Positions 1 through 64,000 of a stretch of DNA of 64,000 bases are shown piece after piece. The stretch comes from Draconibacterium mangrovi (GTDB lineage Bacteria > Bacteroidota > Bacteroidia > Bacteroidales > Prolixibacteraceae), in assembly GCF_010586825.1 (NCBI RefSeq), contig NZ_JAAAGB010000001.1, positions 1,116,001-1,180,000 of the forward strand, in the 5' to 3' direction. The notes under the pieces are model-generated. The model was given only the letters and a program-made list of their open reading frames with translations. It had not been told where the DNA came from and searched no databases. The translations under genes were made by a program, and so were the position numbers. Within the stretch, counting starts at the first letter, position 1, and each line of letters starts with the position of its first letter.

Positions 1-73
1 CTTCAATTTTTTGCGCTTTCGATGCAGTGGTTATCAAAGCCAAAAATCCAACTAAAACCAATAATTTCTTCAT
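1..73 (-). CDS. Partial gene: N-terminus of an exported protein
   Basis: The ATG lies at 71-73 on the minus strand and the reading frame runs off the left edge of the window. The 24 visible residues begin MKKLLVLVGFLALITTASKA followed by Q, a typical Sec signal peptide with a lysine-rich start, hydrophobic core and an A-x-A-like cleavage site. Bacteroidota outer-membrane and periplasmic proteins commonly look like this. The mature protein is outside the window, so no function can be given. Confidence 0.7.
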   Translation of the reverse strand, partial: MKKLLVLVGFLALITTASKAQKIE

Positions 74-118
74 CTGTTTAAAATTGTTAATCTGTTATGG
101 TAACAGATGTAACTCTCG

Positions 119-167
119 ATGAATTTTAGTCATTCTCGTTTGTGTAATTTAGAATGCTAAAATTCAT
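119..167. promoter_or_regulatory. Inverted repeat upstream of the left-edge gene
   Basis: Arms at 119-135 and 152-167 are complementary with one bulged base, around a 16-base loop. The dyad lies about 46 bases upstream of the start codon at 73. There is no U-tract on either side, so an operator or a leader hairpin is more likely than a terminator. The role is inferred only from position. Confidence 0.35.
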
Positions 168-205
168 GGTCGTTTCATTCTAATTTATGTGAACTCAAAA
201 AGAGG

Positions 206-233
206 AAAGCCCCGGACTAAATCCGGAGCTTTT
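206..233 (-). terminator. Terminator-like hairpin after the beta-helix lipoprotein gene
   Basis: Read on the minus strand, a GC-rich stem (AAAGCTCCGGA with its partner TCCGGGGCTTT) is followed by a C/T-rich tract with a run of T. It lies about 95 bases after the stop codon at 327. An almost identical hairpin ends the DUF2202 gene at 19658-19688. Confidence 0.55.
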
Positions 234-326
234 AAAATCGGTTTTTAGACCGACTTTAATAAACACTGCATTTTAAATGCTTTATATAACCTCTTTTGAT
301 TGTAGTTTAAATACATTAACAAGATC

Positions 327-2312
327 TTATAATTCAGCGCTGATCCATGTCCATCCTGAGATGTCGATAGGATCAGAATCTTTTCCTGAAGTTAAGGTGT
401 AAGTTTTGGCGTCTGCATCAATTACAGTACCAACCGCATCAGAACCATCAATCTGTACATCCGATAATGCGCCTTCACCTTTCAGGTCAAGATCAACATC
501 GTATCCAGTCAGGTGCAAGCTTGTAATTGTAGCTCCTGATTCTTTTTTGAGCTGTAGTCCTGTTCCGCCAACAGTTGAAATAGCAGTTACGTTAGTAAAT
601 ATCGGATTGTTATTTACTTTATCACCTTCGAAAACTGTTGAGAAACCTGCGATAGTGTGAGAGATGTATGTGTTGGTAATTCCGCCACTCCAACCTTCAG
701 TCCAGTCGATAGCATCATCTTCACAGTTTTCTACGTAAATATTTGTAACTGTTGCAGTACCGCCAAAGAATTCGATTCCATCATCAGAACCATCAAAAAT
801 TGCAAGGTTTTCGAAAGTTGTTCCCGATCCAACAGAGTACAATGAAACACCGTTGTATTGTGATTCTTCGTTGATTTGAGCACCGGTTCCGCGAATTACC
901 AGGTTGGTAACAGATCCTGAATTGTCAGTATCGTCGGTTCCTCCATAGATAAATCCGCCAACTTCTGCTTCAGCATTTACACCGGCTGTAGTTGTTGCTT
1001 TTCCACAGATAGTTAAACCACCCCAGTCGCCCGGTTGGCTAAGGTCAGAAGCAATTACAACCGGATTGTCATTTTCTCCGTTAATAAAGATTTGACCTCC
1101 CATCAATACTGCAATGTAAACATCTGTACCACCGTTGTCAGCGTGAATTTTTGTTCCTGCAGGAATCGTCAGCGAAGCACCATCCTGAATGATGTACGAA
1201 CCGGTTAAACGGTAAGTTTTACTTGCATCCAGGGTAACATCTGATTCAACGTTTCCATTCAACTCTACAACCTCTGCCAATTCTGCATCAATCCATGTCC
1301 ATTCAGTAGGATCAACAGTTGCAGGAGCATTGTAAGATTTTGTCGGATCAGCAATTTCGCCATCAATGATTACATTCTCCAGCGGACCATCGTCTTTCAT
1401 ATCGATAGTTTTTGTGTAACCACTTAACGACAAACCGGTGATCGTCATTCCAGACTCTTTTTTGAACTGCAAAGCAGTACCGCCGGTAGTTGAAACAGCT
1501 GTAAGGTTGTTGATTTTTGGATTGTTATTGTCTTTATCGCCTTCGATTACAGTTGAAAAACCTTCGATACTGTGCTCAACGTAAGCGTTGTTTACTGTTC
1601 CGCTCCAACCTTCTGTCCAGTCGATCGCGTCGTCTTCGTTGTTTTGCAGGAACATGTTTGTTACTGAAACAGTTCCACCGAAGAATTCGATACCATCATC
1701 AGAACCATTGATTACAGCAATGTTATTCATTGTTGTTCCTGAACCGAGTGCATAACAAGAAACACCATTATATTGTGATTCTTCATTGATTTGGGCACCG
1801 GTTCCTTTTATTACCAGGTAAGTAACTGTTCCTGAATTATCCGAATCATCGTCGCCACCGTAGATAAAACCACCTACTTCAGCTTCTGAATTTGCTCCGG
1901 CAGTAGTTGTTGCTTTACCACAAATGGTTAAACCACCCCAGTCGCCAGGATTTGCATTAGGTGAAGACATTATAACAGGGCTGCTTGCAGTACCGTTGAT
2001 TTCGATTTTACCACCCATTAATACAGCAAGGTAAACATCGGTACCACCTGCTTCGGCAACAATGTTAGTTCCGGCTGGAATAGTAAGTGTTGCACCATCG
2101 GCCACAATAAAAGAACCACTCAGATTGTACGACACACTTGCACTAAGTGTGTAGTCCTCTTCAAGCGTTCCATCCATAATACCATTGTTAAGATTTTCGA
2201 TTACCTCGTCAACTACCGGATCAGGGTTAATCGGATCATCGTCGTCACAGCTCACAAATACTGCTGTTGCTAAAAAAGCAAGACCTAAAAATTTGATTGT
2301 TAATTTTTTCAT
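327..2312 (-). CDS. Surface lipoprotein with two right-handed beta-helix repeats
   Basis: A 661-residue protein with a lipoprotein signal peptide (lipid cysteine C22). The following DDDD run resembles the acidic export signal that sends Bacteroidota lipoproteins to the cell surface. Residues about 44-336 and 345-661 are two copies of one domain; each contains GDWGGLTICGKA, IEFFGG and DAIDWTEGWSG in the same order, as in beta-helix (pectin-lyase-like) folds rich in Gly, Asn, Asp and Thr. Related proteins are widespread in Bacteroidota and some are wrongly labelled multidrug transporters; no enzyme activity is established. It lies 132 bases downstream of a TonB receptor that has a Pho-box-like promoter, so it probably works with that receptor, perhaps catching a phosphorus-containing ligand (inference). 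Confidence 0.8.
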   Translation of the reverse strand: MKKLTIKFLGLAFLATAVFVSCDDDDPINPDPVVDEVIENLNNGIMDGTLEEDYTLSASVSYNLSGSFIVADGATLTIPAGTNIVAEAGGTDVYLAVLMGGKIEINGTASSPVIMSSPNANPGDWGGLTICGKATTTAGANSEAEVGGFIYGGDDDSDNSGTVTYLVIKGTGAQINEESQYNGVSCYALGSGTTMNNIAVINGSDDGIEFFGGTVSVTNMFLQNNEDDAIDWTEGWSGTVNNAYVEHSIEGFSTVIEGDKDNNNPKINNLTAVSTTGGTALQFKKESGMTITGLSLSGYTKTIDMKDDGPLENVIIDGEIADPTKSYNAPATVDPTEWTWIDAELAEVVELNGNVESDVTLDASKTYRLTGSYIIQDGASLTIPAGTKIHADNGGTDVYIAVLMGGQIFINGENDNPVVIASDLSQPGDWGGLTICGKATTTAGVNAEAEVGGFIYGGTDDTDNSGSVTNLVIRGTGAQINEESQYNGVSLYSVGSGTTFENLAIFDGSDDGIEFFGGTATVTNIYVENCEDDAIDWTEGWSGGITNTYISHTIAGFSTVFEGDKVNNNPIFTNVTAISTVGGTGLQLKKESGATITSLHLTGYDVDLDLKGEGALSDVQIDGSDAVGTVIDADAKTYTLTSGKDSDPIDISGWTWISAEL

Positions 2313-2444
2313 TTTAAAATCGTTTAAATTATACGTTCCACTAATTTTTTAATTCATATGATTCATATAGCTTGTTTTTAAAGGCATCATATGTAATTCG
2401 CTAACCTCATTCATCATGCAATTGGCTTGAATTAATTATCTCGC

Positions 2445-5186
2445 TCATTTCAGATTTATTTTGAGACTTAAACTTAGGTTGATACCTTTTTTGTAAGAGT
2501 TAACCACGTCGGTGAAGGCCTCGCCCGACAAGGGCTTTATCTCCTGAGTTTGCTCTATTTCAGGATTTAACAGGTTCTTGGCTGAAAATTTTAGTGAGAA
2601 TGTTTGATTAATAACCTTGCTCACTACCAGGTCAACTGTTGTAAATCCCTTTTCTATAATTTCGTTGTTGAACAGGGTGGCGCTGTTTACGAAGTCTTCA
2701 GGTGCACCCAGTGCCAGAATTTTATCTGATGAATAATTACCGGTTAAAGTGGCCTGAAACTCATTATCAGTATTGGTTGAATAACTTAAAGCACCGTTAA
2801 AAATAAATCCGGCTGCTCCCTGTAATTCGGTTTCGGTTTTACTGTTGTATTGGAAAATATCGTACAAATCCTGATTGTGCCACATTTTAGTAGCGTTCAG
2901 TGTCATGTTCAAATCCGGTGTTCCGGTAGTTTCTGCTTTAATGATATCGAAGCGAGCTTCAGCTTCCACTCCGTAAACGTCGGCACGTTCGCCCGTGTTG
3001 GCAAAGTAAAAGTTACCCGACGATCCGCGCGTTTGGGCCATGTTGATCGGATCGTTGATCATTTTGTAAAAACCGGTAACCGAGAATAACTCGCCACGAT
3101 CAGGGAAAAATTCCCATTTCAGGTCGAAGTTATAATTGTCGGACTTTATCAGGTCGGGATTACCTTTTGTTACACGGCCGGTTGGGGAAACATATTCAAA
3201 GGGCGCTAATTCCTTAAACTCAGGAAGTGTAATTGTTTTACTGGCTACTAAACGCAGCGAGTGTTTGTCGTTAGCCTGGTATTTCAAAACCAACGCAGGC
3301 AAAATATTATCGTACGATTCTTTAAGGCTGCCAACTCTGCCTACATAGTTGGTTACATTCCAGTTCACCTCCAAATCATCGCGCTCGTAACGTACTCCAA
3401 CATTACCGCTGAATTTATCCTTTCCGAAATCAACGTTCAGAAATCCGGCGTATACATTCAATGTTGCATCGTAATAATCAGGATCTACTTCGCGAATTCT
3501 CAAGTCTCCGCTATCATACAAGTCAAGATTCAGGAATGCCTCATCCATGTTGTCGATTGACTGTACTGTTACGTTTTTAGCGCGAACGCCGTAAGGCAGC
3601 GAATAGAAATCACGTCCTTTCATCCGGAAGTTTCCACCAAAATTCAGTTTCAGTGTTTTATCATCTTCATCAATAAAAGTGATGTTGTCTTTCAGGTAAC
3701 CATTCAGTTCGTCGTCGCTAATGGTTTGCATCGACTTCTTTTGCTGGAAGTCGCCTACATAAGCAAAACCAACTGTATTTTCATCCAGCATATTTACTTC
3801 GTTGTGAATACGGTTCGGCTCGTCGGCGTCAACCATGTTGTAACCAGCTGCCCACTCCAGGCGGTTGATATCGGTAATTTCGTGTGTTCCGAGTAACTGG
3901 TTAATTATAATCTGCGTTTCTTTCAGGTTCTGGTCGCGGGTAAAGGCAGCCTCTTGTTGCGGCAACTGGTCGTAGGCGTAACCTTCTCCATTTCTACCTT
4001 GTTCGTACAACTCATCAACCGTTTTGAAAATTACCATGCTGTTGAAATTCAACGAATGCTTTGTATTAATATCGTAAGCCAGGTTTAGCAAACCGGTGGT
4101 GTTGAATTCGGTTTGAAATGTTTCGGCATCGGTAAACGAGTTATCCAATACATTCGAGCGGTATTTGCGGTAAGTACCGGTGCGGTATTCAAAATCGTTT
4201 GAGTGAGAAAGTGTAGCAAATACCGAGAAATCGTTATCAAACAACTCGAACTTTTTACCTCCCATTAACGATAGGCCGCGGTTTAACGGAAATTTCTGAT
4301 CCTCGGTGTTCCAGCTTTGGTATTTTAAAGCGTCGCCAGTTGCATGAGTTCGGCTGTAACCACCAAATAAATTTACATCGTTGATATTTTGAGTGGCTTT
4401 AAAATCGCCGAATGTTCCATCTTTAATAATATTGGTTGATGTTCCGGTCGAAACTTCCAATTCAATATCTTCAGAATAGGTTTTCGACCCGATATTTACA
4501 GCTCCCGACGACTGGTCGCCGTAAGTGTCAACCGAAAAGGTTTTGTTGATTCCCACATTGCCGATAATATCTGTTGAGAACAGGTTCAGATTGATGTTTT
4601 TCTTTTCCACATCATCCGACGGAATTGGCAATCCGTTCATCGTTGTAGTTAAATAGCGGTCGCCCAAACCACGGATGTAAATATCGCCGCTACCTTCGTT
4701 TTTGGTTACACCGGTAATTTTTGATGTAGCCGTAGCCGCATCAGAAACTCCGAGGCTCGACATCCGTTTCGATCCGATACTCTCTTTAATACCCGAGGCA
4801 TTTTTCTGATCGATAAGCAACATGGCTTCCGATTCGCGCTTGGCTTTTGCGACCACCTGAACTCCTTCAATTTCGAGTGTTGCCGGCAATAACGCTACAT
4901 TTAATTCAACGTTATTGTCTGGTTTTACTTCAACCTGAAATTCCTGTGTATCGTACGAAATAAAAGAAACAGCGATAGTATGACTACCAACTGCTACATT
5001 TGGTATTACGTAATTTCCATCGAAATCGGTAATTGTTCCTTGTGTTGTTCCTTTGATTAAGACAGTGGTCCCGATCAGGGCCTCTTTTGTTTTGGCGTCG
5101 GTTACAGTTCCTTTAATTGTTCCTGTTTGAGCTGTAACTACCATTACCTGAATTAGCAATAGAATGCTAATAAAAAAACGTTTCAT
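2445..5186 (-). CDS. TonB-dependent receptor, predicted phosphate-regulated
   Basis: A 913-residue outer-membrane receptor. Residues 1-20 are a signal peptide, about 22-105 a carboxypeptidase-like regulatory domain (GTIKGTVTDAKTKEALIGTT), followed by a TonB plug with IYIRGLGDRYLTTTMNGLP near residues 170-190 and a long beta-barrel ending in alternating hydrophobic residues. Length and layout are normal for Bacteroidota receptors outside the SusC group. It is the first gene of a probable two-gene unit with the beta-helix lipoprotein. Four heptamers at 11-base spacing upstream resemble PhoB sites, so I infer induction by phosphate starvation. The ligand is not evident; an organic phosphorus compound or a phosphate-bearing polymer is a guess. 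Confidence 0.88.
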   Translation of the reverse strand: MKRFFISILLLIQVMVVTAQTGTIKGTVTDAKTKEALIGTTVLIKGTTQGTITDFDGNYVIPNVAVGSHTIAVSFISYDTQEFQVEVKPDNNVELNVALLPATLEIEGVQVVAKAKRESEAMLLIDQKNASGIKESIGSKRMSSLGVSDAATATSKITGVTKNEGSGDIYIRGLGDRYLTTTMNGLPIPSDDVEKKNINLNLFSTDIIGNVGINKTFSVDTYGDQSSGAVNIGSKTYSEDIELEVSTGTSTNIIKDGTFGDFKATQNINDVNLFGGYSRTHATGDALKYQSWNTEDQKFPLNRGLSLMGGKKFELFDNDFSVFATLSHSNDFEYRTGTYRKYRSNVLDNSFTDAETFQTEFNTTGLLNLAYDINTKHSLNFNSMVIFKTVDELYEQGRNGEGYAYDQLPQQEAAFTRDQNLKETQIIINQLLGTHEITDINRLEWAAGYNMVDADEPNRIHNEVNMLDENTVGFAYVGDFQQKKSMQTISDDELNGYLKDNITFIDEDDKTLKLNFGGNFRMKGRDFYSLPYGVRAKNVTVQSIDNMDEAFLNLDLYDSGDLRIREVDPDYYDATLNVYAGFLNVDFGKDKFSGNVGVRYERDDLEVNWNVTNYVGRVGSLKESYDNILPALVLKYQANDKHSLRLVASKTITLPEFKELAPFEYVSPTGRVTKGNPDLIKSDNYNFDLKWEFFPDRGELFSVTGFYKMINDPINMAQTRGSSGNFYFANTGERADVYGVEAEARFDIIKAETTGTPDLNMTLNATKMWHNQDLYDIFQYNSKTETELQGAAGFIFNGALSYSTNTDNEFQATLTGNYSSDKILALGAPEDFVNSATLFNNEIIEKGFTTVDLVVSKVINQTFSLKFSAKNLLNPEIEQTQEIKPLSGEAFTDVVNSYKKGINLSLSLKINLK

Positions 5187-5237
5187 ATATTTTAAAAGTT
5201 GCAGTGTTTATTTATAAACTCATAGAATTTATACAGG

Positions 5238-5245
5238 CAAAGCAA
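5238..5245 (-). promoter_or_regulatory. Bacteroidota -7 box of the TonB receptor gene
   Basis: On the minus strand the octamer is TTGCTTTG, one mismatch from TAnnTTTG. It lies about 52 bases before the start codon and next to the Pho-like array, which would take the place of a -33 element. Confidence 0.45.
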
Positions 5246-5254
5246 CCCGATATA

Positions 5255-5294
5255 TGTTACAGGCGAATTAAAGACTATTTAAACTTATATTACA
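5255..5294 (-). promoter_or_regulatory. Pho-box-like array before the TonB receptor gene
   Basis: Read on the minus strand, heptamers TGTAATA, TTTAAAT, TTTAATT and TGTAACA start exactly 11 bases apart (5294, 5283, 5272, 5261 downwards). Direct heptamers with four-base spacers are the known geometry of PhoB binding sites. The last repeat ends 10 bases before the first base of a -7-like box at 5238-5245 (TTGCTTTG against TAnnTTTG). The porin promoter has the same offset. That PhoB binds here is inferred. Confidence 0.65.
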
Positions 5295-5662
5295 TTGTTT
5301 TAACGGTTTTGTAATTATCGGGGGAAAGGTGAAATGTTATTGCAATAAGTGATTTCGAATCTTAATCATCGGTATTCTCTTGCATTTTGAGAACAAAGCA
5401 TACATGATTTTGGGCTTCAACACTGGAATGGAAGTGGATAATCTGTTGCTTAATTACCCTCTCTCCCTTGATGGTCCCATTTCATTTTCGTCCGGGAGTA
5501 CGAACGATTTCTATCCAACTTTCTTCGCCGGACGAGATCTTTATCATTCTTCTACCCGGCGCTTCCTGACTGGCGTCAGTCACACCGGGTTAATGTCTGT
5601 CGTCCCGTTGGGGCTCTTAATAAAAAGCCATGAAAGTGTGTTCCGGAATAGCCCGGGGTTTC
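5295..5662. repeat. Non-coding gap with GC-rich repeat-like segments
   Basis: No gene is supported here. The gap separates the start of the TonB receptor gene from the 3' end of the phoR-like gene. At 5455-5469 it has the same start (TACCCTCTCTCCC) as the dispersed elements at 31223 and 60144. From about 5554 to 5660 are short GC-rich inverted segments around ACCCGG and CCGGGT, of a kind often found between Bacteroidota genes. A 95-residue open frame over this stretch has no signal peptide and no recognisable domain. Confidence 0.45.
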
Positions 5663-5696
5663 AATAAAAAAGGCCTCCGGAACTACCGAAAGCCTT
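5663..5696 (-). terminator. Rho-independent terminator of the pst-pho operon
   Basis: On the minus strand, AAGGC pairs with GCCTT and CGG with CCG around a five-base loop (with a small internal loop), followed directly by six T. It begins about 39 bases after the phoR-like stop codon. Confidence 0.75.
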
Positions 5697-5734
5697 CAAT
5701 TTATCAATTTTGGCGTTTATATATTCTCTCGAAT

Positions 5735-7507
5735 TTACTGTTTTGCCAGCGAGAACAGGAACTCAATACCTCCTTCGGGTTTATTGCGGGCCGAGATATT
5801 TCCTTTATGCAGCTGGATCGCATTTCTAACAATCGACAGTCCCAGTCCTGTTCCGCCCAATTCGCGGGTACGTCCTGAATCAATACGGTAGAAACGTTCA
5901 AAAATACGGTTAAGATGTTCCTCCGGAATTCCTCTACCGGTATCCGAATAACTGAAATAATGGAATTTGGTATCTTCCAGGTAATTCCGAATTTCAATTT
6001 TCACATTCTCTCCGGCATAATTGATGGAGTTTTCCAAAAGGTTCTGGAATACCGATGAGAGCAGCGAATCGTTTCCGTTTACCACCACATCTTTGTCAAT
6101 ATCCAGTTTACACTTCATGTTTTTGGCAGCCATTCTGCTCTCGAGGTTCTCCACCACATCCGAAACAATGTTTTTGATATAAACCGGTTTAATCTCGAAC
6201 AATTCGCCGGCATCCTCAATATTATTCAACAACGAGATATCGTTTAACAGCAGATGTAATCTTTCGGCCTGTTTACTGGCTCTTTCGATAAAGTATTGCT
6301 GTTTCTCCTTGTCGATATTCGGATTCGACATCAGCGTTTCAATGTATCCTTTTATTGAAGCCAGCGGTGTTTTTAATTCGTGTGCAATGTTCGAAGTTAA
6401 CTGCTGTTTTAGCAGGCGACGTTTTTCGGGCCGGGTAATATCGGTAATCAGAATCTCGAAACTTTTATCGGCAAACACAATACACATCAGTTTAAAATAA
6501 CTGTCGTCTTTGTGAATCGTAAACTCGATTTGTGGCAACTCGTTACTTTGGAACTCAGTGTCTTTGTGCAGATTTTTTTCCAAAAATTTGTTGATCTTTT
6601 CAAACTCCGGAATGGTAAAAAAGTTTTCTGCCGAAATGGTCATTGTATCAGAAATGATACTTACAAACTGAATGAAGTTACTGTTCACCAGCATCTTCTT
6701 CTTTTGCGGCGTAAAAAATCCTATGCCTTCATTCAGAATGTTCATGTGATTGGCCAGGCGGTCTTTTTCCAGCGCAATTGAATTGTTGGCCTCGTGCAGG
6801 TTATTGTAGATTTTTACAATCTGCGAACCAATTTCACCCAACTCGTTATCAGGAAACTTGCCTTCTTCTTCGTTGATTGGCTCATTTTTACCGGCTTTTA
6901 TCGCAAAATCCTTCAGTTTGGTAATTGATATGGAAAGACGTTTTGTAAGCTCATTAATCACCAACCAGATTACCAGGAAAATGGCGATGATAAAAAAGAT
7001 GAATAAACGCTCGGCTTTCAGGAAGTTCTCCACGTTTACGTCGTACACCATGGCAGCCCGCACAAAATAGTCGTCGTAACTTCGGGCATAGTAATAAAAG
7101 TCGGTTCCGGTGGTTGCCGAGTGACGAATATTGGCTCCCTCGCCACCGAACAATGCTTTTTGCACTTCGGGACGCTCGAAATGGTTCTCCATTTTTTTGT
7201 ATTCGTACACAAAACTGTCGTACAAAACAATCCCTCTCCTGTCGATAATGGTCAGGCGAATGTTGTCTTGCGGAATGAGAACTTTTAAAGTATCTGCACT
7301 GCTAAAGTTTTGCGTTTCCATTAAGTTGTAATGTTCGATGTAGTTGTGGGCTACCTCGGTAACATTGCGCAATGTATTTTCGAGCTGCGACGTTTTGTAG
7401 TTTTTCTCTCGCTGCAACTGAAACAACAATATTGCTACTGTAAACAGTAAAAATACTGCAATAAAGTAGTAAAAGATTTTCCGTCTGAATGTCTGCTGAA
7501 TCGGCAC
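5735..7507 (-). CDS. phoR: Sensor histidine kinase, PhoR-like
   Basis: A 590-residue membrane kinase. Two membrane segments (about 11-29 and 167-187) enclose a roughly 135-residue extracytoplasmic loop; then a HAMP-like linker (to about 245), a PAS-like region (about 250-355), the HisKA domain with HELKTPLASIKGY (H376 is the phosphorylation site) and an ATPase domain with the N box near 493, DTGRG near 522-526 and GTGLGLSIV at 552-560. It would phosphorylate the response regulator encoded 47 bases upstream. Last gene of the porin-pst-phoU-phoB unit, so control of the phosphate response is strongly suggested. The symbol rests on context; its large periplasmic loop is unlike E. coli PhoR, which lacks one. 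Confidence 0.88.
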   Translation of the reverse strand: MPIQQTFRRKIFYYFIAVFLLFTVAILLFQLQREKNYKTSQLENTLRNVTEVAHNYIEHYNLMETQNFSSADTLKVLIPQDNIRLTIIDRRGIVLYDSFVYEYKKMENHFERPEVQKALFGGEGANIRHSATTGTDFYYYARSYDDYFVRAAMVYDVNVENFLKAERLFIFFIIAIFLVIWLVINELTKRLSISITKLKDFAIKAGKNEPINEEEGKFPDNELGEIGSQIVKIYNNLHEANNSIALEKDRLANHMNILNEGIGFFTPQKKKMLVNSNFIQFVSIISDTMTISAENFFTIPEFEKINKFLEKNLHKDTEFQSNELPQIEFTIHKDDSYFKLMCIVFADKSFEILITDITRPEKRRLLKQQLTSNIAHELKTPLASIKGYIETLMSNPNIDKEKQQYFIERASKQAERLHLLLNDISLLNNIEDAGELFEIKPVYIKNIVSDVVENLESRMAAKNMKCKLDIDKDVVVNGNDSLLSSVFQNLLENSINYAGENVKIEIRNYLEDTKFHYFSYSDTGRGIPEEHLNRIFERFYRIDSGRTRELGGTGLGLSIVRNAIQLHKGNISARNKPEGGIEFLFSLAKQ

Positions 7508-7554
7508 CTTGTATTGTTTTAATTATTTTTATTCTGAACTGTTTACTATCGGAT

Positions 7555-8238
7555 CTATGGCTGCTTAAACGCATAACCATAACCTGATTTTCCTTTTATA
7601 TATTGACCGTATTTGCCAATCTTTTTCCGGAGTCGTGCAATGTTTACATCCACGTTTCGCTCGGTAACAATAACATCGTCGTTCCAAACCCGGTCGAGTA
7701 TTTCATCTCTGCCAATGTATTGCCCCTGGTGTTTTAGCAAGAGTGTAATTATTTCAAATTCCTTACGGGTAAGACTAACGGGCTCGTCATCAATCTGCAC
7801 GGTTTTACTGTTAGCATCCACCTCAAGGCTTTCCACCTTATAAACCTTGCTTTGTTTTATGTTTTGGTGTCCACGTTTCAGCACGGCTTTAATACGTGCC
7901 ACCATTTCTTTAATCGAAAATGGTTTTGAGATGTAATCGTCGCCACCCACGTTAAACCCCGTTAGGATATCGTTTTCGGCGGTTTTGGCGGTCATAAAAA
8001 TAATGGGCAGAGTAAGCTGCATTTCCCTTCTTATCTTATCGGCCATTTTGTACCCCGACATTTCTCCCATCATCACATCAAGCAAAATCAGGTCGAATTC
8101 CTCCAGCGGCAGTTTTAGTGCCTGCTCGGCCGAGTGTGCCACTGATGTTTCGAAACCTTCGCTTGACAAGTTGAACTCTAAAATTTCACATAAATCTTTT
8201 TCGTCGTCAACTACTAATATTTTCGGATTTGATCCCAT
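7555..8238 (-). CDS. phoB: Response regulator, PhoB-like (OmpR family)
   Basis: A 227-residue regulator. Receiver domain at 1-120 with acidic pair D11/D12, phosphorylation site D54 (LILLDVMMG), T83 and K105; winged-helix DNA-binding domain at about 128-225 with the usual recognition region VTERNVDVNIARLRKKIG. The ATG at 8236-8238 is preceded by a 64-base gap from phoU. It is expected to bind direct heptamer repeats at 11-base spacing, which do occur upstream of the porin, both pit genes and two receptors in this window. Its partner kinase follows directly. A second OmpR-type regulator lies at 31449-32147, so which of the two binds the boxes is not settled by sequence. Confidence 0.88.
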   Translation of the reverse strand: MGSNPKILVVDDEKDLCEILEFNLSSEGFETSVAHSAEQALKLPLEEFDLILLDVMMGEMSGYKMADKIRREMQLTLPIIFMTAKTAENDILTGFNVGGDDYISKPFSIKEMVARIKAVLKRGHQNIKQSKVYKVESLEVDANSKTVQIDDEPVSLTRKEFEIITLLLKHQGQYIGRDEILDRVWNDDVIVTERNVDVNIARLRKKIGKYGQYIKGKSGYGYAFKQP

Positions 8239-8302
8239 GATAATTAATTTTCACTCTAACATTCAGGATACTAAAAATACATTATCCTTCATAAAAACAA
8301 GC

Positions 8303-8986
8303 TTACTTCAGGTCTTTATGTCGTATATCCTTGCCTTCGATGGAATAAATAGCCGCCTCTGCGATGTTTGTGGCCTGATCAGCAATACGTTCGATGGTGC
8401 TAACCATACTGTTCATATTAATGAAACTCATCAGTAGTTCTTTATCTTCGTTTGAGGACACACTTTTTTTAATGGCCTTTTTCAACATTTTTTTATTGAG
8501 CTCATCAACAACAGCATCGTTTTTTATCGTCCAGATGGCATAATCCTTATCATCGTTGGTAAATGCCAGCAACGATTTGTTAACCATATTGGAACTTTGA
8601 ATAAGCATGTTTGAAACCACTTCAGAAAGTTTGGTGTACACTTCGGGGGTTTTAATGCTTTCAACAAAATTCAGTACATTAATTACCATATCACCTACCC
8701 GCTCAAGACTCATAATAATACGATAACAAGCCATAATTTTCCGGATATCGGAAGCCACCGGCTGGTATAAAGTGATGGTATTAATGATCTTGTCGCTGAT
8801 TTTAACTTCCATCTTATCCAGCGTATTCTCGTTGTCGTACAACTCTTTGCTTTTTTCCTTCGGAAATTTTGTTTCGCCGGTTGAAATGAGCGTTTCCAAC
8901 AAATCAAGCTGGTGAAGCACCAGGTTGGCAAACTCTTCAAAATCGCTCATTATCGCTTTTATGGCATCATCCTTCTTTAAAGTCAT
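8303..8986 (-). CDS. phoU: Phosphate-specific transport regulatory protein PhoU
   Basis: A 227-residue, almost wholly helical protein with two PhoU repeats (about 15-100 and 120-205). Each carries the conserved helix pattern: ERVGDMVINVLNF in the first and ERIADQATNIAEAAIY in the second, the E-R-x-x-D signature that binds metal in PhoU structures. Length is normal. PhoU links the Pst transporter to the PhoR kinase and damps signalling when phosphate is plentiful. It lies 28 bases after pstB and before phoB, a common order in Bacteroidota. Confidence 0.95.
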   Translation of the reverse strand: MTLKKDDAIKAIMSDFEEFANLVLHQLDLLETLISTGETKFPKEKSKELYDNENTLDKMEVKISDKIINTITLYQPVASDIRKIMACYRIIMSLERVGDMVINVLNFVESIKTPEVYTKLSEVVSNMLIQSSNMVNKSLLAFTNDDKDYAIWTIKNDAVVDELNKKMLKKAIKKSVSSNEDKELLMSFINMNSMVSTIERIADQATNIAEAAIYSIEGKDIRHKDLK

Positions 8987-9014
8987 AACTGTAGAATTTT
9001 AATGAAGTTAAAAA

Positions 9015-9797
9015 TTAACCGAACTTCCCGGTCAGGTATTCTTCTGTACGACGGTCTTTGGGGTTGGTAAACATATCTTTTGTTTTACCATATTCAACCA
9101 ATTCACCAAGGTACATAAACATTGAATAATCAGAGATTCGTGCTGCCTGCGACATGTTGTGTGTCACCATCAGAATCGAATAATTCTCTTTTAACTTTAC
9201 CAGCAGGTCTTCAATTTTTGAAGTTGCCACAGGATCGAGTGCGGAGGTTGGTTCGTCGAGTAAAATCACTTCCGGATCAAACGCCAGCGCCCTCGCAATA
9301 CAAAGGCGTTGCTGCTGACCACCCGATAGAAATGTTCCTTTTCTGTGCAAGGTATCTTTTACCTCGTCCCAAAGTGTAACATCGCGTAATGAACGTTCAA
9401 CCACCTCATCGCGTTCTTTTTTCTTTAAACGAATGCCGTTTAATTTATAGCCGGCAATTACGTTGTCGTAAATGCTCAATGTCGGAAACGGATTCGGACG
9501 TTGAAATACCATACCGGCCATACGACGTAATTGAATGGTTGGCATGTCGGTAATATCTTTGCCGTTTAAAATAAGCGATCCTTTTGTTTCGATGTTTTCG
9601 TACAACTCGTGCATGCGGTTAATGGCACGTAACATGGTACTTTTTCCACATCCCGACGGGCCCATTATTGCTGTTACCGCGTTTCGTTTAATATCGGCCG
9701 AAACGTCCTTTACAGCATAATTCCCCTTATCGTACGCAACCGATAGATTGCGGATAGAAAGTACAGGATCTTTTATATTTACACTATCTTCTTTCAT
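9015..9797 (-). CDS. pstB: Phosphate ABC transporter ATP-binding protein PstB
   Basis: A 260-residue ABC ATPase. Walker A GPSGCGKST at 46-54, Q-loop in VFQRPNPFP near 97-104, signature LSGGQQQR at 156-163, Walker B VILLDEP with catalytic E181, and switch histidine in VTHNMSQAARISD. The RPNPFP and NMSQAARISD segments are typical of PstB. It powers high-affinity phosphate import through PstA/PstC at the inner membrane. The gene is 10 bases downstream of pstA. Confidence 0.97.
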   Translation of the reverse strand: MKEDSVNIKDPVLSIRNLSVAYDKGNYAVKDVSADIKRNAVTAIMGPSGCGKSTMLRAINRMHELYENIETKGSLILNGKDITDMPTIQLRRMAGMVFQRPNPFPTLSIYDNVIAGYKLNGIRLKKKERDEVVERSLRDVTLWDEVKDTLHRKGTFLSGGQQQRLCIARALAFDPEVILLDEPTSALDPVATSKIEDLLVKLKENYSILMVTHNMSQAARISDYSMFMYLGELVEYGKTKDMFTNPKDRRTEEYLTGKFG

Positions 9798-9807
9798 TCT
9801 TCTATTT

Positions 9808-10692
9808 CTATTTCGTTCGGGCAGCTATTCGTTTCGATACCAGGTTCAGGGTCAGTACCATTCCCATCAGTAATAACGAAGAGCTCCAAATCAGGTCAAC
9901 CATATTCGGGTCGTTGTAAAACTCCCATATTAACAATGGAATTGCACTTGTTGGTTTGGTAATGTCCAAATTAATGACTGAGCTACCGAGTGCTGTAAGC
10001 ATTAATGGTGCTGTTTCTCCAAGAATACGCGAAATCCCCAACAGAATACCAGTTAGCAAACCGCTAAATCCGGTTGGAATAAGCACGCGCAGAATTACTT
10101 TGTAATAAGGTACCCCCAATGCTACAGCTGCTTCTTTTATCGATTGAGGAATCATTTTCAGCGTTTCCTCCGTTGAGCGTACAATCATTGGCAACATCAT
10201 AATCGACAAGGATACACTTCCTGCCAGTGCTGAAAAACCGCTGGTAATGGGTTTTACGATCCACATGTAAGCAATAAGCCCCAGTACGATAGAAGGAACT
10301 CCCTGCAAAATATCCGAAATACTTCGGGTAAGATTTGCCAGTGGTTTACCCGGATTCTCGTACAGGTAAATGCCTGTAATTACACCAACCGGAATGGCAA
10401 TAACCGAAGCCAGAACCACCATTAACAAGGTTCCGGTAATTCCGTTTGCAATACCTCCGGGAATTAACTCGCCATTGCTCAGTGCAGTCATTGCCTCAAA
10501 AGTGTTTGGTGGCGTTTTGATAATAAAATCCAGGCTGATCTGACGATAACCCTTTGCCACCAATTTGTAAATAATCAATACAATCGGCGAAATGGTTATC
10601 AGCGATAAAAAGAGCACCAGTCCTTTGAAAAGCTTGTCTTTCAAAGTTCTTCGGCTGAGGTTGGCCGCTGTTATTTTTGCTGCAGCATTCAT
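9808..10692 (-). CDS. pstA: Phosphate ABC transporter permease PstA
   Basis: A 294-residue permease with about six membrane helices. The EAAVALGVPYYKVI segment (about 187-200) is the EAA loop that docks to the ATPase. The closing region with LGETAPLM is characteristic of PstA. The start codon is one base after the pstC stop codon, indicating translational coupling. It pairs with PstC to form the inner-membrane channel for phosphate. Confidence 0.95.
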   Translation of the reverse strand: MNAAAKITAANLSRRTLKDKLFKGLVLFLSLITISPIVLIIYKLVAKGYRQISLDFIIKTPPNTFEAMTALSNGELIPGGIANGITGTLLMVVLASVIAIPVGVITGIYLYENPGKPLANLTRSISDILQGVPSIVLGLIAYMWIVKPITSGFSALAGSVSLSIMMLPMIVRSTEETLKMIPQSIKEAAVALGVPYYKVILRVLIPTGFSGLLTGILLGISRILGETAPLMLTALGSSVINLDITKPTSAIPLLIWEFYNDPNMVDLIWSSSLLLMGMVLTLNLVSKRIAARTK

Positions 10693-10693
10693 G

Positions 10694-11602
10694 TTATCCC
10701 ATTCGTTTTATAATGAACTTACCAATGGCATTTATTATACCTGTTAGCAGGAATAACAACAAACCTATCGCAATCAGAGAACTGAGCTTTAATCCATCGG
10801 CTTCGCCAAACTGGTTGGCAATTACCGAAGCCATTGTGTTTCCGGTGCTGAAAAATCCATCGGGGACGATATTGGCGTTACCAATTAACATGGTTACTGC
10901 CATGGTTTCGCCCAATGCACGTCCGAAAGACAGAATGTAACCGGCGATAATTCCCGATCGTGCCGATGGTACAACCACATTAAAGATCACTTCCGAGCGG
11001 GTAGCTCCAAGCGAATAGGCTGCTTCTTTCAGCTCATTTGGTACCATGGTAATAATCTCGTTACTAAGCGACGTGGCGTATGGAATGATCATAATTGCCA
11101 GAATAATACTGGCGGTGAAAATTCCAAATCCCTGATTGGGTAATCCCAAATCGATAAGCAACGGGCGAAGTACATAAAACCCCCACAAACCGTAAACAAT
11201 TGAAGGAATTCCGGCAAGCAGATCAACCATGGTGCCCAGTATTTTTGCAATTCGGGTTCCGCGGTAATACTCGCCCAGAAACAATGAAACCGAAAACGAT
11301 AAGGGTAAACTGATCAACAGCGCTGCTACCGACGTAATGATTGTTCCGGCAATAAACGGAAGCGCTCCGTAGTTTTCTTTCCCTTCCGTTGGATTCCAGT
11401 TGTTCGACCAAATAAAACTCAGCCCAAAACTTTTCAGTGCCGGAATGGCACCTTCAACCAATGAAAAGATCATTCCTCCGGCTACAAAAAGTATTACGAA
11501 CGAAGAAAGCAGGAGAACGCCTTTTGTTATTTTATCGCTGTTCATTTGGTGGACTTTAAGAAGCTGAGAAAACTGCTTTGCCGGCAGCTTTCCCAGTTTC
11601 AT
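10694..11602 (-). CDS. pstC: Phosphate ABC transporter permease PstC
   Basis: A 302-residue permease with about six membrane helices, an EAA loop (KEAAYSLGATRSEVI) and the PstC-type segment RALGETMAVTMLIGN. The annotated start gives a 19-residue cytoplasmic leader; an internal ATG at 11543-11545 (MNSDKITKG) is an alternative start closer to the first helix. The gene follows pstS by 28 bases. Confidence 0.95.
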   Translation of the reverse strand: MKLGKLPAKQFSQLLKVHQMNSDKITKGVLLLSSFVILFVAGGMIFSLVEGAIPALKSFGLSFIWSNNWNPTEGKENYGALPFIAGTIITSVAALLISLPLSFSVSLFLGEYYRGTRIAKILGTMVDLLAGIPSIVYGLWGFYVLRPLLIDLGLPNQGFGIFTASIILAIMIIPYATSLSNEIITMVPNELKEAAYSLGATRSEVIFNVVVPSARSGIIAGYILSFGRALGETMAVTMLIGNANIVPDGFFSTGNTMASVIANQFGEADGLKLSSLIAIGLLLFLLTGIINAIGKFIIKRMG

Positions 11603-11630
11603 TAAATCTGTTTTCTATAACTAAACCTAA

Positions 11631-12701
11631 CTATTTTAACAATGGTTGCCCGTCGAAAGTAACCGAGCGCAAAATCGCTTTGGCTTTTTCGGCAGCTGGG
11701 TCAGGAAGCGGTGCGTAGTGTACCTTTTCGGCATCACCTTGTGCATCGGCACTTACCAGCCAATCAAGGAAAGTGACTGTTGCCAGCGCCTGATCTTTTG
11801 AGCGACCATCGTAGCTTTGCTCTTTGTAAAGAATGATCCAGGTAAATCCGCTGATCGGGTATGATTCAGGATCGTCAGAATTGGTCAGCATGATACGGGT
11901 ATCGGCAGGAATTTCTCCTTTTGCAGCAGCACTAACCGAAGCAATTGATGGCTCGATGTAGTTACCGGCGCTGTTTTGCACCAATGCAGTTTGAATTTTC
12001 TGTGCAAAAGCATATTCCGATCCGATGTAACCAATGGCTCCTTCGGTTTGGCTGATGGTACCGGCTACTCCGGGATTTCCTTTAGCACCCATACCAACAG
12101 GCCATTGTAACGATTTCCCTGTTCCTACAGCATCAGCCCATTTTGTGCTAACTTTAGTCATGTAGTCGCTGAAAATGTAGGTTGTTCCGCTACCATCCGA
12201 ACGATGTACGAAAGTGATTTCCATATCAGGAAGAGCCAGGCCTTCGTTGTTGGCTTTAATTGCCGGATCGTTCCAGTTGGTAATTTCACCCATGAAAATT
12301 TTCTCCAGCAATTCGTTCGACAGTTTAAGGCCATCAACACCAGGAAGGTTATAAGCAATAACAACAGCACCCAATACAGTTGGAATGTGAACTACTTCAG
12401 CAGGCATTTCAGCCAGTTTGTCGTCGCTTAAGTAAGCATCGGTTGCTCCAAAGTCAACCACTTTATCGGTTAAACTGCGGATACCTCCGCCAGAACCGAT
12501 TCCGCCATAAGTAAGCAGTGTCCCAAATTCTGATGTATAGTTCTTAAACACCATATTATAATATGGCATCGGGAAAGTAGCTCCCGCAGCTGTTAAAGTC
12601 ACTTTTGAAGTTCCGGCTTTTTCTCCACCTTGTTTGTTTGACGAGTTAGAGCAAGCTCCCAGAATAAATACTGTTAAAACCAGTAAGGCTAAATTCTTCA
12701 T
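11631..12701 (-). CDS. pstS: Phosphate-binding lipoprotein PstS
   Basis: A 356-residue substrate-binding protein. The lipobox LGAC places the lipid anchor at C17. Phosphate-contact motifs are visible: GATFP at 40-44, IGSGGGIRSL at 68-77 and HRSDGSGTT at 166-174. It captures phosphate in the periplasm and hands it to PstC/PstA. It lies 51 bases after the porin gene and has no separate promoter that I can see, so it is probably read from the Pho-box promoter at 13.8 kb. Confidence 0.96.
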   Translation of the reverse strand: MKNLALLVLTVFILGACSNSSNKQGGEKAGTSKVTLTAAGATFPMPYYNMVFKNYTSEFGTLLTYGGIGSGGGIRSLTDKVVDFGATDAYLSDDKLAEMPAEVVHIPTVLGAVVIAYNLPGVDGLKLSNELLEKIFMGEITNWNDPAIKANNEGLALPDMEITFVHRSDGSGTTYIFSDYMTKVSTKWADAVGTGKSLQWPVGMGAKGNPGVAGTISQTEGAIGYIGSEYAFAQKIQTALVQNSAGNYIEPSIASVSAAAKGEIPADTRIMLTNSDDPESYPISGFTWIILYKEQSYDGRSKDQALATVTFLDWLVSADAQGDAEKVHYAPLPDPAAEKAKAILRSVTFDGQPLLK

Positions 12702-12752
12702 CTTTATTTATTTAAAATTTCCAGTTTTCTGTTTTCTGTTTTCTTTGGCTGA

Positions 12753-13742
12753 TTAAAATTTAAACTCAGCACTTAAATACAGGTAGGTGATATTCTCTGC
12801 ATCTACCTTGTCGGGGTTAAAGAAGCGTACGTTTGGTGTAAATTTCACACCTTTTACAGGAGCGTACTCCACACCTGCGATCATTAATTGGCCATCTTTG
12901 TTAATGTTCCATGCTTCAGCCTCGCCTTCCACTTTATCCGAGTTCAGATCATCGTAACGGGCAAACAGTTTCCACTTGTTGGTTGGTTTGTACCAGCTGT
13001 AGAACGATGTTCCGTAATGATTCTGACCGTCTACCATTTTGTAGTTCGACTGGTAGTTATACTCTCCGGCCAATGTAAATTTACCGTTGGTGTAAGCCAG
13101 CAGCGTAGCCAGCGACTTTTGTTTTACATCATCACCGGTTTGGTCAACAAACACTCGTGCCAATACATTTTTAACCGGCTTAATAGTTGCACCAGCTCCG
13201 TAGCGTAACAAGTCGTCGCCCTGAACTTTTTTGTAACCTTCGCCATTGATTACCGAAAAATCGGCACTGATAAAATCGGCAAATTTGTAATCGATGTTAA
13301 AACCAAGGTCGGCACTTGAGTTGAATTTGTATTCATCCTGGTACGATTTCATCATGTAACGGTTTCCCCATAATTTCTCCGATGCTTTAAACTGTGTGGT
13401 TGCAATCATTCCGAAATAAGCCTTTAACTTATCTTTTGAATATTCCACATAAGCATTTTTAAGAAATGCCGACAACTGGTGGCCACCTCCATCGTTCGGA
13501 TCGCCAACATCAAACACAACCTTGGCGTAAAAATCTTCGCTAAAGTTGTAATCGTAACCTAAATAAGCACGGGTGTTTTCAAATTCGGAGGCTGTTTCCC
13601 CGTCAGAAAGCGCGGTATGAAAGTTGGTAAAAATCAACGCTAGTGGTTTCCCATTTGGTTTAAACTCTTCGGTTTTTTCCTGACTAAATCCTGTTAATAC
13701 GATTCCTGGAATCAACAATAACAGCAATGACATTTTTTTCAT
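12753..13742 (-). CDS. Outer-membrane phosphate porin-like protein
   Basis: A 329-residue protein with a 20-residue signal peptide (ends GFSQ) and alternating beta-strand segments ending in an aromatic C-terminus (YLSAEFKF), as in outer-membrane barrels. It resembles the OprO/OprP-like porins often found at the head of Bacteroidota pst operons. The likely role is diffusion of phosphate across the outer membrane to PstS. It is the first gene of an eight-gene unit, behind the best Pho-like box in the window. Phosphate selectivity is inferred from context. Confidence 0.85.
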   Translation of the reverse strand: MKKMSLLLLLIPGIVLTGFSQEKTEEFKPNGKPLALIFTNFHTALSDGETASEFENTRAYLGYDYNFSEDFYAKVVFDVGDPNDGGGHQLSAFLKNAYVEYSKDKLKAYFGMIATTQFKASEKLWGNRYMMKSYQDEYKFNSSADLGFNIDYKFADFISADFSVINGEGYKKVQGDDLLRYGAGATIKPVKNVLARVFVDQTGDDVKQKSLATLLAYTNGKFTLAGEYNYQSNYKMVDGQNHYGTSFYSWYKPTNKWKLFARYDDLNSDKVEGEAEAWNINKDGQLMIAGVEYAPVKGVKFTPNVRFFNPDKVDAENITYLYLSAEFKF

Positions 13743-13780
13743 TTATTACTTAAGATTGAATTTTGTCTATTTTACAATGG

Positions 13781-13788
13781 CAAAAGTG
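13781..13788 (-). promoter_or_regulatory. -7 box of the porin-pst operon
   Basis: On the minus strand the octamer is CACTTTTG, one mismatch from TAnnTTTG. The first base is 10 bases downstream of the end of the Pho-like array, the same offset as at the 5.2 kb receptor. Confidence 0.5.
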
Positions 13789-13797
13789 CGGTAACGC

Positions 13798-13837
13798 TAT
13801 TACACGCGAATTACAATATTATTACAAAACGATTAAT
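13798..13837 (-). promoter_or_regulatory. Pho-box array of the porin-pst-pho operon
   Basis: On the minus strand, heptamers ATTAATC, TGTAATA, TGTAATT and TGTAATA start exactly 11 bases apart (13837, 13826, 13815, 13804 downwards), separated by four-base spacers. This matches the known layout of PhoB sites (E. coli half-site CTGTCAT). It lies 56 bases before the porin start codon. Binding by the PhoB-like regulator is inferred; a loop in which phoB and phoR raise their own level would follow. Confidence 0.75.
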
Positions 13838-14380
13838 TTATTTCGCGCAATACAGCGTAAACCACTGTATTTCAACACCTGTTTTATTGCAATACTAAAA
13901 TTACAAAAATGTAACACGCCATTTTTTAATTGAGGGAATAGAAATTATTGGATGGGATAGTTTGTTTTTGGCAGGCAAGGGAGCTTAGCGCATTCATTAT
14001 CTCCGAGAATCACCAACAGAGATGAAAGTAAAACAAACTTTCAGCTAACTCTCCCTCACTCCCTCTCTACGAATAGAGAGGGACGATTGTGTCAAAGGCA
14101 CAATCAGGGTGAGTCAATAAATTTTGAGCCAGATTTTGCTATTGGCTTTCACGTAACTTTCAGGGAAAAGAGTCCGGGGCTGTATAAACAGATAAACGTT
14201 GATTCAACCTCAACCTTGCTGGCTGAGGCACGATTTACAAAATCGCGCCAGCGGGGCGGATTTCGGAGAGCGTTCCTGTCCGCCAGCTGGCGGACATGGA
14301 ACTGCGAAACGGGAATCCGCAGTTGGCGTACCACTGAACCCCGCCCTGCAATATGTACTGTGTTAACGAGCGTATTTTTT
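13838..14380. repeat. Non-coding gap with palindromic repeat segments
   Basis: No gene is supported. From about 14041 to 14120 are CCCTC-rich stretches, including an 8-base inverted pair CCTCTCTA and TAGAGAGG. A perfect 18-base palindrome, GTCCGCCAGCTGGCGGAC, lies at 14278-14295. A 32-base segment at 14223-14254 recurs at 45878-45909 on the other strand. The palindrome and recurrence resemble REP-type elements of the kind moved by single-strand transposases, but no transposase gene is present. Open frames crossing this stretch have no recognisable domain. Confidence 0.5.
14223..14254 (-). repeat. 32-base dispersed repeat, copy 1
   Basis: Its reverse complement matches 45878-45909 with two mismatches by eye (core TGGCGCGATTTTGTAAATC). 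In both places the repeat lies 3' of an AT-rich accessory gene and in the same orientation as that gene: 127 bases after the stop codon here, 87 bases there. Confidence 0.7.
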
Positions 14381-15172
14381 TTATTTATTAATTATCACGT
14401 CAAAATATTTCATCTCATATTTAAAATCACTACCTACGGTCAAATTCTTTCCTCCATATTCCAAGGAATCATAATTCTGCATTTCTGTAATTTTAATATT
14501 GAGAGTTAGTTTTCTCCTTTGTTTACTAATAATCTGCCCTGTAATTACGTAATCATAATCTTCTTCCGTGCAGTCTTTACAAAGTGAATAATGAGTACTT
14601 ATTCTTTTTTCCGATGTATCTATTCCAAATGGGATTTTCACACTATCACCTATACTTAAATCCTTAAAATCATTTTTATTGGTTTTACTTAATTCTTTTA
14701 GTTCTTTTCTTATCGCATCCAGTTTCGGTTTATCAGGTTTAAATTCTCTTTCATAACAAATTGTCTTAGTTGTAAAGAGTCCTTTTTGTAAAGCATCGGA
14801 ATGTATGTTGGGTAATTTTTCAAATCTTTTCTTACGTATTTTATCTATTTTTTTAAACGACATAAAATCGTAAGTTCCATCGTATATCATTACAACTTCT
14901 ACTGTGTCACAATCTTTCTTCAGTCTAATGTCAGTCCACTCCATACCTACGAAGCGAAACAGCAAACTATCAGTTTCTTGTGGAATGCTAATTTTAAATT
15001 GACCATCCATATCTGTTTTCCCAAGGAGCACATTGTCAGAGTTTTCAATATGTACTCCTGGTAGTGGTTCTAAATATTCAGAAATCACTCTTCCGTAAAT
15101 ACTTCGAGTTTGTCCGTTAAGGTTCAAACTTGAAAGAAGTACAGCTAATATTGCGATGGTATTGATTCTCAT
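14381..15172 (-). CDS. Exported protein with carboxypeptidase-like regulatory domain
   Basis: Starting at the ATG at 15170-15172 gives 263 residues and a clean signal peptide (MRINTIAILAVLLSSLNLNG). A longer frame reaching 15241 would bury this signal behind 23 residues, so I prefer the internal start. Residues about 22-95 form a carboxypeptidase-regulatory-like fold (IYGRVISEYLEPLPGVHI, then a DGQFKISIP turn). The remaining 170 residues are charged and unrecognised, with a CKDC pair near residue 200. Codons are clearly more AT-rich than in neighbouring operons and the gene stands alone, which suggests an acquired gene. Function unknown. Confidence 0.75.
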   Translation of the reverse strand: MRINTIAILAVLLSSLNLNGQTRSIYGRVISEYLEPLPGVHIENSDNVLLGKTDMDGQFKISIPQETDSLLFRFVGMEWTDIRLKKDCDTVEVVMIYDGTYDFMSFKKIDKIRKKRFEKLPNIHSDALQKGLFTTKTICYEREFKPDKPKLDAIRKELKELSKTNKNDFKDLSIGDSVKIPFGIDTSEKRISTHYSLCKDCTEEDYDYVITGQIISKQRRKLTLNIKITEMQNYDSLEYGGKNLTVGSDFKYEMKYFDVIINK

Positions 15173-15667
15173 TTTAGGTGATTTCAATATGGTTGCTAAC
15201 GTATATGTTAGTACCAGCGCAACTAACATTCTAATATGCATCGAAGCTGTAAATTGCAGTTATTCTTACGCTTATCTATTATAACGTTATCCAATGTCCT
15301 ATTTAATTTTGTAAGAGAAAATTTCAATGTATCGGGTATTTTGTTTTTAGTGCAATAAATAGAAATAAAATTTATGTAAATATCTGTTGGCAGGGTAAAA
15401 AACACAATCTGCTGTTGGCGGTATGCTTTCTGCAGTCAAAAAAAAGCTTCCGCAGGTGGTTTTTTGCTTTCCGCAGCCCCGGTAGTTGTCAAACTGTGAT
15501 TACTACTTTCCTGATACAAATTGGATTTTTACAGTAGCCAAACGCTCTTAGCCATTCGAAACCGCTTAGCACATTCGCCACAGAAATTTTCTGAAATACC
15601 CGCGCAAGTTTTCCAAAGCTTCTGTGTCATACCTTAAAATTTAAACAAAGACATAAATTTAAAAGAT
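15173..15667. other. Non-coding gap
   Basis: A gap of about 495 bases between divergent genes. The left 230 bases are AT-rich like the gene at 14381-15172 and probably hold its promoter; the right part leads into the DUF4405 operon. I see no supported gene, no clear terminator and no repeat shared with other gaps. A 60-residue frame at 15223-15405 has no start context and no recognisable domain. Confidence 0.5.
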
Positions 15668-16483
15668 ATGAAAACGAAGTTTAGCTGGCGAGCCTTTATC
15701 AGTTTTGGGTTAACCTGGGGAATTTTAGTGATCCTGGTTTCGGGTGTAATTTTGTATGTAGCTCCCCCGGGGCGCTATGCCCATTGGGTAAACTGGGAGC
15801 TGGCAGGTTTGTCAAAAGAAGGCTGGCAGGCCGTTCATACCCTGTTTTCGCTGGCGTTTATCGTACTTTCCGTTTTTCACCTGTTTTCGGTAAACTGGAA
15901 AGCTTTTGTCTCTTATCTAAAATCGAAAAGCACAAAAGGCTTTAATAAAAAGAAGGAACTCATTTTTTCAATTGTAGTGGTGCTGGTATTCTTTTTTGGC
16001 ACCGTATTTTCCATTCCTCCTTTTCAAACGGTTATGGATTTAAGCGAAACGGCCACCAACTCCTGGGAGAAAACCGAAGAGCGGGCACCTGTTCCTCATG
16101 CCGAGCTGTTAACGCTAACCGAACTGGCGCAGCAGTTGGATTTGGAATCGGTTGACGCCATAACCCGGAAACTGGACACGCATAAAATCGCTTACAACGA
16201 TATTCATACCCAAAGTTTGCAGCAAATTGCCGGGGCAAATAATTCAACGCCTCTCGAGATTTACGAGATAATTGTTAAACAACCGGGCAATGCTGGACAG
16301 GGAATGGGTGTTGGGCGCAAAACCCTTGACGATTTCTCAAAAGAACTGAATAAAAGCACCGATGAGTTAATGCAAATTCTGGAAAAGAACAATATAGCGG
16401 CAAAACCAACAGAAACCCTGCGTGCTATCGGCGAGAATAATGACGTTACACCCCGCGATATTTACAAACTACTTTCTGAATAA
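15668..16483 (+). CDS. DUF4405-type membrane protein with tandem C-terminal repeat
   Basis: A 271-residue inner-membrane protein. Helices at about 10-32, 55-75 and 98-116 carry histidines H39, H57 and H71, an arrangement like cytochrome b-type haem-binding membrane proteins and typical of DUF4405. Residues 149-201 and 219-269 are two copies of a helical motif, each ending in a pattern like N-N-x-T-P-x-x-I-Y. It begins a plus-strand cluster: the sigma factor starts 39 bases later. Haem binding and a role in sensing redox or metal state are inferred from the family and neighbours. Confidence 0.75.
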   Translation: MKTKFSWRAFISFGLTWGILVILVSGVILYVAPPGRYAHWVNWELAGLSKEGWQAVHTLFSLAFIVLSVFHLFSVNWKAFVSYLKSKSTKGFNKKKELIFSIVVVLVFFFGTVFSIPPFQTVMDLSETATNSWEKTEERAPVPHAELLTLTELAQQLDLESVDAITRKLDTHKIAYNDIHTQSLQQIAGANNSTPLEIYEIIVKQPGNAGQGMGVGRKTLDDFSKELNKSTDELMQILEKNNIAAKPTETLRAIGENNDVTPRDIYKLLSE

Positions 16484-16522
16484 TTACAAGTACATTTACA
16501 TAGTGGTTTTTTTCGAATCAGA

Positions 16523-17104
16523 ATGTCCGACACCGATATAATTGATCAACTAAAACAGGGAAGTGAAGCGGCTTTTAAAACGCTGGTCGACACACATCAG
16601 AAACTGGTGGTGAATACCTGCTATGGTTTGGTGCAGAACCGCGAAGATGCTGAAGACATTGCGCAGGACGTTTTTGTTGAGGTGTACCGGAACATCGATA
16701 AATTCAGGGCCGATGCAAAACTCTCGACCTGGTTGTACCGTATTGCGGTTAACCGCTCGCTAAACCACATTCGCGACAACAAAAAGCGCAAGTGGTTTCA
16801 TTCGTTCGAGGATGAGGTGGCAAACAAACGCCGGGAAGCGATGCAGGTAAGTACCTCGAATACCGACGAGCCGGAATACGAACTCGAGAACCAACAGCGG
16901 GCAATAATTTTAAAAGAAGCCATTAACAGTTTGCCACAAAACCAGAAAGTGGCTTTTACCCTGAGTAAATACGAGGAACTGTCGTACCAGGAAATTGCAG
17001 AGGTTATGGATCTTTCGGTTTCGTCGGTTGAGTCGCTGTTGTTCAGGGCCAAAAAAGGCCTGCAGAAAAAATTATACAAGTGCTTCAAAAAAAAGTGCCT
17101 GTAA
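16523..17104 (+). CDS. ECF-type RNA polymerase sigma factor
   Basis: A 193-residue sigma-70 family protein. Region 2 contains DAEDIAQDVFVEVYRNIDKF (about 47-66) and STWLYRIAVNRSLNHIRD, and region 4 contains the helix-turn-helix YQEIAEVMDLSVSSVESLLF. There is no region 1.1 or 3, as expected for the ECF group. The next gene is a zinc-finger anti-sigma factor 48 bases away, so the pair forms a standard envelope-signalling switch. Targets probably include this cluster itself; I could not identify its promoter sequence. Confidence 0.95.
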   Translation: MSDTDIIDQLKQGSEAAFKTLVDTHQKLVVNTCYGLVQNREDAEDIAQDVFVEVYRNIDKFRADAKLSTWLYRIAVNRSLNHIRDNKKRKWFHSFEDEVANKRREAMQVSTSNTDEPEYELENQQRAIILKEAINSLPQNQKVAFTLSKYEELSYQEIAEVMDLSVSSVESLLFRAKKGLQKKLYKCFKKKCL

Positions 17105-17152
17105 GCGCAAGTTTTTAAAAATGAACGTGTCATACAAATAACAATACTGAAG

Positions 17153-17584
17153 ATGAAGTGTAAAAACGTACATAACAAGTTGATTTTTTTCCTGGAAAAG
17201 GAGCTGCCGGTATCCGAAATGGAACAGGTTCAGAAACACCTGGACGAATGTTCGAAGTGTGCTCGTTTTGCAGCGGAAATGAGAAATACACTCCAAATTC
17301 TCGATAATGATAAGGTAAACGATGAAAATCCATTCTTTTATACCCGTGTAAAAGAGCGGCTATCGAAACAGGCCGAAGAACAGCCAGCGGTACGTCCGGT
17401 TTTGGTTCGTATTTTACAGCCGGTGGCCTTTTCAATGCTTTTGTTATTGGGTGTATATGGCGGGTTTATGCTGGGGCAGGCGCCTAACGCAAATATTGCC
17501 GGCAGTGGTTTCACTGAGCAGGAAGTGATTCCTTACTGGAACGAACTGGAAGCCGAACCAATCGAAGCATTTTTAATGGAATAA
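17153..17584 (+). CDS. Zinc-finger anti-sigma factor, membrane-anchored
   Basis: A 143-residue protein. The N-terminal anti-sigma domain holds H29, C33 and C36 in the H-x3-C-x2-C pattern of zf-HC2 proteins, and a membrane helix lies at about 89-108, leaving some 35 residues outside the cytoplasm. It should bind the ECF sigma factor and release it on an envelope signal. The CnrX/Spy-like gene starts three bases after its stop codon, so sensing is probably done by that partner. Confidence 0.9.
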   Translation: MKCKNVHNKLIFFLEKELPVSEMEQVQKHLDECSKCARFAAEMRNTLQILDNDKVNDENPFFYTRVKERLSKQAEEQPAVRPVLVRILQPVAFSMLLLLGVYGGFMLGQAPNANIAGSGFTEQEVIPYWNELEAEPIEAFLME

Positions 17585-17587
17585 CAA

Positions 17588-18118
17588 ATGGCAACAAAAA
17601 ATAAATATCGCATATTAATCTGGGTAGTTGTAATTCTGGCAGCCACAAACCTGTCGATGGGAATTTCGTTTTGGTACCACAAACAACAGGATAAAAAAGC
17701 AGCCGGAGCGCAACAACAAGTTGAAATGCCCTCGGAGCAACGGACGCGTTTTTTCCGCGAGCAGCTGAACCTGCAACCCGATCAGGTCGACTATTTTAGG
17801 GAATTGAACAGAAACTATAACCGGAGTGCACGCCGGATATCGGATCAACTTTCACTTCTTCGTGTTGAAATGGTGGAGGAAATGGGAAAAGCAGAGACTG
17901 ACACCACGAAACTACACGCTATTTCAAGCGAAATTGGCGAGATGCACAAAACCTTAAAGGATTTGACGATAGATTATTATCTCGATATGAAAGCAGTTTG
18001 CGACGAGAACCAACAGGAGAAACTAAAAGAAATTTTCCTGTCGATGACAAAATTGAAAGAAGACGTTTCTTTACCTCAACGTGGCGGCCGTCGCTTTGGG
18101 CGGCAAAACAGAGAGTAA
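17588..18118 (+). CDS. Membrane-anchored CnrX/Spy-like periplasmic sensor
   Basis: A 176-residue protein with one N-terminal helix (about 9-27) and a periplasmic, almost wholly helical domain. The segment LNLQPDQVDYFRELNRNYN (about 60-78) matches the LTxxQ-like hook of CpxP/Spy/CnrX proteins. In CnrX-type systems such a protein senses metals and acts on the anti-sigma factor; here the gene is 3 bases after the anti-sigma gene, which supports a similar partnership. The metal-binding residues of CnrX are not obvious, so the stimulus is open. The tail is Arg-rich. Confidence 0.75.
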   Translation: MATKNKYRILIWVVVILAATNLSMGISFWYHKQQDKKAAGAQQQVEMPSEQRTRFFREQLNLQPDQVDYFRELNRNYNRSARRISDQLSLLRVEMVEEMGKAETDTTKLHAISSEIGEMHKTLKDLTIDYYLDMKAVCDENQQEKLKEIFLSMTKLKEDVSLPQRGGRRFGRQNRE

Positions 18119-18248
18119 GTAACAACTTAAATTTTGAGAAGATGAAACAGGCATGAATTTTAGCTTTATAAAATCTGCAGGCAAGAATAATTAGAATTCA
18201 TCGGGAGTTACATCTTATACCTTAAAAAAACTAATAAATTTTAATACG

Positions 18249-18815
18249 ATGAAAACAAGCAAGTTAATTAACGTTGCCTGGGTGTTCTTTGCCCTAGTGT
18301 TAACAACAACAACTGTATTTGCTCAACGCGGAAGAAATGCAAATCAGGTACAAAACAACCCAAATCTTCCGTGTCTGGCTCAAATTTCTGACCTGACCGA
18401 GGAACAGAAAACAAGTATTCAGGAACTCGAAGCCAGTCACCAAAAAACGATGGCTGAATTACGTGAACAAAGGCGTTCAACCGTAAATGCGGTTGAGAAA
18501 AGCGAAATCAGAACAGAAATGCTAAAAAACGTGGAGGCGCACCGCAACGAGGTGAAATCGCTTTTAACTGAAGAGCAGCAGGCTCAATACAAGCAGCTTC
18601 AGGCTTCTGCCGGTTATGGCCGAAATCAAGGTTATGGGCAAGGTCGGGGAAATGGCCAATTCAACCGTCAGGGCCGTGGCAACGGTAATGCAGGTTTTCG
18701 TGCACAGGGTAACCGGTGTGGAAACCAGGTTTATGCCAGGGGTCAGGGTCAGGGCCGCGGCAATAAGAACGGGAACCAGGGACGACGTGGAAACTGTATC
18801 AGGTTGAATAACTAA
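18249..18815 (+). CDS. Secreted Spy-like protein with Gly/Arg/Gln-rich tail
   Basis: A 188-residue protein with a signal peptide cleaved near VFAQ (residue 26). Two LTEEQ motifs (about 57 and 103) flank long helices, as in Spy/CpxP family chaperones. From about residue 119 the tail is low in complexity and made mostly of G, R, N and Q with repeats such as GQGRGNG, and includes two cysteines. It follows the sensor gene by 130 bases. The likely site is the periplasm; a metal-binding or chaperone role is inferred from the family. The tail could bind anionic polymers or metals, which the sequence does not settle. Confidence 0.75.
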   Translation: MKTSKLINVAWVFFALVLTTTTVFAQRGRNANQVQNNPNLPCLAQISDLTEEQKTSIQELEASHQKTMAELREQRRSTVNAVEKSEIRTEMLKNVEAHRNEVKSLLTEEQQAQYKQLQASAGYGRNQGYGQGRGNGQFNRQGRGNGNAGFRAQGNRCGNQVYARGQGQGRGNKNGNQGRRGNCIRLNN

Positions 18816-18866
18816 TCGCATTCTGCCGAATGGATAGTGATTAATAAACTTTAAAAATTTTGAAAG

Positions 18867-19610
18867 ATGAAAACAAACATTGTATTTGGTTTAGTGGTAG
18901 TAATGGCAATGCTTTTAAATGCCTGTTCAGAGTCGGCAACCGGTGTTGCAGATGAAGAAATTATGGCCAGCGAAGAAGTAAAAAGTTCGGAAATAACAGC
19001 TTTATTGGGCGACAGCTGTAATTTCTCGGCAGACATAAACGATGCAGACATAGAAGGACTGTTGTTAATGCGCGAAGAGGAGAAGTTTGCACACGATGTT
19101 TATGTAACACTTTATGCAACTCATGGTCTTCCGGTTTTCAATAATATCTCGAAAAGCGAAACAGCACATACATCGGCAATTTTGTATTTAATTAACGGTT
19201 TCGGGCTGGAGGATTCTTATCTTGAAGGTGTAGGCAATTATACAAATGAAACATTTACAGTGCTTTATGCTCAACTAAGCGAACAGGGAAAAACAAGTGT
19301 GGCAGAAGCGCTGAAAGTGGGCGCATTTATCGAAGAATATGATATTGCTGATTTGAAGAACCGGATTGATGCTACAGAAAATGAAACGCTGAAACGGGTT
19401 TATGGTAATCTTTTGCGTGGATCGACATTTCACCTGAAAGCTTTTTCGGCTGTTTTAAACGCAATGGGAGAGAGTTATACGCCAACAGTTATTTCGCAGG
19501 AAGAGTATGACGAAATACGCAGTGGTAATTCAGCTGACGAAAATAGCGACAGTAGCAGCACATTTGTTCCCGGAACCGGAATTTGCGACGGAACCGGGCC
19601 GAATTTCTGA
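18867..19610 (+). CDS. DUF2202 ferritin-like lipoprotein
   Basis: A 247-residue lipoprotein (lipobox LNAC, C20). The DUF2202 core (about 62-220) starts with LLLMREEEKFAHDVY (E70-H76), a helix whose E/H spacing resembles diiron or ferritin-like folds, and continues with ISKSETAHTSAI and GAFIEEYDI. A Ser/Asp-rich linker precedes a short C-terminal piece with one cysteine. It lies 51 bases after the Spy-like gene and has a strong terminator behind it. Metal binding is inferred from the fold; activity of DUF2202 is not established. Confidence 0.85.
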   Translation: MKTNIVFGLVVVMAMLLNACSESATGVADEEIMASEEVKSSEITALLGDSCNFSADINDADIEGLLLMREEEKFAHDVYVTLYATHGLPVFNNISKSETAHTSAILYLINGFGLEDSYLEGVGNYTNETFTVLYAQLSEQGKTSVAEALKVGAFIEEYDIADLKNRIDATENETLKRVYGNLLRGSTFHLKAFSAVLNAMGESYTPTVISQEEYDEIRSGNSADENSDSSSTFVPGTGICDGTGPNF

Positions 19611-19657
19611 CTCAGGGACGATGAAAATTTCATAAATAATTATTATGAAATTGGGCG

Positions 19658-19688
19658 AGCTCCGGATTTTAATCCGGGGCTTTTTTTT
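19658..19688 (+). terminator. Rho-independent terminator after the first DUF2202 gene
   Basis: A GC-rich stem (AGCTCCGGATT with AATCCGGGGCT) is followed by eight T. The same stem, nearly base for base, occurs on the minus strand at 206-233. Confidence 0.85.
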
Positions 19689-19740
19689 GCACAAGTTTTT
19701 TGTGTTTCCGGTGTCTAACTGGTAAATAAAATACTTAGAA

Positions 19741-20400
19741 ATGAAAACATTAAAGTTTTATTCAGCATTGTTATTGCTTACGTTTTTTGTAGGCCTTGGC
19801 TCCCCGTTTGCTAATCCTTTAACCGAAAAAGAAAAGGCAGGTTTACAATTAATGCGTGAAGAAGAAAAGCTCGCCCACGATGTTTACACCGTACTTTACG
19901 AGAAATGGCAATTAATGCCTTTTAGTAATATTACCCGCAGCGAAACCCGCCATTTTGAGGCAATAGGTTTTCTGCTTGAAACTTATAAGCTGGAGGATCC
20001 GGCCTATGAAGAACCCGGAAAATTCAGAAATAAGGAGCTGGCAGCACTATATGATTCGCTCGTTGCAAAAGGATCAGAATCGTTGGTGGCAGCACTCGAG
20101 GTTGGCGCTTTTATCGAAGAGGTGGATATTAAAGATTTGCAGGAGCTGCTTGTAGCAAAACCCGAAGCACAGATTGCAACAGTTTACGAAAACCTGTTGT
20201 GGGGATCAGAAAATCATATTCGGGCATTTACCCGCAACTTATCGTTTCGCGATCAGGAGTATACACCAAAAGTTTTATCGGAAGCAACTTATGCCGAAAT
20301 TGTTGGAGCTAATCAACAACATGGCCAAAATGGAAAAAGAATGGGCCAGCGGGCTTGTGGCGTGTGCAACGGAGGTGGAGCCAAATGCAGGAACAGGTAA
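19741..20400 (+). CDS. DUF2202 ferritin-like exported protein
   Basis: A 219-residue paralogue of the preceding gene product. A signal peptide (about 1-25) replaces the lipobox, and the core repeats the motif LQLMREEEKLAHDVY (E40-H46), ITRSETRHFEAI and GAFIEEVDI. The C-terminus has a short cysteine cluster, CGVCNGGGAKC, that may bind metal. A terminator separates it from the first copy, so it either has its own promoter or is reached by read-through. Probably periplasmic; a tandem duplication within the envelope-stress cluster. Confidence 0.85.
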   Translation: MKTLKFYSALLLLTFFVGLGSPFANPLTEKEKAGLQLMREEEKLAHDVYTVLYEKWQLMPFSNITRSETRHFEAIGFLLETYKLEDPAYEEPGKFRNKELAALYDSLVAKGSESLVAALEVGAFIEEVDIKDLQELLVAKPEAQIATVYENLLWGSENHIRAFTRNLSFRDQEYTPKVLSEATYAEIVGANQQHGQNGKRMGQRACGVCNGGGAKCRNR

Positions 20401-20410
20401 ACAGCGAATC

Positions 20411-20451
20411 GAAAACCGGCAGCGGTTGGTTTTATCCGGCTACCGGTTTTC
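20411..20451. terminator. Bidirectional terminator between convergent genes
   Basis: GAAAACCGG (20411-20419) pairs with CCGGTTTTC (20443-20451) and further bases pair inside. It lies between the plus-strand DUF2202 gene and the minus-strand TPR gene, so it can serve both. Confidence 0.6.
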
Positions 20452-20483
20452 AGGCTGAACTTTTTGCTTTAACAATACTGTTT

Positions 20484-21110
20484 TTACTTGATTAGCATTA
20501 ATCCCTCGTTTGCCGAAGCGTCGTTGGGATTATTGAGTTTAACCTTGTTGAAAAGTACTTTTGCCTGGTTGTAGTTTCCGAGAAAATAAGAGGTCCATCC
20601 CAGCATCAGCAGTCCATCGTAGCCAAACGGATAAAGGTCGACCACCTTTTTAAACAAAGGATAAGCCTTGTCGTAATCCTTTCGGCCATAGTAAACCAGG
20701 CCAAGCCGATACATGGCCACCGTATTGTTCGGGTTGATTTCAAGTATTTTATTGTAAAGATCGATAACCTCATTCCATTTGCCCAGTGCAGCCAGAGGAA
20801 GAATCAGACCAAATCGTGATTCCTCGGCATAAGGTTTTAGTTTTTGTGCATTGCTGTAAAAGATAACCGACTCATCAAAAAGCCCGGCATTGTAATTCAG
20901 CCACCCTAAACGCAGATTTATTTCATACGACGATTCATCGTAAACTTTCTTTAACGGATCCATTGCCGCCGAAAAGTCGCCGTTTTTTTCAAACTCGTAA
21001 CTTCTTCCGAAAGCGCTTTCCAGAGCTTCCTGGTTTGCCTGTGCAAAAACGTTTGTTGCCGTTGCCGCAAAAAGCAATAGGGCCAGTAATTTATTTCTTA
21101 AAATTTCCAT
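20484..21110 (-). CDS. Exported TPR protein, last gene of the PqqD operon
   Basis: A 208-residue protein with a signal peptide (about 1-24, ends VFAQ) and about four to five tetratricopeptide-like helix pairs, for example NTVAMYRLGLVYYGRKDYDK and the following unit. Its start overlaps the barrel gene by 13 bases, which indicates translational coupling. TPR proteins in the periplasm usually hold complexes together; here it may connect the outer-membrane barrel to the inner-membrane fusion protein (inference). No catalytic motif is present. Confidence 0.85.
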   Translation of the reverse strand: MEILRNKLLALLLFAATATNVFAQANQEALESAFGRSYEFEKNGDFSAAMDPLKKVYDESSYEINLRLGWLNYNAGLFDESVIFYSNAQKLKPYAEESRFGLILPLAALGKWNEVIDLYNKILEINPNNTVAMYRLGLVYYGRKDYDKAYPLFKKVVDLYPFGYDGLLMLGWTSYFLGNYNQAKVLFNKVKLNNPNDASANEGLMLIK

Positions 21111-22417
21111 GATATTCCTGCTGTAATTGTATGTTTTATGTAGTTGTACGCTTTCTCGTTAAAAAGGGTGGCGTTTTGGTAAACCCTGTACTGTTCGCTT
21201 ACATCCTGATTCAGATAGCGCACCACAAACTGGTATCGTTTAGCAAAAGGGAAATAAATACTTCCCATGTATTTTCGGGTGGAACGGCCCGGAAAGTTGG
21301 CAATAACATAACCCCCCGACTCGATAAAGTTTTCCATTTCTCCGTTCAGGTAATTGCCGTAAAAGTGAAACTGCCCCAGCTGGAATCCGCCCGACAGGCC
21401 AAAAGTATTGTAGCCAAAACTGTTGTCGTTGTCGCTTCTAAAGTAAACACGCGGAGTTAAATACAGATTGCTGTTTGAAAGCGGGTATATGGTTAACCAG
21501 GCCGAAGCTTGTTTAAATCCCTCGTTGGCAATATTGGCAAGGTTAATTTCGGCGCCGGGCGAAAAATTACCCCAGTTGGTCCAGACAGACGTTGTAAAAA
21601 TGTAATCGGAAAATTTATAGCTTGAAGTATAAAAGGTATTTGGATCGTAATTGCCCAGAAGTAATGCCGATTTACCCCAGGTAATGTTCATTGACGGGGA
21701 AAAATACAATTTTCCAAGCGCAAAAACCGGATTCAGGAAATACTGATTTTGTTTTACATCGATTTGGAAATTATAACGCGAGCCCCAAAAAAGTTGCTCC
21801 ATCTTGTCAGTTCCAACATGCGTTAGATTATGATTCATAATTACCCCCGGTGCAATTTGATGGCTGTAATCCAACGATTCAAAATGGTAGTTCTTAAAAA
21901 AGAAAGCTTCTCCGTAGTCCGGGCCAACTTCCAAATCGTTATGCATGTTGCTTCCCAGCAGTTGATCAAAATCGGGATTCCAGCTGTAGCCTCCTTCAAT
22001 TGCAATCTGCAGAGGTTTCATTTTTTGGAAATTGATTTTTTGTTGTAATTCATTGCTAAAATCCACTGCCAGTTTGCTGGCTTCCACATATCTGCCCGTA
22101 TACACCAGACTATAATACAGGTACTCCTGCAGCCACTCAAAATGCTGGTCGTTTTCCCAAGCTTTAAAAAACCACTCACTGGCTTTCCGGTATTTTCCCA
22201 GGTTATACCAGGCAATTCCGGTGCGAGCCTGCAAATAAAAATATTCAATGCCTTTTTCGCAGGCCTCATTGTTGAATTCAATCAACTCTTTCCATTTTTT
22301 TTGCTGAAAAAGTTCGTACGACTTTTTGTCTACTTCGGTATAATTCAAGTTTGTTTGTGCATTTAATACCGAAAAAACAGCCATGAATAGTAGTACTGTT
22401 ACAGTTCGTTTTGACAT
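21098..22417 (-). CDS. TPR-outer-membrane beta-barrel protein (YaiO-like)
   Basis: A 439-residue protein: signal peptide 1-20 (ends LNAQ), TPR-like helices at about 25-130 (IAWYNLGKYRKASEWFFKAW), then some 300 residues of alternating beta-strands with many Tyr, Phe and Trp, ending in TAGISWKF, a typical barrel terminus. The layout resembles YaiO-type proteins found in polysaccharide or envelope clusters. The gene overlaps its upstream neighbour by 19 bases. In this operon it may form the outer-membrane exit for the product (inference). Confidence 0.8.
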   Translation of the reverse strand: MSKRTVTVLLFMAVFSVLNAQTNLNYTEVDKKSYELFQQKKWKELIEFNNEACEKGIEYFYLQARTGIAWYNLGKYRKASEWFFKAWENDQHFEWLQEYLYYSLVYTGRYVEASKLAVDFSNELQQKINFQKMKPLQIAIEGGYSWNPDFDQLLGSNMHNDLEVGPDYGEAFFFKNYHFESLDYSHQIAPGVIMNHNLTHVGTDKMEQLFWGSRYNFQIDVKQNQYFLNPVFALGKLYFSPSMNITWGKSALLLGNYDPNTFYTSSYKFSDYIFTTSVWTNWGNFSPGAEINLANIANEGFKQASAWLTIYPLSNSNLYLTPRVYFRSDNDNSFGYNTFGLSGGFQLGQFHFYGNYLNGEMENFIESGGYVIANFPGRSTRKYMGSIYFPFAKRYQFVVRYLNQDVSEQYRVYQNATLFNEKAYNYIKHTITAGISWKF

Positions 22418-24624
22418 GTTATATTGATCTTTGCTTCGTTAAAATTCACTGAAATCTGAATCACATTCTCCTGCGAAATTTTGATTTCTATCTCATACGT
22501 ATTCACCGTTTTTCCAAGTATCTTTTTGTTGATTTCGGCCTTCATTTGCACATCGCCCGATGAAAGAATATCTCCGGCATCTTTGATGACAAGTTTATAA
22601 TCGATATTCAGAAAGAGATAAAGCGGTGCTATAAAATCCTGGAAGAACTTTAGTGCCCCTGTAAACATCAGGTTAATCGGGATGGAATCATTAATTCGGC
22701 TATTGGCAAGGAACCCGATTGGAACATTAAAAAGCGCCACAAAAAACCAGTAGAGTGGCGAATATTTGGTTCCGGTAAAATTGGTGAAATAATGCTGCTC
22801 GTCGTTGTTGTGGAGGTAAGCCAGACTTTGGTCTTTGTCGCATTTAATAAAAGTGCTGTTGTACACATCGGTTTGAACCAGCCACGAGAAATCGCCGGCC
22901 ATTTTTTGCCACTTTTCTTTTGGCGAATCAACTTCAACGCTAATATTCATCCGTTGCCCGGGAATAAAATGCAGCGCCTTGGATAGCAACTCGTTTTTTA
23001 CCGGATTAACTACAATATCGTCTTTCTTCGGAAACTCAAAATTCTTTTGTGTATAGCCATTGTTTTCTTTCAGCAGATAATTGACAAAAGGATAATCGAG
23101 CGTTACGGAACCAATATAAGGCGTAACCTGGAACTGAAAGTGCAAATGCGGGTAGGGCGAGCGGCCTGAATTTCCGCAGCGGCCCAGCAGCTGTCCTTTT
23201 TTTACCTGGTCGCCAGCTTTAACCTCCACCGAGTGATATTTTAAGTGGCTGAGTTTGGCATACAGGTAATCGTTGTGTTTTATGATGACTGTATTTCCCC
23301 AGTTTTCTTTAGTGTTTACATCGCCAATGGTGTTGTCTTTAATGTGATTTACAGCCTCAACCACGGTTCCATCGAACGGAGCCAGCACAGCCTTCCCGAA
23401 ACAGTAATAATCTTCGTGAAAATCGCCCGAGCCGTTGTATTGTTCTCCGTTCCGATCGGTTATCACAAAATCCCAGGCATGACGCCAGGCATCTTTGTGT
23501 GTGTATTCGCCGCTGTGTCCCTGACTAACGGTCCACTCGCCTAAAAACGGTAAAGTAGCCGACACCGGATACGCAGCCGGAAACCGTTTTAAATTTCCAG
23601 AATACAGGTAGAGGTTTTTTTCGGGTTTACCTAATTGTACCGGAGTCTCCAGTAATTTTCGTGGTCGTTTTTCGCGTAGTTTCAAAGCATATAAAAACAT
23701 TAAAACCACAATATTGAAGGGTAACGAATAGGCCGATACACGCAAAAGAATAAAAATTTGTTGCGTACTAGTGGTAATTAAAACCACTGCCGGTAACAGC
23801 AGGATGATCCAGCCAAAACTTACGCGCCCCGGAACAAGGTAGTAGCCGCCCAGTGCAATGGCAGTAAGAATATAATTAAAGCCAATAAACGTATAACCCA
23901 GCGAACTAAACTCGATGCCCACCAAGCGGTAAAAAAGAAAGGCCACCGAAAAACCAAGAATGGAAAGCACGAAGGTAATTCGAGAATAAATAAGCAATCC
24001 GATGGCAATGATAATACCTGCAAGCAAGTGACTTTGGAAGAAAATTGCTCCCAGCGAGTGAAAGTAGATCCTCACAAATGAATTGGAAATGTTTTTTTCC
24101 AGAAAGTCGTAAAAATCAACAAAATGTTGTCCGCCCAATGCATACAGTTCGTTGTAGGTAAATATGCCTCGTTCGCTAATATTCAGTGCTGTTAGGTCGC
24201 CTCCCGACAAGGCCACGATCCATATTCCGAACAAAAAAGGAATGCTCAGAAAAGGCAAACCGTATTTTCCGAGTACACCCTGAAAAACAATGGTAATAAA
24301 AAAAGTGACCACGGCAGCAATAACGATAAGCGCATAAACTTCAAAAGATGGCTGATAAAACAGCCCAACTCCCAGGCCAACAAGCAACGCATTATATCCA
24401 TATATGCCGGAACTGATGAGGTATTTGTTATAGCCCAGACCATAGGCCAGCAGGTTTGCTACAAGCACCGCCAAAAGGCCGCCTATACCGGCACCGTAAT
24501 CAAAAAAACTGATTATGATCAACAGCACCGCCAGAAAATTCGAACCTGAAAAAAATACCTGCGAGTAGCTGTTGAGTACCGACTGAACAATTTCTTTTCG
24601 TTTTATGGAAGGAAATGTAATCAT
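22399..24624 (-). CDS. Urea-transporter-like channel fused to M23 peptidase domain
   Basis: A 741-residue fusion. Residues about 10-315 form a urea-transporter domain; the paired family signature appears as GIYGYNALLVGLGVG (73-87) and, in the second half, GFNYILTAIALGG (248-260). Residues about 360-500 form an M23/LytM-like domain with candidate zinc ligands H376 or H382, D385 and the HLH of PHLHFQ (H493, H495). About 240 further residues are unrecognised. UT channels pass urea or small amides. M23 enzymes cut peptidoglycan cross-bridges, and some act only as scaffolds. The start codon follows the decarboxylase stop codon with no gap. No urease gene is near, so a substrate made by the operon is more likely than urea import (inference). 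Confidence 0.85.
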   Translation of the reverse strand: MITFPSIKRKEIVQSVLNSYSQVFFSGSNFLAVLLIIISFFDYGAGIGGLLAVLVANLLAYGLGYNKYLISSGIYGYNALLVGLGVGLFYQPSFEVYALIVIAAVVTFFITIVFQGVLGKYGLPFLSIPFLFGIWIVALSGGDLTALNISERGIFTYNELYALGGQHFVDFYDFLEKNISNSFVRIYFHSLGAIFFQSHLLAGIIIAIGLLIYSRITFVLSILGFSVAFLFYRLVGIEFSSLGYTFIGFNYILTAIALGGYYLVPGRVSFGWIILLLPAVVLITTSTQQIFILLRVSAYSLPFNIVVLMFLYALKLREKRPRKLLETPVQLGKPEKNLYLYSGNLKRFPAAYPVSATLPFLGEWTVSQGHSGEYTHKDAWRHAWDFVITDRNGEQYNGSGDFHEDYYCFGKAVLAPFDGTVVEAVNHIKDNTIGDVNTKENWGNTVIIKHNDYLYAKLSHLKYHSVEVKAGDQVKKGQLLGRCGNSGRSPYPHLHFQFQVTPYIGSVTLDYPFVNYLLKENNGYTQKNFEFPKKDDIVVNPVKNELLSKALHFIPGQRMNISVEVDSPKEKWQKMAGDFSWLVQTDVYNSTFIKCDKDQSLAYLHNNDEQHYFTNFTGTKYSPLYWFFVALFNVPIGFLANSRINDSIPINLMFTGALKFFQDFIAPLYLFLNIDYKLVIKDAGDILSSGDVQMKAEINKKILGKTVNTYEIEIKISQENVIQISVNFNEAKINITCQNEL

Positions 24625-25965
24625 TTATCTTTTCGGATTTTGTTCCAGACTTGTAAGCGTGTCAAGATTCTCTTTTTTGCGAACAATGTGCATTTTCCTC
24701 TCCAAATCGATCATCACAACATTGGGCCTGAAAGTAATGAACTGCATCCACTGTGTCATGTTGTAGGCACCTACCCGTTCGATAACCAGCTTCTCGCCGG
24801 TTTTTACCTGCGGAAAGTTAATGGCATCGCGGATTACATCGATGTTCATACAAAGCGGTCCGTAAATGGTGCTTTCTTCCAGGTGACTGGATAGTTGGCG
24901 TGTTGGGTAAACCCCCAGGTTATACCAGAAAGAGGTAAAAAGCAGGTTTACTCCGGCATCGATTACCATGGTTCTCCGCCCGGTAGTTGATCGTTTATTG
25001 GCCAAAACAGTTGTCAGCAGGTAGCCGGCATCGTCGATCAGTGCCCGGCCGGTTTCCAAAAACAGTACCGGAAGATTTTCGTGCGGAATTTCCGAGGAAA
25101 TCAATGCATTTGAAATGGCTTCGGCATATTCATCAAACGACGGGCAGGTTTCTGTTCCCGGCATGTAAGCACCTTTTAGTGTGTTTTTCGATGCAAATCC
25201 TCCACCCAAATCGATGTATTTCAGCCAGTAATCGAACTTGCGATGCGTTGCCATGTAAAGGTTGGCCAGTTTCGATGCAGCAACTGCATAGGCATTTGCC
25301 GACATAATGTAAGTGCCGATATGTGTATGCAGACCAATCAAATCAAGTTTTTCAGCCAGCATAATCCGGTTAATGGCATTCCAGGCTTCTCCGTTTTCAT
25401 AGTTAAAACCAAAACGGTCCCAAATGGGGTAAATTCCTGCATCGAGGTTAATGCGGATGGCCACCCTTGCTTTTTTATCCAGCTCGCGCGTTACTTTTAT
25501 CAGCAAATACAGTTCATCAAAATGATCGATATGGATACAGGCATTATGTTCGATGGCCAGTTTCAAATCTTCTTCCGATTTTTCGGGGCCATTAAAAAGG
25601 ATATTGGAACCGTTAACGCCTAGTGAAAGAGCTTTCTGAAATTCGAAAGCAGAAACTACTTCTGCCCAGGCACCTTGGTCGTGAAAAATACTGCAAACAG
25701 CATCGAGATAATTTGTTTTATACGACCATGCAAACTGTACTTTCGGGTAGCGGGTTTCAAAAGCCTGTTTGGCTTGGGCAAAGGTATTGCGCATCGTTTT
25801 TTCTGAAAGAACAAATACCGGAGAACCGTACTCTTCCATGATCATTTCAACCGGAATCCCGTCGATATCAGGAATAAACTTTTGCCTCGTAGGCAATCCA
25901 AATTTGGAGGGGATGCCAGCTGTAATCTTGCTGATTACAGGTTTTTCGTATGTTATTTTTGTCAT
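24625..25965 (-). CDS. PLP-dependent decarboxylase, DapDC/ornithine-decarboxylase-like fold
   Basis: A 446-residue fold-type III enzyme. K83 in SYKTNYL is the predicted PLP lysine; HTHIGTYI (about 216-223), the GGGFAS glycine loop and a C-terminal YGPLCMNID motif match the diaminopimelate/ornithine decarboxylase group. An extra N-terminal stretch of about 35 residues comes before the barrel. Being inside an operon with an ATP-grasp ligase and a PqqD-like protein, and away from lysine genes, it probably acts on an amino acid or a ligated amino-acid derivative rather than in lysine synthesis. Substrate unknown; racemase-like activity is possible but less likely given the GPLC motif. Confidence 0.85.
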   Translation of the reverse strand: MTKITYEKPVISKITAGIPSKFGLPTRQKFIPDIDGIPVEMIMEEYGSPVFVLSEKTMRNTFAQAKQAFETRYPKVQFAWSYKTNYLDAVCSIFHDQGAWAEVVSAFEFQKALSLGVNGSNILFNGPEKSEEDLKLAIEHNACIHIDHFDELYLLIKVTRELDKKARVAIRINLDAGIYPIWDRFGFNYENGEAWNAINRIMLAEKLDLIGLHTHIGTYIMSANAYAVAASKLANLYMATHRKFDYWLKYIDLGGGFASKNTLKGAYMPGTETCPSFDEYAEAISNALISSEIPHENLPVLFLETGRALIDDAGYLLTTVLANKRSTTGRRTMVIDAGVNLLFTSFWYNLGVYPTRQLSSHLEESTIYGPLCMNIDVIRDAINFPQVKTGEKLVIERVGAYNMTQWMQFITFRPNVVMIDLERKMHIVRKKENLDTLTSLEQNPKR

Positions 25966-25977
25966 GATTTCTGAGTT

Positions 25978-27024
25978 TTATATTTCCTTATTCATTGATA
26001 TGGCCGCAAATTTTTCGAGGTCAACAATGGCATCGTACGAATAGCGGACGAACATTTTCCCGATTTTATATTTTGTCATCGCTTGTACGTCCATTCCGAG
26101 AGCAAGTTTTACAAGTGCCTCGGGAATATTTTGACCGGCACCAACGGCGAGGTAAACCCAGGCCGGAACGCGTGGATTAATCTCGATGAGGTAATATTCG
26201 CCTCCATTGGTTTTTATCAATTCGAGTTCCATACCGCCTTTCCATTTTGTTTTTGAAATAATGGAACGGGTAAGTTCCATCATCTTTTCGTCGGCAAGTG
26301 TGATGCCACCCCAGGCTTTTCCTTTATCGGTGATGTATTGTTTGCGCATGGGAACAGCGGCAATGGTATTTCCTTTTCCATCGCCCAGTGCAATTACGTT
26401 TACCTCGGTTCCTTTCACAAATTCCTGCGCAATTACCGGAAATCCCCATTTCGATGCGATCGTATGAAAAGCCTGTTTTGCCTGTTCTTCGTTGTGAGCT
26501 ACATAAGCGTCGTAAAACTGGCCTTTTATCATCACCGGGTAGTCATATTTGTCTTCAAGGTCCTTGATCTGCCCCAGAGTACTCATGTTGATACTTCCCG
26601 GCACCTTAATGTCGTATTTCTTGCCAAATTCCGGGAGTTTGTCTTTTTCACGTTCCTGAAACTGTTTCAGGTTGGGCAGAAAAGTCTGAATTCCACGGCT
26701 TCGCAATCGCCCTTCATTTTTCATAAAAGAAAAAAGTTCGGCATCCAGATTTGGAATAAGAACATCGATTTGTTCCTGTTGATGAATATTTTCAATTCGC
26801 TCAATTAACTCATCCGAACCAGATGAAGGATAAGGTATCTGGAAAATTCGGTCGCACAGGTTTTCCATGTAAATTCCCGGTTCCAGGTTTTCATAAACCA
26901 GCCCGATAATGCGGGCATCAAACGCTTCCGATTCTTTAATGCCACGAATAAATGGTACGCCGGGCCCCGGATTATCGGTGTTGTTCAATCCGGTTACAGC
27001 AAGTGTGATTTTTTGCTTGTTCAT
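25978..27024 (-). CDS. ATP-grasp ligase, carbamoyl-phosphate-synthase-like
   Basis: A 348-residue ATP-grasp enzyme. A pre-ATP-grasp Rossmann-like region (about 1-115) is followed by the grasp fold, with the ATP-binding lysine strand YPVMIKG (about 181-187), the hinge EFVKGTEVNV and the metal-binding segment YLIEINPRVPAW (about 287-298), whose E-I-N-P-R supplies magnesium ligands. Such enzymes join a carboxylate to an amine through an acyl phosphate. The gene is 5 bases from the PqqD-like gene and 12 from the decarboxylase. A role in building an amino-acid-derived product, possibly on a carrier, is inferred. Confidence 0.85.
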   Translation of the reverse strand: MNKQKITLAVTGLNNTDNPGPGVPFIRGIKESEAFDARIIGLVYENLEPGIYMENLCDRIFQIPYPSSGSDELIERIENIHQQEQIDVLIPNLDAELFSFMKNEGRLRSRGIQTFLPNLKQFQEREKDKLPEFGKKYDIKVPGSINMSTLGQIKDLEDKYDYPVMIKGQFYDAYVAHNEEQAKQAFHTIASKWGFPVIAQEFVKGTEVNVIALGDGKGNTIAAVPMRKQYITDKGKAWGGITLADEKMMELTRSIISKTKWKGGMELELIKTNGGEYYLIEINPRVPAWVYLAVGAGQNIPEALVKLALGMDVQAMTKYKIGKMFVRYSYDAIVDLEKFAAISMNKEI

Positions 27025-27029
27025 GACTA

Positions 27030-27293
27030 TTATTTGAAATCGAGCGGATTGTCTTGTAAAACAATTTGGTGATGCTTTAACAACGCGCAGAATTCGTAAA
27101 AATCCTTTTCAAACGAAAGGTCATCAATGTCGTATTTCTCCATAACCTCCGCTTTAATCTGATCAAAGCTTTTTTCAGCTTCAATATTTTTCATGAGTTC
27201 CAATGCGAAAGGATTCAGGTTAAATGAATCGCCGGTTCGTGAGTTGAAAACAAATCCGTTGTCGCTTATTTTTATATCCTCTGTGATTTTCAT
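27030..27293 (-). CDS. PqqD-like small protein (peptide-recognition fold)
   Basis: An 87-residue protein with the PqqD pattern: a beta-hairpin (NGFVFNSRTGDSFNLN) followed by helices FALELMKNIEAEKSFDQIKAEVMEKY and a last helix FYEFCALLKHHQ. PqqD-like domains bind precursor peptides and present them to modifying enzymes. It is the first gene of the six-gene minus-strand operon. No obvious precursor peptide lies next to it, and its own C-terminus (DNPLDFK) does not end in Glu as LysW-type carriers do. Either the substrate peptide is elsewhere or the domain serves another binding role. Confidence 0.8.
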   Translation of the reverse strand: MKITEDIKISDNGFVFNSRTGDSFNLNPFALELMKNIEAEKSFDQIKAEVMEKYDIDDLSFEKDFYEFCALLKHHQIVLQDNPLDFK

Positions 27294-27594
27294 TTTACCG
27301 TCTGAATTAAATTATATCACTGGTTTGACACGGCCGGACTTAAAAACTTGCGTGGATAATAAAATTTTATCCAAAGGCACATTTTTCAGGAATTGTAGGG
27401 CTTCCTGTTAATTCAGCAGAAAGAAGTTGATTCGTAGGGTCAGTTTATTTCACGTAAGTATTAAAAATAGGACGAAAATGTTTCTTACAGCTACATAATT
27501 GCTAATAAAGTATAAATTTGTAAGCTCAAAATTCGAAAAGTTAAAAGGCTGTAAAAAGCTGAACAGACAAATTAAAGGCAGAAAAATATACATC
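27294..27594. promoter_or_regulatory. Divergent promoter region of the PqqD operon and asnS
   Basis: A 301-base gap between two divergent transcription units. For asnS a TAnnTTTG match, TAAATTTG, lies at 27513-27520, 74 bases before the ATG, with no clear -33 TTTG at the right distance. I could not assign a -7 box to the PqqD operon. No gene or repeat is visible. Confidence 0.45.
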
Positions 27595-29031
27595 ATGGCA
27601 CGTTTGAAAATTAAAGAGATTCTGAAGAATGGAGAAACAGGCAGCGAAGTTGTTGCCAAAGGTTGGGTAAGGACAAAACGCGGAAGTAAAAATGTAAACT
27701 TTATTGCGCTGAATGACGGATCTACCATTCATAATCTTCAGGTGGTGGTTGATGTTGAAAGTTTCGACGAAGCACTGTTACGCGATATAACAACCGGAGC
27801 AGCAATTGCAGTTACCGGAGAATTGGTAGAATCAGCCGGAAGTGGACAGAATGTTGAGCTGAACGCAAAATCAATTGATTTGCTCGGAAAAGCTGATCCG
27901 GAGAAATATCCGATTCAGCCGAAGAAACACTCGTTGGAGTTTTTGCGCGAAAATGCGCACCTGCGTTTCCGGACCAATACCTTTAGTGCTGTTTTTCGTA
28001 TCCGCCACGCTATGGCATTTGCCATTCATAAATATTTTAACGAAAAAGGATTCAACTACCTGCACACACCAATTGTAACGGCCAGTGATGCCGAGGGAGC
28101 CGGACAGATGTTCCGCGTTTCAACATTGGATGCAAAAAATCCACCGTTAACCGAAGATGGCGAGGTAGATTACAGCCAGGACTTTTTTGGAAAAGCCACC
28201 AACTTGACGGTTTCCGGTCAGTTGGAAGGCGAGTTAGGAGCCTTGGCGCTTGGCGAGATTTATACTTTCGGCCCAACATTCCGTGCCGAGAATTCCAATA
28301 CAACACGTCACCTGGCAGAGTTCTGGATGATCGAACCTGAAATGGCATTTTACGATTTGAAAGACAATATGGATCTTGCGGAAGAATTCTTGAAATATTG
28401 TATTCAGTATGCGCTCGACAATTGTATGGACGATCTGCAGTTTTTGGCACAGCGACTGAAAGAGGAGGAGAAAAATAAACCTCAGGACCAGCGCTCGATG
28501 GATTTGATCGAAAAGCTGGAGTTTGTTCTGAAAAACGATTTTATACGTTTACCATACACCGAGGCCATCGATATTCTGAAAAACTCGAAACCTTATAAAA
28601 AGAAAAAATTCCAGTTCCCTGTTGATTGGGGTGTTGACCTTCAAAGTGAGCACGAACGCTACCTGGTAGAGAAACACTTTAAGTGTCCGGTAATTCTTAT
28701 TAATTACCCAAAAGACATTAAAGCATTCTATATGAAACAGAACACCGATGGTAAAACTGTCGGTGCAATGGATGTACTGTTCCCGGGTATTGGCGAAATT
28801 ATTGGTGGTTCGCAACGTGAGGAAGACCTTGAAAAGCTGACGAAACGTATGGAGGAAATGAATATTCCGACAGAAGAAATGTGGTGGTACCTGGATACGC
28901 GCCGTTTTGGTTCGGTAGTTCACAGTGGTTTTGGCCTTGGCTTCGAGCGCCTTATGCTTTTTGTTACCGGAATGGGCAACATCCGCGATGTAATCGCCTT
29001 TCCGCGTGCACCTAAAAATGCTGAATTTTGA
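27595..29031 (+). CDS. asnS: Asparagine-tRNA ligase
   Basis: A 478-residue class IIb aminoacyl-tRNA synthetase. An OB-fold anticodon-binding domain (about 1-115) is followed by the catalytic core with motif 2 ([20 protein letters not shown]) and motif 3 ([12 protein letters not shown]). GGSQREEDL near 425 is typical of AsnRS rather than AspRS. I choose the ATG at 27595 ([10 protein letters not shown]); a frame opening at 27499 would add 32 basic residues with no homology, and the TAAATTTG box lies within that stretch. Confidence 0.95.
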
Positions 29032-29095
29032 TGGTGTAATTTAGAAAAGCTACTCCGAAAAAAATGTTATTTTTACGGAGGTAACAATTGGGATT

Positions 29096-30547
29096 ATGGA
29101 GCAAAAACTATCACTACAACAGAAGCTGCTCCAAAAGTTATCACCTCAGCAAATTCAGGTGATCAAACTTTTGGAAATCCCAACTATGCAACTCGAGCAG
29201 CGGATTAAAAAGGAGCTGGAAGAAAATCCGGTTTTGGAATTGGAATCGGACACTCCTTCGTCGGATGACGAGCAATTGGATGACAGCCGTGATAATAATA
29301 CGGATCTCGACAACGAAGAGTTTTCGATGGACGATTATTACGAGGATGAGGAAATTCCTACCTACAAGTTAAACGTAAATAATTATTCAAAAGACGATAA
29401 ATACATTGATGTACCATTTTCGGTAGGTACAAGTTTTCATGAATTTTTACAGGAACAACTCGGGCTGGCCGATTTGGATGATGAGGAGCAGCAACTGGCC
29501 GAATATATTATCGGAAACATTGATGACGACGGATACCTCCGACGCGATTTAACGGCCATCAGCGACGATTTGGCTTTTAATATGAACCTCGATGTTCCGG
29601 AGGAAAAACTGGAGAAAATTTTATTGGCTATTCAGGACTTTGATCCTCCCGGAATAGCAGCACGCGATTTACGTGAATGTTTATTGTTACAACTCGAGCG
29701 GAAAGAGAACAAAGGATCTCAATTGGCAAAAACGATTGTAAAAGATTATTTCCCGGAGTTCACAAAAAAGCATTACGATAAAATCAGAACAAAACTGGAG
29801 CTTTCGGACGAGGAATTAAAAAAAGGTATCGACGAGGTACTTAAATTAAATCCAAAACCGGGCAGTTCTTACAGTAATCCTTTAAATAAATCAAATCAGC
29901 ATATCGTGCCTGATTTTATTCTGGAATTGGTTGACGGGGAGTTAAGCCTTTCGTTAAACCAGCGTAACGTTCCGGAGCTAAAAATCAACGACACGTATAC
30001 CGAGATGCTGAGAACCATGAGCCACAACCAGAAAGCGCAAAAGACCGACAAAGAAGCGGTAACTTTTGTGAAACAAAAGCTGGATTCGGCAAAATGGTTT
30101 ATCGATGCCATACACCAGCGGCAAACTACTTTGTTGCTTACCATGTCGGAAATCATCAGCTTTCAGAAAGAGTATTTCCATGAAGGCGACGAAACAAAAC
30201 TTCGCCCGATGATTTTAAAAGACATTGCCGAAAGAACGGGGCTCGATATTTCAACCATATCAAGGGTTTCAAACAGTAAATACATTCAAACACATTTTGG
30301 AATTTACCCGCTGAAATATTTCTTTTCCGAAGGTTTGGCAAAAGACGACGGTGAAGAGGTATCAACACGCGAGATCAAAAAAATTCTGCAGGAATGTATC
30401 GAAGGCGAGGACAAACGCAAGCCTTTAACCGATGAAAAACTGGCGAAGATTCTCAAAGAAAAATCATACAATATTGCGCGAAGAACTGTTGCAAAATACC
30501 GCGAGCAGCTGGGAGTACCGGTAGCTCGTTTACGAAAAGAATTATAA
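29096..30547 (+). CDS. rpoN: RNA polymerase sigma-54 factor
   Basis: A 483-residue sigma-54. Region I (about 1-50, Gln/Leu-rich with QQIQVIKLLEIPTMQLEQRI) is followed by an acidic region II (about 55-95), core-binding and DNA-binding domains, and the RpoN box ARRTVAKYRE at 461-470. It directs transcription with AAA+ activators. It follows asnS by 64 bases and overlaps in transcription with the PAP2-like gene one base downstream. No enhancer-binding protein is seen in the window. Confidence 0.97.
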   Translation: MEQKLSLQQKLLQKLSPQQIQVIKLLEIPTMQLEQRIKKELEENPVLELESDTPSSDDEQLDDSRDNNTDLDNEEFSMDDYYEDEEIPTYKLNVNNYSKDDKYIDVPFSVGTSFHEFLQEQLGLADLDDEEQQLAEYIIGNIDDDGYLRRDLTAISDDLAFNMNLDVPEEKLEKILLAIQDFDPPGIAARDLRECLLLQLERKENKGSQLAKTIVKDYFPEFTKKHYDKIRTKLELSDEELKKGIDEVLKLNPKPGSSYSNPLNKSNQHIVPDFILELVDGELSLSLNQRNVPELKINDTYTEMLRTMSHNQKAQKTDKEAVTFVKQKLDSAKWFIDAIHQRQTTLLLTMSEIISFQKEYFHEGDETKLRPMILKDIAERTGLDISTISRVSNSKYIQTHFGIYPLKYFFSEGLAKDDGEEVSTREIKKILQECIEGEDKRKPLTDEKLAKILKEKSYNIARRTVAKYREQLGVPVARLRKEL

Positions 30548-30548
30548 G

Positions 30549-31154
30549 ATGTCGGAGAAAATAGCCAGGATAATATCAATAATATTTCACCCGGTATTGA
30601 TTCCGACGATTGGCATGTTTCTGCTCTTGCACTCGGGATTTTATTTCGAACTACTTTTATGGGAAGCCAAACGTTTTGTGCTGCTGGTGGTGTTTTTTAC
30701 TACCTGTATTTTGCCTATGCTTTCGGTGGCAGTACTCTCGCTAAATCCACGTTTTGATATTAATATGCCCGGCAACCGCGATCGTTTAATTCCCTTGTTA
30801 AGCGCATCGGTTTTTTACTACCTCGGTTTTATTTTATTACGTAAGGTACAGGCTGTCCCCGAGTTTAAACTGTTTATGCTGGCTTCGGTGCTGGTGCTTG
30901 TTGTGCTGCTTGTTGTTTCGCTAAAATGGAAGATCAGCAACCACATGGCAGCCATTGGAGGTTTAAGCGGAACCTTGTTTGCTCTGTCTTTCCGAAACGG
31001 GGTTAATCCGGTTTATTCGGTTTTAATTGTTGTTTTGCTATCGGGCTTAATCGGAACTGCACGGCTTATCCTTGGTAAACACGATCTGAAACAACTGATC
31101 GCCGGTTATGGGCTTGGTTTTATTGTACTTTATCTGGTACTTTATTTTGTTTGA
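30549..31154 (+). CDS. PAP2-superfamily membrane protein
   Basis: A 201-residue protein with about six membrane helices. Shortened forms of the PAP2 phosphatase motifs are visible: SNHM in place of PSGH (about 137-140) and ARLILGKHDLKQLIAGY (about 169-185), which matches the S-R-x5-H-x3-D region. The first serine/histidine motif lacks the usual G-H pair, so activity as a lipid phosphatase is uncertain. The gene is one base after rpoN and probably co-transcribed. Confidence 0.75.
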   Translation: MSEKIARIISIIFHPVLIPTIGMFLLLHSGFYFELLLWEAKRFVLLVVFFTTCILPMLSVAVLSLNPRFDINMPGNRDRLIPLLSASVFYYLGFILLRKVQAVPEFKLFMLASVLVLVVLLVVSLKWKISNHMAAIGGLSGTLFALSFRNGVNPVYSVLIVVLLSGLIGTARLILGKHDLKQLIAGYGLGFIVLYLVLYFV

Positions 31155-31222
31155 GAAGCAAATAAGCATTCATAGCTTCAGGGATCACTTGCATTAATGA
31201 ATGTTACAATTTGTCGTTAGTT

Positions 31223-31365
31223 TACCCTCTCTCCTGTCTCTCCCTTCAATTATGGAGAGATGATCAGTCTCCAATCCAAACAACGTTAAGCTTAAAAATA
31301 GATCTGATTTGATCCACCAGGCGCTCGCACTTCCTTGCTGGCAGGGAAGGATAAGAGGATGGGTA
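31223..31365. repeat. Dispersed intergenic element, copy 1 (about 143 bases)
   Basis: It starts with TACCCTCTCTCCTGTCTCTC and ends with GGATAAGAGGATGGGTA. The same two ends bound an element of similar length at 60144-60292, while the middles differ. The ends are imperfect inverted repeats of each other (TACCC... against the reverse complement TACCCATCC...), as in small non-autonomous transposons. No coding capacity. Confidence 0.65.
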
Positions 31366-31400
31366 AAAACAGATATAGAACAGGATAGAAAACTTTTGCA

Positions 31401-31428
31401 TAAAAAAAGGGACTTAAAAAGCCCCTTT
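31401..31428 (-). terminator. Terminator of the second response-regulator gene
   Basis: On the minus strand AAAGGG and CCCTTT pair around an 11-base loop and are followed by further T. It lies 21 bases after the stop codon at 31449. Confidence 0.7.
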
Positions 31429-31448
31429 AATATTAAAATATCTTATTG

Positions 31449-32147
31449 TTAGTCAACAAATTTGTACCCAATTCCTTTGAGCGTCTTGATGTGCTCGTTG
31501 CCGATTTTTTCGCGTAGTTTACGAATGTGAACATCGATTGTTCTGTCGCCAACCACAACGTTTTCGCCCCAAACCGAATAGTAAATCTCCTCGCGGGTAA
31601 ATACTTTTCCAGGTTTCGAAACCAAAAGCGAAAGCAATTCAAATTCTTTTCTTGGCAATATCATTTCGTTGTCGCCAATACGAATAAGGTAGCGCTCTTT
31701 GTCAATCAGCAGGTTGCCAATTGTTACAGTGTTGGTGTCAACCACCTCAACAGGTTGCGTAGCTTCGCCGGTACGTTTTAACAGCGCTTTTACGCGGCTA
31801 ACCAAAACTTTTGGGCGAACCGGTTTGGTGATGTAATCATCAGCTCCGGCCTCAAAACCTGCAATTTGCGAGTAGTCTTCGCCACGTGCAGTTAAAAAGG
31901 CAATAACGGTGCTGCTCAATGCCGGAATTTTTCGAAGTTCCTCGCATGCAGCAATTCCATCCATTTCGGGCATCATTACGTCGAGTATAATGAGGTGGGG
32001 TAACTGCTTTTCTGCAACCTTTATAGCTTCTGCACCATTTCTGGCGGTAAATACCTCGTATCCTTCTTTTTCAAGGTTGTAACTCAGAAATTCGAGAATA
32101 TCCATCTCGTCATCAACCAATAAAACTTTAAATTGATTTTCACTCAT
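31449..32147 (-). CDS. OmpR-family response regulator, second Pho-like pair
   Basis: A 232-residue regulator. Receiver domain with D12/D13, phosphorylation site D56 (LIILDVMMP), T86 and K108; winged-helix domain at about 130-230 with VVGDRTIDVHIRKLREKIG. Downstream of its kinase but separated by 159 bases that contain a -7 match (TACTTTTG at 32164-32171), so it may have its own promoter. It stands beside two phosphate transporter genes, which suggests a phosphate role, but OmpR regulators are many and the link is positional. Confidence 0.92.
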   Translation of the reverse strand: MSENQFKVLLVDDEMDILEFLSYNLEKEGYEVFTARNGAEAIKVAEKQLPHLIILDVMMPEMDGIAACEELRKIPALSSTVIAFLTARGEDYSQIAGFEAGADDYITKPVRPKVLVSRVKALLKRTGEATQPVEVVDTNTVTIGNLLIDKERYLIRIGDNEMILPRKEFELLSLLVSKPGKVFTREEIYYSVWGENVVVGDRTIDVHIRKLREKIGNEHIKTLKGIGYKFVD

Positions 32148-32163
32148 AACATAAAATTCTTGA

Positions 32164-32171
32164 CAAAAGTA
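32164..32171 (-). promoter_or_regulatory. -7 box before the second response-regulator gene
   Basis: On the minus strand the octamer TACTTTTG matches TAnnTTTG exactly. A TTG 17 bases upstream (32189-32191) could be the -33 element. It lies 17-24 bases before the start codon. Confidence 0.45.
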
Positions 32172-32306
32172 AGTGCTACTTATTAAAGAACAATTAACTT
32201 TCCTTTAAACAAAAAATAAACACGAAACTAAAATAGTGCTTAATCGAACCAAAATACAAATTAATAGCCACTCTTACGTTTTTTTTTACGGAAAGTTTTG
32301 ATTGGG

Positions 32307-33344
32307 CTACTTTTGCTTTTCGAGTGTAAAATTGAATGTAGTTCCTTGGTCAAGTACACTCCGTACGTTAATAGATTGATTATGAGCTTCGATAATGTGT
32401 TTTACAATAGAAAGACCAAGTCCTGTGCCACCTTGTTCGCGCGAACGCGATTTATCGACACGGAAGAAACGCTCAAAAATACGACGAAGGTCTTTTTTGT
32501 CGATACCAATTCCGTTATCGGCAACTTCAACAATTATATTGTCTTCTAAATCGTGAAACGAGATGTTTACATATCCGTTTTGTTTGCCATATTTTACGCC
32601 GTTAACAATAAGGTTGGTAATCACTTCGAGAATACGCTTTTTGTCGGCACGCACATAAATGGGCCTGTCGGGTTTGTTAATGATCTGCACCGTAATCTGG
32701 CTTTCTGATGCTTGCCAGTGCTCCATTTCAATTACTTCTTCAACGGTTTTTACAATATCAAAACGGGTCATGTTTAGCTGCAACTCTCCCGATTCCAGTT
32801 TGGTGATCGATTCCAGGTCTTCAACGATCGATACCATCCGGTCGATACTTTTTTCTGTGCGTTTCAGGTAAAGTTTATTAATCTTGGGGTCTTCCAATCC
32901 GCCTTCCAAAAGCGTAAGAACATAACCCTGTATATTAAAAATTGGAGTTTTCAGTTCGTGCGATACGTTTCCAACAAAATCTTTGCGGTATTTTTCCAGC
33001 TCTTTAAGTCGTTCAATTTCTTTTAATTGCGACTTGGCCCATTCTTCAACTTCGTACTTTACGTTTAGCAGCAAACTGTTTGAGTCGATCTTTTCCTCCA
33101 TTTTTTTCCCACTCAGCGGTAAATCGCGAATGGTGTTATACAAGGGGCGGATACGATCGATGATGTATTTCTTGATAATGTATAAAATGGAAAAGTAGGC
33201 GGCGACAAAAAAGGCCACTGTAGAAATGGTAATAACCAAAATATTCTCGCCAAAGTAGTGTGCCAGCATTGCAATACCGAAAGCCAGCAGGGTTAAAATA
33301 ATAGCAACCAGAATGGCAAGGAATTTTGAAGAATATGTTCTCAT
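32307..33344 (-). CDS. Sensor histidine kinase without a periplasmic sensor domain
   Basis: A 345-residue kinase. Two membrane helices (about 8-28 and 34-56) leave only a few residues outside, as in PhoR-type kinases that sense through partners. H129 in VSHELKTPIFNIQG is the phosphorylation site, and the ATPase domain ends with GTGLGLSIV near 312. Partner of the regulator at 31449-32147. It is divergent from the first pit gene across a 198-base gap with heptamers on both strands, so both could respond to phosphate. In PhoR systems the signal comes from Pst/PhoU; here the PhoU-like tails of the Pit proteins would be the natural analogue (inference). Confidence 0.9.
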   Translation of the reverse strand: MRTYSSKFLAILVAIILTLLAFGIAMLAHYFGENILVITISTVAFFVAAYFSILYIIKKYIIDRIRPLYNTIRDLPLSGKKMEEKIDSNSLLLNVKYEVEEWAKSQLKEIERLKELEKYRKDFVGNVSHELKTPIFNIQGYVLTLLEGGLEDPKINKLYLKRTEKSIDRMVSIVEDLESITKLESGELQLNMTRFDIVKTVEEVIEMEHWQASESQITVQIINKPDRPIYVRADKKRILEVITNLIVNGVKYGKQNGYVNISFHDLEDNIIVEVADNGIGIDKKDLRRIFERFFRVDKSRSREQGGTGLGLSIVKHIIEAHNQSINVRSVLDQGTTFNFTLEKQK

Positions 33345-33427
33345 TTAATGTAGTTATGTTATATACTGTCTGTTATTCGAAAATCGAACTTTGCAAATTA
33401 AGGTTTCAAATGTCGTATAAAAAAGTG

Positions 33428-33494
33428 GTTATTAATTGGTTAATGGTAATTTCATGGTTAGTTAATATTTTATTAATATTACAAAACGATTAAA
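33428..33494 (+). promoter_or_regulatory. Degenerate Pho-like heptamers before the first pit gene
   Basis: On the plus strand five 7-mers (GTTATTA, GTTAATG, TTTCATG, GTTAATA, ATTAATA) start 11 bases apart at 33428, 33439, 33450, 33461 and 33472. On the minus strand TTTAATC and TGTAATA are also 11 bases apart (33494-33488 and 33483-33477), pointing at the divergent kinase gene. Matches are weaker than in the other four leaders, and the distance from the last plus-strand heptamer to the -7 box is 31, not 10 or 21. Confidence 0.45.
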
Positions 33495-33508
33495 CTTTTT
33501 ACTTGCTT

Positions 33509-33516
33509 TATATTTG
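33509..33516 (+). promoter_or_regulatory. -7 box of the first pit gene
   Basis: TATATTTG is an exact TAnnTTTG match, 26 bases before the start codon. The sequence just after it (TTTGCCGAC) is shared with the leader of the second pit gene. Confidence 0.6.
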
Positions 33517-33542
33517 CCGACCTTTATCAAAACCAAAATTGA

Positions 33543-35813
33543 ATGGAAAACTTTTACCTGATTCTCGTAATTGTACTTTTCGCATTAGCTATTTCAGACC
33601 TGATTGTAGGGGTTAGTAATGATGCTGTAAATTTTCTTAATTCTGCTGTTGGATCGAAAGCAGCTCCCAAATGGGTGATATTTCTAATGGCCAGTTTAGG
33701 GGTGCTAATCGGGGCTACTTTTTCGAGTGGAATGATGGAAGTAGCCCGAAAGGGAATTTTTCACCCGGAGATGTTTGTCTTTTCCGAAATCATGATCATT
33801 TTTCTGGCAGTAATGATAACCGATGTTATTCTGCTCGATATGTTCAATACCTTCGGAATGCCTACGTCTACAACCGTTTCCATTGTTTTCGAATTACTTG
33901 GGGCTGCTGTAGCCGTATCGGTTGTAAAAATCAAAACAGCGGGGGGCTCGGTATTGATGGAATTGTCGCAATACATCAATTCGAGTAAGGCACTGGCCAT
34001 TATTACCGGAATATTGCTCTCGGTATTTGTGGCCTTTACGGTTGGAGCTCTCGTGCAGTATTTAACACGTATGTTGTTTACCTTTAAATATCGCGGACCG
34101 ATGAAATATTTTGGTTCGGCTTTTGGAGGTTTGGCCATTACCGTAATTACCTATTTTATTGTGATAAAAGGTATGAAAGGTTCAACTTTCGCAGGTATTG
34201 AGTTAAGCAATGGCGAAACAATTCAGGAGTGGGTAAAACACCATACAGGTTTAATGCTAATCTATAGCTTTGCATTTTGGGTCGTATTTATTCAGTTGCT
34301 GAAATGGATTTTTAATATAAAAATATTAAAGGTTGTGGTGCTGGCCGGTACATTTGCGCTGGCTATGGCTTTTGCCGGAAACGATCTGGTAAACTTTATT
34401 GGTGTGCCGCTGGCCGGTTTTAATTCGTTCCAGGCCTGGGTTGCACAAGGAGCTACTGATCCGGATACTTTTTCGATGGCAATGCTGGCCGGAAAGGTTG
34501 GAACACCAACCTACATGTTACTGATTGCCGGACTGGTAATGATTGTAACGCTGATCATGTCGAAGAAGGCGAAATCGGTTATTGCAACTTCGCTCGACCT
34601 GTCGAGACAAAATGAAGGCGATGAGCGTTTTGGTTCGTCGTTTGCAGCCAGGGTAATTGTTCGAGGAGCGACAAAATTTAATAACCGCGTTGCCAATATA
34701 CTGCCATCGGCATTAACCGGGGGAATAAGTTCTCGTTTCGAACCACATTCGTACGTTAGCGAAGATGATCAGGATCCGCCTTCGTTCGATAAAGTCAGGG
34801 CATCGGTAAACCTTGTTGTAGCCAGTATTCTTATTGCAATGGGTACTTCGCTTAAACTTCCGTTATCAACCACCTACGTAACCTTTATGGTTGCAATGGG
34901 TACTTCGTTATCCGATCGTGCCTGGGATCGCGAAAGTGCAGTATACCGTATCTCAGGAGTTTTTGCCGTAATAGGCGGCTGGTTTTTAACCGCCTTAATT
35001 GCTTTTTCAGTTTCGGGAATTGTGGCTTTACTAATTGCAGTTAGCGGTAAGTTCATGATCTTCGTTTTTGTTGTGGTTGCGATAATTATGGTTATCCGTA
35101 CACACGCCTTAATAAAAAAACGTGATCAGCTGCAGGCTGAAGAGGATGAAGTTATTGAAGATGCTGATGCACAGGAAGAGATAATTGACAAGAGTTCGAG
35201 ACAAATGATAAAGGCTGTAAAATCGAGCGATGAGGTGGTTAAAGATGGTATTAATTACTTCTTAAAAGAAGACCGGGCCGGCTTGAAAAAGGTACAGGAA
35301 ACGTCCAGGAAATTCTCGAAACGGTCGAAACGAAATCGCGACAAGGTTTATTCAACAATTACAAAATTAGCTGAAGGCCCGTTTGATGCCAGTCATTTCT
35401 ATGTACAAATGATGGAGCATAAACGCGAAATGGCACACGCCGTGCATTTTATGTTGGAGCCAATGATTAAACACATAGAGAATAACCATAAACCGTTTAT
35501 TGAAGAACAGCATATTGAATTAAAAGATGTTGCAGCTAATATTGATAAGTTCTTTAAATCGGTATTGAAAGATATCGAAGGAAAGACTTTTGACGACATC
35601 GATCAAATAATTGAAGAGCGCGACAAGATTCTGGAACAAATTTACAAGATGGAGAAAAACCAGATCAAACGTATTAAAAACAAAATGGTTAATACACGAA
35701 ACTCTCAGTTGTTCTTTAAACTGATTTCGGAGATGGAGTATTTGTTATTGCACACTATAAACCTGATTAAATCGTACCGCGATTTTATCACAAATACAGT
35801 TCAAAAGAATTAA
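33543..35813 (+). CDS. PiT phosphate transporter with C-terminal PhoU-like domain (copy 1)
   Basis: A 756-residue fusion. About 1-520 is a PiT-family permease with many membrane helices and the duplicated signature regions VGVSNDAVNFLNSAVGSKAA (23-42) and AFAGNDLVNFIGVP (about 280-293), whose GND/SND Asp residues are needed for transport. About 545-750 is a helical PhoU-like (DUF47) domain, as in EDRAGLKKVQETSRKF and MMEHKREMAHAVHF. PiT proteins import phosphate with cations at low affinity. The PhoU-like tail suggests gating or signalling (inference). A near twin follows; both have Pho-like leaders. Confidence 0.93.
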   Translation: MENFYLILVIVLFALAISDLIVGVSNDAVNFLNSAVGSKAAPKWVIFLMASLGVLIGATFSSGMMEVARKGIFHPEMFVFSEIMIIFLAVMITDVILLDMFNTFGMPTSTTVSIVFELLGAAVAVSVVKIKTAGGSVLMELSQYINSSKALAIITGILLSVFVAFTVGALVQYLTRMLFTFKYRGPMKYFGSAFGGLAITVITYFIVIKGMKGSTFAGIELSNGETIQEWVKHHTGLMLIYSFAFWVVFIQLLKWIFNIKILKVVVLAGTFALAMAFAGNDLVNFIGVPLAGFNSFQAWVAQGATDPDTFSMAMLAGKVGTPTYMLLIAGLVMIVTLIMSKKAKSVIATSLDLSRQNEGDERFGSSFAARVIVRGATKFNNRVANILPSALTGGISSRFEPHSYVSEDDQDPPSFDKVRASVNLVVASILIAMGTSLKLPLSTTYVTFMVAMGTSLSDRAWDRESAVYRISGVFAVIGGWFLTALIAFSVSGIVALLIAVSGKFMIFVFVVVAIIMVIRTHALIKKRDQLQAEEDEVIEDADAQEEIIDKSSRQMIKAVKSSDEVVKDGINYFLKEDRAGLKKVQETSRKFSKRSKRNRDKVYSTITKLAEGPFDASHFYVQMMEHKREMAHAVHFMLEPMIKHIENNHKPFIEEQHIELKDVAANIDKFFKSVLKDIEGKTFDDIDQIIEERDKILEQIYKMEKNQIKRIKNKMVNTRNSQLFFKLISEMEYLLLHTINLIKSYRDFITNTVQKN

Positions 35814-35834
35814 AAATCAATACATAGTATTTTT

Positions 35835-35869
35835 AAAAGCCGGAATAGTTATTCCGGCTTTTTTATTTT
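35835..35869 (+). terminator. Terminator after the first pit gene
   Basis: A perfect 12-base stem (AAAAGCCGGAAT with ATTCCGGCTTTT), a four-base loop and a T-rich tail. It separates the two pit genes, so the second is transcribed from its own promoter. Confidence 0.9.
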
Positions 35870-35924
35870 GCGTAATTTGAAATCGATTATTGTTTATTCA
35901 TATATTGCACCTGAGAGGTGAAAA

Positions 35925-35964
35925 TGTAATCAAAATGTAATCGTTTTGTAACATTAATATTCTG
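35925..35964 (+). promoter_or_regulatory. Pho-box array before the second pit gene
   Basis: Heptamers TGTAATC, TGTAATC and TGTAACA start 11 bases apart at 35925, 35936 and 35947; a weak fourth (TATTCTG) lies at 35958-35964. The fourth ends 10 bases before the -7 box. Two more heptamers lie on the opposite strand downstream (35987-35993 and 35998-36004). This is the clearest plus-strand Pho-like box in the window. Confidence 0.7.
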
Positions 35965-35973
35965 TTTTTGGAA

Positions 35974-35981
35974 CACCTTTG
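35974..35981 (+). promoter_or_regulatory. -7 box of the second pit gene
   Basis: CACCTTTG, one mismatch from TAnnTTTG, 66 bases before the start codon and 10 bases after the Pho-like array. Confidence 0.5.
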
Positions 35982-36046
35982 CCGACGATTACAAAATGAT
36001 TAAAGTTTAAATTGAAATATCTGACAGCATAATTAAAAACGAATAA

Positions 36047-38308
36047 ATGGAAAATTTTTATTTAATTCTGGTGGTCGTTCTTTTTGCTTTGGCAATTTCC
36101 GATTTAATTGTTGGAGTAAGTAACGATGCAGTTAACTTTTTAAATTCTGCAATTGGATCGAAAGCTGCACCTAAGTGGGTTATCTTTCTGATGGCCAGTA
36201 TTGGTGTACTGGTTGGAGCCACTTTCTCGAATGGAATGATGGAAGTAGCCCGAAAGGGGATTTTTCATCCCGATCAGTTTTATTTTGCCGAGATCATGGT
36301 CATATTCCTGGCCGTAATGATCACCGATGTAATTCTTCTCGATTTGTTTAACACTTTTGGTATGCCAACATCAACTACGGTAAGTATCGTTTTTGAGTTA
36401 CTTGGATCTGCCGTGGCAGTTGCTGCCGTTAAAATCAAGGGGATGGGACTTTCGGTAGCAGCCGAATTGTCGAATTACATCAACTCAAGTAAAGCACTGG
36501 CAATTATAACGGGTATACTTCTGTCTGTTTTTATTGCCTTTACGATTGGTGCGTTGGTAATGTACATTACGCGTTTTATCTTTTCATTCCGCTATCGCGG
36601 GCCAATGAAATATCTTGGATCCTTATTCGGAGGGCTTGCCATTACCGCAATAACCTACTTTATTTTTATTAAAGGAATGAAAGGCTCGTCGTATGCAGGA
36701 ATCGAACTGGCATCGGGAGAGACCTTGCAGGATTATTTCATGCACAATGTAGGATTTATATTGCTGGTAAGTTTGGGTTTTTGGGTAGTATTTATTCAAT
36801 TGCTGAAATGGATATTCAATATTAAAATCCTTAAGGTTGTTGTAATGGTTGGTACTTTTGCGCTGGCCATGGCATTTGCCGGAAACGACCTCGTAAACTT
36901 TATTGGTGTACCGGTTGCCGGTTTTAAATCGTTTCAGGATTGGATGGCCTCGGGAATGCCTGCCGACCAATTTTCGATGGCAAATCTTGCCGGGAAGAGC
37001 ACTACTCCTCTTTACATGCTTATTGTTTCGGGGCTGGTTATGGTTATTACTTTAATCATGTCGAAAAAGGCACGCGCGGTTACCGAAACAGAGATTAACC
37101 TTAGCCGGCAGGACGCGGGTGATGAGCGATTTGGATCGTCGTTTGCAGCCCGGGTTATGGTTCGCGGATTTACGAACTTCAATAAAAAAGTACAGAAGAA
37201 TATGCCGCCGGCCGTAAGCAATACGCTAAAATCACGTTTTGAAAAGCATTCCTATTATAACGACGACCCTGACGCACCGGCATTCGACAAAATTCGTGCA
37301 TCGGTAAACCTGGTGGTGGCCAGTATTCTTATTGCAATGGGTACTTCGCTAAAATTACCGCTTTCTACTACTTACGTAACCTTTATGGTGGCAATGGGTA
37401 CTTCGTTATCCGATCGCGCCTGGGATCGCGAAAGTGCAGTTTATCGTATTTCAGGTGTGTTTGCCGTAATTGGGGGCTGGTTTTTAACCGCTTTAATTGC
37501 TTTCTCGGTGGCAGGATTGATCGCTTTAATTATCTCGTTAAGCGGTAAGTTTATGATTTTCGTATTTGTTGCAGTAGCTGTATTTATGGTCATCAGAACT
37601 CAAATACTTTTCCGTAAACGTGCTAAGGCAAAATTAGCCGATGAAGAAGATAATATTGAAGAAGAGGATGAAACAGAAGTTATTATTGCAAAAAGTGCCA
37701 AACAAATTCTGAAAGGCCTGGGTAATACCGCCGAAATCCTGGATTTGGGAATGCAAAGCTTTTTAAAGGAAGACAGAGCCGGATTACGAAAAGCAGAAGA
37801 AGCTTGTAAGGTGTTGTCGAAAAAGGCTAAAAAGAATAAAGATAAGGTGTTTAAAATTGCAGAGAAGTTAATGGATAACTCGGCAGAAACAACACACTAT
37901 TACGTGCAGATGATCGAGCATAAACGTGAAATGGCACATGCTGTACACTATATGCTGAGCCCGATGATAACCCATGTGGAAAACAATCACAAACCGTTTA
38001 CGGAAGATCAGTCGATAGAATTATCATCAACAATTGTCAGTGTAACAGCTATCTTGAAAAAGATATCTAAAATGGTTAAAGAACAGCGCTTTGAAGGTAT
38101 TGACGCACTGATTAATGAAATTGACCAGGTAATTGAATTGTTACGGAATAACGAAAAACAACAATTTAAACGTGTAAAACAACAGTTGGTGAATACGCGC
38201 AATTCGCAATTGTACTTTAAAATTCATACCGAATTAGAAAATCTGTTGCTTCATTCGATTAACCTGGTAAAATCGGAACGCGATTTTATTACGAATACAA
38301 GAAACTAG
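36047..38308 (+). CDS. PiT phosphate transporter with C-terminal PhoU-like domain (copy 2)
   Basis: A 753-residue twin of the preceding gene product with the same layout: PiT permease (about 1-520, signature VGVSNDAVNFLNSAIGSKAA and AFAGNDLVNFIGVP) and a helical PhoU-like tail. The permease halves are near-identical in long stretches, including the block from KIRASVNLV to the segment before the last helices, while the tails have diverged more (for example KKVQETSRKF against RKAEEACKVL). A tandem duplication with separate promoters and terminators is the simplest reading. The diverged tails could give different regulation (inference). Confidence 0.93.
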   Translation: MENFYLILVVVLFALAISDLIVGVSNDAVNFLNSAIGSKAAPKWVIFLMASIGVLVGATFSNGMMEVARKGIFHPDQFYFAEIMVIFLAVMITDVILLDLFNTFGMPTSTTVSIVFELLGSAVAVAAVKIKGMGLSVAAELSNYINSSKALAIITGILLSVFIAFTIGALVMYITRFIFSFRYRGPMKYLGSLFGGLAITAITYFIFIKGMKGSSYAGIELASGETLQDYFMHNVGFILLVSLGFWVVFIQLLKWIFNIKILKVVVMVGTFALAMAFAGNDLVNFIGVPVAGFKSFQDWMASGMPADQFSMANLAGKSTTPLYMLIVSGLVMVITLIMSKKARAVTETEINLSRQDAGDERFGSSFAARVMVRGFTNFNKKVQKNMPPAVSNTLKSRFEKHSYYNDDPDAPAFDKIRASVNLVVASILIAMGTSLKLPLSTTYVTFMVAMGTSLSDRAWDRESAVYRISGVFAVIGGWFLTALIAFSVAGLIALIISLSGKFMIFVFVAVAVFMVIRTQILFRKRAKAKLADEEDNIEEEDETEVIIAKSAKQILKGLGNTAEILDLGMQSFLKEDRAGLRKAEEACKVLSKKAKKNKDKVFKIAEKLMDNSAETTHYYVQMIEHKREMAHAVHYMLSPMITHVENNHKPFTEDQSIELSSTIVSVTAILKKISKMVKEQRFEGIDALINEIDQVIELLRNNEKQQFKRVKQQLVNTRNSQLYFKIHTELENLLLHSINLVKSERDFITNTRN

Positions 38309-38330
38309 AAATAGTAAAACCTATAAGGAA

Positions 38331-38361
38331 AAGAGGAGATTTGCAGATCTCCTCTTTTTTT
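38331..38361 (+). terminator. Terminator after the second pit gene
   Basis: A 10-base stem (AAGAGGAGAT with ATCTCCTCTT), a six-base loop and a run of T, 22 bases after the stop codon. Confidence 0.9.
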
Positions 38362-38412
38362 GTGCTTATTGTTAAACAAATATTGCAATTCTATTAACTC
38401 CGCTGCCTTTTT

Positions 38413-38441
38413 ATTAATCCCCTTTTAATGGTTCTGCAATC
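38413..38441 (+). promoter_or_regulatory. Pho-box-like array before the receptor-phytase operon
   Basis: Heptamers ATTAATC, TTTAATG and TGCAATC start 11 bases apart at 38413, 38424 and 38435. The array ends 21 bases (10 + 11) before a -7-like box (GAATTTTG at 38462-38469), the same offset as the three strong heptamers of the second pit gene. ATTAATC also occurs in the porin array. Confidence 0.6.
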
Positions 38442-38461
38442 GCTTTCAGAGAGCTAATGGC

Positions 38462-38469
38462 GAATTTTG
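38462..38469 (+). promoter_or_regulatory. -7 box of the receptor-phytase operon
   Basis: GAATTTTG, one mismatch from TAnnTTTG, 26 bases before the start codon at 38496. Confidence 0.4.
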
Positions 38470-38495
38470 AAGCCTATTAAATAACCAAATTCAAA

Positions 38496-41237
38496 ATGAA
38501 AAAATTATCTCTCTTACTATTTATTCTGTTGTTTGTCAACGTGTTTAATGCGTTGGCAGAAGGTGAAGACGAAAATGCGGCGAATAAAGGAACCATTGCC
38601 GGACGAATTGTTGATACCGATAACCTGCCTCTGCCGGGGGCGGCTATTTTAATTGAAGATTTACAGAAAGGAGCCGTTACCGATGTAAACGGATTTTATC
38701 GGATTGTCGCGCTCGACCCGGGCGAGTATAAGGTCAGGGTTTCGTATATCGGGTTTAAAGAAGCGCTTAAAACAGTAACTGTTGCTGTGGGAAAAACCAG
38801 TACCCTAAACTTTCAGCTGGAAGCCGGTATCGATATCGAAGAAGTAGTGGTAAACGGTGCATTGCAGGGGCAATCAAAAGCCTTAAACCAGCAAAAAAAC
38901 AGCATGAACATTACCAACATAATTTCATCTGACCAGGTGGGCCGTTTCCCCGACCAAAATGTTGGCGATGCCTTAAAACGTATCCCCGGAATCAATGTGC
39001 AGTACGACCAGGGTGAAGCGCGTTTTGGAAACATCCGCGGTACTTCGCCTGAATACAACTCAGTAGCTATTGATGGCGACCGTATTCCTTCGGCAGAGGC
39101 TGAAACCCGTTCTATTCAGCTCGACCTCATTCCTTCGGATATGATTCAAAGTATTGAAGTAAACAAGGTAGTTACGGCCGATATGGATGCCGACGCCATT
39201 GGCGGATCGGTAAACCTGGTAACGAAGTCGAATCCTTACTCGCGCCGTATTACGGGTTCGGTTGGCGGTACTTACAATGCACTGCGTGGCAAAGTGGCGC
39301 CTAATTTTTCGCTCTTGTACGCCGATCGGTTATTCAATAACAAACTGGGTGTTACACTGGCCGGATCGGTGCAGGATCACATGATGGGTTCCGACGATCT
39401 GGAAGCAGAGTGGAACGACGAAGGCATAATGAAAGAAATGCAGGTGCGTACTTACCTCATTGAGCGTTTGCGCCAAAGTTATTCGGGCGCACTTGATTAT
39501 ACTTTTGATGCCAATAATAAAATCGAGGCCAAAGTAATGTACAACCACCGTAACGACTGGGAAAACCGATATCGTGTTGTGTACAAAGATCTGGATGAAG
39601 ATGTGGCAAAAATTGAACGACAGGTGAAAGGCGGTACCAACAAAGATGCACGTTTGGAAGACCAGCGTACTTATCATTTTTCCTTAGGCGGAGAACACCA
39701 GTTTGGCGCCCTTGAAATGAACTGGAAAGGATCGTACTCAAAAGCTAACGAAGATCGCCCGAATGAGCGTTACCTTCAGTACCGTATTAAAGATGTAGAG
39801 TTTAGCCAGAATCTTTCGGATACCGAAAAACCACAGGTAATTGTTACTACTCCGGAAGCGCAGGATTTTAACAGCAGCTGGGATTTTGACGAGCTGACTG
39901 AAGAACATCAGTATACGGAAGATATCGACAAAAAATTCAAAGTCGACTTTAAACTACCTTTTCAGAACGGAACCAGTGTTATACGTTTTGGTGCCAAGTA
40001 CAAAGGCAAAAGCAAAAACCGAGATAACGATTTTTACGATTATTCGCCAAACGATGAAGATGCGTTTAATAGCGGTGCATTTAGCAATACCGTTGTTAAA
40101 ACAAAAAGCGATTTTTTGGCCGGAGATTATATTGCAGGAACTTTTGTTGATGTGAAATATTTAGGTGGATTAGATTTGACTTCAGGCGATTTTGAAGGTG
40201 AAGAAAACCTGGAAGAGCTGGCAGGAAACTTTGATGCATCGGAAGATGTAACTGCCGCTTACCTGCGTTTCGACCAGTCGTTTGGCCGTTTGGATCTTGT
40301 TGCCGGTGTTAGGATGGAAAATACATCGATCAACTACTCGGGTAAAGAACTGATTTTGGACGAGGAAGGTGATGTGGAGGATTTGGTTGATACCGAGGAG
40401 GTAGATAACAACTACACCAATGTGCTGCCATCGTTGCTGTTGAAATACGAGATCGACCGAAACACGAATGTTAAAGCCAGTGTTACCAATACTTTGGCCC
40501 GTCCGAAATACATCGACCTGGTACCACGTGTGGAGGTGAATAACGAAGATGTTGAAATTGAAATCGGGAACCCTGATCTTACGCCAACTACATCGTGGAA
40601 CTTCGATTTAATGGCCGAGCATTATTTTGAGTCAATTGGTTTGGTTTCGGGTGGAATCTTCTACAAAGACATCAGCGACTTTATTGTAAACGGAATTCAG
40701 TCGGATTACGAATACCTTGGACAAACCTGGGAGAAATTTACCCAGCCCATAAACGCCGGCGATGCGACCTTGTTTGGTGCTGAAGTAGCTTTTCAGCGTC
40801 AGTTCGACTTTTTGCCGGGCTTCCTTCGTCAAACCGGATTTTATGCCAACTATACCTACACCAAATCAACGGTGAGCAATTTCCAGATCGAGGATCGTGA
40901 AGATGATGACTTAACTTTGCCCGGAACACCTAAGAATACATTAAATGCATCGTTGTATTACGAAGGCAAAAAACTGTCAGCCCGTTTATCGTACAATTAT
41001 GCCGGCGACTTTGTGGAAGAATACAGCGACAAGGCTTTTGAAGATGTGTACTACGATCAGGTTTCGTACCTCGATTTTAACACCAGCTATCATTTCAACA
41101 AAAACTTTATGCTGTTTGCCGAACTCAATAATATACTAAATACGCCGCTGCGTTATTACCAGGGCGAGTCGCAATACACTTATCAGGCCGAGTACTACGA
41201 TATTAAAGTAAATTTTGGTCTGAAGTTTAATTTTTAG
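38496..41237 (+). CDS. TonB-dependent receptor of the phytase operon
   Basis: A 913-residue outer-membrane receptor: signal peptide 1-21, carboxypeptidase-like domain about 32-115 (GRIVDTDNLPLPGAAILIED), plug about 130-250 with VGDALKRIPGINVQYDQGEA and DADAIGGSVNLVTKS, and a barrel ending in IKVNFGLKFNF. The plug wording is that of the large receptor family sometimes found with phytases and phosphatases in marine bacteria. A phytase gene starts 93 bases after it and the leader has Pho-like heptamers, so uptake of inositol phosphates or their breakdown products under phosphate limitation is likely (inference). Confidence 0.9.
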   Translation: MKKLSLLLFILLFVNVFNALAEGEDENAANKGTIAGRIVDTDNLPLPGAAILIEDLQKGAVTDVNGFYRIVALDPGEYKVRVSYIGFKEALKTVTVAVGKTSTLNFQLEAGIDIEEVVVNGALQGQSKALNQQKNSMNITNIISSDQVGRFPDQNVGDALKRIPGINVQYDQGEARFGNIRGTSPEYNSVAIDGDRIPSAEAETRSIQLDLIPSDMIQSIEVNKVVTADMDADAIGGSVNLVTKSNPYSRRITGSVGGTYNALRGKVAPNFSLLYADRLFNNKLGVTLAGSVQDHMMGSDDLEAEWNDEGIMKEMQVRTYLIERLRQSYSGALDYTFDANNKIEAKVMYNHRNDWENRYRVVYKDLDEDVAKIERQVKGGTNKDARLEDQRTYHFSLGGEHQFGALEMNWKGSYSKANEDRPNERYLQYRIKDVEFSQNLSDTEKPQVIVTTPEAQDFNSSWDFDELTEEHQYTEDIDKKFKVDFKLPFQNGTSVIRFGAKYKGKSKNRDNDFYDYSPNDEDAFNSGAFSNTVVKTKSDFLAGDYIAGTFVDVKYLGGLDLTSGDFEGEENLEELAGNFDASEDVTAAYLRFDQSFGRLDLVAGVRMENTSINYSGKELILDEEGDVEDLVDTEEVDNNYTNVLPSLLLKYEIDRNTNVKASVTNTLARPKYIDLVPRVEVNNEDVEIEIGNPDLTPTTSWNFDLMAEHYFESIGLVSGGIFYKDISDFIVNGIQSDYEYLGQTWEKFTQPINAGDATLFGAEVAFQRQFDFLPGFLRQTGFYANYTYTKSTVSNFQIEDREDDDLTLPGTPKNTLNASLYYEGKKLSARLSYNYAGDFVEEYSDKAFEDVYYDQVSYLDFNTSYHFNKNFMLFAELNNILNTPLRYYQGESQYTYQAEYYDIKVNFGLKFNF

Positions 41238-41330
41238 GAAACGTCATTTCCGCATAGAATAGATTTTAAAAGTTAAAGCTGAGGACACCCTTTGTTGTGT
41301 TCTCAGCTATTTACACAAAAACAAAAAACG

Positions 41331-42446
41331 ATGAATTGTACTTGTAATCGTATTTTTTTAGCGAGTGTGTTACTGGCAATTTTGGTAGTAAGTATTGTTG
41401 GTTGCGAAATTAACCGCCCCAGCGAGGGTTCGCGTAATGCCGGCGAACACATTAAAAATACTGTTGTTGCGGTAGCCGAAACTGATCCTGTTCCGCAGAG
41501 TAAAAACGAAGATTCGGCTGACGACCCCGCCATTTGGGTCGATACAACCAATGTAATGAACTCGTTTACCATCGGTACCGATAAAAAAGGAGGTCTGGCC
41601 ACCTACGATCTCAACGGGAAACAATTGAATTATTACGCCGATGGCAATATGAATAACTGCGATTTGCGTTACGGATTTCAACTGGGTGATAAAAGAGTTG
41701 ATGTGCTGGCAGCCAGTAACCGTTCTACGCATTCTATATCCTTGTATGTGGTAAAAAAAGGCGGAGTGCTCGAGGAGGCTCATGCGCGGGTAATTACTTC
41801 CAAAATGCAGGATGATGTTTATGGTTTGGGCATGTACCGAAGTGCAAAAACCGGTAACTATTTTGTATTTCTGAATAGCAAAGCCGGTGAAGTGGAACAG
41901 TGGCTACTGATTGCCAAAGGTGATAAAATCGATGCCAATCTGGTACGTTCGTGGAGCCTTGGAACACAAACCGAAGGCGTAATTGCCGACGATAAACCCG
42001 GAGAGGTTTACATCGGAGAAGAAGTCGCGGGTATTTATAAATTCGATGCTGAACCCGATGACTCTACCGTAGGAAAACTGATTTCGATGAGTACGGAAAA
42101 AAATCCGGATATGCACTACGATATTGAAGGACTGGCGATTTATGCCACCGACAGTGTTAATGGTTACCTGGTGGCTTCGTCGCAAGGAAGTTACAGTTAC
42201 GCTGTTTTCGAACGCCAGGGCGACAATAAGTACCTGGGAAGTTTCCGTATTACTGACGGTGACGTTGATGGCGTGGAAGAAACCGACGGAATTGACATCA
42301 CGAACATTGCGTTGGGCGCACAATACCCTAAAGGAATGTTGGTGGTTCAGGACGGTTACAACTACGATGGCGAAGAACTGGTAAGCCAGAATTTTAAATA
42401 CATCTCGTGGGAGGCCATTGAAAAGTTATTTCTAAAACAGAAATAA
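41331..42446 (+). CDS. Beta-propeller phytase, lipoprotein
   Basis: A 371-residue enzyme. The ATG at 41331 gives a clean lipoprotein signal (IVGC, C25); a TTG-opened frame from 41292 would add 13 residues before it. Hallmarks of beta-propeller (alkaline, calcium-dependent) phytases are present: DDPAIWVD, NNCDLRYGF, DIEGLAIY and DGDVDGVEETDGIDITN, acidic loops that hold calcium and phosphate. It releases phosphate from phytate outside the cytoplasm. It is downstream of a TonB receptor and upstream of a glycosyltransferase, with no terminator between them, so one operon is likely. Confidence 0.92.
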   Translation: MNCTCNRIFLASVLLAILVVSIVGCEINRPSEGSRNAGEHIKNTVVAVAETDPVPQSKNEDSADDPAIWVDTTNVMNSFTIGTDKKGGLATYDLNGKQLNYYADGNMNNCDLRYGFQLGDKRVDVLAASNRSTHSISLYVVKKGGVLEEAHARVITSKMQDDVYGLGMYRSAKTGNYFVFLNSKAGEVEQWLLIAKGDKIDANLVRSWSLGTQTEGVIADDKPGEVYIGEEVAGIYKFDAEPDDSTVGKLISMSTEKNPDMHYDIEGLAIYATDSVNGYLVASSQGSYSYAVFERQGDNKYLGSFRITDGDVDGVEETDGIDITNIALGAQYPKGMLVVQDGYNYDGEELVSQNFKYISWEAIEKLFLKQK

Positions 42447-42464
42447 ATCAGCCTGAATAGTTCG

Positions 42465-43451
42465 GTGAAGATTTTATATGCTATACAAGGCACGGGGAAT
42501 GGTCATCTGGCGCGAGCCACTGAAATCGTTCCTTTGCTAAAAAAATTAGGAGAAACGGATATCCTTGTGAGTGGAATTCAGGGGGATATCCGTTTGCCAT
42601 TTCCGGTAAAATACCGGCTTTACGGCTTTAGCTTTATTTTTGGAAATAAAGGTGGTGTAGCCATTTGGAAAACCATTACCAAAGCCCGTATTTTTCGGCT
42701 GGTAAACGATATCCACAAAATACCCGTTCACCAGTACGACGTGGTGATTAACGATTTTGAACCGGTAAGTGCCTGGGCCTGCAAACTGCGTAAGAAGACG
42801 TGTGTTGGACTTAGCCATCAAAACGCGGTTTTACATTCAAAAGCACCCCGGCCAACAAAAAAGGATGTTTTGGGCGAATGGATTTTAAAACATTACGCAC
42901 CGGCAACATTTCGTTATGGTTTTCATTTCAAACAATTGGATGAGCACAATTTTGAACCGGTTATCCGCTCTGCTATCCGAAATGCAACTATTACGAATAA
43001 CGGCCATTATACCGTTTATTTGCCGGCTTTTAGCAATTTGGAAATAGAAAAATTGCTTGGCCCTCATCAATCCATTCGCTGGCAGGTTTTCTCAAAACAC
43101 TGCCCGAAAAGTTATACCAAAGGCTCCATTCAGTTTAACCCGGTTTCGCTCGAAGAGTTTAACCGGTCGTTTATCGCTTGCTCGGGAATAATGTGCACTG
43201 CCGGTTTTGAAACACCTGCCGAAGCATTGTTTATGGGTAAAAAGCTGTGTGTTATTCCCATGAAAAATCAATACGAACAGGCTTGTAATGCAGCCATGCT
43301 GGCCGATATGGGAGTCTCGGTAATTCAGAAAACCGGCTCTTGCCACGATATTCTTTCCAACTGGCTACAGTCGGGGCAGGCAATTAAAATTGCATACCCC
43401 GATAATACCCAAAGTATTTTAAAGCGGGTAATTCTAGCCATTACTAAATAG
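42465..43451 (+). CDS. Glycosyltransferase, MJ1255/VC2487-like family
   Basis: A 328-residue GT-B type glycosyltransferase. The N-terminus MKILYAIQGTGNGHLARATE carries the glycine-rich loop and H of this family; the C-terminal half has a nucleotide-sugar site near CTAGFETPAEALFMGKKLCVIP (FETPAEAL), then QYEQACNAAML. The start is GTG at 42465, the only start that keeps the loop, 18 bases after the phytase stop codon. Its presence behind a Pho-like promoter suggests a role in phosphate-starvation physiology, for example making glycolipids to spare phospholipids. That is inference; the acceptor is unknown. Confidence 0.85.
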   Translation: MKILYAIQGTGNGHLARATEIVPLLKKLGETDILVSGIQGDIRLPFPVKYRLYGFSFIFGNKGGVAIWKTITKARIFRLVNDIHKIPVHQYDVVINDFEPVSAWACKLRKKTCVGLSHQNAVLHSKAPRPTKKDVLGEWILKHYAPATFRYGFHFKQLDEHNFEPVIRSAIRNATITNNGHYTVYLPAFSNLEIEKLLGPHQSIRWQVFSKHCPKSYTKGSIQFNPVSLEEFNRSFIACSGIMCTAGFETPAEALFMGKKLCVIPMKNQYEQACNAAMLADMGVSVIQKTGSCHDILSNWLQSGQAIKIAYPDNTQSILKRVILAITK

Positions 43452-43507
43452 TGGTGCCCAAAACAAAGTACGGCTGCTTTATGCGCTAAGTGGTTTTCAA
43501 AGGTCTG

Positions 43508-43630
43508 TTACGCTTCTTTAGCAGGAGACTTTTTGCGTTCGATCCAAAAATAAGCAATGGGCAACACCATAGGGGTTAAAAATATCGCGGTTACCATGGT
43601 TGAGGTCATACTTTTAATGGCTGTGAAACC
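43508..43630 (-). pseudogene. Remnant 3' end of a CzcA-type RND pump gene
   Basis: On the minus strand the frame reads TSTMVTAIFLTPMVLPIAYF and then WIERKKSPAKEA and a stop. The intact pump gene at 45998-49078 ends TSTFLTLMVLPIAYYWIERK then KSPAKEA, so this is clearly a copy of that 3' end, diverged by roughly one base in eight. Upstream of about 43630 the similarity stops. The remnant and the intact 3' end flank the accessory genes at 43943-45791 in the same orientation. No start codon or full domain remains. Confidence 0.85.
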
Positions 43631-43942
43631 ACGTTACATCTGCGGAGCAACAAAGGATGTCATCTTTTCGAAAAGATAGGAAACTATATACACCTCATCA
43701 CTTTAAATACTTATTTATAAACACTTTAAATTACCCCCCCCCATTTTTAGTTTCTATTGTAATTAACAATAATAGTATTTATTTTAGGTGCTGTTGATTA
43801 CAAACCTGTTTCTTTAAATTTATGAAACCCAAGCTGTAATTCCACTTGAAAAAACAATCCCGACTGAAGTCGGGACTGCAATACTATTTGTTTAACCGGG
43901 AAGTTGGGCGGCAACCCAAAATCCCACAAACTTTGTAAAATT
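43631..43942. other. AT-rich gap with a perfect hairpin
   Basis: No gene. A run of nine C lies at 43734-43742. A perfect inverted repeat, TCCCGACT and AGTCGGGA around two bases, lies at 43857-43874, about 70 bases before the next start codon; it could be a leader hairpin or a small repeat, and has no T-tract on the plus strand. The promoter for the lipoprotein gene should be here but no clear TAnnTTTG match was assigned. Confidence 0.45.
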
Positions 43943-45388
43943 ATGAAAAAAATTGTCTGTTTATTTTTAATGGCCGGATTAATTCTGGCAATTAACTCTT
44001 GCAACGAATCGGAGCTTGAACAGGAAGAGCTCCTGAAATCTTCCGCTGGCTATGATGAACTTATTGAAAAAGCGGAAACATGGTACATTGATGCACCTGA
44101 CGAAAATAGTTTTCCGGTCTTAGCTTTTGCCGATGAACTTATTTGGAATCAGGCTATGGTGCACGATGTTGATACTGCTTTTATGATTGAGGTTCCTATA
44201 AAATTGAAGAATCGTTACGGATTAGCAGATAAGAATGATAAAACCCAGAATGTTGAGCAACGAATGCTGTTTTGGTATGATGGTTGCGACTTCAAGTCGT
44301 ATCTAGAATTAATTGTATCAACCGATAAAAAAGAGAATCTGCAGAACATCAAAAAAATTAATTTTGGTAATAAAGAAAATGGATTTACCGGTTCTTTTAT
44401 TATATCCGATATTTCCAGGAAAAACATCAATGTTTGGAATTATACGGTTCAGGAAGACCAAGCTGTAGAAATGATAACAAAATCAATGCAAATGATCTGT
44501 ATTTGGCTGGTATGGTATGATGAATTTGGAAATATTACCGAATACATCGATCTCTTGTATTGCTACCCAATTGGTGGTGGAAGTTCATCGGACACTGGTG
44601 GAGGTGGAGGTGGTTCTTCAGGTAGCTCACAAAATTTAGGAGAGATATGTAATTGCGAAATATGCTCCAATTGTGGATATTGTATTAAGGATAGTTTTCT
44701 TAAGTCTATCCCAAAGCCTGATGAAGGTGAAAGTGGAGAGGAAACGGTATATTGCCCAGAGTGTATTTGCCCTAAGGTTATTGAAGATCCTTCCTTTGAA
44801 GATACTAAAGCTGATTGTGTATATGATAAGTTAGTCACATCAAACCAAATGCAACAATTACTAAGCGAATATTTTGGATCTGATACCTACCACGTAACTT
44901 ATAAAGTCGATTATTGGAGTACCCCTGGAGTAAACAGCACTGATCCAAGTTATGGTTTGGCCAAAGACAACGGTGACAACACTGTTACAATTAAAATCAA
45001 CTCTTACTATTTTGATGAGGTTGCCCCTGTTACTACCGCAAAAACAATACTACATGAAACAATACATGCATACCTATATCAGGAGGTTAATAAATTGGGC
45101 GGTTTAGATAATTTGGAAAATACTACTTTTGAAAATCTGTTTGCTTACTATCAAACTTATGGATATCCTGATTATCAACATGATTACATGTCACAATATT
45201 ACATCCCAAATATGGCACAAACATTGAGGCAGTATGATAACTATGCTCACGGGATTGATTATTACGAAGCGTTGGCTTGGCAAGGGCTTAGTTATACTTA
45301 TGGTTGGCAACAGAAAACACAAGCTGAGAAAGATGCTATAAATGCAAAAGTAAATGAAATTAATTCGGGCAATAAAGAATGTAATTGA
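43943..45388 (+). CDS. HExxH metallopeptidase-like lipoprotein with cysteine cluster
   Basis: A 481-residue lipoprotein from the ATG at 43943 (lipid cysteine C20; an in-frame opening at 43904 would add 13 residues before the signal). An N-terminal half of unknown fold (about 25-210) is joined by a Gly/Ser linker (211-230) to a cysteine cluster with C236, C238, C241, C244, C247, C271, C274 and C276, probably a metal or disulfide knot. The C-terminal part carries HETIHAYLYQE (H371, E372, H375), a zinc-protease signature, and a downstream YYEALAWQG that may give the third ligand. Codons are AT-rich. The target is unknown. Confidence 0.75.
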   Translation: MKKIVCLFLMAGLILAINSCNESELEQEELLKSSAGYDELIEKAETWYIDAPDENSFPVLAFADELIWNQAMVHDVDTAFMIEVPIKLKNRYGLADKNDKTQNVEQRMLFWYDGCDFKSYLELIVSTDKKENLQNIKKINFGNKENGFTGSFIISDISRKNINVWNYTVQEDQAVEMITKSMQMICIWLVWYDEFGNITEYIDLLYCYPIGGGSSSDTGGGGGGSSGSSQNLGEICNCEICSNCGYCIKDSFLKSIPKPDEGESGEETVYCPECICPKVIEDPSFEDTKADCVYDKLVTSNQMQQLLSEYFGSDTYHVTYKVDYWSTPGVNSTDPSYGLAKDNGDNTVTIKINSYYFDEVAPVTTAKTILHETIHAYLYQEVNKLGGLDNLENTTFENLFAYYQTYGYPDYQHDYMSQYYIPNMAQTLRQYDNYAHGIDYYEALAWQGLSYTYGWQQKTQAEKDAINAKVNEINSGNKECN

Positions 45389-45389
45389 T

Positions 45390-45791
45390 ATGAAAACAAT
45401 AATCAGCCTTCTTTTTATTGGAATCATTATTTCAGTAAGCAACGCACAGGATAAAATTCAGGAAAAACCCTTTTATATCCTTTTTGAAAACAATGTAGAT
45501 GGTATGTTTAAAAAGACTGAAAATAATTCTGACAGCAGTTTTTACTATACGCCCAACCTTAACAGGGGTTTTTGGTTTGGTTTTCAGCCAATAGATGAAA
45601 TGCAAATAATATCAAAACAATATTTCTATAGTAACCATAAAAATGAGCTCAAAGATATCGAATGGATAAGAGCCCTGATTGAAAATCGCCAAGATCCTTT
45701 ACATGGAAAGAGAAACATTTATATTGTAGAAGAATTTGGTCAGGATAGTATCAAGCTAACCAGAACCAAACATTTCACTGTTATCGAATAA
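45390..45791 (+). CDS. Small exported protein coupled to the metallopeptidase gene
   Basis: Starting at the ATG at 45390 gives 133 residues with a signal peptide (MKTIISLLFIGIIISVSNAQ). A start at 45354 inside the preceding gene would spoil the signal. The start codon is one base after the stop codon of the metallopeptidase-like gene, so they are translationally coupled. The mature part is charged and aromatic (FYILFENNVDG, YTPNLNRGFWFGF) and matches no family I know. A partner, substrate or inhibitor of the neighbour is possible. Confidence 0.7.
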   Translation: MKTIISLLFIGIIISVSNAQDKIQEKPFYILFENNVDGMFKKTENNSDSSFYYTPNLNRGFWFGFQPIDEMQIISKQYFYSNHKNELKDIEWIRALIENRQDPLHGKRNIYIVEEFGQDSIKLTRTKHFTVIE

Positions 45792-45806
45792 TGCTGAAAT
45801 AATATA

Positions 45807-45846
45807 GAACCGTTCTTTATGAATAAAGAACGGTTCCTGCTTTTAT
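45807..45846 (+). terminator. Terminator after the metallopeptidase pair
   Basis: A 14-base perfect stem (GAACCGTTCTTTAT with its complement) and a short loop, followed by CTGCTTTTAT. It lies 16 bases after the stop codon. Confidence 0.8.
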
Positions 45847-45877
45847 AAATTACAAATCGTATGAAAACAATATTATC

Positions 45878-45909
45878 CCGTTGGCGCGATTTTGTAAATC
45901 ATGCCTCAG
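45878..45909 (+). repeat. 32-base dispersed repeat, copy 2
   Basis: It matches the reverse complement of 14223-14254 with two differences. It begins 87 bases after the stop codon of the small exported protein and is in the same orientation as that gene, as the other copy is to its neighbour gene. Confidence 0.7.
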
Positions 45910-45997
45910 TCCGCAAGGCTGAAAATAGGTAAGAAAGCATTTTTATCAGAATAGTGATAGCCTCACCTTGAGTGAGACCATCACCGTTTTGCGCCGG

Positions 45998-48900
45998 CTA
46001 CGCTTCTTTAGCTGGAGACTTTTTGCGTTCGATCCAATAATACGCAATGGGCAAAACCATAAGCGTTAAAAATGTAGAGGTTACCAGACCACCGATTACC
46101 ACTGTTGCCAACGGGCGTTGCACCTCGGAACCGGGACCGGTATTAAACGCCATTGGAATAAAACCCAAACTCGCCACCAGCGCCGTCATCAACACCGGGC
46201 GTAAACGATCTACTGATCCTTCAATGATCAGCTTTTTGAGGTCGCCTTTTTTCTCCTTGCGTAACATATTTATATGGTCGACCAGCACGATACCATTAAG
46301 CACCGCAACCCCGAATAGAGCCACAAATCCAATACTTGCAGTTACCGACAAATACATTCCCCGAAGCCAGAGCAGGAACACTCCTCCCGACAAGGCAAAT
46401 GGCAGGTTCAGCAAGATCAGAATTGCGTAGCGCATTTTACCAAAGTTCAGGTACATTAACCCGATAATGATAAAGATGGAAAGTGGCACTACGAGCATTA
46501 AGTGGCGCATGGCACGGCGCTGATTTTCGAATGTTCCGCCGTAATCGATAAAATAGCCTGACGGAATACTGGCGCTTTTATCGATCTGCTCCTGCAGTTG
46601 CGAAACATAGGTTCCCAGGTCAATGTCTTTTATGTTGATCCCAACGATTAAACGCCGCCAGCCATTTTCGCGCTGAATCTCGCGCGGGCCTTCCTGCAAT
46701 TCGATATTCGCCACACGTTTTAAAGGAATATAACCACCACCCGGCAGATGCACCGGAGCCTCTGCAATTTTTGGTAACTGGTCGCGTATATTTTCGGGAT
46801 AACGCACCACGATGCCGAAGTGTCGTTGTCCTTCGTACAATTGCCCGGCTTCCTGACCGCCAATACCGGCTTCAACTACTTTCTGCACATCATCCACATT
46901 TAAACCGAATGAGGCTACCGCTTCTCGATCGATATTTACGGTTAAGTAAGGTTGCCCCGCTGACTGCTCCACATAATAATTGTCAGTACCCGGTAAACCG
47001 GACAACAATGCCGAAATATTCTCACCAATTTCATCGAGCACATCTAAATCCTCTCCGTAAATTTTAACTGCCAGGTCGGATTTTACACCACTTGTTAACT
47101 CGTCAACCCGCATGGCAATTGGCTGGGTGAAGTTATATGCCAAACCCGGTTCGGTTTGCAAATAAGGTTCAATCCTGCTTATGATATCTTCTTTTGTTAC
47201 GCCTTTCGACCATTCTTCGATGGGTTTAAGTACCACCCAAACATCGGTTTGATGCACGCCCATCCAGTCGTTGGCCAAATCCGAACGACCTGTTTTGGGA
47301 ACCACGGTTTTAACTTCAGGAATATTTTCCATAATCTTTCCGGCCAGCCAATCGGCATTTTCCATCGATTCTTCCAACGTTACCGACGGCATCCTAACTT
47401 GTTCGATCAAAATAGATCCCTCATCCAATTCGGGCAGGAATTCCGTTCCCAACCGTGTCATTAAAAAAATCGAAACTAAAAAGATAGCCAAAGCTGAAGA
47501 TCCCACAAACCAGATTTTGTTCATGTTCTTTTCCAGTCCTTTTTGGTAGCGCGGCCGCATCCATTCGATCAGGTAGTTTCGTCGTACTTTTACCTTTTTA
47601 CGGAATACAACGGCCGACATAGCAGGAACAAAAATGAGTGCCAGCAACAAAGATCCAAACACAGCAGCTGCCACTGTTATCGCCATCGGGCGGAACAAAA
47701 TACCTTCCATTCCCTTGAAGGTCATAATCGGAACATAAACCATCAGAATAATGAGTACACCAAAAAAGATGGGACGAACAACATGATTAGCCGCCTTTCG
47801 AATTATCTCATCTTTTGACTCTTTCTTATTCTTTTGCAGGTCGTGAACAATATTTTCCACCATTACCACCGAACCATCTACCACCATTCCAAAGTCGATC
47901 GCTCCCAAACTCATCAGGTTAGCAGCCAGACCAAATTCGCGCATTCCGATAAAGGCAAACAACATCGAGAACGGAATTACCATCGCAACAATCAGCGCTC
48001 CTGAAATTTCTCCCAAAAGCAAAAGCAACACAACAATTACCAAAAAACCACCTTCCAAAAGGTTGGTAGAAATGGTTGATGTTGTGCGTTCAATCAGATC
48101 CGACTGATCGTAAAATTTTTCAACGCTAACACCTTCCGGCAGACTCCGGTTTATTTCTTCAATTTTATCTTCGATCTCCGAAATTACTTCGCGGCCATTT
48201 CCTCCACGCAACATCATAACAATTCCGGTAATTACCTCACCTTTCCCGTCTTTGGTAACACCACCCTGCCTGATCTGCTTTCCTTCAACAACGCTTGCAA
48301 TATCTTTTATAAAAATGGGCTTGTTATCAATGTTTTTTACGATGATATTCCGCACATCATCCATACTGGTAATTTGTCCAACTCCCCGAATAATGTACTG
48401 CTCGCCGTTGTGCTGAATGTAATTTCCGCCCGACACGCTGTTATTTTGTGCAATGGCATCCATCACTTCCGAAATACCGATACTGTAGGTGCGCAACAAA
48501 CCCGGCTGAATGATAACATTGTACTGTTTTACAAATCCTCCAAACGAATTGATCTCCGTTACTCCCCGTACAATTTTTAATTGTGGGGCGATCAACCAGT
48601 CCTGAATTTCGCGCAGTTCCGACAGCGAATAATTTTCACCTTTAACTACGTACTGATATATTTCGCCCAATGCTGTTGAGATTGGCCCCAGTGAAGGACT
48701 TGAAACACCCGGAGGCAACTCATCGACAATGGATTGCAGCCGCTGACTTACGATCTGGCGGGCAAAATAAATATCTGTTCCCTCATCGAACTCAACGGTA
48801 ACCGCCGAAAGTCCGAATTGTGAAATGGACCTAACTTCAGCCACATCGGGCAAACCGTTCATGGCCGTTTCTATGGGGTAACTTACCAGCTTCTCCACAT

Positions 48901-49078
48901 CGAAAGGAGAATACCTGCCGGCTTTTGTAATCACCAAAACCTGCACCGGCGTAACATCCGGCTGCGAGTTAATGGGCAGGTTTATCAACGAAAAGTAGCC
49001 GGCAATAGCCATTAATACCACCAGGGATAAGGCTACGTATTTTTGACGAACACTAAATGAAATTATATTTTGAAGCAT
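45998..49078 (-). CDS. Heavy-metal efflux RND pump, CzcA type
   Basis: A 1026-residue inner-membrane pump with 12 predicted helices and two large periplasmic loops. Helix 4 carries DFGMVVDGSVVMVEN (395-409), the D-F-G-x3-D pattern of pumps for divalent ions such as Zn, Co and Cd; monovalent (Cu/Ag) CusA proteins lack it. It takes metal from periplasm or cytoplasm and drives it out with protons through the adaptor and TolC-like channel encoded just upstream. The three genes are 20-25 bases apart. The exact metal cannot be read from sequence. Confidence 0.93.
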   Translation of the reverse strand: MLQNIISFSVRQKYVALSLVVLMAIAGYFSLINLPINSQPDVTPVQVLVITKAGRYSPFDVEKLVSYPIETAMNGLPDVAEVRSISQFGLSAVTVEFDEGTDIYFARQIVSQRLQSIVDELPPGVSSPSLGPISTALGEIYQYVVKGENYSLSELREIQDWLIAPQLKIVRGVTEINSFGGFVKQYNVIIQPGLLRTYSIGISEVMDAIAQNNSVSGGNYIQHNGEQYIIRGVGQITSMDDVRNIIVKNIDNKPIFIKDIASVVEGKQIRQGGVTKDGKGEVITGIVMMLRGGNGREVISEIEDKIEEINRSLPEGVSVEKFYDQSDLIERTTSTISTNLLEGGFLVIVVLLLLLGEISGALIVAMVIPFSMLFAFIGMREFGLAANLMSLGAIDFGMVVDGSVVMVENIVHDLQKNKKESKDEIIRKAANHVVRPIFFGVLIILMVYVPIMTFKGMEGILFRPMAITVAAAVFGSLLLALIFVPAMSAVVFRKKVKVRRNYLIEWMRPRYQKGLEKNMNKIWFVGSSALAIFLVSIFLMTRLGTEFLPELDEGSILIEQVRMPSVTLEESMENADWLAGKIMENIPEVKTVVPKTGRSDLANDWMGVHQTDVWVVLKPIEEWSKGVTKEDIISRIEPYLQTEPGLAYNFTQPIAMRVDELTSGVKSDLAVKIYGEDLDVLDEIGENISALLSGLPGTDNYYVEQSAGQPYLTVNIDREAVASFGLNVDDVQKVVEAGIGGQEAGQLYEGQRHFGIVVRYPENIRDQLPKIAEAPVHLPGGGYIPLKRVANIELQEGPREIQRENGWRRLIVGINIKDIDLGTYVSQLQEQIDKSASIPSGYFIDYGGTFENQRRAMRHLMLVVPLSIFIIIGLMYLNFGKMRYAILILLNLPFALSGGVFLLWLRGMYLSVTASIGFVALFGVAVLNGIVLVDHINMLRKEKKGDLKKLIIEGSVDRLRPVLMTALVASLGFIPMAFNTGPGSEVQRPLATVVIGGLVTSTFLTLMVLPIAYYWIERKKSPAKEA

Positions 49079-49099
49079 CAGCCGAGGATTTTTAAGGTT

Positions 49100-50296
49100 T
49101 TATTCTTCAGAAATGATATCGAAACGAGACAGCGCTTTCAGGCTAAAAACTTTTGTAACTGCCACTTCTTCGCCGGCCGTAAGCCCGGAGGCAACAAACA
49201 CATAATCGCCTTTTATCTGATCCACTCCAATGGGCCGGCGTTCAAAAGTATTCGCATCTTTTTTCACAAAAACAATTGGCTGATCGCCATCATAAGTAAG
49301 CGCCTGTAACTGAATGGCCACTGTTTCTTTTTGCGACTCGGAAGTTATAGCCAACCGCAGGTTCTCCCCCGGTTTTGGCCAGCCATCTTCCGACGGTATG
49401 ATAATATTCACCACTACCGAGCGGCTGGTTTCGTCAAGCCCCGGATTTACCGAAGTAATTTTCCCTTTTATTGTAACATCTTCCTGCTCGCGTTTCGAAA
49501 TATCAACCGCATTACCCGGTTCCACCAATACCGCATCGCCGGGCGAAACATAACCTCGAATAAGCACCTCGTGTGTGTCGAGCACGCGGGAAAGGTTTTC
49601 CAACGCATTTACCGATTGCCCCAGTTCCACAAAATTCTTCTCAATTACACCATTTATCGGTGCCACAATTTTCAGTGTTGGTTCAACATTTCCTGATGCT
49701 GAAAATTTTTCAATTTCCGAATCTGGAACACCAACTGCCCGCAACTTGGCATAGGCCGCTTTTAACGACGCCGACGCCCGCTGGTATTCAGCTGTTGCCT
49801 GCTCTAATTCGCTGGTAGAACTAATTCGTTCTTCAACCAGTTGTTCCAAACGAGCCAGGCGGCTTTTCTGAAACGATTCCTGCGCATAAGCCTGCAAATA
49901 TTCCGAAATCAGGTTCCCATATTCCAGACTTTGAATACGAAACAGTTCCTGGCCTTTATTCACCCAGCTGCCTTCGTAAACTTTAATGGCAGTTACCTGC
50001 CCGTTAATTGGCGTACTTATAATACTGGAATGCCCCGGTGACGGGAAAACAACGCCCGGCGCCAAAATCTGATGATCGACAAATTCGCTTTTTATCGCTT
50101 CCGTTTTTATCGAAAGTTCGTCGCGCTCTTTATCCGACAACTTGATTGTAACCACTTTTTCCGTTCCATCCTTTAACGATGGCGGAACATCGGTTTCAAT
50201 CACTGCTTTTTCTTCTTTCGGCTCATTTCCTGAATTACAGGCGGCAAATGCGAAAAGGATCATTACAATTCCGAGGTGAATAAATTTGGCTTTCAT
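49100..50296 (-). CDS. RND efflux periplasmic adaptor (membrane fusion) lipoprotein
   Basis: A 398-residue lipoprotein (lipobox FAAC, C20). A barrel-sandwich and a helical hairpin region are visible: VTAIKVYEGSWVNKGQELFR starts the lipoyl half, helices follow at about 125-195, and INGVIEKNFVELGQSV closes it; the beta-barrel domain follows. It bridges the CzcA-like pump and the outer-membrane channel. It lies between the two, 21 bases from the pump and 19 from the channel gene. Confidence 0.92.
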   Translation of the reverse strand: MKAKFIHLGIVMILFAFAACNSGNEPKEEKAVIETDVPPSLKDGTEKVVTIKLSDKERDELSIKTEAIKSEFVDHQILAPGVVFPSPGHSSIISTPINGQVTAIKVYEGSWVNKGQELFRIQSLEYGNLISEYLQAYAQESFQKSRLARLEQLVEERISSTSELEQATAEYQRASASLKAAYAKLRAVGVPDSEIEKFSASGNVEPTLKIVAPINGVIEKNFVELGQSVNALENLSRVLDTHEVLIRGYVSPGDAVLVEPGNAVDISKREQEDVTIKGKITSVNPGLDETSRSVVVNIIIPSEDGWPKPGENLRLAITSESQKETVAIQLQALTYDGDQPIVFVKKDANTFERRPIGVDQIKGDYVFVASGLTAGEEVAVTKVFSLKALSRFDIISEE

Positions 50297-50315
50297 ATTT
50301 TTTGCTTGTGTATTG

Positions 50316-51560
50316 CTAATAGATTAATTCCTGATTGAGGTACTGCTCGAGGGCAGCCAATTGCATATAATAATCGCGGAGGGCAGTTAAATAACGCTGC
50401 TCACTTTTTAAATAGATCTGTTGCGCGTTCAACAATTCAAGGAGGTCAATTTCGCCCAGTTGGTAGGCTCGTAACGACATGCTCTGTAATTTCGAAGAAC
50501 GCTCCTGCATCGAATCGTGATAACGGTTTACGATCGACCGGCTCACCGAATAATTGTGCCAGGCATATTCAATTTCCTTTTTCATGTTCAGCCGGATTTC
50601 CTTTTGGTTCCAGAGCAATTCCTCCTTTCGGGCGGTGGCCATTTGTATTTTTCCTTTCTGATCGAACGGATACCAAATTGGAATGCTTAAACCAACTTCG
50701 AAACCGTTAAAATCGTAGCCGGTTCCGTAATCCTGTTTGTATAAACTAAACCGAACATCGGGCAGAATGTTGCTTTTGGCTTCTTTCAGAAAATAATCGG
50801 AAGCATTCAGCATATTCATCGAAGCGCGGTAAGCAGGCTGCTCTTCCTGAACTGCCAGCGCCTGAATTTGCGAAATATCGATGTCGGTGGCATAAAGCGT
50901 GTCGGCAAACTGAATACTGTACTTCTGCTCTTCAACGGGCAATCCCATTACATTAAAAAGCCCGTAGCGTGCCTGGTGCAAAATCCACTCACTCTGGTCG
51001 AGATCATTCCGGGCTTCATCCAGCTGGATTTCGGCATTTGCCAAATCGATACCGTTTCCCAATCCCGTTTCAAACTTTGTATAAACAGCATTGTACAGGT
51101 CTTGAGCAAGCTTTAGCTGATTTTCGCGCGAGCGCTGCAGATAAAGCGCATACACCACTTCGATGTATTTACTTTTTACCTGCGAATTAATTTCCTTCTC
51201 TTTAGCAACAATAACATTTTGTTGCGCCTCCACTTCCTGCTTCAAAGCTTTTACACGATAAACCGACGTTAACGGGAAATCCACTTCCTGCGTTATGGCC
51301 ACACGTTTTTCGGCAAACGGCGCCGTTGGATCATCGCTGATACCTTCTTTAAAATAACTGATTTCGGGAGCCGAAACGCCCGTGTTGGTTCTCCACTCGT
51401 TTTCTTTTTGAACCAAACGCGCCCGCATCTGGTTAAGCCCGGCATTTTTAGAAATAGCTTGTTCTACGGCCTGTTGAATAGTTAACAATTCGTCTTGTCC
51501 GTAAACACTACCAGCCAGAAATAACAGGAAAACTAAACTGAATTTTGTTAGTCTTATCAT
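50316..51560 (-). CDS. TolC-family outer-membrane channel of the metal efflux system
   Basis: A 414-residue protein with a signal peptide (about 1-21, ends VYGQ) and two repeated helical-hairpin halves typical of outer-membrane efflux proteins, such as LTIQQAVEQAISKNAGLNQM near the N-terminus and YQLGEIDLLELLNAQQIYL near the end. It forms the exit duct for the RND pump. First gene of the three-gene operon; a promoter is visible upstream. Confidence 0.92.
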   Translation of the reverse strand: MIRLTKFSLVFLLFLAGSVYGQDELLTIQQAVEQAISKNAGLNQMRARLVQKENEWRTNTGVSAPEISYFKEGISDDPTAPFAEKRVAITQEVDFPLTSVYRVKALKQEVEAQQNVIVAKEKEINSQVKSKYIEVVYALYLQRSRENQLKLAQDLYNAVYTKFETGLGNGIDLANAEIQLDEARNDLDQSEWILHQARYGLFNVMGLPVEEQKYSIQFADTLYATDIDISQIQALAVQEEQPAYRASMNMLNASDYFLKEAKSNILPDVRFSLYKQDYGTGYDFNGFEVGLSIPIWYPFDQKGKIQMATARKEELLWNQKEIRLNMKKEIEYAWHNYSVSRSIVNRYHDSMQERSSKLQSMSLRAYQLGEIDLLELLNAQQIYLKSEQRYLTALRDYYMQLAALEQYLNQELIY

Positions 51561-51635
51561 GGTTTTTTGAATTTACAATCAAGTTCTTGTGTATTAAGTT
51601 ACAAAGACTTTCGCATTTTGTTTAACTAATAGCAG

Positions 51636-51667
51636 CAAAATTATTTATGACCCATAGTTAATAACAA
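51636..51667 (-). promoter_or_regulatory. Promoter of the metal efflux operon
   Basis: On the minus strand TTG (51665-51667) lies 21 bases before TAATTTTG (51636-51643), an exact TAnnTTTG box, 76 bases upstream of the start codon. No metal-regulator gene is adjacent, so control is unknown. Confidence 0.5.
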
Positions 51668-51779
51668 TGGTAACGATTGTAAACATTTGACACATTTTAT
51701 TGAAAAAACCAGCACACCCGATGAAAGTAATTTTATACAGCATAATAATTTATGCCCGTTACCCCGGTGGTTTGCTCAA

Positions 51780-52655
51780 TTATTCCTTCCCCGGTTCTGC
51801 CGGACCACTGTAAGGCGACACCAGTTTTCGCCCACGATATGAAAATCGTTTCGACATGTACGAAAGAATTTCGTTTGCTGTACTTTCAATGGGTTTATTG
51901 GAAACATTAATAACCGTAAATCCACCCCGGTCAAAAACAAACATGGCTTTCCGAATCTCTTCGCGCACGGCACGCTGATCGACATAGGATTCGACATGGT
52001 GATTCTCCCAACTGGCGATTCTTTTCTGACGATGTGCAAGTAACTGACTGGCTCCAATATGCAGGCCAAACACACGATTTGGATCAATTTGAAAAAGTTC
52101 ATCGGGTGGCTGAACACCAGGCACCAGTGGTACATTTGCCACTTTCCAGCCATACATAGCCAGGTATACACTAAGCGGGGTTTTTCCGGCACGCGAAACA
52201 CCGGTTAAAATTATTTCGGCATTACGTAAACGTTCGGGACTCATCCCGTCGTCTTGCGACAGCGTAAATTCTATTGAATCGATCCGATCGAAATACTGGT
52301 GGTTGATTTCGCGGTATAATCCCGGATGCACCATTGGCTCTACATCAAGCGTATCATCTAAATAGTTGGCCAGTTCACCCATTAAATCAATCACCCGAAC
52401 CTTAAATTCTTCTCCCAGCTCATTGATTTTGTGTCGCAGGTCAGGGTTAACCATCGTATGAGCAATCAGTCCGTTATCGGCCTTAGCTTTCATGATAATA
52501 TCGAAAACCTCGTCTTCGGTGGTCACTCTTCCGATAATCTCTACCGGAATTTTGTTTTCAGGATACTGAATTAATAAAGCCTGAACCAGGTTGTTACCGG
52601 CGATTCCTGTTCCGCCAGATACAACATAAATTGGTGCCGGTGAAGTTTTGCTCAT
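51780..52655 (-). CDS. Pyruvate,phosphate dikinase regulatory protein (DUF299)
   Basis: A 291-residue protein using the ATG at 52653-52655; a longer frame to 52685 would add 10 residues. The P-loop GVSRAGKTP at 152-160 is a hallmark of this family, and the first beta-strand YVVSGGTG is also conserved. Members use ADP-dependent phosphorylation and phosphorolysis to switch PPDK or PEP synthase off and on. Neither target enzyme is encoded in this window. The gene is downstream of the penicillin-acylase gene, separated by an inverted-repeat element. Confidence 0.93.
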   Translation of the reverse strand: MSKTSPAPIYVVSGGTGIAGNNLVQALLIQYPENKIPVEIIGRVTTEDEVFDIIMKAKADNGLIAHTMVNPDLRHKINELGEEFKVRVIDLMGELANYLDDTLDVEPMVHPGLYREINHQYFDRIDSIEFTLSQDDGMSPERLRNAEIILTGVSRAGKTPLSVYLAMYGWKVANVPLVPGVQPPDELFQIDPNRVFGLHIGASQLLAHRQKRIASWENHHVESYVDQRAVREEIRKAMFVFDRGGFTVINVSNKPIESTANEILSYMSKRFSYRGRKLVSPYSGPAEPGKE

Positions 52656-52726
52656 AACGCTGCGCTTATCTTTTAAAGGGAACAAACAGAATAAGAACTT
52701 AGTTTATCACAAAAGCAAATTGAATT

Positions 52727-52774
52727 AACCCCTAAAGCCCCTGAAGGGGACTAGCTCCCCTTTAGGGGTTGGGG
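52727..52774. repeat. Inverted-repeat intergenic element
   Basis: Arms AACCCCTAAAG (52727-52737) and CTTTAGGGGTT (52760-52770) are perfectly complementary, with a second inner CCCCT/AGGGG stem. It can act as a terminator for the gene ending at 52785. CCCCTAAAG-type elements are common between Bacteroidota genes. Confidence 0.7.
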
Positions 52775-52784
52775 ATAAGCGGCA

Positions 52785-55172
52785 TTATTCCGGTTTTAAT
52801 TGCATTTCAAAACGGGCGTTATTTTCTACATTTTGTTTTGAAAACAGATCCGGATGATAGTCGTTATCGAGGTATTTCGCGGTCTGATCGAGATAGAAGT
52901 CACTGGCCGGAATACCACTTGTCCCGGTTGGAATAATTGTCTCCGAATCGTCCCAGTTAGCTGTGCTGAAAATGTGTCGGTGTGATGCGCCGTGCACGGT
53001 TTCATACAAATTTTTGTACGAATACGAGTACGGGCATATGGTATGAAAACTTCCGGGTACCTCAAAAGGTCCACGGTTAAGTTTTAGTGCTTTATCCAAA
53101 ACCGAAACAACGCCGAGCGGATGTTTTAAAGTGAACGAATGAATACTGCCCCACTTCCACAGTTCTACCTCAGTCCCAAATTTGTTAGTAAGATCAGCTA
53201 CGGTTTCTTTGAATGATTGTGCAATAATATCATCAAAAGTTTCTATTTTATCAGTCATAACATTGTCGGTCCATTGCGATTGTCCTTCTGCCAACAGGTT
53301 TATCATCAGGTTTTGTAATAACATTTTCTGCCCTAACATTCCCTCAAATAATTCCGGCGACAGCTCATCTTTTACCAAGTTCTCCATCGATTTTCGGTAC
53401 AGAATTTCAAAAATGGAAGCCGCCTGACTTTCGCGTGTAAGATTATAATCCCAGCTTTTTAATTTGCTGAAAGCCGCTTGTTCCGTTTCATTTAAATCCG
53501 ATTGTTTTTTAAGCGATTCAACAAAAATCGGTGTCATCTGCTCTGCCGTTTTCGATTTCCAATCGCTTTGCATGGCTTTAAAGTCGTCGATACCCAGCTT
53601 CTCTTTTGCATCCAGCATTTCCCTTATCCTGTTGATGCGGCCTGGCATTGAAAACCAGTGACTGATGTAATAAGGATAATCATCGGGTACGGTTTTGTTA
53701 TTGGCCGACGACACGTATCCCCTTTCCGGATTTAACTCGTAAGGCAGTTTCTCAAACGGCACCAAACCCTGCCAGTCGTATTTACTGCTGTCGCCCGGAT
53801 AGATCTGAATACCCGAACCTTCGCGAATGGGTACTCCGGCGCTGCATTGCAAACCGATATTTCCTTTCACATCGGCGTAAACCACATTCTGGCTCACCGA
53901 TATAAAAGTGCTCATGGCATCACGAAAATCGCTCCAGTTATTGGCACGGTTCAACAGGAAAACAGTGCGGATCTCGTTACTCATTTCATTGCCCAGCCAA
54001 CGAATAGACAAGGGCGTTTCTTTTTCCTTTTTCATTCGATTCACCATCGGACCGCGGTGCGTGAACTTCAGTTCCTCTTCAAACTCCTCTCCTTCCTTGG
54101 TTTTTATGATTTCCTTTTTAATCAGTAAATCATGCCAGGCACCATCGAACCTGTATTTTGTTGAATCTTCGTTTAATTTCTCCGCATAAAAATCGAGATC
54201 GTCTACCATAACGTTGGTCATTCCCCAGGCAATGCTGTCGTTGTGTCCGCAAATCACAAACGGCTGACCCGGAACCACAAGACCTGTGACACTCCTTTTT
54301 CCCTCAACAACCTGGTGCATCTGGTACCAGATTCCCGGAGCGAATAAACCCAGATGCATGTCGTTAGCCAGAAGTGGCATTCCGGTTTGGCTTTTTTTGT
54401 CTGCAACCGCCCAGTTATTACTTCCGTTAAAAATCTCTGCACCCAGTTTCGTTAAATTTTCGGTAGCAGATAACAGAGTCTTCGATGCCTCAATTTCGAT
54501 CTTCCCAAATTCAGGGTAGATTGCTGTTTTATGATTTTTAAGATCGGGAATCAGCTCGGCAATTTTCTCATCAGAAACTTCTGCACGCAACTGGTGCAGG
54601 AAATACTCGCTTCCCCATCCCATTGATAAATCCCACGACATGTAGCCAATCAGGTTGATACAATGCACCGGTTCCCACATTTCAGGTTTATACTGCAACA
54701 CCTTAAATTCGGGTGGCAGCGGATATTTTCTGATGTATTGATTTATACCATCGGAATACGCTTCGAGCGCAGCAACAATTTCCGGCGATGAAGTTGCCAA
54801 TATCTTTTCCGATTTTTCCTGAATACGAAGTGCACGCATCATCAGGTCGGTTTCCAGCTGGTCTTTTCCTAAGATTTCAGATAAACGCCCCTGTGTTACC
54901 CGCCGCAGCAAATCCATTTGCCACAGCCGGTCTTGTGCCATGGCAAAACCCACAGCACGGTACAAATCAGTTTCGTTTTCGGCGTAAATATGCGGAATGG
55001 CATGCTCATCGCGAAATATGGAAACCGGTCTACGGAGTCCTTCCAGTTTCAGGTCCTCGTTATAATCGGGCACTGCCGAAGTTTTGATATTTTGCAACAC
55101 AAAGAAACCAACAACTAAAGCAAGAACAAGGAAGCCAAGCACCCCCAACAAAACACGTTTTAAGGTATTCAT
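52785..55172 (-). CDS. Penicillin acylase-family N-terminal-nucleophile hydrolase
   Basis: A 795-residue protein with an N-terminal membrane anchor or signal helix (about 8-27). The motif NGSNNWAV places the autocatalytic cut before S251, which becomes the N-terminal nucleophile, as in penicillin acylases and acyl-homoserine-lactone acylases. LANDMHLGL follows, as usual in this family. It probably acts in the periplasm on an acylated amide; the true substrate (for instance lactone signals or beta-lactams) cannot be told from sequence. Length is in the normal range. Confidence 0.92.
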   Translation of the reverse strand: MNTLKRVLLGVLGFLVLALVVGFFVLQNIKTSAVPDYNEDLKLEGLRRPVSIFRDEHAIPHIYAENETDLYRAVGFAMAQDRLWQMDLLRRVTQGRLSEILGKDQLETDLMMRALRIQEKSEKILATSSPEIVAALEAYSDGINQYIRKYPLPPEFKVLQYKPEMWEPVHCINLIGYMSWDLSMGWGSEYFLHQLRAEVSDEKIAELIPDLKNHKTAIYPEFGKIEIEASKTLLSATENLTKLGAEIFNGSNNWAVADKKSQTGMPLLANDMHLGLFAPGIWYQMHQVVEGKRSVTGLVVPGQPFVICGHNDSIAWGMTNVMVDDLDFYAEKLNEDSTKYRFDGAWHDLLIKKEIIKTKEGEEFEEELKFTHRGPMVNRMKKEKETPLSIRWLGNEMSNEIRTVFLLNRANNWSDFRDAMSTFISVSQNVVYADVKGNIGLQCSAGVPIREGSGIQIYPGDSSKYDWQGLVPFEKLPYELNPERGYVSSANNKTVPDDYPYYISHWFSMPGRINRIREMLDAKEKLGIDDFKAMQSDWKSKTAEQMTPIFVESLKKQSDLNETEQAAFSKLKSWDYNLTRESQAASIFEILYRKSMENLVKDELSPELFEGMLGQKMLLQNLMINLLAEGQSQWTDNVMTDKIETFDDIIAQSFKETVADLTNKFGTEVELWKWGSIHSFTLKHPLGVVSVLDKALKLNRGPFEVPGSFHTICPYSYSYKNLYETVHGASHRHIFSTANWDDSETIIPTGTSGIPASDFYLDQTAKYLDNDYHPDLFSKQNVENNARFEMQLKPE

Positions 55173-55255
55173 TTGAAATTGATTTTTTGGAACGGATGGA
55201 TTACTCTCCGAATTTTCTATATTTAATCCTTAAAAATAATTCAAAATCAGACATT

Positions 55256-55699
55256 ATGAAGAAGCTTGTAATTCTTTTTTTCCTTGGAGTTTATGCTTTG
55301 GCAGGTTTTGCTCAAGAGGCCGATCAAATTGTTGGCATTTGGTGGAACGATGAAAAAACTACCAAAATTGAAGTTGAAAAACAGGATGGAAAGTACATTG
55401 GAACCATCGTTTATATGATTCCTGAAAAATATGAAAACGGACAACCTCCGAAAGACGATGAAAATCCGGATCCGGCATTACGCGACCGGTCGATAATTGG
55501 TATACAAATTTTGAGTGGGTTTGAATACGATGCAAAAAAAGAAGAGTGGAAAAACGGCACTATTTACGACCCAAAATCGGGGAAAACATACGACTGCTAT
55601 AGTTGGATGGAAAACAAGGATGTATTAAATCTTAAAGGTTTTGTTGCCGGAATACGAATGTTGGGCCGCAGCTCGGAGTGGTATCGAACAACGCTTTAG
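55256..55699 (+). CDS. DUF2147 exported protein
   Basis: A 147-residue protein from the ATG at 55256 with a signal peptide (about 1-19, ends AGFAQ). Starting at 55187 would place 23 extra residues before it. The remaining part is a small beta-barrel-like DUF2147 domain with GIWWNDEKTTKIEVE, GTIYDPKSGKTYDC and a final LGRSSEWYRT. The family is found in many Bacteroidota, is exported and has no established function. It is divergent from the penicillin-acylase gene across about 83 bases. Confidence 0.88.
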   Translation: MKKLVILFFLGVYALAGFAQEADQIVGIWWNDEKTTKIEVEKQDGKYIGTIVYMIPEKYENGQPPKDDENPDPALRDRSIIGIQILSGFEYDAKKEEWKNGTIYDPKSGKTYDCYSWMENKDVLNLKGFVAGIRMLGRSSEWYRTTL

Positions 55700-55710
55700 T
55701 TGTACATAGT

Positions 55711-55790
55711 TGTCATTTCGAAGGAGGCACGACTGAGAAATCTGTTTCTTAAATCATACAGATTTCTCCTCATTCTTCGTCGAAATGACA
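55711..55790. repeat. Nested inverted-repeat element
   Basis: Outer arms TGTCATTTCGA and TCGAAATGACA (55711-55721 and 55780-55790) enclose inner arms GAGAAATCTG and CAGATTTCTC (55735-55744 and 55759-55768). It lies between convergent genes and could form a long hairpin, but resembles the dispersed palindromic elements found in many Bacteroidota genomes. Confidence 0.75.
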
Positions 55791-55810
55791 GCATTTGATG
55801 AACTCAAAAA

Positions 55811-56590
55811 TTACCCCGAAACCTGAACATCAAAACCTTCTTCGCGAACTCTTTCTGCTATGGAATTCAGATCTTCCAACGAAACTTTTTCAAGTGTTTC
55901 AATTGGGGTATCGCGGGCAATCGTATAAATCATTACCTGCAGTGGTTTTATTTTTTTTAGCAAATCAATCCATGCCGAAATCTCTTTTTCAGTGGTATTA
56001 TCAACGGTTTTGCCTTTATAAGTTCCGCGCACAAACATGGTTTGAATAATCACCTTTCCGTTAAAAGCAATCAATTGTTCGATGGTATCCGAGAGCTTGA
56101 AATTCCCTTTTGGGCAATCCAGCAACTTTACGGTTTCTTCAAAAGCCGAATCCAGTTTCTGAATGTTGTCTTTTATTTTCAATAAAGCCTCAAAAACCGA
56201 TTTGCGGTGAATCATAGTTGCATTGGAAAGCACAGCAATTCGGGCATCCGGAGTGATCTCGTTGCGCAAGGCAATAGTGTCGTCAATAATTCCGGCAAAC
56301 TCGGGATGCAAGGTTGGCTCACCATTTCCGGCAAAAGTAATCACATCGGGCAGTTCATTGGCAGCAACCATTTCGTGCAGTTTAACTTCCAGTCGCATTT
56401 TCACATCAGCCCGTGATGGGAATGACACTTTTTCCTTGTACTCGCCCGGTGTAAAACCACACTCGCAATAAATACAGTCGAACGAACAAACTTTGGCTTC
56501 GGTAGGCAGTAAATTTATACCCAGCGAAACACCCAAACGGCGGCTTTTTACCGGCCCAAATATTATTTTATCGAATAAAAATGTTGCCAT
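55811..56590 (-). CDS. Radical SAM protein
   Basis: A 259-residue radical SAM enzyme. The cluster motif C-x3-C-x2-C is CSFDCIYC (C35, C39, C42), and the following glycine-rich strand GNGEPTLHPEF matches the SAM-binding region. A further CECGF follows the third cysteine. Related proteins in Bacteroidota are annotated only as radical SAM. It is encoded next to a coiled-coil membrane protein. Substrate unknown. Confidence 0.88.
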   Translation of the reverse strand: MATFLFDKIIFGPVKSRRLGVSLGINLLPTEAKVCSFDCIYCECGFTPGEYKEKVSFPSRADVKMRLEVKLHEMVAANELPDVITFAGNGEPTLHPEFAGIIDDTIALRNEITPDARIAVLSNATMIHRKSVFEALLKIKDNIQKLDSAFEETVKLLDCPKGNFKLSDTIEQLIAFNGKVIIQTMFVRGTYKGKTVDNTTEKEISAWIDLLKKIKPLQVMIYTIARDTPIETLEKVSLEDLNSIAERVREEGFDVQVSG

Positions 56591-56686
56591 AGAATAGATC
56601 TTTACAGTTAATAAATCACTGAAAAGGTTTGATTTTTAAAGGAAAGTCAGGCATTGCCTGCTGAACAAAATCTCGTTTTTTACCAA

Positions 56687-57589
56687 TTACTGGATCTCAA
56701 AGGTTGTTTCGCCAATTTCGTTTCCATCGGCAAACAGGTTAATGGTATAAGTTCCCGGCATCAATTCAGGTTCGTTGGTATTGTCCCAGAAAATAGCCAC
56801 CGGTAAATCCTGTCCTTCGTAAACTACCTCGCGCATTGCCGAATATTGAATTTTCAAATCTTCAAACTGAAAAACATCGTTTTCCGACTTCACCATTAAC
56901 AGCTGATCGGGGCGCATAATTCGCACATATATATTTTTTGGACCTCGTTTGGTTGTCGTGTTCTGACCCAAAACAAAGTAAATACGCAATTTGGCAGTAC
57001 GTTTGGCAAATTTGGTTTCCTTGCTTCTCTCATTTAAGGCCGTTGCTGTCAACTCGCGGGCTTCGAGCATAGCCGCACGTTTCAGGTTTTGTTGCAGCCG
57101 CTCTTTTTCCTGGTTAAGCTGTTGGTTGTGTTGTTCAACCTCTTTGTATTGCTGTTTTACCTCGCGGTTTTCGGCCATCAGCTCTTCGTTACGCCGGTTA
57201 AGCGAATCAATTTGTACCACAAAATCGCGCATAATTCCGCGCAAAGTGGTTACCTGTTTTTGGTAGTCTGAAATTTTCGAGAAGCTTACTTTTTTGGTCT
57301 GCTCCACTTCAATCAGCAAATCTTTAACCTTGTTTTGTGCCACAAACAGCTGTTCGCTAATTGTATCGTTTTCGGTTTTTAATGAATCGTAACTGGCAGC
57401 AATTTCGGTTAACTGATATTGAATGGAGTCTTTTTCAGCCGTGATTTCGTGCATTATCACTTTATGATCGCGTCGTTGCAAAAAGAACAACACTAACACT
57501 ACGGCCAATACCACAGCAAGAACAACAACAATTATATTGTTTCTCATGTCTTTCGAATCTTTCTGCATTGCATCAATCTGACTACTCAT
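56687..57589 (-). CDS. Membrane-anchored coiled-coil protein
   Basis: A 300-residue protein using the ATG at 57587-57589; a frame reaching 57658 would add 23 residues rich in basic amino acids. One helix at about 18-37 anchors it, then a long coiled coil (about 50-180, runs of E, Q, K, L such as EEQRLQQ-like heptads) leads to a C-terminal beta-rich part. No enzyme motif is present. A structural role in the envelope is inferred. It lies 96 bases upstream of the radical SAM gene. Confidence 0.75.
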   Translation of the reverse strand: MSSQIDAMQKDSKDMRNNIIVVVLAVVLAVVLVLFFLQRRDHKVIMHEITAEKDSIQYQLTEIAASYDSLKTENDTISEQLFVAQNKVKDLLIEVEQTKKVSFSKISDYQKQVTTLRGIMRDFVVQIDSLNRRNEELMAENREVKQQYKEVEQHNQQLNQEKERLQQNLKRAAMLEARELTATALNERSKETKFAKRTAKLRIYFVLGQNTTTKRGPKNIYVRIMRPDQLLMVKSENDVFQFEDLKIQYSAMREVVYEGQDLPVAIFWDNTNEPELMPGTYTINLFADGNEIGETTFEIQ

Positions 57590-57781
57590 AAACTTTATTT
57601 TTTTGTTCTGCCACCATTTAAAACGAAACAAAAATAACAATCTTTTATGCGGTGGCAAATCCGTTCAACAAATCAGTGTTTTTTATTGAATTTTAAGAAA
57701 AATGGTAAAAACAAAATTAAGATAAACAAGTGCGAACACGATTACAATTATTTTGTTTGAATAGACTAAACATTGATTATT

Positions 57782-60115
57782 ATGAAATTTAAAATACTTT
57801 CCCTAAGTCTGCTTTTGCTTTTTATTTCGCCATTTCTCTTTGCGCAGAACGAACATTACGATGCCGTAATTATCGGGCACGTAGTTTCAAAAGGCCAGCA
57901 TATTCCATTCGTAAATATTTATCTTGACGGAACCAACTACGGAACCACAACCGATGTTACCGGCCACTACATGATGGTCGACCTTCCTATCGGAGAGTTT
58001 ACTATTGTTGCCAAGATGATTGGCTACAAGGAAAGCAAAAAACAGGTGGTTTTAAAGGCCGGTGAAACCGTTGAGGTTAAATTTGACCTGGAAGAAGACG
58101 TCATTCACATGGACGAAGTGGTAATTACCGGTACAAAAACATTTAAACGGCAAACCGAAAGTGCTGTGATTGTTAATGTATTGGATGCCCAGACCATTGA
58201 AAAAGTAGCGGCACAAACCATTGCTGAATCACTGAGTTTTCAACCCGGATTGCGCATGGAAACCGACTGCCAAACCTGTAATTACACCCAGTTACGAATG
58301 AACGGCTTGGGCGGTGCTTATAGCCAGATATTAATTAACGGCCGCTCTGTTTTTAGTCCGCTTATCGGACTTTACGGCCTCGAGCAATTGCCCACCGAAA
58401 TGGTTGAACGTATTGAAGTTGTTCGCGGCGGAGCCTCTGCTCTGTACGGATCAAGCGCCATTGGCGGAACGGTAAATATCATTACCAAATTGCCGCAGCG
58501 AAATTCGTATGAAGTTACATCAAACAATTCTATTATCGGCAGCGATGCACTTGACTATAATGTAAGTGCTACACTAACCGCTTTATCGCAAAAACGAAAT
58601 GCCGGAATGTCGATGTATGCTTTTCATCGCCAGCGTGACGCTTTTGATGCCAACGACGATAATTTCTCGGAGTTGCCGGAGATAAAAAATAATTCGTTTG
58701 GAATAAATTCCTTCTTCCAAATCGACGAAGACCAGAAGATTGAAGCCAATTTCTCGAGCACATACGAATACCGCTATGGCGGGGAAATGATTGACGGGCC
58801 GGCCTATCAGGCAAAACAATCGGAAGAACGGACGCATAATGTTTTAATGGGTGGAATTGATTACACTTACAACCCGACAATGCGCACCAGCTTTGTTCTT
58901 TACTCTGCCGGCCAATACACGCAACGCGACCATTTTACCGGCATTGCACCCGATGGCGGACAGGAATTACAAGACTATAACAATGCGCCACCTTACGGCG
59001 ATTCAAAAAACTCAACCTTCCAGTTTGGAGCCCAGTTAAACCACGCCATAAACGATTTTGTTGGCGCCGGAACCAACATACTTACTTTTGGTACCGAGTT
59101 TATTTACGACGATGTTTTTGATGAAATTACGGCTTACGATTATTTGATCGATCAGCAAACCAAAAACTTTGGTGCATTTATTCAAAGTGATTGGTCGATT
59201 ACCCAAAAAACAACGCTGCTGGCCGGAGTGCGTGCCGACAAACATAATTTTGTTGATAAACTGATTTTGAATCCACGTGTTTCCTTGCTTTTAAAACCCG
59301 ATTCGTACACACAATTACGCCTGTCGTGGTCGACCGGATTTCGTGCGCCACAGGCTTTTGATGCGGATATGCACATTGCTTTTGCAGGCGGTGGAATTCA
59401 AACCATCGAACTGGCCGACAATCTGGAAGAAGAACGTTCGCAAAGTTTAAGTGCGTCGCTAAATTGGGATAAACCCACCGAAAAACACATTATTGGATTT
59501 ACTCTGGAAGGCTTTTACACTCAGCTAAAAGATGCTTTTGTTTTAGAAGAAGTTGGAACCGATAACGCCGGAAATTCGTTGATGGAAAAAAGCAACGGCG
59601 GGAAAAGCCAGGTTTACGGTGCTACTTTTGAAGCGCGCGCCAATTTCGACCGCAAACTACAAATTGAGGGAGGAATAACTGTACAAAGCAGTGAATACGA
59701 CAACGCGATTCAATGGTCAGAGGAATTACCGGGTGAGAAAAAGTATTTGCGTACTCCCGAAACTTACGGCTATTACACTCTAACCTGGACTCCAACGAAC
59801 CGGTTCAGCGCATCGCTGTCAGGAGTGTACACCGGAACTATGCTGGTTCCTCATTACGGGTTGGCCGGCGATGCTGGGACGATCGATCAGGACGTTCTTT
59901 TTGATTCGCCATCGTTTATGGAAAACAACGTAAAAGTAGGTTACACTTTCGAGTTAAAACGAATCGATTCATCGGTTGAATTATTTGGCGGCGTAAGCAA
60001 CATGTTCGATAATTACCAGGATGATTTCGACAAAGGTAAAAACCGCGACAGTGGTTATGTGTACGGCCCGGCAAAACCAAGGTCGGTTTTCTTTGGTATT
60101 AAGTTATTTAACTAG
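57782..60115 (+). CDS. TonB-dependent receptor with CxxC plug
   Basis: A 777-residue outer-membrane receptor from the ATG at 57782 (the in-frame start at 57773 would add three residues). Signal peptide about 1-21, carboxypeptidase-like domain about 30-110, plug with CQTC (C163, C166) followed by YTQLRMNGLGGAYSQILING, and a barrel to the end. The CxxC in this position is shared with the convergent receptor at 60378-62747, pointing to a common ligand class. Redox-active or metal-binding cysteines suggest metal or metal-complex uptake (inference). No Pho-like array was found upstream. Confidence 0.9.
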   Translation: MKFKILSLSLLLLFISPFLFAQNEHYDAVIIGHVVSKGQHIPFVNIYLDGTNYGTTTDVTGHYMMVDLPIGEFTIVAKMIGYKESKKQVVLKAGETVEVKFDLEEDVIHMDEVVITGTKTFKRQTESAVIVNVLDAQTIEKVAAQTIAESLSFQPGLRMETDCQTCNYTQLRMNGLGGAYSQILINGRSVFSPLIGLYGLEQLPTEMVERIEVVRGGASALYGSSAIGGTVNIITKLPQRNSYEVTSNNSIIGSDALDYNVSATLTALSQKRNAGMSMYAFHRQRDAFDANDDNFSELPEIKNNSFGINSFFQIDEDQKIEANFSSTYEYRYGGEMIDGPAYQAKQSEERTHNVLMGGIDYTYNPTMRTSFVLYSAGQYTQRDHFTGIAPDGGQELQDYNNAPPYGDSKNSTFQFGAQLNHAINDFVGAGTNILTFGTEFIYDDVFDEITAYDYLIDQQTKNFGAFIQSDWSITQKTTLLAGVRADKHNFVDKLILNPRVSLLLKPDSYTQLRLSWSTGFRAPQAFDADMHIAFAGGGIQTIELADNLEEERSQSLSASLNWDKPTEKHIIGFTLEGFYTQLKDAFVLEEVGTDNAGNSLMEKSNGGKSQVYGATFEARANFDRKLQIEGGITVQSSEYDNAIQWSEELPGEKKYLRTPETYGYYTLTWTPTNRFSASLSGVYTGTMLVPHYGLAGDAGTIDQDVLFDSPSFMENNVKVGYTFELKRIDSSVELFGGVSNMFDNYQDDFDKGKNRDSGYVYGPAKPRSVFFGIKLFN

Positions 60116-60143
60116 AAAACACAGTCGCCAAATTAAGATTATA

Positions 60144-60292
60144 TACCCTCTCTCCTGTCTCTCCCTTCACAGAAGGGAAAGACGATTAGCCTCCAAAGGA
60201 ATCGCCGTATGAGAATACATTGATTTGAAATTGCTACGAACCACAGGCCAATCGTCCTATCTTGCTGGCAGGGAAGGATAAGAGGATGGGTA
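60144..60292. repeat. Dispersed intergenic element, copy 2 (about 149 bases)
   Basis: It shares both ends with the element at 31223-31365 (start TACCCTCTCTCCTGTCTCTC, end CTTGCTGGCAGGGAAGG then GATGGGTA) while the middle differs. It sits in the gap between two convergent receptor genes. No coding capacity. Confidence 0.65.
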
Positions 60293-60322
60293 CGAATAAA
60301 ACATCCGGCTACGTTGCAAACC

Positions 60323-60356
60323 AAAAAAAGCTGCCCGGCACATTCGTCGGGCAGCC
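60323..60356 (-). terminator. Terminator of the minus-strand CxxC receptor gene
   Basis: On the minus strand GCTGCCCG and CGGGCAGC pair around ten bases and are followed by seven T. It lies about 22 bases after the stop codon at 60378. Confidence 0.85.
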
Positions 60357-60377
60357 TTAAAGCATGTATTTAAAAGT

Positions 60378-62747
60378 CTAATACAAGCTTCCGATCTTTA
60401 TCCCAAAATAAATAGTTCTTGGAGATAATGGTCCATACACATACGATGGATCGCGATCGATGCCTGTATCAAAATCTTCCTGATAACTGTTAAAGATATT
60501 TTTTACACCTCCATTCAGCTCCACTTTCATATAATCCGACAAGCGGAAATGGTAACAGAGTTTTATTCCTGTATCAAAAAACGAATCGCTTTCGCGAAGC
60601 TCACCAACTTCAGGATTTGCTAGTTCCGGGCCAAAATACGGCACCAGCATTTTCCCGGTGTAATTTCCGGTAAGCGCAATATCAAAAACAGGTGTCGGGC
60701 TAATATTTGCACTTAGATAACCGTAGGTATTTGGCGTTCTGAAAAAGCGCTTTTCGCCAAATTCCTGTTCGGCCTCAAATTCACTTTTCTGAATGGTAAA
60801 TCCCGATTGCAATTGGAATTTCTGCGATGGCGACGCGTTCAATTCAATATTAATTCCCTGCACGCGGGCACCGTCTTCGGCATTTACACGGGTGTAAACT
60901 ACAGTTCCGTTTTCATCGGGCGTGCCGTATTCGTTGGCAAACGGATCAACCAATTGAGTGTAAAATCCTTCTACCAACAGCTGGTATTGCCAATCGCCAA
61001 ACTCGTTAGAATAATCGAGCGAGGCTGTAAAACTGTTTGACGATTCCTGTTTCAGGTTCGGATCGTTTTCGTGAAGCACTTTTCTCGATCCCGACGTTTC
61101 AATGTGAAGGTCTTCATCAAAAATCTGCGGTGCTCGGAAACCACGCCCAAAACTACTTCTGAACTGCAGATGTTCAGCAATATTGTACAGCAAACTCACT
61201 CGCGGACTTATTACATCGCCATTCACATCGTCGTTGTTTTCAATTTTTTCTTCGATGTTGTAATGATCGAAACGCAAACCGGCACTAAAAACCACTTTAT
61301 CAGTTTTCCACTCCGATTGCAAAAATGCGCCGTAATTGGTCATTCCCTGGTCGGCAATTTGAGTATTTCCGTAGTGCACATCCTCCGCAGCATCGTAGTA
61401 GCCCAGTTTTTCATCTTTCAATGAACTACCGCTTGTTTCTATTCCTGAAGTAATTGTTGCCGGAGAAAACAACAGGTAGTCAATATTTCGAATGTATTGC
61501 AAACCCGCGGCATAAGTTAAATCTTCGGTGTGGCCATATGCCGACGGATCTTGCTCGGCGCCGTAATACGAACCGCGGTCAACCCCCTGCATTGATATAA
61601 AAGCCGAGAATTTATCGTTATCGCGAAGCAGCAGATCGAAATTCAACGCTCCCGAATTAATCTGGTGCTGCACACTTTCCGAAATATCAGACTCGTGCAG
61701 CGGAAGCTCGAATTTATTTCCTCCACGGCGGTCTTCATTTATATTAAAATAATCGACAGTAATTTTTCCACGGCTCGCCACACGCTGGTAAAAACGGGCC
61801 CCGATGGTTGTATTGTTGATGCTTGCCAACTCCGAATATCCATCGCCGTTGGCATCAAAAGGATCGCGTTTGCGGTGAAATCCAAAAATGCTCATCCCGG
61901 TTTTATAATCGTCGGTTACAATCGAACCGTTAATGTTAATATTGTAATCGCTGGCTGCATCGTAGTCGCCTCCGGCGCCCACAAAACTATTGTTTACAGA
62001 GGTTTCGAAACTATTTGTTACCGGATCTTTTGTAATCAGGTTTATGGTTCCGGCAATAGCGTTACTTCCATACATCGACGAACCGCCACCGCGAATAACT
62101 TCTACCCGCTCAATCATGTTGGCTGGAATCAACTCCAGACCATAAACACCGGCCAATCCGCTAAAAACCGGGCGCGAGTTAATCAGAATCTGTGAGTACG
62201 GTCCTTCCAGTCCGTTCATACGTACCTGCGAAAAACCACAGTTCTGGCAGTTGTTCTCCATACGTAATCCGGGCGAAAAATTCAGTCCTTCGCTTAGCGT
62301 AACACTTTGCACACGGTCGAATAATTTTGGATTGATACTGTTTACAATTGTTGGCGTTTCTTTGCGGCTTTTGGCATTTCTGTCGGCCGAAACCACCACC
62401 TGTTCAATACCGATGTTATCAGGTTCCAGTTCGGCCAAAATGGTAACACTTGTTTTGGCTTCCATCTTCACTTCTTTCTCAAAAGTTTGGTAGCCAATGG
62501 CCGAAATTACAACCACTTGTTTTCCAAGCGGCAAATGGCTCATTTTAAAATGCCCGGTGGCATCGGCTGCAGTACCAATGGTAGTTCCTTTAATGGTTAC
62601 AGTTGCAAACGGAATATGTTCTTCGCCCGATTTTACATCGCCAAAAAGCATGGCATCGGTTTTATTTTTATTGTCGTTCTCAGGCTCTTCTGCCGAGACA
62701 ATCTGAAATGAAAAAAATAGCAATAGAATTGCATATATGGGTTTCAT
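60378..62747 (-). CDS. TonB-dependent receptor with CxxC plug, near a His-rich protein
   Basis: A 789-residue receptor: signal peptide about 1-19, carboxypeptidase-like domain about 34-110, plug with CQNC (C167, C170) then FSQVRMNGLEGPYSQILINS, and a barrel. It is clearly a paralogue of the receptor at 57782-60115, with the same PETPx-like segments and C-terminal YVYGPLSPRTIYFGIKI (the twin has YVYGPAKPRSVFFGIKL). A His-rich protein gene lies 167 bases upstream on the same strand, which strengthens a link to metal uptake (inference). Confidence 0.9.
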   Translation of the reverse strand: MKPIYAILLLFFSFQIVSAEEPENDNKNKTDAMLFGDVKSGEEHIPFATVTIKGTTIGTAADATGHFKMSHLPLGKQVVVISAIGYQTFEKEVKMEAKTSVTILAELEPDNIGIEQVVVSADRNAKSRKETPTIVNSINPKLFDRVQSVTLSEGLNFSPGLRMENNCQNCGFSQVRMNGLEGPYSQILINSRPVFSGLAGVYGLELIPANMIERVEVIRGGGSSMYGSNAIAGTINLITKDPVTNSFETSVNNSFVGAGGDYDAASDYNININGSIVTDDYKTGMSIFGFHRKRDPFDANGDGYSELASINNTTIGARFYQRVASRGKITVDYFNINEDRRGGNKFELPLHESDISESVQHQINSGALNFDLLLRDNDKFSAFISMQGVDRGSYYGAEQDPSAYGHTEDLTYAAGLQYIRNIDYLLFSPATITSGIETSGSSLKDEKLGYYDAAEDVHYGNTQIADQGMTNYGAFLQSEWKTDKVVFSAGLRFDHYNIEEKIENNDDVNGDVISPRVSLLYNIAEHLQFRSSFGRGFRAPQIFDEDLHIETSGSRKVLHENDPNLKQESSNSFTASLDYSNEFGDWQYQLLVEGFYTQLVDPFANEYGTPDENGTVVYTRVNAEDGARVQGINIELNASPSQKFQLQSGFTIQKSEFEAEQEFGEKRFFRTPNTYGYLSANISPTPVFDIALTGNYTGKMLVPYFGPELANPEVGELRESDSFFDTGIKLCYHFRLSDYMKVELNGGVKNIFNSYQEDFDTGIDRDPSYVYGPLSPRTIYFGIKIGSLY

Positions 62748-62914
62748 AATCTTTGTAATATGTTGTTTTCAAACTACTAAATCTGTTTTTTTTAAAAAGC
62801 GACAAATCATCGCTTCATCCATCGGCAAAACACGGATTAAATGGATTACAATCCGCTTAAACACTGATGACATGGTGGTTGCACATTTTGCAACGCTACT
62901 AAGTATTTTGAAAA

Positions 62915-63268
62915 CTAGGCAGGAGGTGCCCGGGGAATGGTTTGTAATGAAACAGAAACTGGAATTTCCTGCTCATTGTAAACAATGTATTCGATATGAT
63001 CTGCGGGCACTTCAAAATTGAAAGCGGTTAGTCCCGGAGTTTCATAAAGATCGGAATGCAGCGAGGAATAAAGATTAATCTCACGCTGCGAATGGTTGTG
63101 ATTGTTTCCTGAACCATCCGAATCGGATGTTGGGTGCGAGTGGGTAACAACAATACCGTTAGCATAAACATGGGTATGCTTATTTTGTATTGATGTTTGA
63201 ACGATGTACAAATACACCGGAAGAATCAGTACAAACAGTAAATTTGTATGTTTTCTTATTAAATTCAC
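62915..63268 (-). CDS. Small His-rich membrane-anchored protein
   Basis: A 117-residue protein starting at a GTG (63266-63268); no ATG precedes it before an in-frame stop. A hydrophobic helix (about 9-25) is followed by HTH (31-33), HSHP (43-46), HNH (57-59) and further His, a pattern of metal binding. Upstream of a CxxC TonB receptor and probably co-transcribed. It may catch zinc, copper or nickel behind the receptor (inference). No family name known to me. Confidence 0.7.
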   Translation of the reverse strand: MNLIRKHTNLLFVLILPVYLYIVQTSIQNKHTHVYANGIVVTHSHPTSDSDGSGNNHNHSQREINLYSSLHSDLYETPGLTAFNFEVPADHIEYIVYNEQEIPVSVSLQTIPRAPPA

Positions 63269-63349
63269 ACAATCGATTAGAGGGAGCTAAATTAAGAACC
63301 TTTCTAAATAAAAAACATTACAATTGCTATTTTTGTATTTTATTTAACA

Positions 63350-63733
63350 ATGGCAAAACGCAGACCAATATTTAAAATCTACAGTTACGGCGAGTACTCG
63401 AAATGGGATCGGGAAAGCAGGGACATCCCAAAGATATTGGATTTTACCACTGAAATTAAAGCTGAAATTGGAACTGAGTTTGGCTATGTGTTGCACATAA
63501 AAAATGGCAAGGGTGAGAAGGTTGATTTTCAGATCGATCATCCGCCGTTTACCGATGATGAAGGGAATTTGCGTCCTCCGTTTACCGGCGAACAGTTTAT
63601 TCGCACCAACGATTACGAGTTTTATCTTGGCGATTGTATTTGGGAACCATTGGAAGACAAGCTGGGAAAATGGGAGCTAACCACCTGGTATAAAGGCAAA
63701 GTGGTTGCTCACAAAATTTTCACGTTGATTTAA
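63350..63733 (+). CDS. DUF3859-like protein
   Basis: A 127-residue cytoplasmic protein with no signal or helix. The segments IDHPPFTDDEGNLRPPFTGE (about 59-78) and FYLGDCIWEPLEDKLGKWEL (about 89-108) match what I know of DUF3859, a small beta-rich family of unknown function. A single gene on the plus strand, one base from the 3' end of the convergent gene on the right. Confidence 0.75.
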   Translation: MAKRRPIFKIYSYGEYSKWDRESRDIPKILDFTTEIKAEIGTEFGYVLHIKNGKGEKVDFQIDHPPFTDDEGNLRPPFTGEQFIRTNDYEFYLGDCIWEPLEDKLGKWELTTWYKGKVVAHKIFTLI

Positions 63734-64000
63734 CTACCTGGCTACTTTTTTCACCTCGGCCGACAATCTTTCCAAAGCGGCATCGGCAGCAGACAGCATA
63801 TCCTGAACGACCTCTTTGTAATATTGCTTCACCAGTTTTGGATTATCTTTTCCATCAGGATGAGTAGCACGCAAACGCAACTCGCGATGACTTTTTACAA
63901 TATCGCCGGCAATTTCGTATACCGCTTTTTCGTCTACTTCATTGTTATATTCCATCACGTAAAAACAATCGCTTAAAGCCATCGACATAATCAAATCAAT
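63734..64000 (-). CDS. Partial gene at the right edge, helical protein of unknown function
   Basis: The frame is open from the right edge of the window to the stop at 63734-63736, and the true start lies at an ATG within it or beyond the edge. The visible 88 residues are charged and helical with AVYEIAGDIVKSHRELRLRA and a final ALERLSAEVKKVAR, and a DGKDNPKLV piece. I recognise no family. It is convergent with the DUF3859 gene with no gap. Confidence 0.6.
   Translation of the reverse strand: MDLIMSMALSDCFYVMEYNNEVDEKAVYEIAGDIVKSHRELRLRATHPDGKDNPKLVKQYYKEVVQDMLSAADAALERLSAEVKKVAR

Follow-up and report, generated by a model that had tools for sequence, protein, structure and literature searches.

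What could a PqqD-family protein, an ATP-grasp ligase, a PLP decarboxylase (DEC), a urea-transporter-like channel fused to an M23 peptidase domain (UT-M23), a predicted outer-membrane barrel and a TPR protein accomplish when they are encoded side by side? This question is raised by the window, i.e. the whole analysed stretch of 64,000 nucleotides from Draconibacterium mangrovi, in whose ORF list six consecutive minus-strand ORFs stand in tandem at 20484-27293 (Table 1). As a tentative answer we propose a dedicated biosynthesis-and-export system. The location of the six genes on one strand and the domains named for them in the original prediction were borne out by the ORFs, by Pfam and by a model of the barrel. 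The joints in gene order, taken from the ORF coordinates, measure +5, +12, 0, -19 and -13 bases, and hence three of them, not two as predicted, are zero or overlapping. Among the matches listed, the nearest relative by name was Draconibacterium sediminis, with 99% for the ATP-grasp protein.

Table 1. Positions in the window of the six operon genes and of the features that flank them
Feature	Position	Strand	Basis
Small protein of the PqqD family (type of RiPP recognition elements), 87 aa	27030..27293	-	Pfam PqqD
ATP-grasp ligase, carbamoyl-phosphate-synthase-like group, 348 aa	25978..27024	-	Pfam ATPgrasp_Ter / ATP-grasp_3
PLP decarboxylase (DEC), alanine-racemase (AR) fold, 446 aa	24625..25965	-	Pfam Orn_Arg_deC_N
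UT-M23, 741 aa	22399..24624	-	Pfam UT + Peptidase_M23
Predicted outer-membrane beta-barrel with N-terminal TPR domain, 439 aa	21098..22417	-	AlphaFold2 model, Foldseek
TPR protein, 208 aa	20484..21110	-	Pfam TPR_2
Intergenic region between operon and divergent asnS-like gene; presumed promoter	27294..27498	.	ORF positions
Two DUF2202 genes converging on operon; accessory, not core	18867..20400	+	DUF2202 matches, whole-genome search

Upstream of the operon, a divergent asparagine-tRNA-ligase-like ORF (asnS-like, named by eye) starts at 27499. Promoter-like matches in the intervening 27294..27498 stayed at chance level (12 found versus 14.5 expected), and a scan of 18000-28500 gave no RNA element at the Rfam gathering threshold. 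Terminator-like matches numbered 16 versus 8.5 expected. Anti-phage defence was rejected, as the six proteins matched none of the PADLOC defence families at E 0.01.

The six genes are a conserved system of Bacteroidota. In the phylum set of 395 Bacteroidota genomes the ATP-grasp protein was matched in 34 at E 1e-30, and a search of 41 relatives, with the genome of the window itself counted, gave a match at E 1e-3 in 24, in 20 of which the E value was 2.2e-131 or lower. In the genus of the window, 15 of 25 genomes, its own again counted, had an ATP-grasp match at E below 1e-190. An alignment of UT-M23 gave some match in 83 of the 395 genomes at E 1e-15, the weaker ones mostly covering one half only. 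UT-M23 itself, be it full-length, truncated or split, was confined to the 34 genomes that have the ATP-grasp protein, occurring in all of them and in 0 of the 361 others (Fisher p 7e-50, uncorrected for relatedness).

Scanning genome contigs with the ATP-grasp alignment yielded at least 586 stretches, 567 of which encode a relative; the best 80 were used, and these are the nearest relatives rather than an even sample. The ATP-grasp ORF scored above 150 bits in 79 of these best 80 loci (L123 fell below and was left out). PqqD, ATP-grasp and DEC stand together in 79/79, with UT-M23 in 68/79, the barrel in 58/79 and the TPR protein in 55/79. The original prediction had set the co-occurrence of at least four genes beforehand as its test, and all six were present in 55 of the 79. 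Less than 6.2 kb of contig is left downstream at 20 of the 24 loci that lack one or more genes; L085, L117, L120 and L124 have enough. The phylum set contributed 34 loci from 33 genomes, one genome being counted twice, with PqqD, DEC and UT-M23 in 34/34 each, TPR in 30/34 and a barrel-profile match in 19/34. When the best 80 of the 567 contig loci and the 34 phylum loci were combined into a set of 114, a stricter gene picker recovered the full six-gene order in 61, and the others were subsets in the same order, save one apparent reordering in L120, where an unrelated M23 gene had been labelled by the UT-M23 profile. Pairwise distances of ATP-grasp, DEC, UT-M23 and TPR proteins correlated at r 0.87-0.91 over 82 loci, and correlations involving PqqD gave r 0.68-0.75 over the same number, with shared ancestry contributing to all of these values. 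Because of the co-occurrence (34/34 versus 0/361) and the kept gene order, a chance grouping of the six genes can be excluded; the rare joint occurrence under which the prediction was to fall is not what these genomes hold. The gene set ranges from the genus of the window to other classes of the phylum.

In four genomes whose cluster has no UT-M23 downstream (L085, L124, G033 and L120), a near-full-length copy was found elsewhere in three and a fragment in one. The L124 genome carries its copy away from the cluster, followed by barrel and TPR genes; that of L085 also keeps UT-M23 away from the cluster, and neither barrel nor TPR gene was seen beside it in the 11 kb read. UT-M23 lies nearby on the opposite strand in G033, persists only as a fragment after DEC in the L120 genome, and is present in two copies in the L117 genome. 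Every genome searched for both the ligase and UT-M23, or for UT-M23 once the ligase was known, contained both, or a remnant. From these exceptions we therefore distinguish two modules, PqqD-ATP-grasp-DEC and UT-M23-barrel-TPR, which are separable and yet stay in the same genome in the cases checked.

In the first module, the PqqD protein scored 28.0 bits for Pfam PqqD, above the cut-off of 23.4, and thus belongs to that family. The ATP-grasp protein (44.1 bits for ATPgrasp_Ter) has the CPSase large chain and 2pn1 as its nearest solved chains, and its E268, E281 and N283, which we take to be residues of the metal-binding type, are invariant in the 16 rows of the alignment. A plasmid collection held one 30% relative of this protein, from Streptomyces, with the other operon genes absent from the annotated stretch. 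No convincing carrier or precursor peptide was found within 1 kb upstream of 96 loci, nor on the forward strand of 187 regions comprising gaps of at least 60 bases and the 0.9 kb downstream. Short ORFs did recur upstream; of the 21, 18 and 14 that make up the three largest groups, 18, 17 and 10 lay inside longer ORFs, and these recurrent ORFs are taken as probable readings of other frames. With none convincing upstream, in gaps or downstream, a local RiPP precursor was rejected, although a distant gene might encode one, and the lack of a nearby carrier peptide counts against the export scheme proposed here. A short-ORF group of 3 loci sits in no longer ORF.

DEC (111.3 bits for Orn_Arg_deC_N) keeps the catalytic apparatus of AR-fold PLP decarboxylases. 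Across 149 rows, its PLP lysine K83, EPGR-type arginine R307 and CxxxD pair C372 and D376, the residues that mark this fold, are conserved at 90% or more. The nearest solved chain is FigC (7kh2, 202 bits), with LysA proteins next, and DEC stays below the curated NCBIfam cut-offs of both FslC (236 versus 500 bits) and LysA (221.4 versus 297.9 bits). Across the 34 operon genomes DEC scored 213-248 bits against the LysA profile, and 29 of them encode a separate protein over the LysA cut-off. The genome of the window has a separate LysA-like protein of 291.9 bits, and in G071, G156, G164 and G405 a second full-length LysA match was not seen. DEC as LysA was thus rejected on the scores and the separate LysA, with a LysA role conceivable in those four genomes.

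In the accessible part of the report on FigC, H357 and R387 contact citrate in a docking model (PMC7857480). By manual residue mapping these correspond to I375 and Q405 of DEC, both of them present in 90% or more of the 149 rows, and FigC R290, T327, Y331, M355 and Y383 are kept as R307, T344, Y348, M373 and Y401. The same part of that report groups FigC with SbnH, AcsE, MccE and BtrK in a clade whose substrates are conjugated amino acids (PMC7857480). IucA/IucC-type NIS synthetase was found in 0/34 operon genomes by a search that had E. coli and Haloferax volcanii positive among its 14 controls. A citryl-type siderophore was rejected, with the citrate ligands lost and no NIS synthetase in 34/34. 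By the tests run, DEC is neither LysA nor a citryl-amino-acid decarboxylase, and no known pathway of fixed substrate, the other weak point named in advance, matched the ATP-grasp protein or DEC.

A siderophore decarboxylase as the nearest relative of DEC also invites the reading that the product chelates a metal and that its synthesis is metal-regulated, as in a metallophore or metal-stress system. Neighbouring genes bear on it. An AraC regulator with a Cys-rich N-terminus (AraC HTH by Pfam in one member) occurs at 35/114 loci and stands next upstream of PqqD in 24/29 scored, on the same strand in 19 of the 24. Its Cys motif looks metal-binding-like by eye, but is not fully conserved. DUF2202 is found at 21/114 loci, next upstream of PqqD for 11/19 proteins scored (11 on the same strand); it was, however, found in 8/42 operon genomes searched, 7 of the 8 belonging to the genus of the window. 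As read from coordinates, all 7 genomes of this genus that were searched have at least one DUF2202 copy no further than ~10 kb from the operon; the distance in G151 is ~94 kb. Metal_resist-family and RND-efflux-type clusters appear at 4 to 6 loci each. Given also the lost FigC citrate ligands and the absence of NIS synthetase from all 34 genomes, we consider this reading quite improbable.

UT-M23, the first protein of the second module, consists of a UT part (~1-346; Pfam 182.9 bits), an M23 domain (~350-520; Pfam 63.3 bits) and a C-terminal domain, probably beta-rich (~530-741). The UT fold is complete in the structure model, and the protein scored 124.2 bits against NCBIfam urea_trans_yut, below the cut-off of 274.6. 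We take the second-half pore Glu/Gln and the Thr of both TxPF motifs to be the marks of functional urea transporters. The former is A193 in 33/38 rows, versus Glu or Gln in 4/4 stand-alone Bacteroidota UTs, and the pore Thr is Ser at position 127 (at least 90%) and at position 300 (28/38); in the first half, Q22 is kept in 31/38 rows. Judged from these residues, the pore is altered relative to functional urea transporters. Urease alpha passed the cut-off in 6/34 operon genomes, strongly in one and by a small margin in the other 5, and urea uptake for urease was rejected on this count.

A canonical M23 metal site is formed by HxxxD and HxH. In UT-M23, H376, D385, H460, H493 and H495 are invariant in 38/38 rows; the HxH is kept, and the His of HxxxD is displaced, H376 standing nine residues before D385 in every row. 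A similarly placed His is present in 4/5 stand-alone M23 relatives read. The N-termini of all five resemble, by eye, signal peptides or lipoprotein starts, which places their action outside the cytoplasm, and such secreted-looking relatives count against a cytoplasmic M23 domain. Charges of the UT loops mostly alternate, and the flank that follows the last helix carries a net positive charge in 82% of the 38 rows. One genome encodes M23 as an ORF of its own, which lacks a signal peptide, but this ORF and that of UT differ in frame, so that an indel is possible. For human UT-B both termini are given as intracellular in the accessible part of the source (PMC5700210). On the basis of the UT fold, the loop charges, the UT-B termini and the split gene, a cytoplasmic orientation is the most likely one for the M23 domain, which is therefore probably not a cell-wall enzyme.

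This placement bears directly on a role in envelope modification, in which a decarboxylated amino-acid group would be added to an envelope polymer or secreted protein and a periplasmic M23 domain would act on peptidoglycan or on the modified polymer. TPR-barrel proteins are typical of polymer export, and the secreted look of the stand-alone M23 relatives is consistent with such a role. So are two type IX cargo families of ~260-280 aa, S264 (11 loci) and S280 (13 loci), which occur at 24/114 loci, 23 of them no more than 2.5 kb from the cluster and 4 within it; the families are related to each other (hhalign 97%, in part through the secretion tail that they share). A family of HGSNAT-like membrane acyltransferases (Pfam on two members) recurs at 8/114 loci and also at L208. 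However, these genes stand at a minority of loci, and the recurrent neighbours in general are accessory and lineage-bound. As UT topology and loop charges moreover place M23 in the cytoplasm, envelope modification seems unlikely.

The barrel protein of the window had no Pfam match on its own, and TPR_2 was matched in 13/24 aligned barrel members. Its AlphaFold2 model (pLDDT 90.9) contains an N-terminal helix and TPR-like helices spanning 26-127 and 14 strands of at least 11 residues from 134 to 438, and the protein has a C-terminal Phe and, by eye, a signal-peptide-like start. The top Foldseek matches were FadL and other outer-membrane barrels, with TM-scores of at most ~0.6. The model thereby supports the predicted outer-membrane barrel and points to a TPR domain of its own. 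The separate TPR protein scored 68.3 bits for TPR_2, its N-terminus being signal-peptide-like by eye. Other lineages have a second barrel gene after TPR, without a TPR domain, at 17/114 loci (offset +4 in 14 of them), whose profile matched the barrel part of the first family at an hhalign probability of 95% (E 2.7e-8). For channel-peptidase and barrel, the folds of the original prediction stood, but an M23 domain most likely on the cytoplasmic side and a barrel with its own TPR domain depart from it.

The FadL uptake proteins at the head of the Foldseek matches, albeit at low TM-score, are in keeping with transport in the opposite direction: barrel and UT would import a small peptide or a nutrient that resembles urea or an amide, a cytosolic M23 domain would hydrolyse it, and ATP-grasp and DEC would use the pieces. 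UT channels are passive and work in both directions, and a cytosolic hydrolase at the channel mouth suits capture equally with release. Receptor-like and ammonia-lyase-like clusters (by eye, 4 loci each) would fit as well, but lie at offsets of at least 4 genes from the operon, and no binding-protein or catabolic gene was fixed beside it in the 40 neighbour clusters listed. An ATP-consuming ligase and a PqqD protein would also be biosynthetic rather than catabolic, and uptake of plain urea is unlikely with so few urease genomes and Ala at the pore Glu/Gln position. Uptake or salvage is a serious candidate that we nevertheless hold to be rather unlikely.

In the biosynthesis-and-export reading that we favour, the PqqD-like protein would present a substrate or carrier in the cytoplasm. 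The ATP-grasp enzyme, by its family chemistry, would ligate an amino acid to it, and DEC, by the chemistry of its clade (FigC, SbnH, AcsE, MccE, BtrK), would strip the alpha-carboxylate from the conjugated amino acid; it is this clade that suggests ligation first and decarboxylation of the conjugate next. At the cytoplasmic channel face the M23 domain might cut the small product off its carrier, the modified urea channel, whose fold is taken from the model, might pass it to the periplasm, and the modelled TPR-barrel with the TPR protein might lead it through the outer membrane. A hydrolase in the cytoplasm at the channel mouth suggests that release is coupled to passage. In a simpler, carrier-free variant, two small molecules would be ligated and M23 would trim the product. 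Of this scheme, the analysis shows the gene set with its order and co-occurrence, the lost citrate ligands and the altered pore, whereas the product, the carrier and the direction of transport are inferred.

A precedent for release is found in the accessible part of a report on pearlin biosynthesis, where the residue, once complete, is cut from its carrier peptide by a membrane-bound protease (PMC9303977). UT channels let planar urea-sized molecules pass, as far as the accessible text of the source goes (PMC5700210), and a larger conjugate would consequently need the altered pore to be wider. For a urea-sized product an outer-membrane barrel is not obviously needed, which counts against the export scheme. 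The most specific form of the proposal, a phylum-wide assembly line for a small molecule built on an unlinked carrier by PqqD-guided ATP-grasp ligation and then PLP decarboxylation, with M23 at the urea-channel mouth coupling proteolytic release and passage and with exit through the TPR-barrel, is doubtful. The earlier interpretation as synthesis plus export is partly supported, import being a possible alternative. Should the operon indeed make a compound and export it, one deletion strain could be enough to find an undescribed metabolite. With its UT-M23 fusion the operon would also contradict two common assumptions, namely that M23 domains are extracytoplasmic enzymes of the cell wall and that the urea-transporter fold serves urea only; we know of no earlier cytoplasmic M23 peptidase or peptidase-gated UT-family channel.

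Compared with known systems, the operon resembles FigA/FigC (FslA/FslC) of rhizoferrin synthesis in having a ligase and, acting after it on the conjugate, a PLP decarboxylase with the AR fold and from the clade of FigC; for the operon this order of action is the presumed one. Unlike that system, the operon genomes have no NIS synthetase (0/34) and DEC lacks the FigC citrate contacts; transport in the rhizoferrin cluster relies on an MFS gene, whereas UT-M23 and the barrel are encoded here. BtrJ of butirosin biosynthesis is an ATP-grasp ligase. According to the accessible part of the source, BtrI/BtrJ/BtrK likewise combine a carrier protein of similar size, a ligase and an AR-fold decarboxylase on a carrier-bound amino acid (PMC7857480). 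However, the small protein here is PqqD-like and not an acyl-carrier protein, and BtrK, at 89 bits, is a weaker match than FigC. Pearlin biosynthesis, in the part of the report accessible, is alike in modifying an amino acid on a carrier and releasing it by a membrane-bound protease (PMC9303977), but searches of Pfam and NCBIfam at E 0.1 assigned none of the six proteins to a PEARL-type family, a channel-borne M23 domain takes the place of the protease, and a carrier peptide was not found locally.

The transport proteins differ from their relatives as well. UT-M23 departs from dvUT and UT-B by Ala for the pore Glu/Gln, Ser for the pore Thr, and the fused M23 and C-terminal domains, and from M23/LytM peptidoglycan endopeptidases by the altered first metal-ligand position and a likely cytoplasmic location. 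PgaA and BcsC exporters share the order of a TPR part and an outer-membrane barrel, and two BcsC entries were among the Foldseek matches listed; unlike them, the barrel here has 14 long strands and ~100 residues of TPR helices, with no polysaccharide synthase among the six. No description of the six-gene set was found in the open-licence literature searched. By the searches and family libraries used, the whole system lies outside every described family tested, while its parts are known folds.

The urea-transporter and M23 halves of UT-M23, which form one protein in the six-gene operon, are encoded by two distinct, overlapping ORFs in one locus (L162), and the separate M23 ORF lacks a signal peptide. 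Because the gene was found in only 1 of the 61 genomes searched within its order, horizontal gain is suggested. Members of an M23 family standing alone, which is probably secreted, are also carried by Bacteroidota, the genome of the window included. As depicted in the table, five of them were read, and in four the first His was displaced similarly to that of UT-M23 (H376, nine residues before D385, versus the canonical HxxxD).

Features in and around the operon and in other loci
Feature	Position or loci	Strand	Context
LTXXQ-motif (Spy/CpxP-like) secreted-type protein	window 18249-18815	+	adjoins DUF2202 pair
DUF2202 protein, first of tandem two	window 18867-19610	+	converges on operon
DUF2202 protein, second of tandem two	window 19741-20400	+	converges on operon
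Type IX cargo	L111, L133, L145, L146		within cluster
Type IX cargo	L168-L176, L178		upstream of PqqD
HGSNAT-like membrane acyltransferase	L208 790-1827		adjoins UT-M23 module
HGSNAT-like membrane acyltransferase	L117 12543-13586		adjoins UT-M23 module
Separate UT and M23 ORFs	L162 10944-13198
Stand-alone M23 members read	L187 3805-4770; L188, L189, L191, L192
UT-M23 fragment, model positions 3-93	G436:C1:364488-364760 (about L120 12490-12762)		directly after decarboxylase
ATP-grasp relative	L182 7998-10274		Streptomyces plasmid

The UT-M23 fragment in genome G436 is the mark of a decayed copy. On the Streptomyces plasmid, the N-terminal part of a 758-aa hypothetical protein is 30% identical to the ATP-grasp, and the other five operon genes are not annotated near it.

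In some lineages, the operon contains or adjoins genes for cargo of the type IX secretion system, the proteins being about 260-280 aa long. DUF2202 immediately precedes PqqD in 11 loci besides the window. One cluster of neighbouring proteins, which includes a Metal_resist-family member, was found repeatedly, in four loci.
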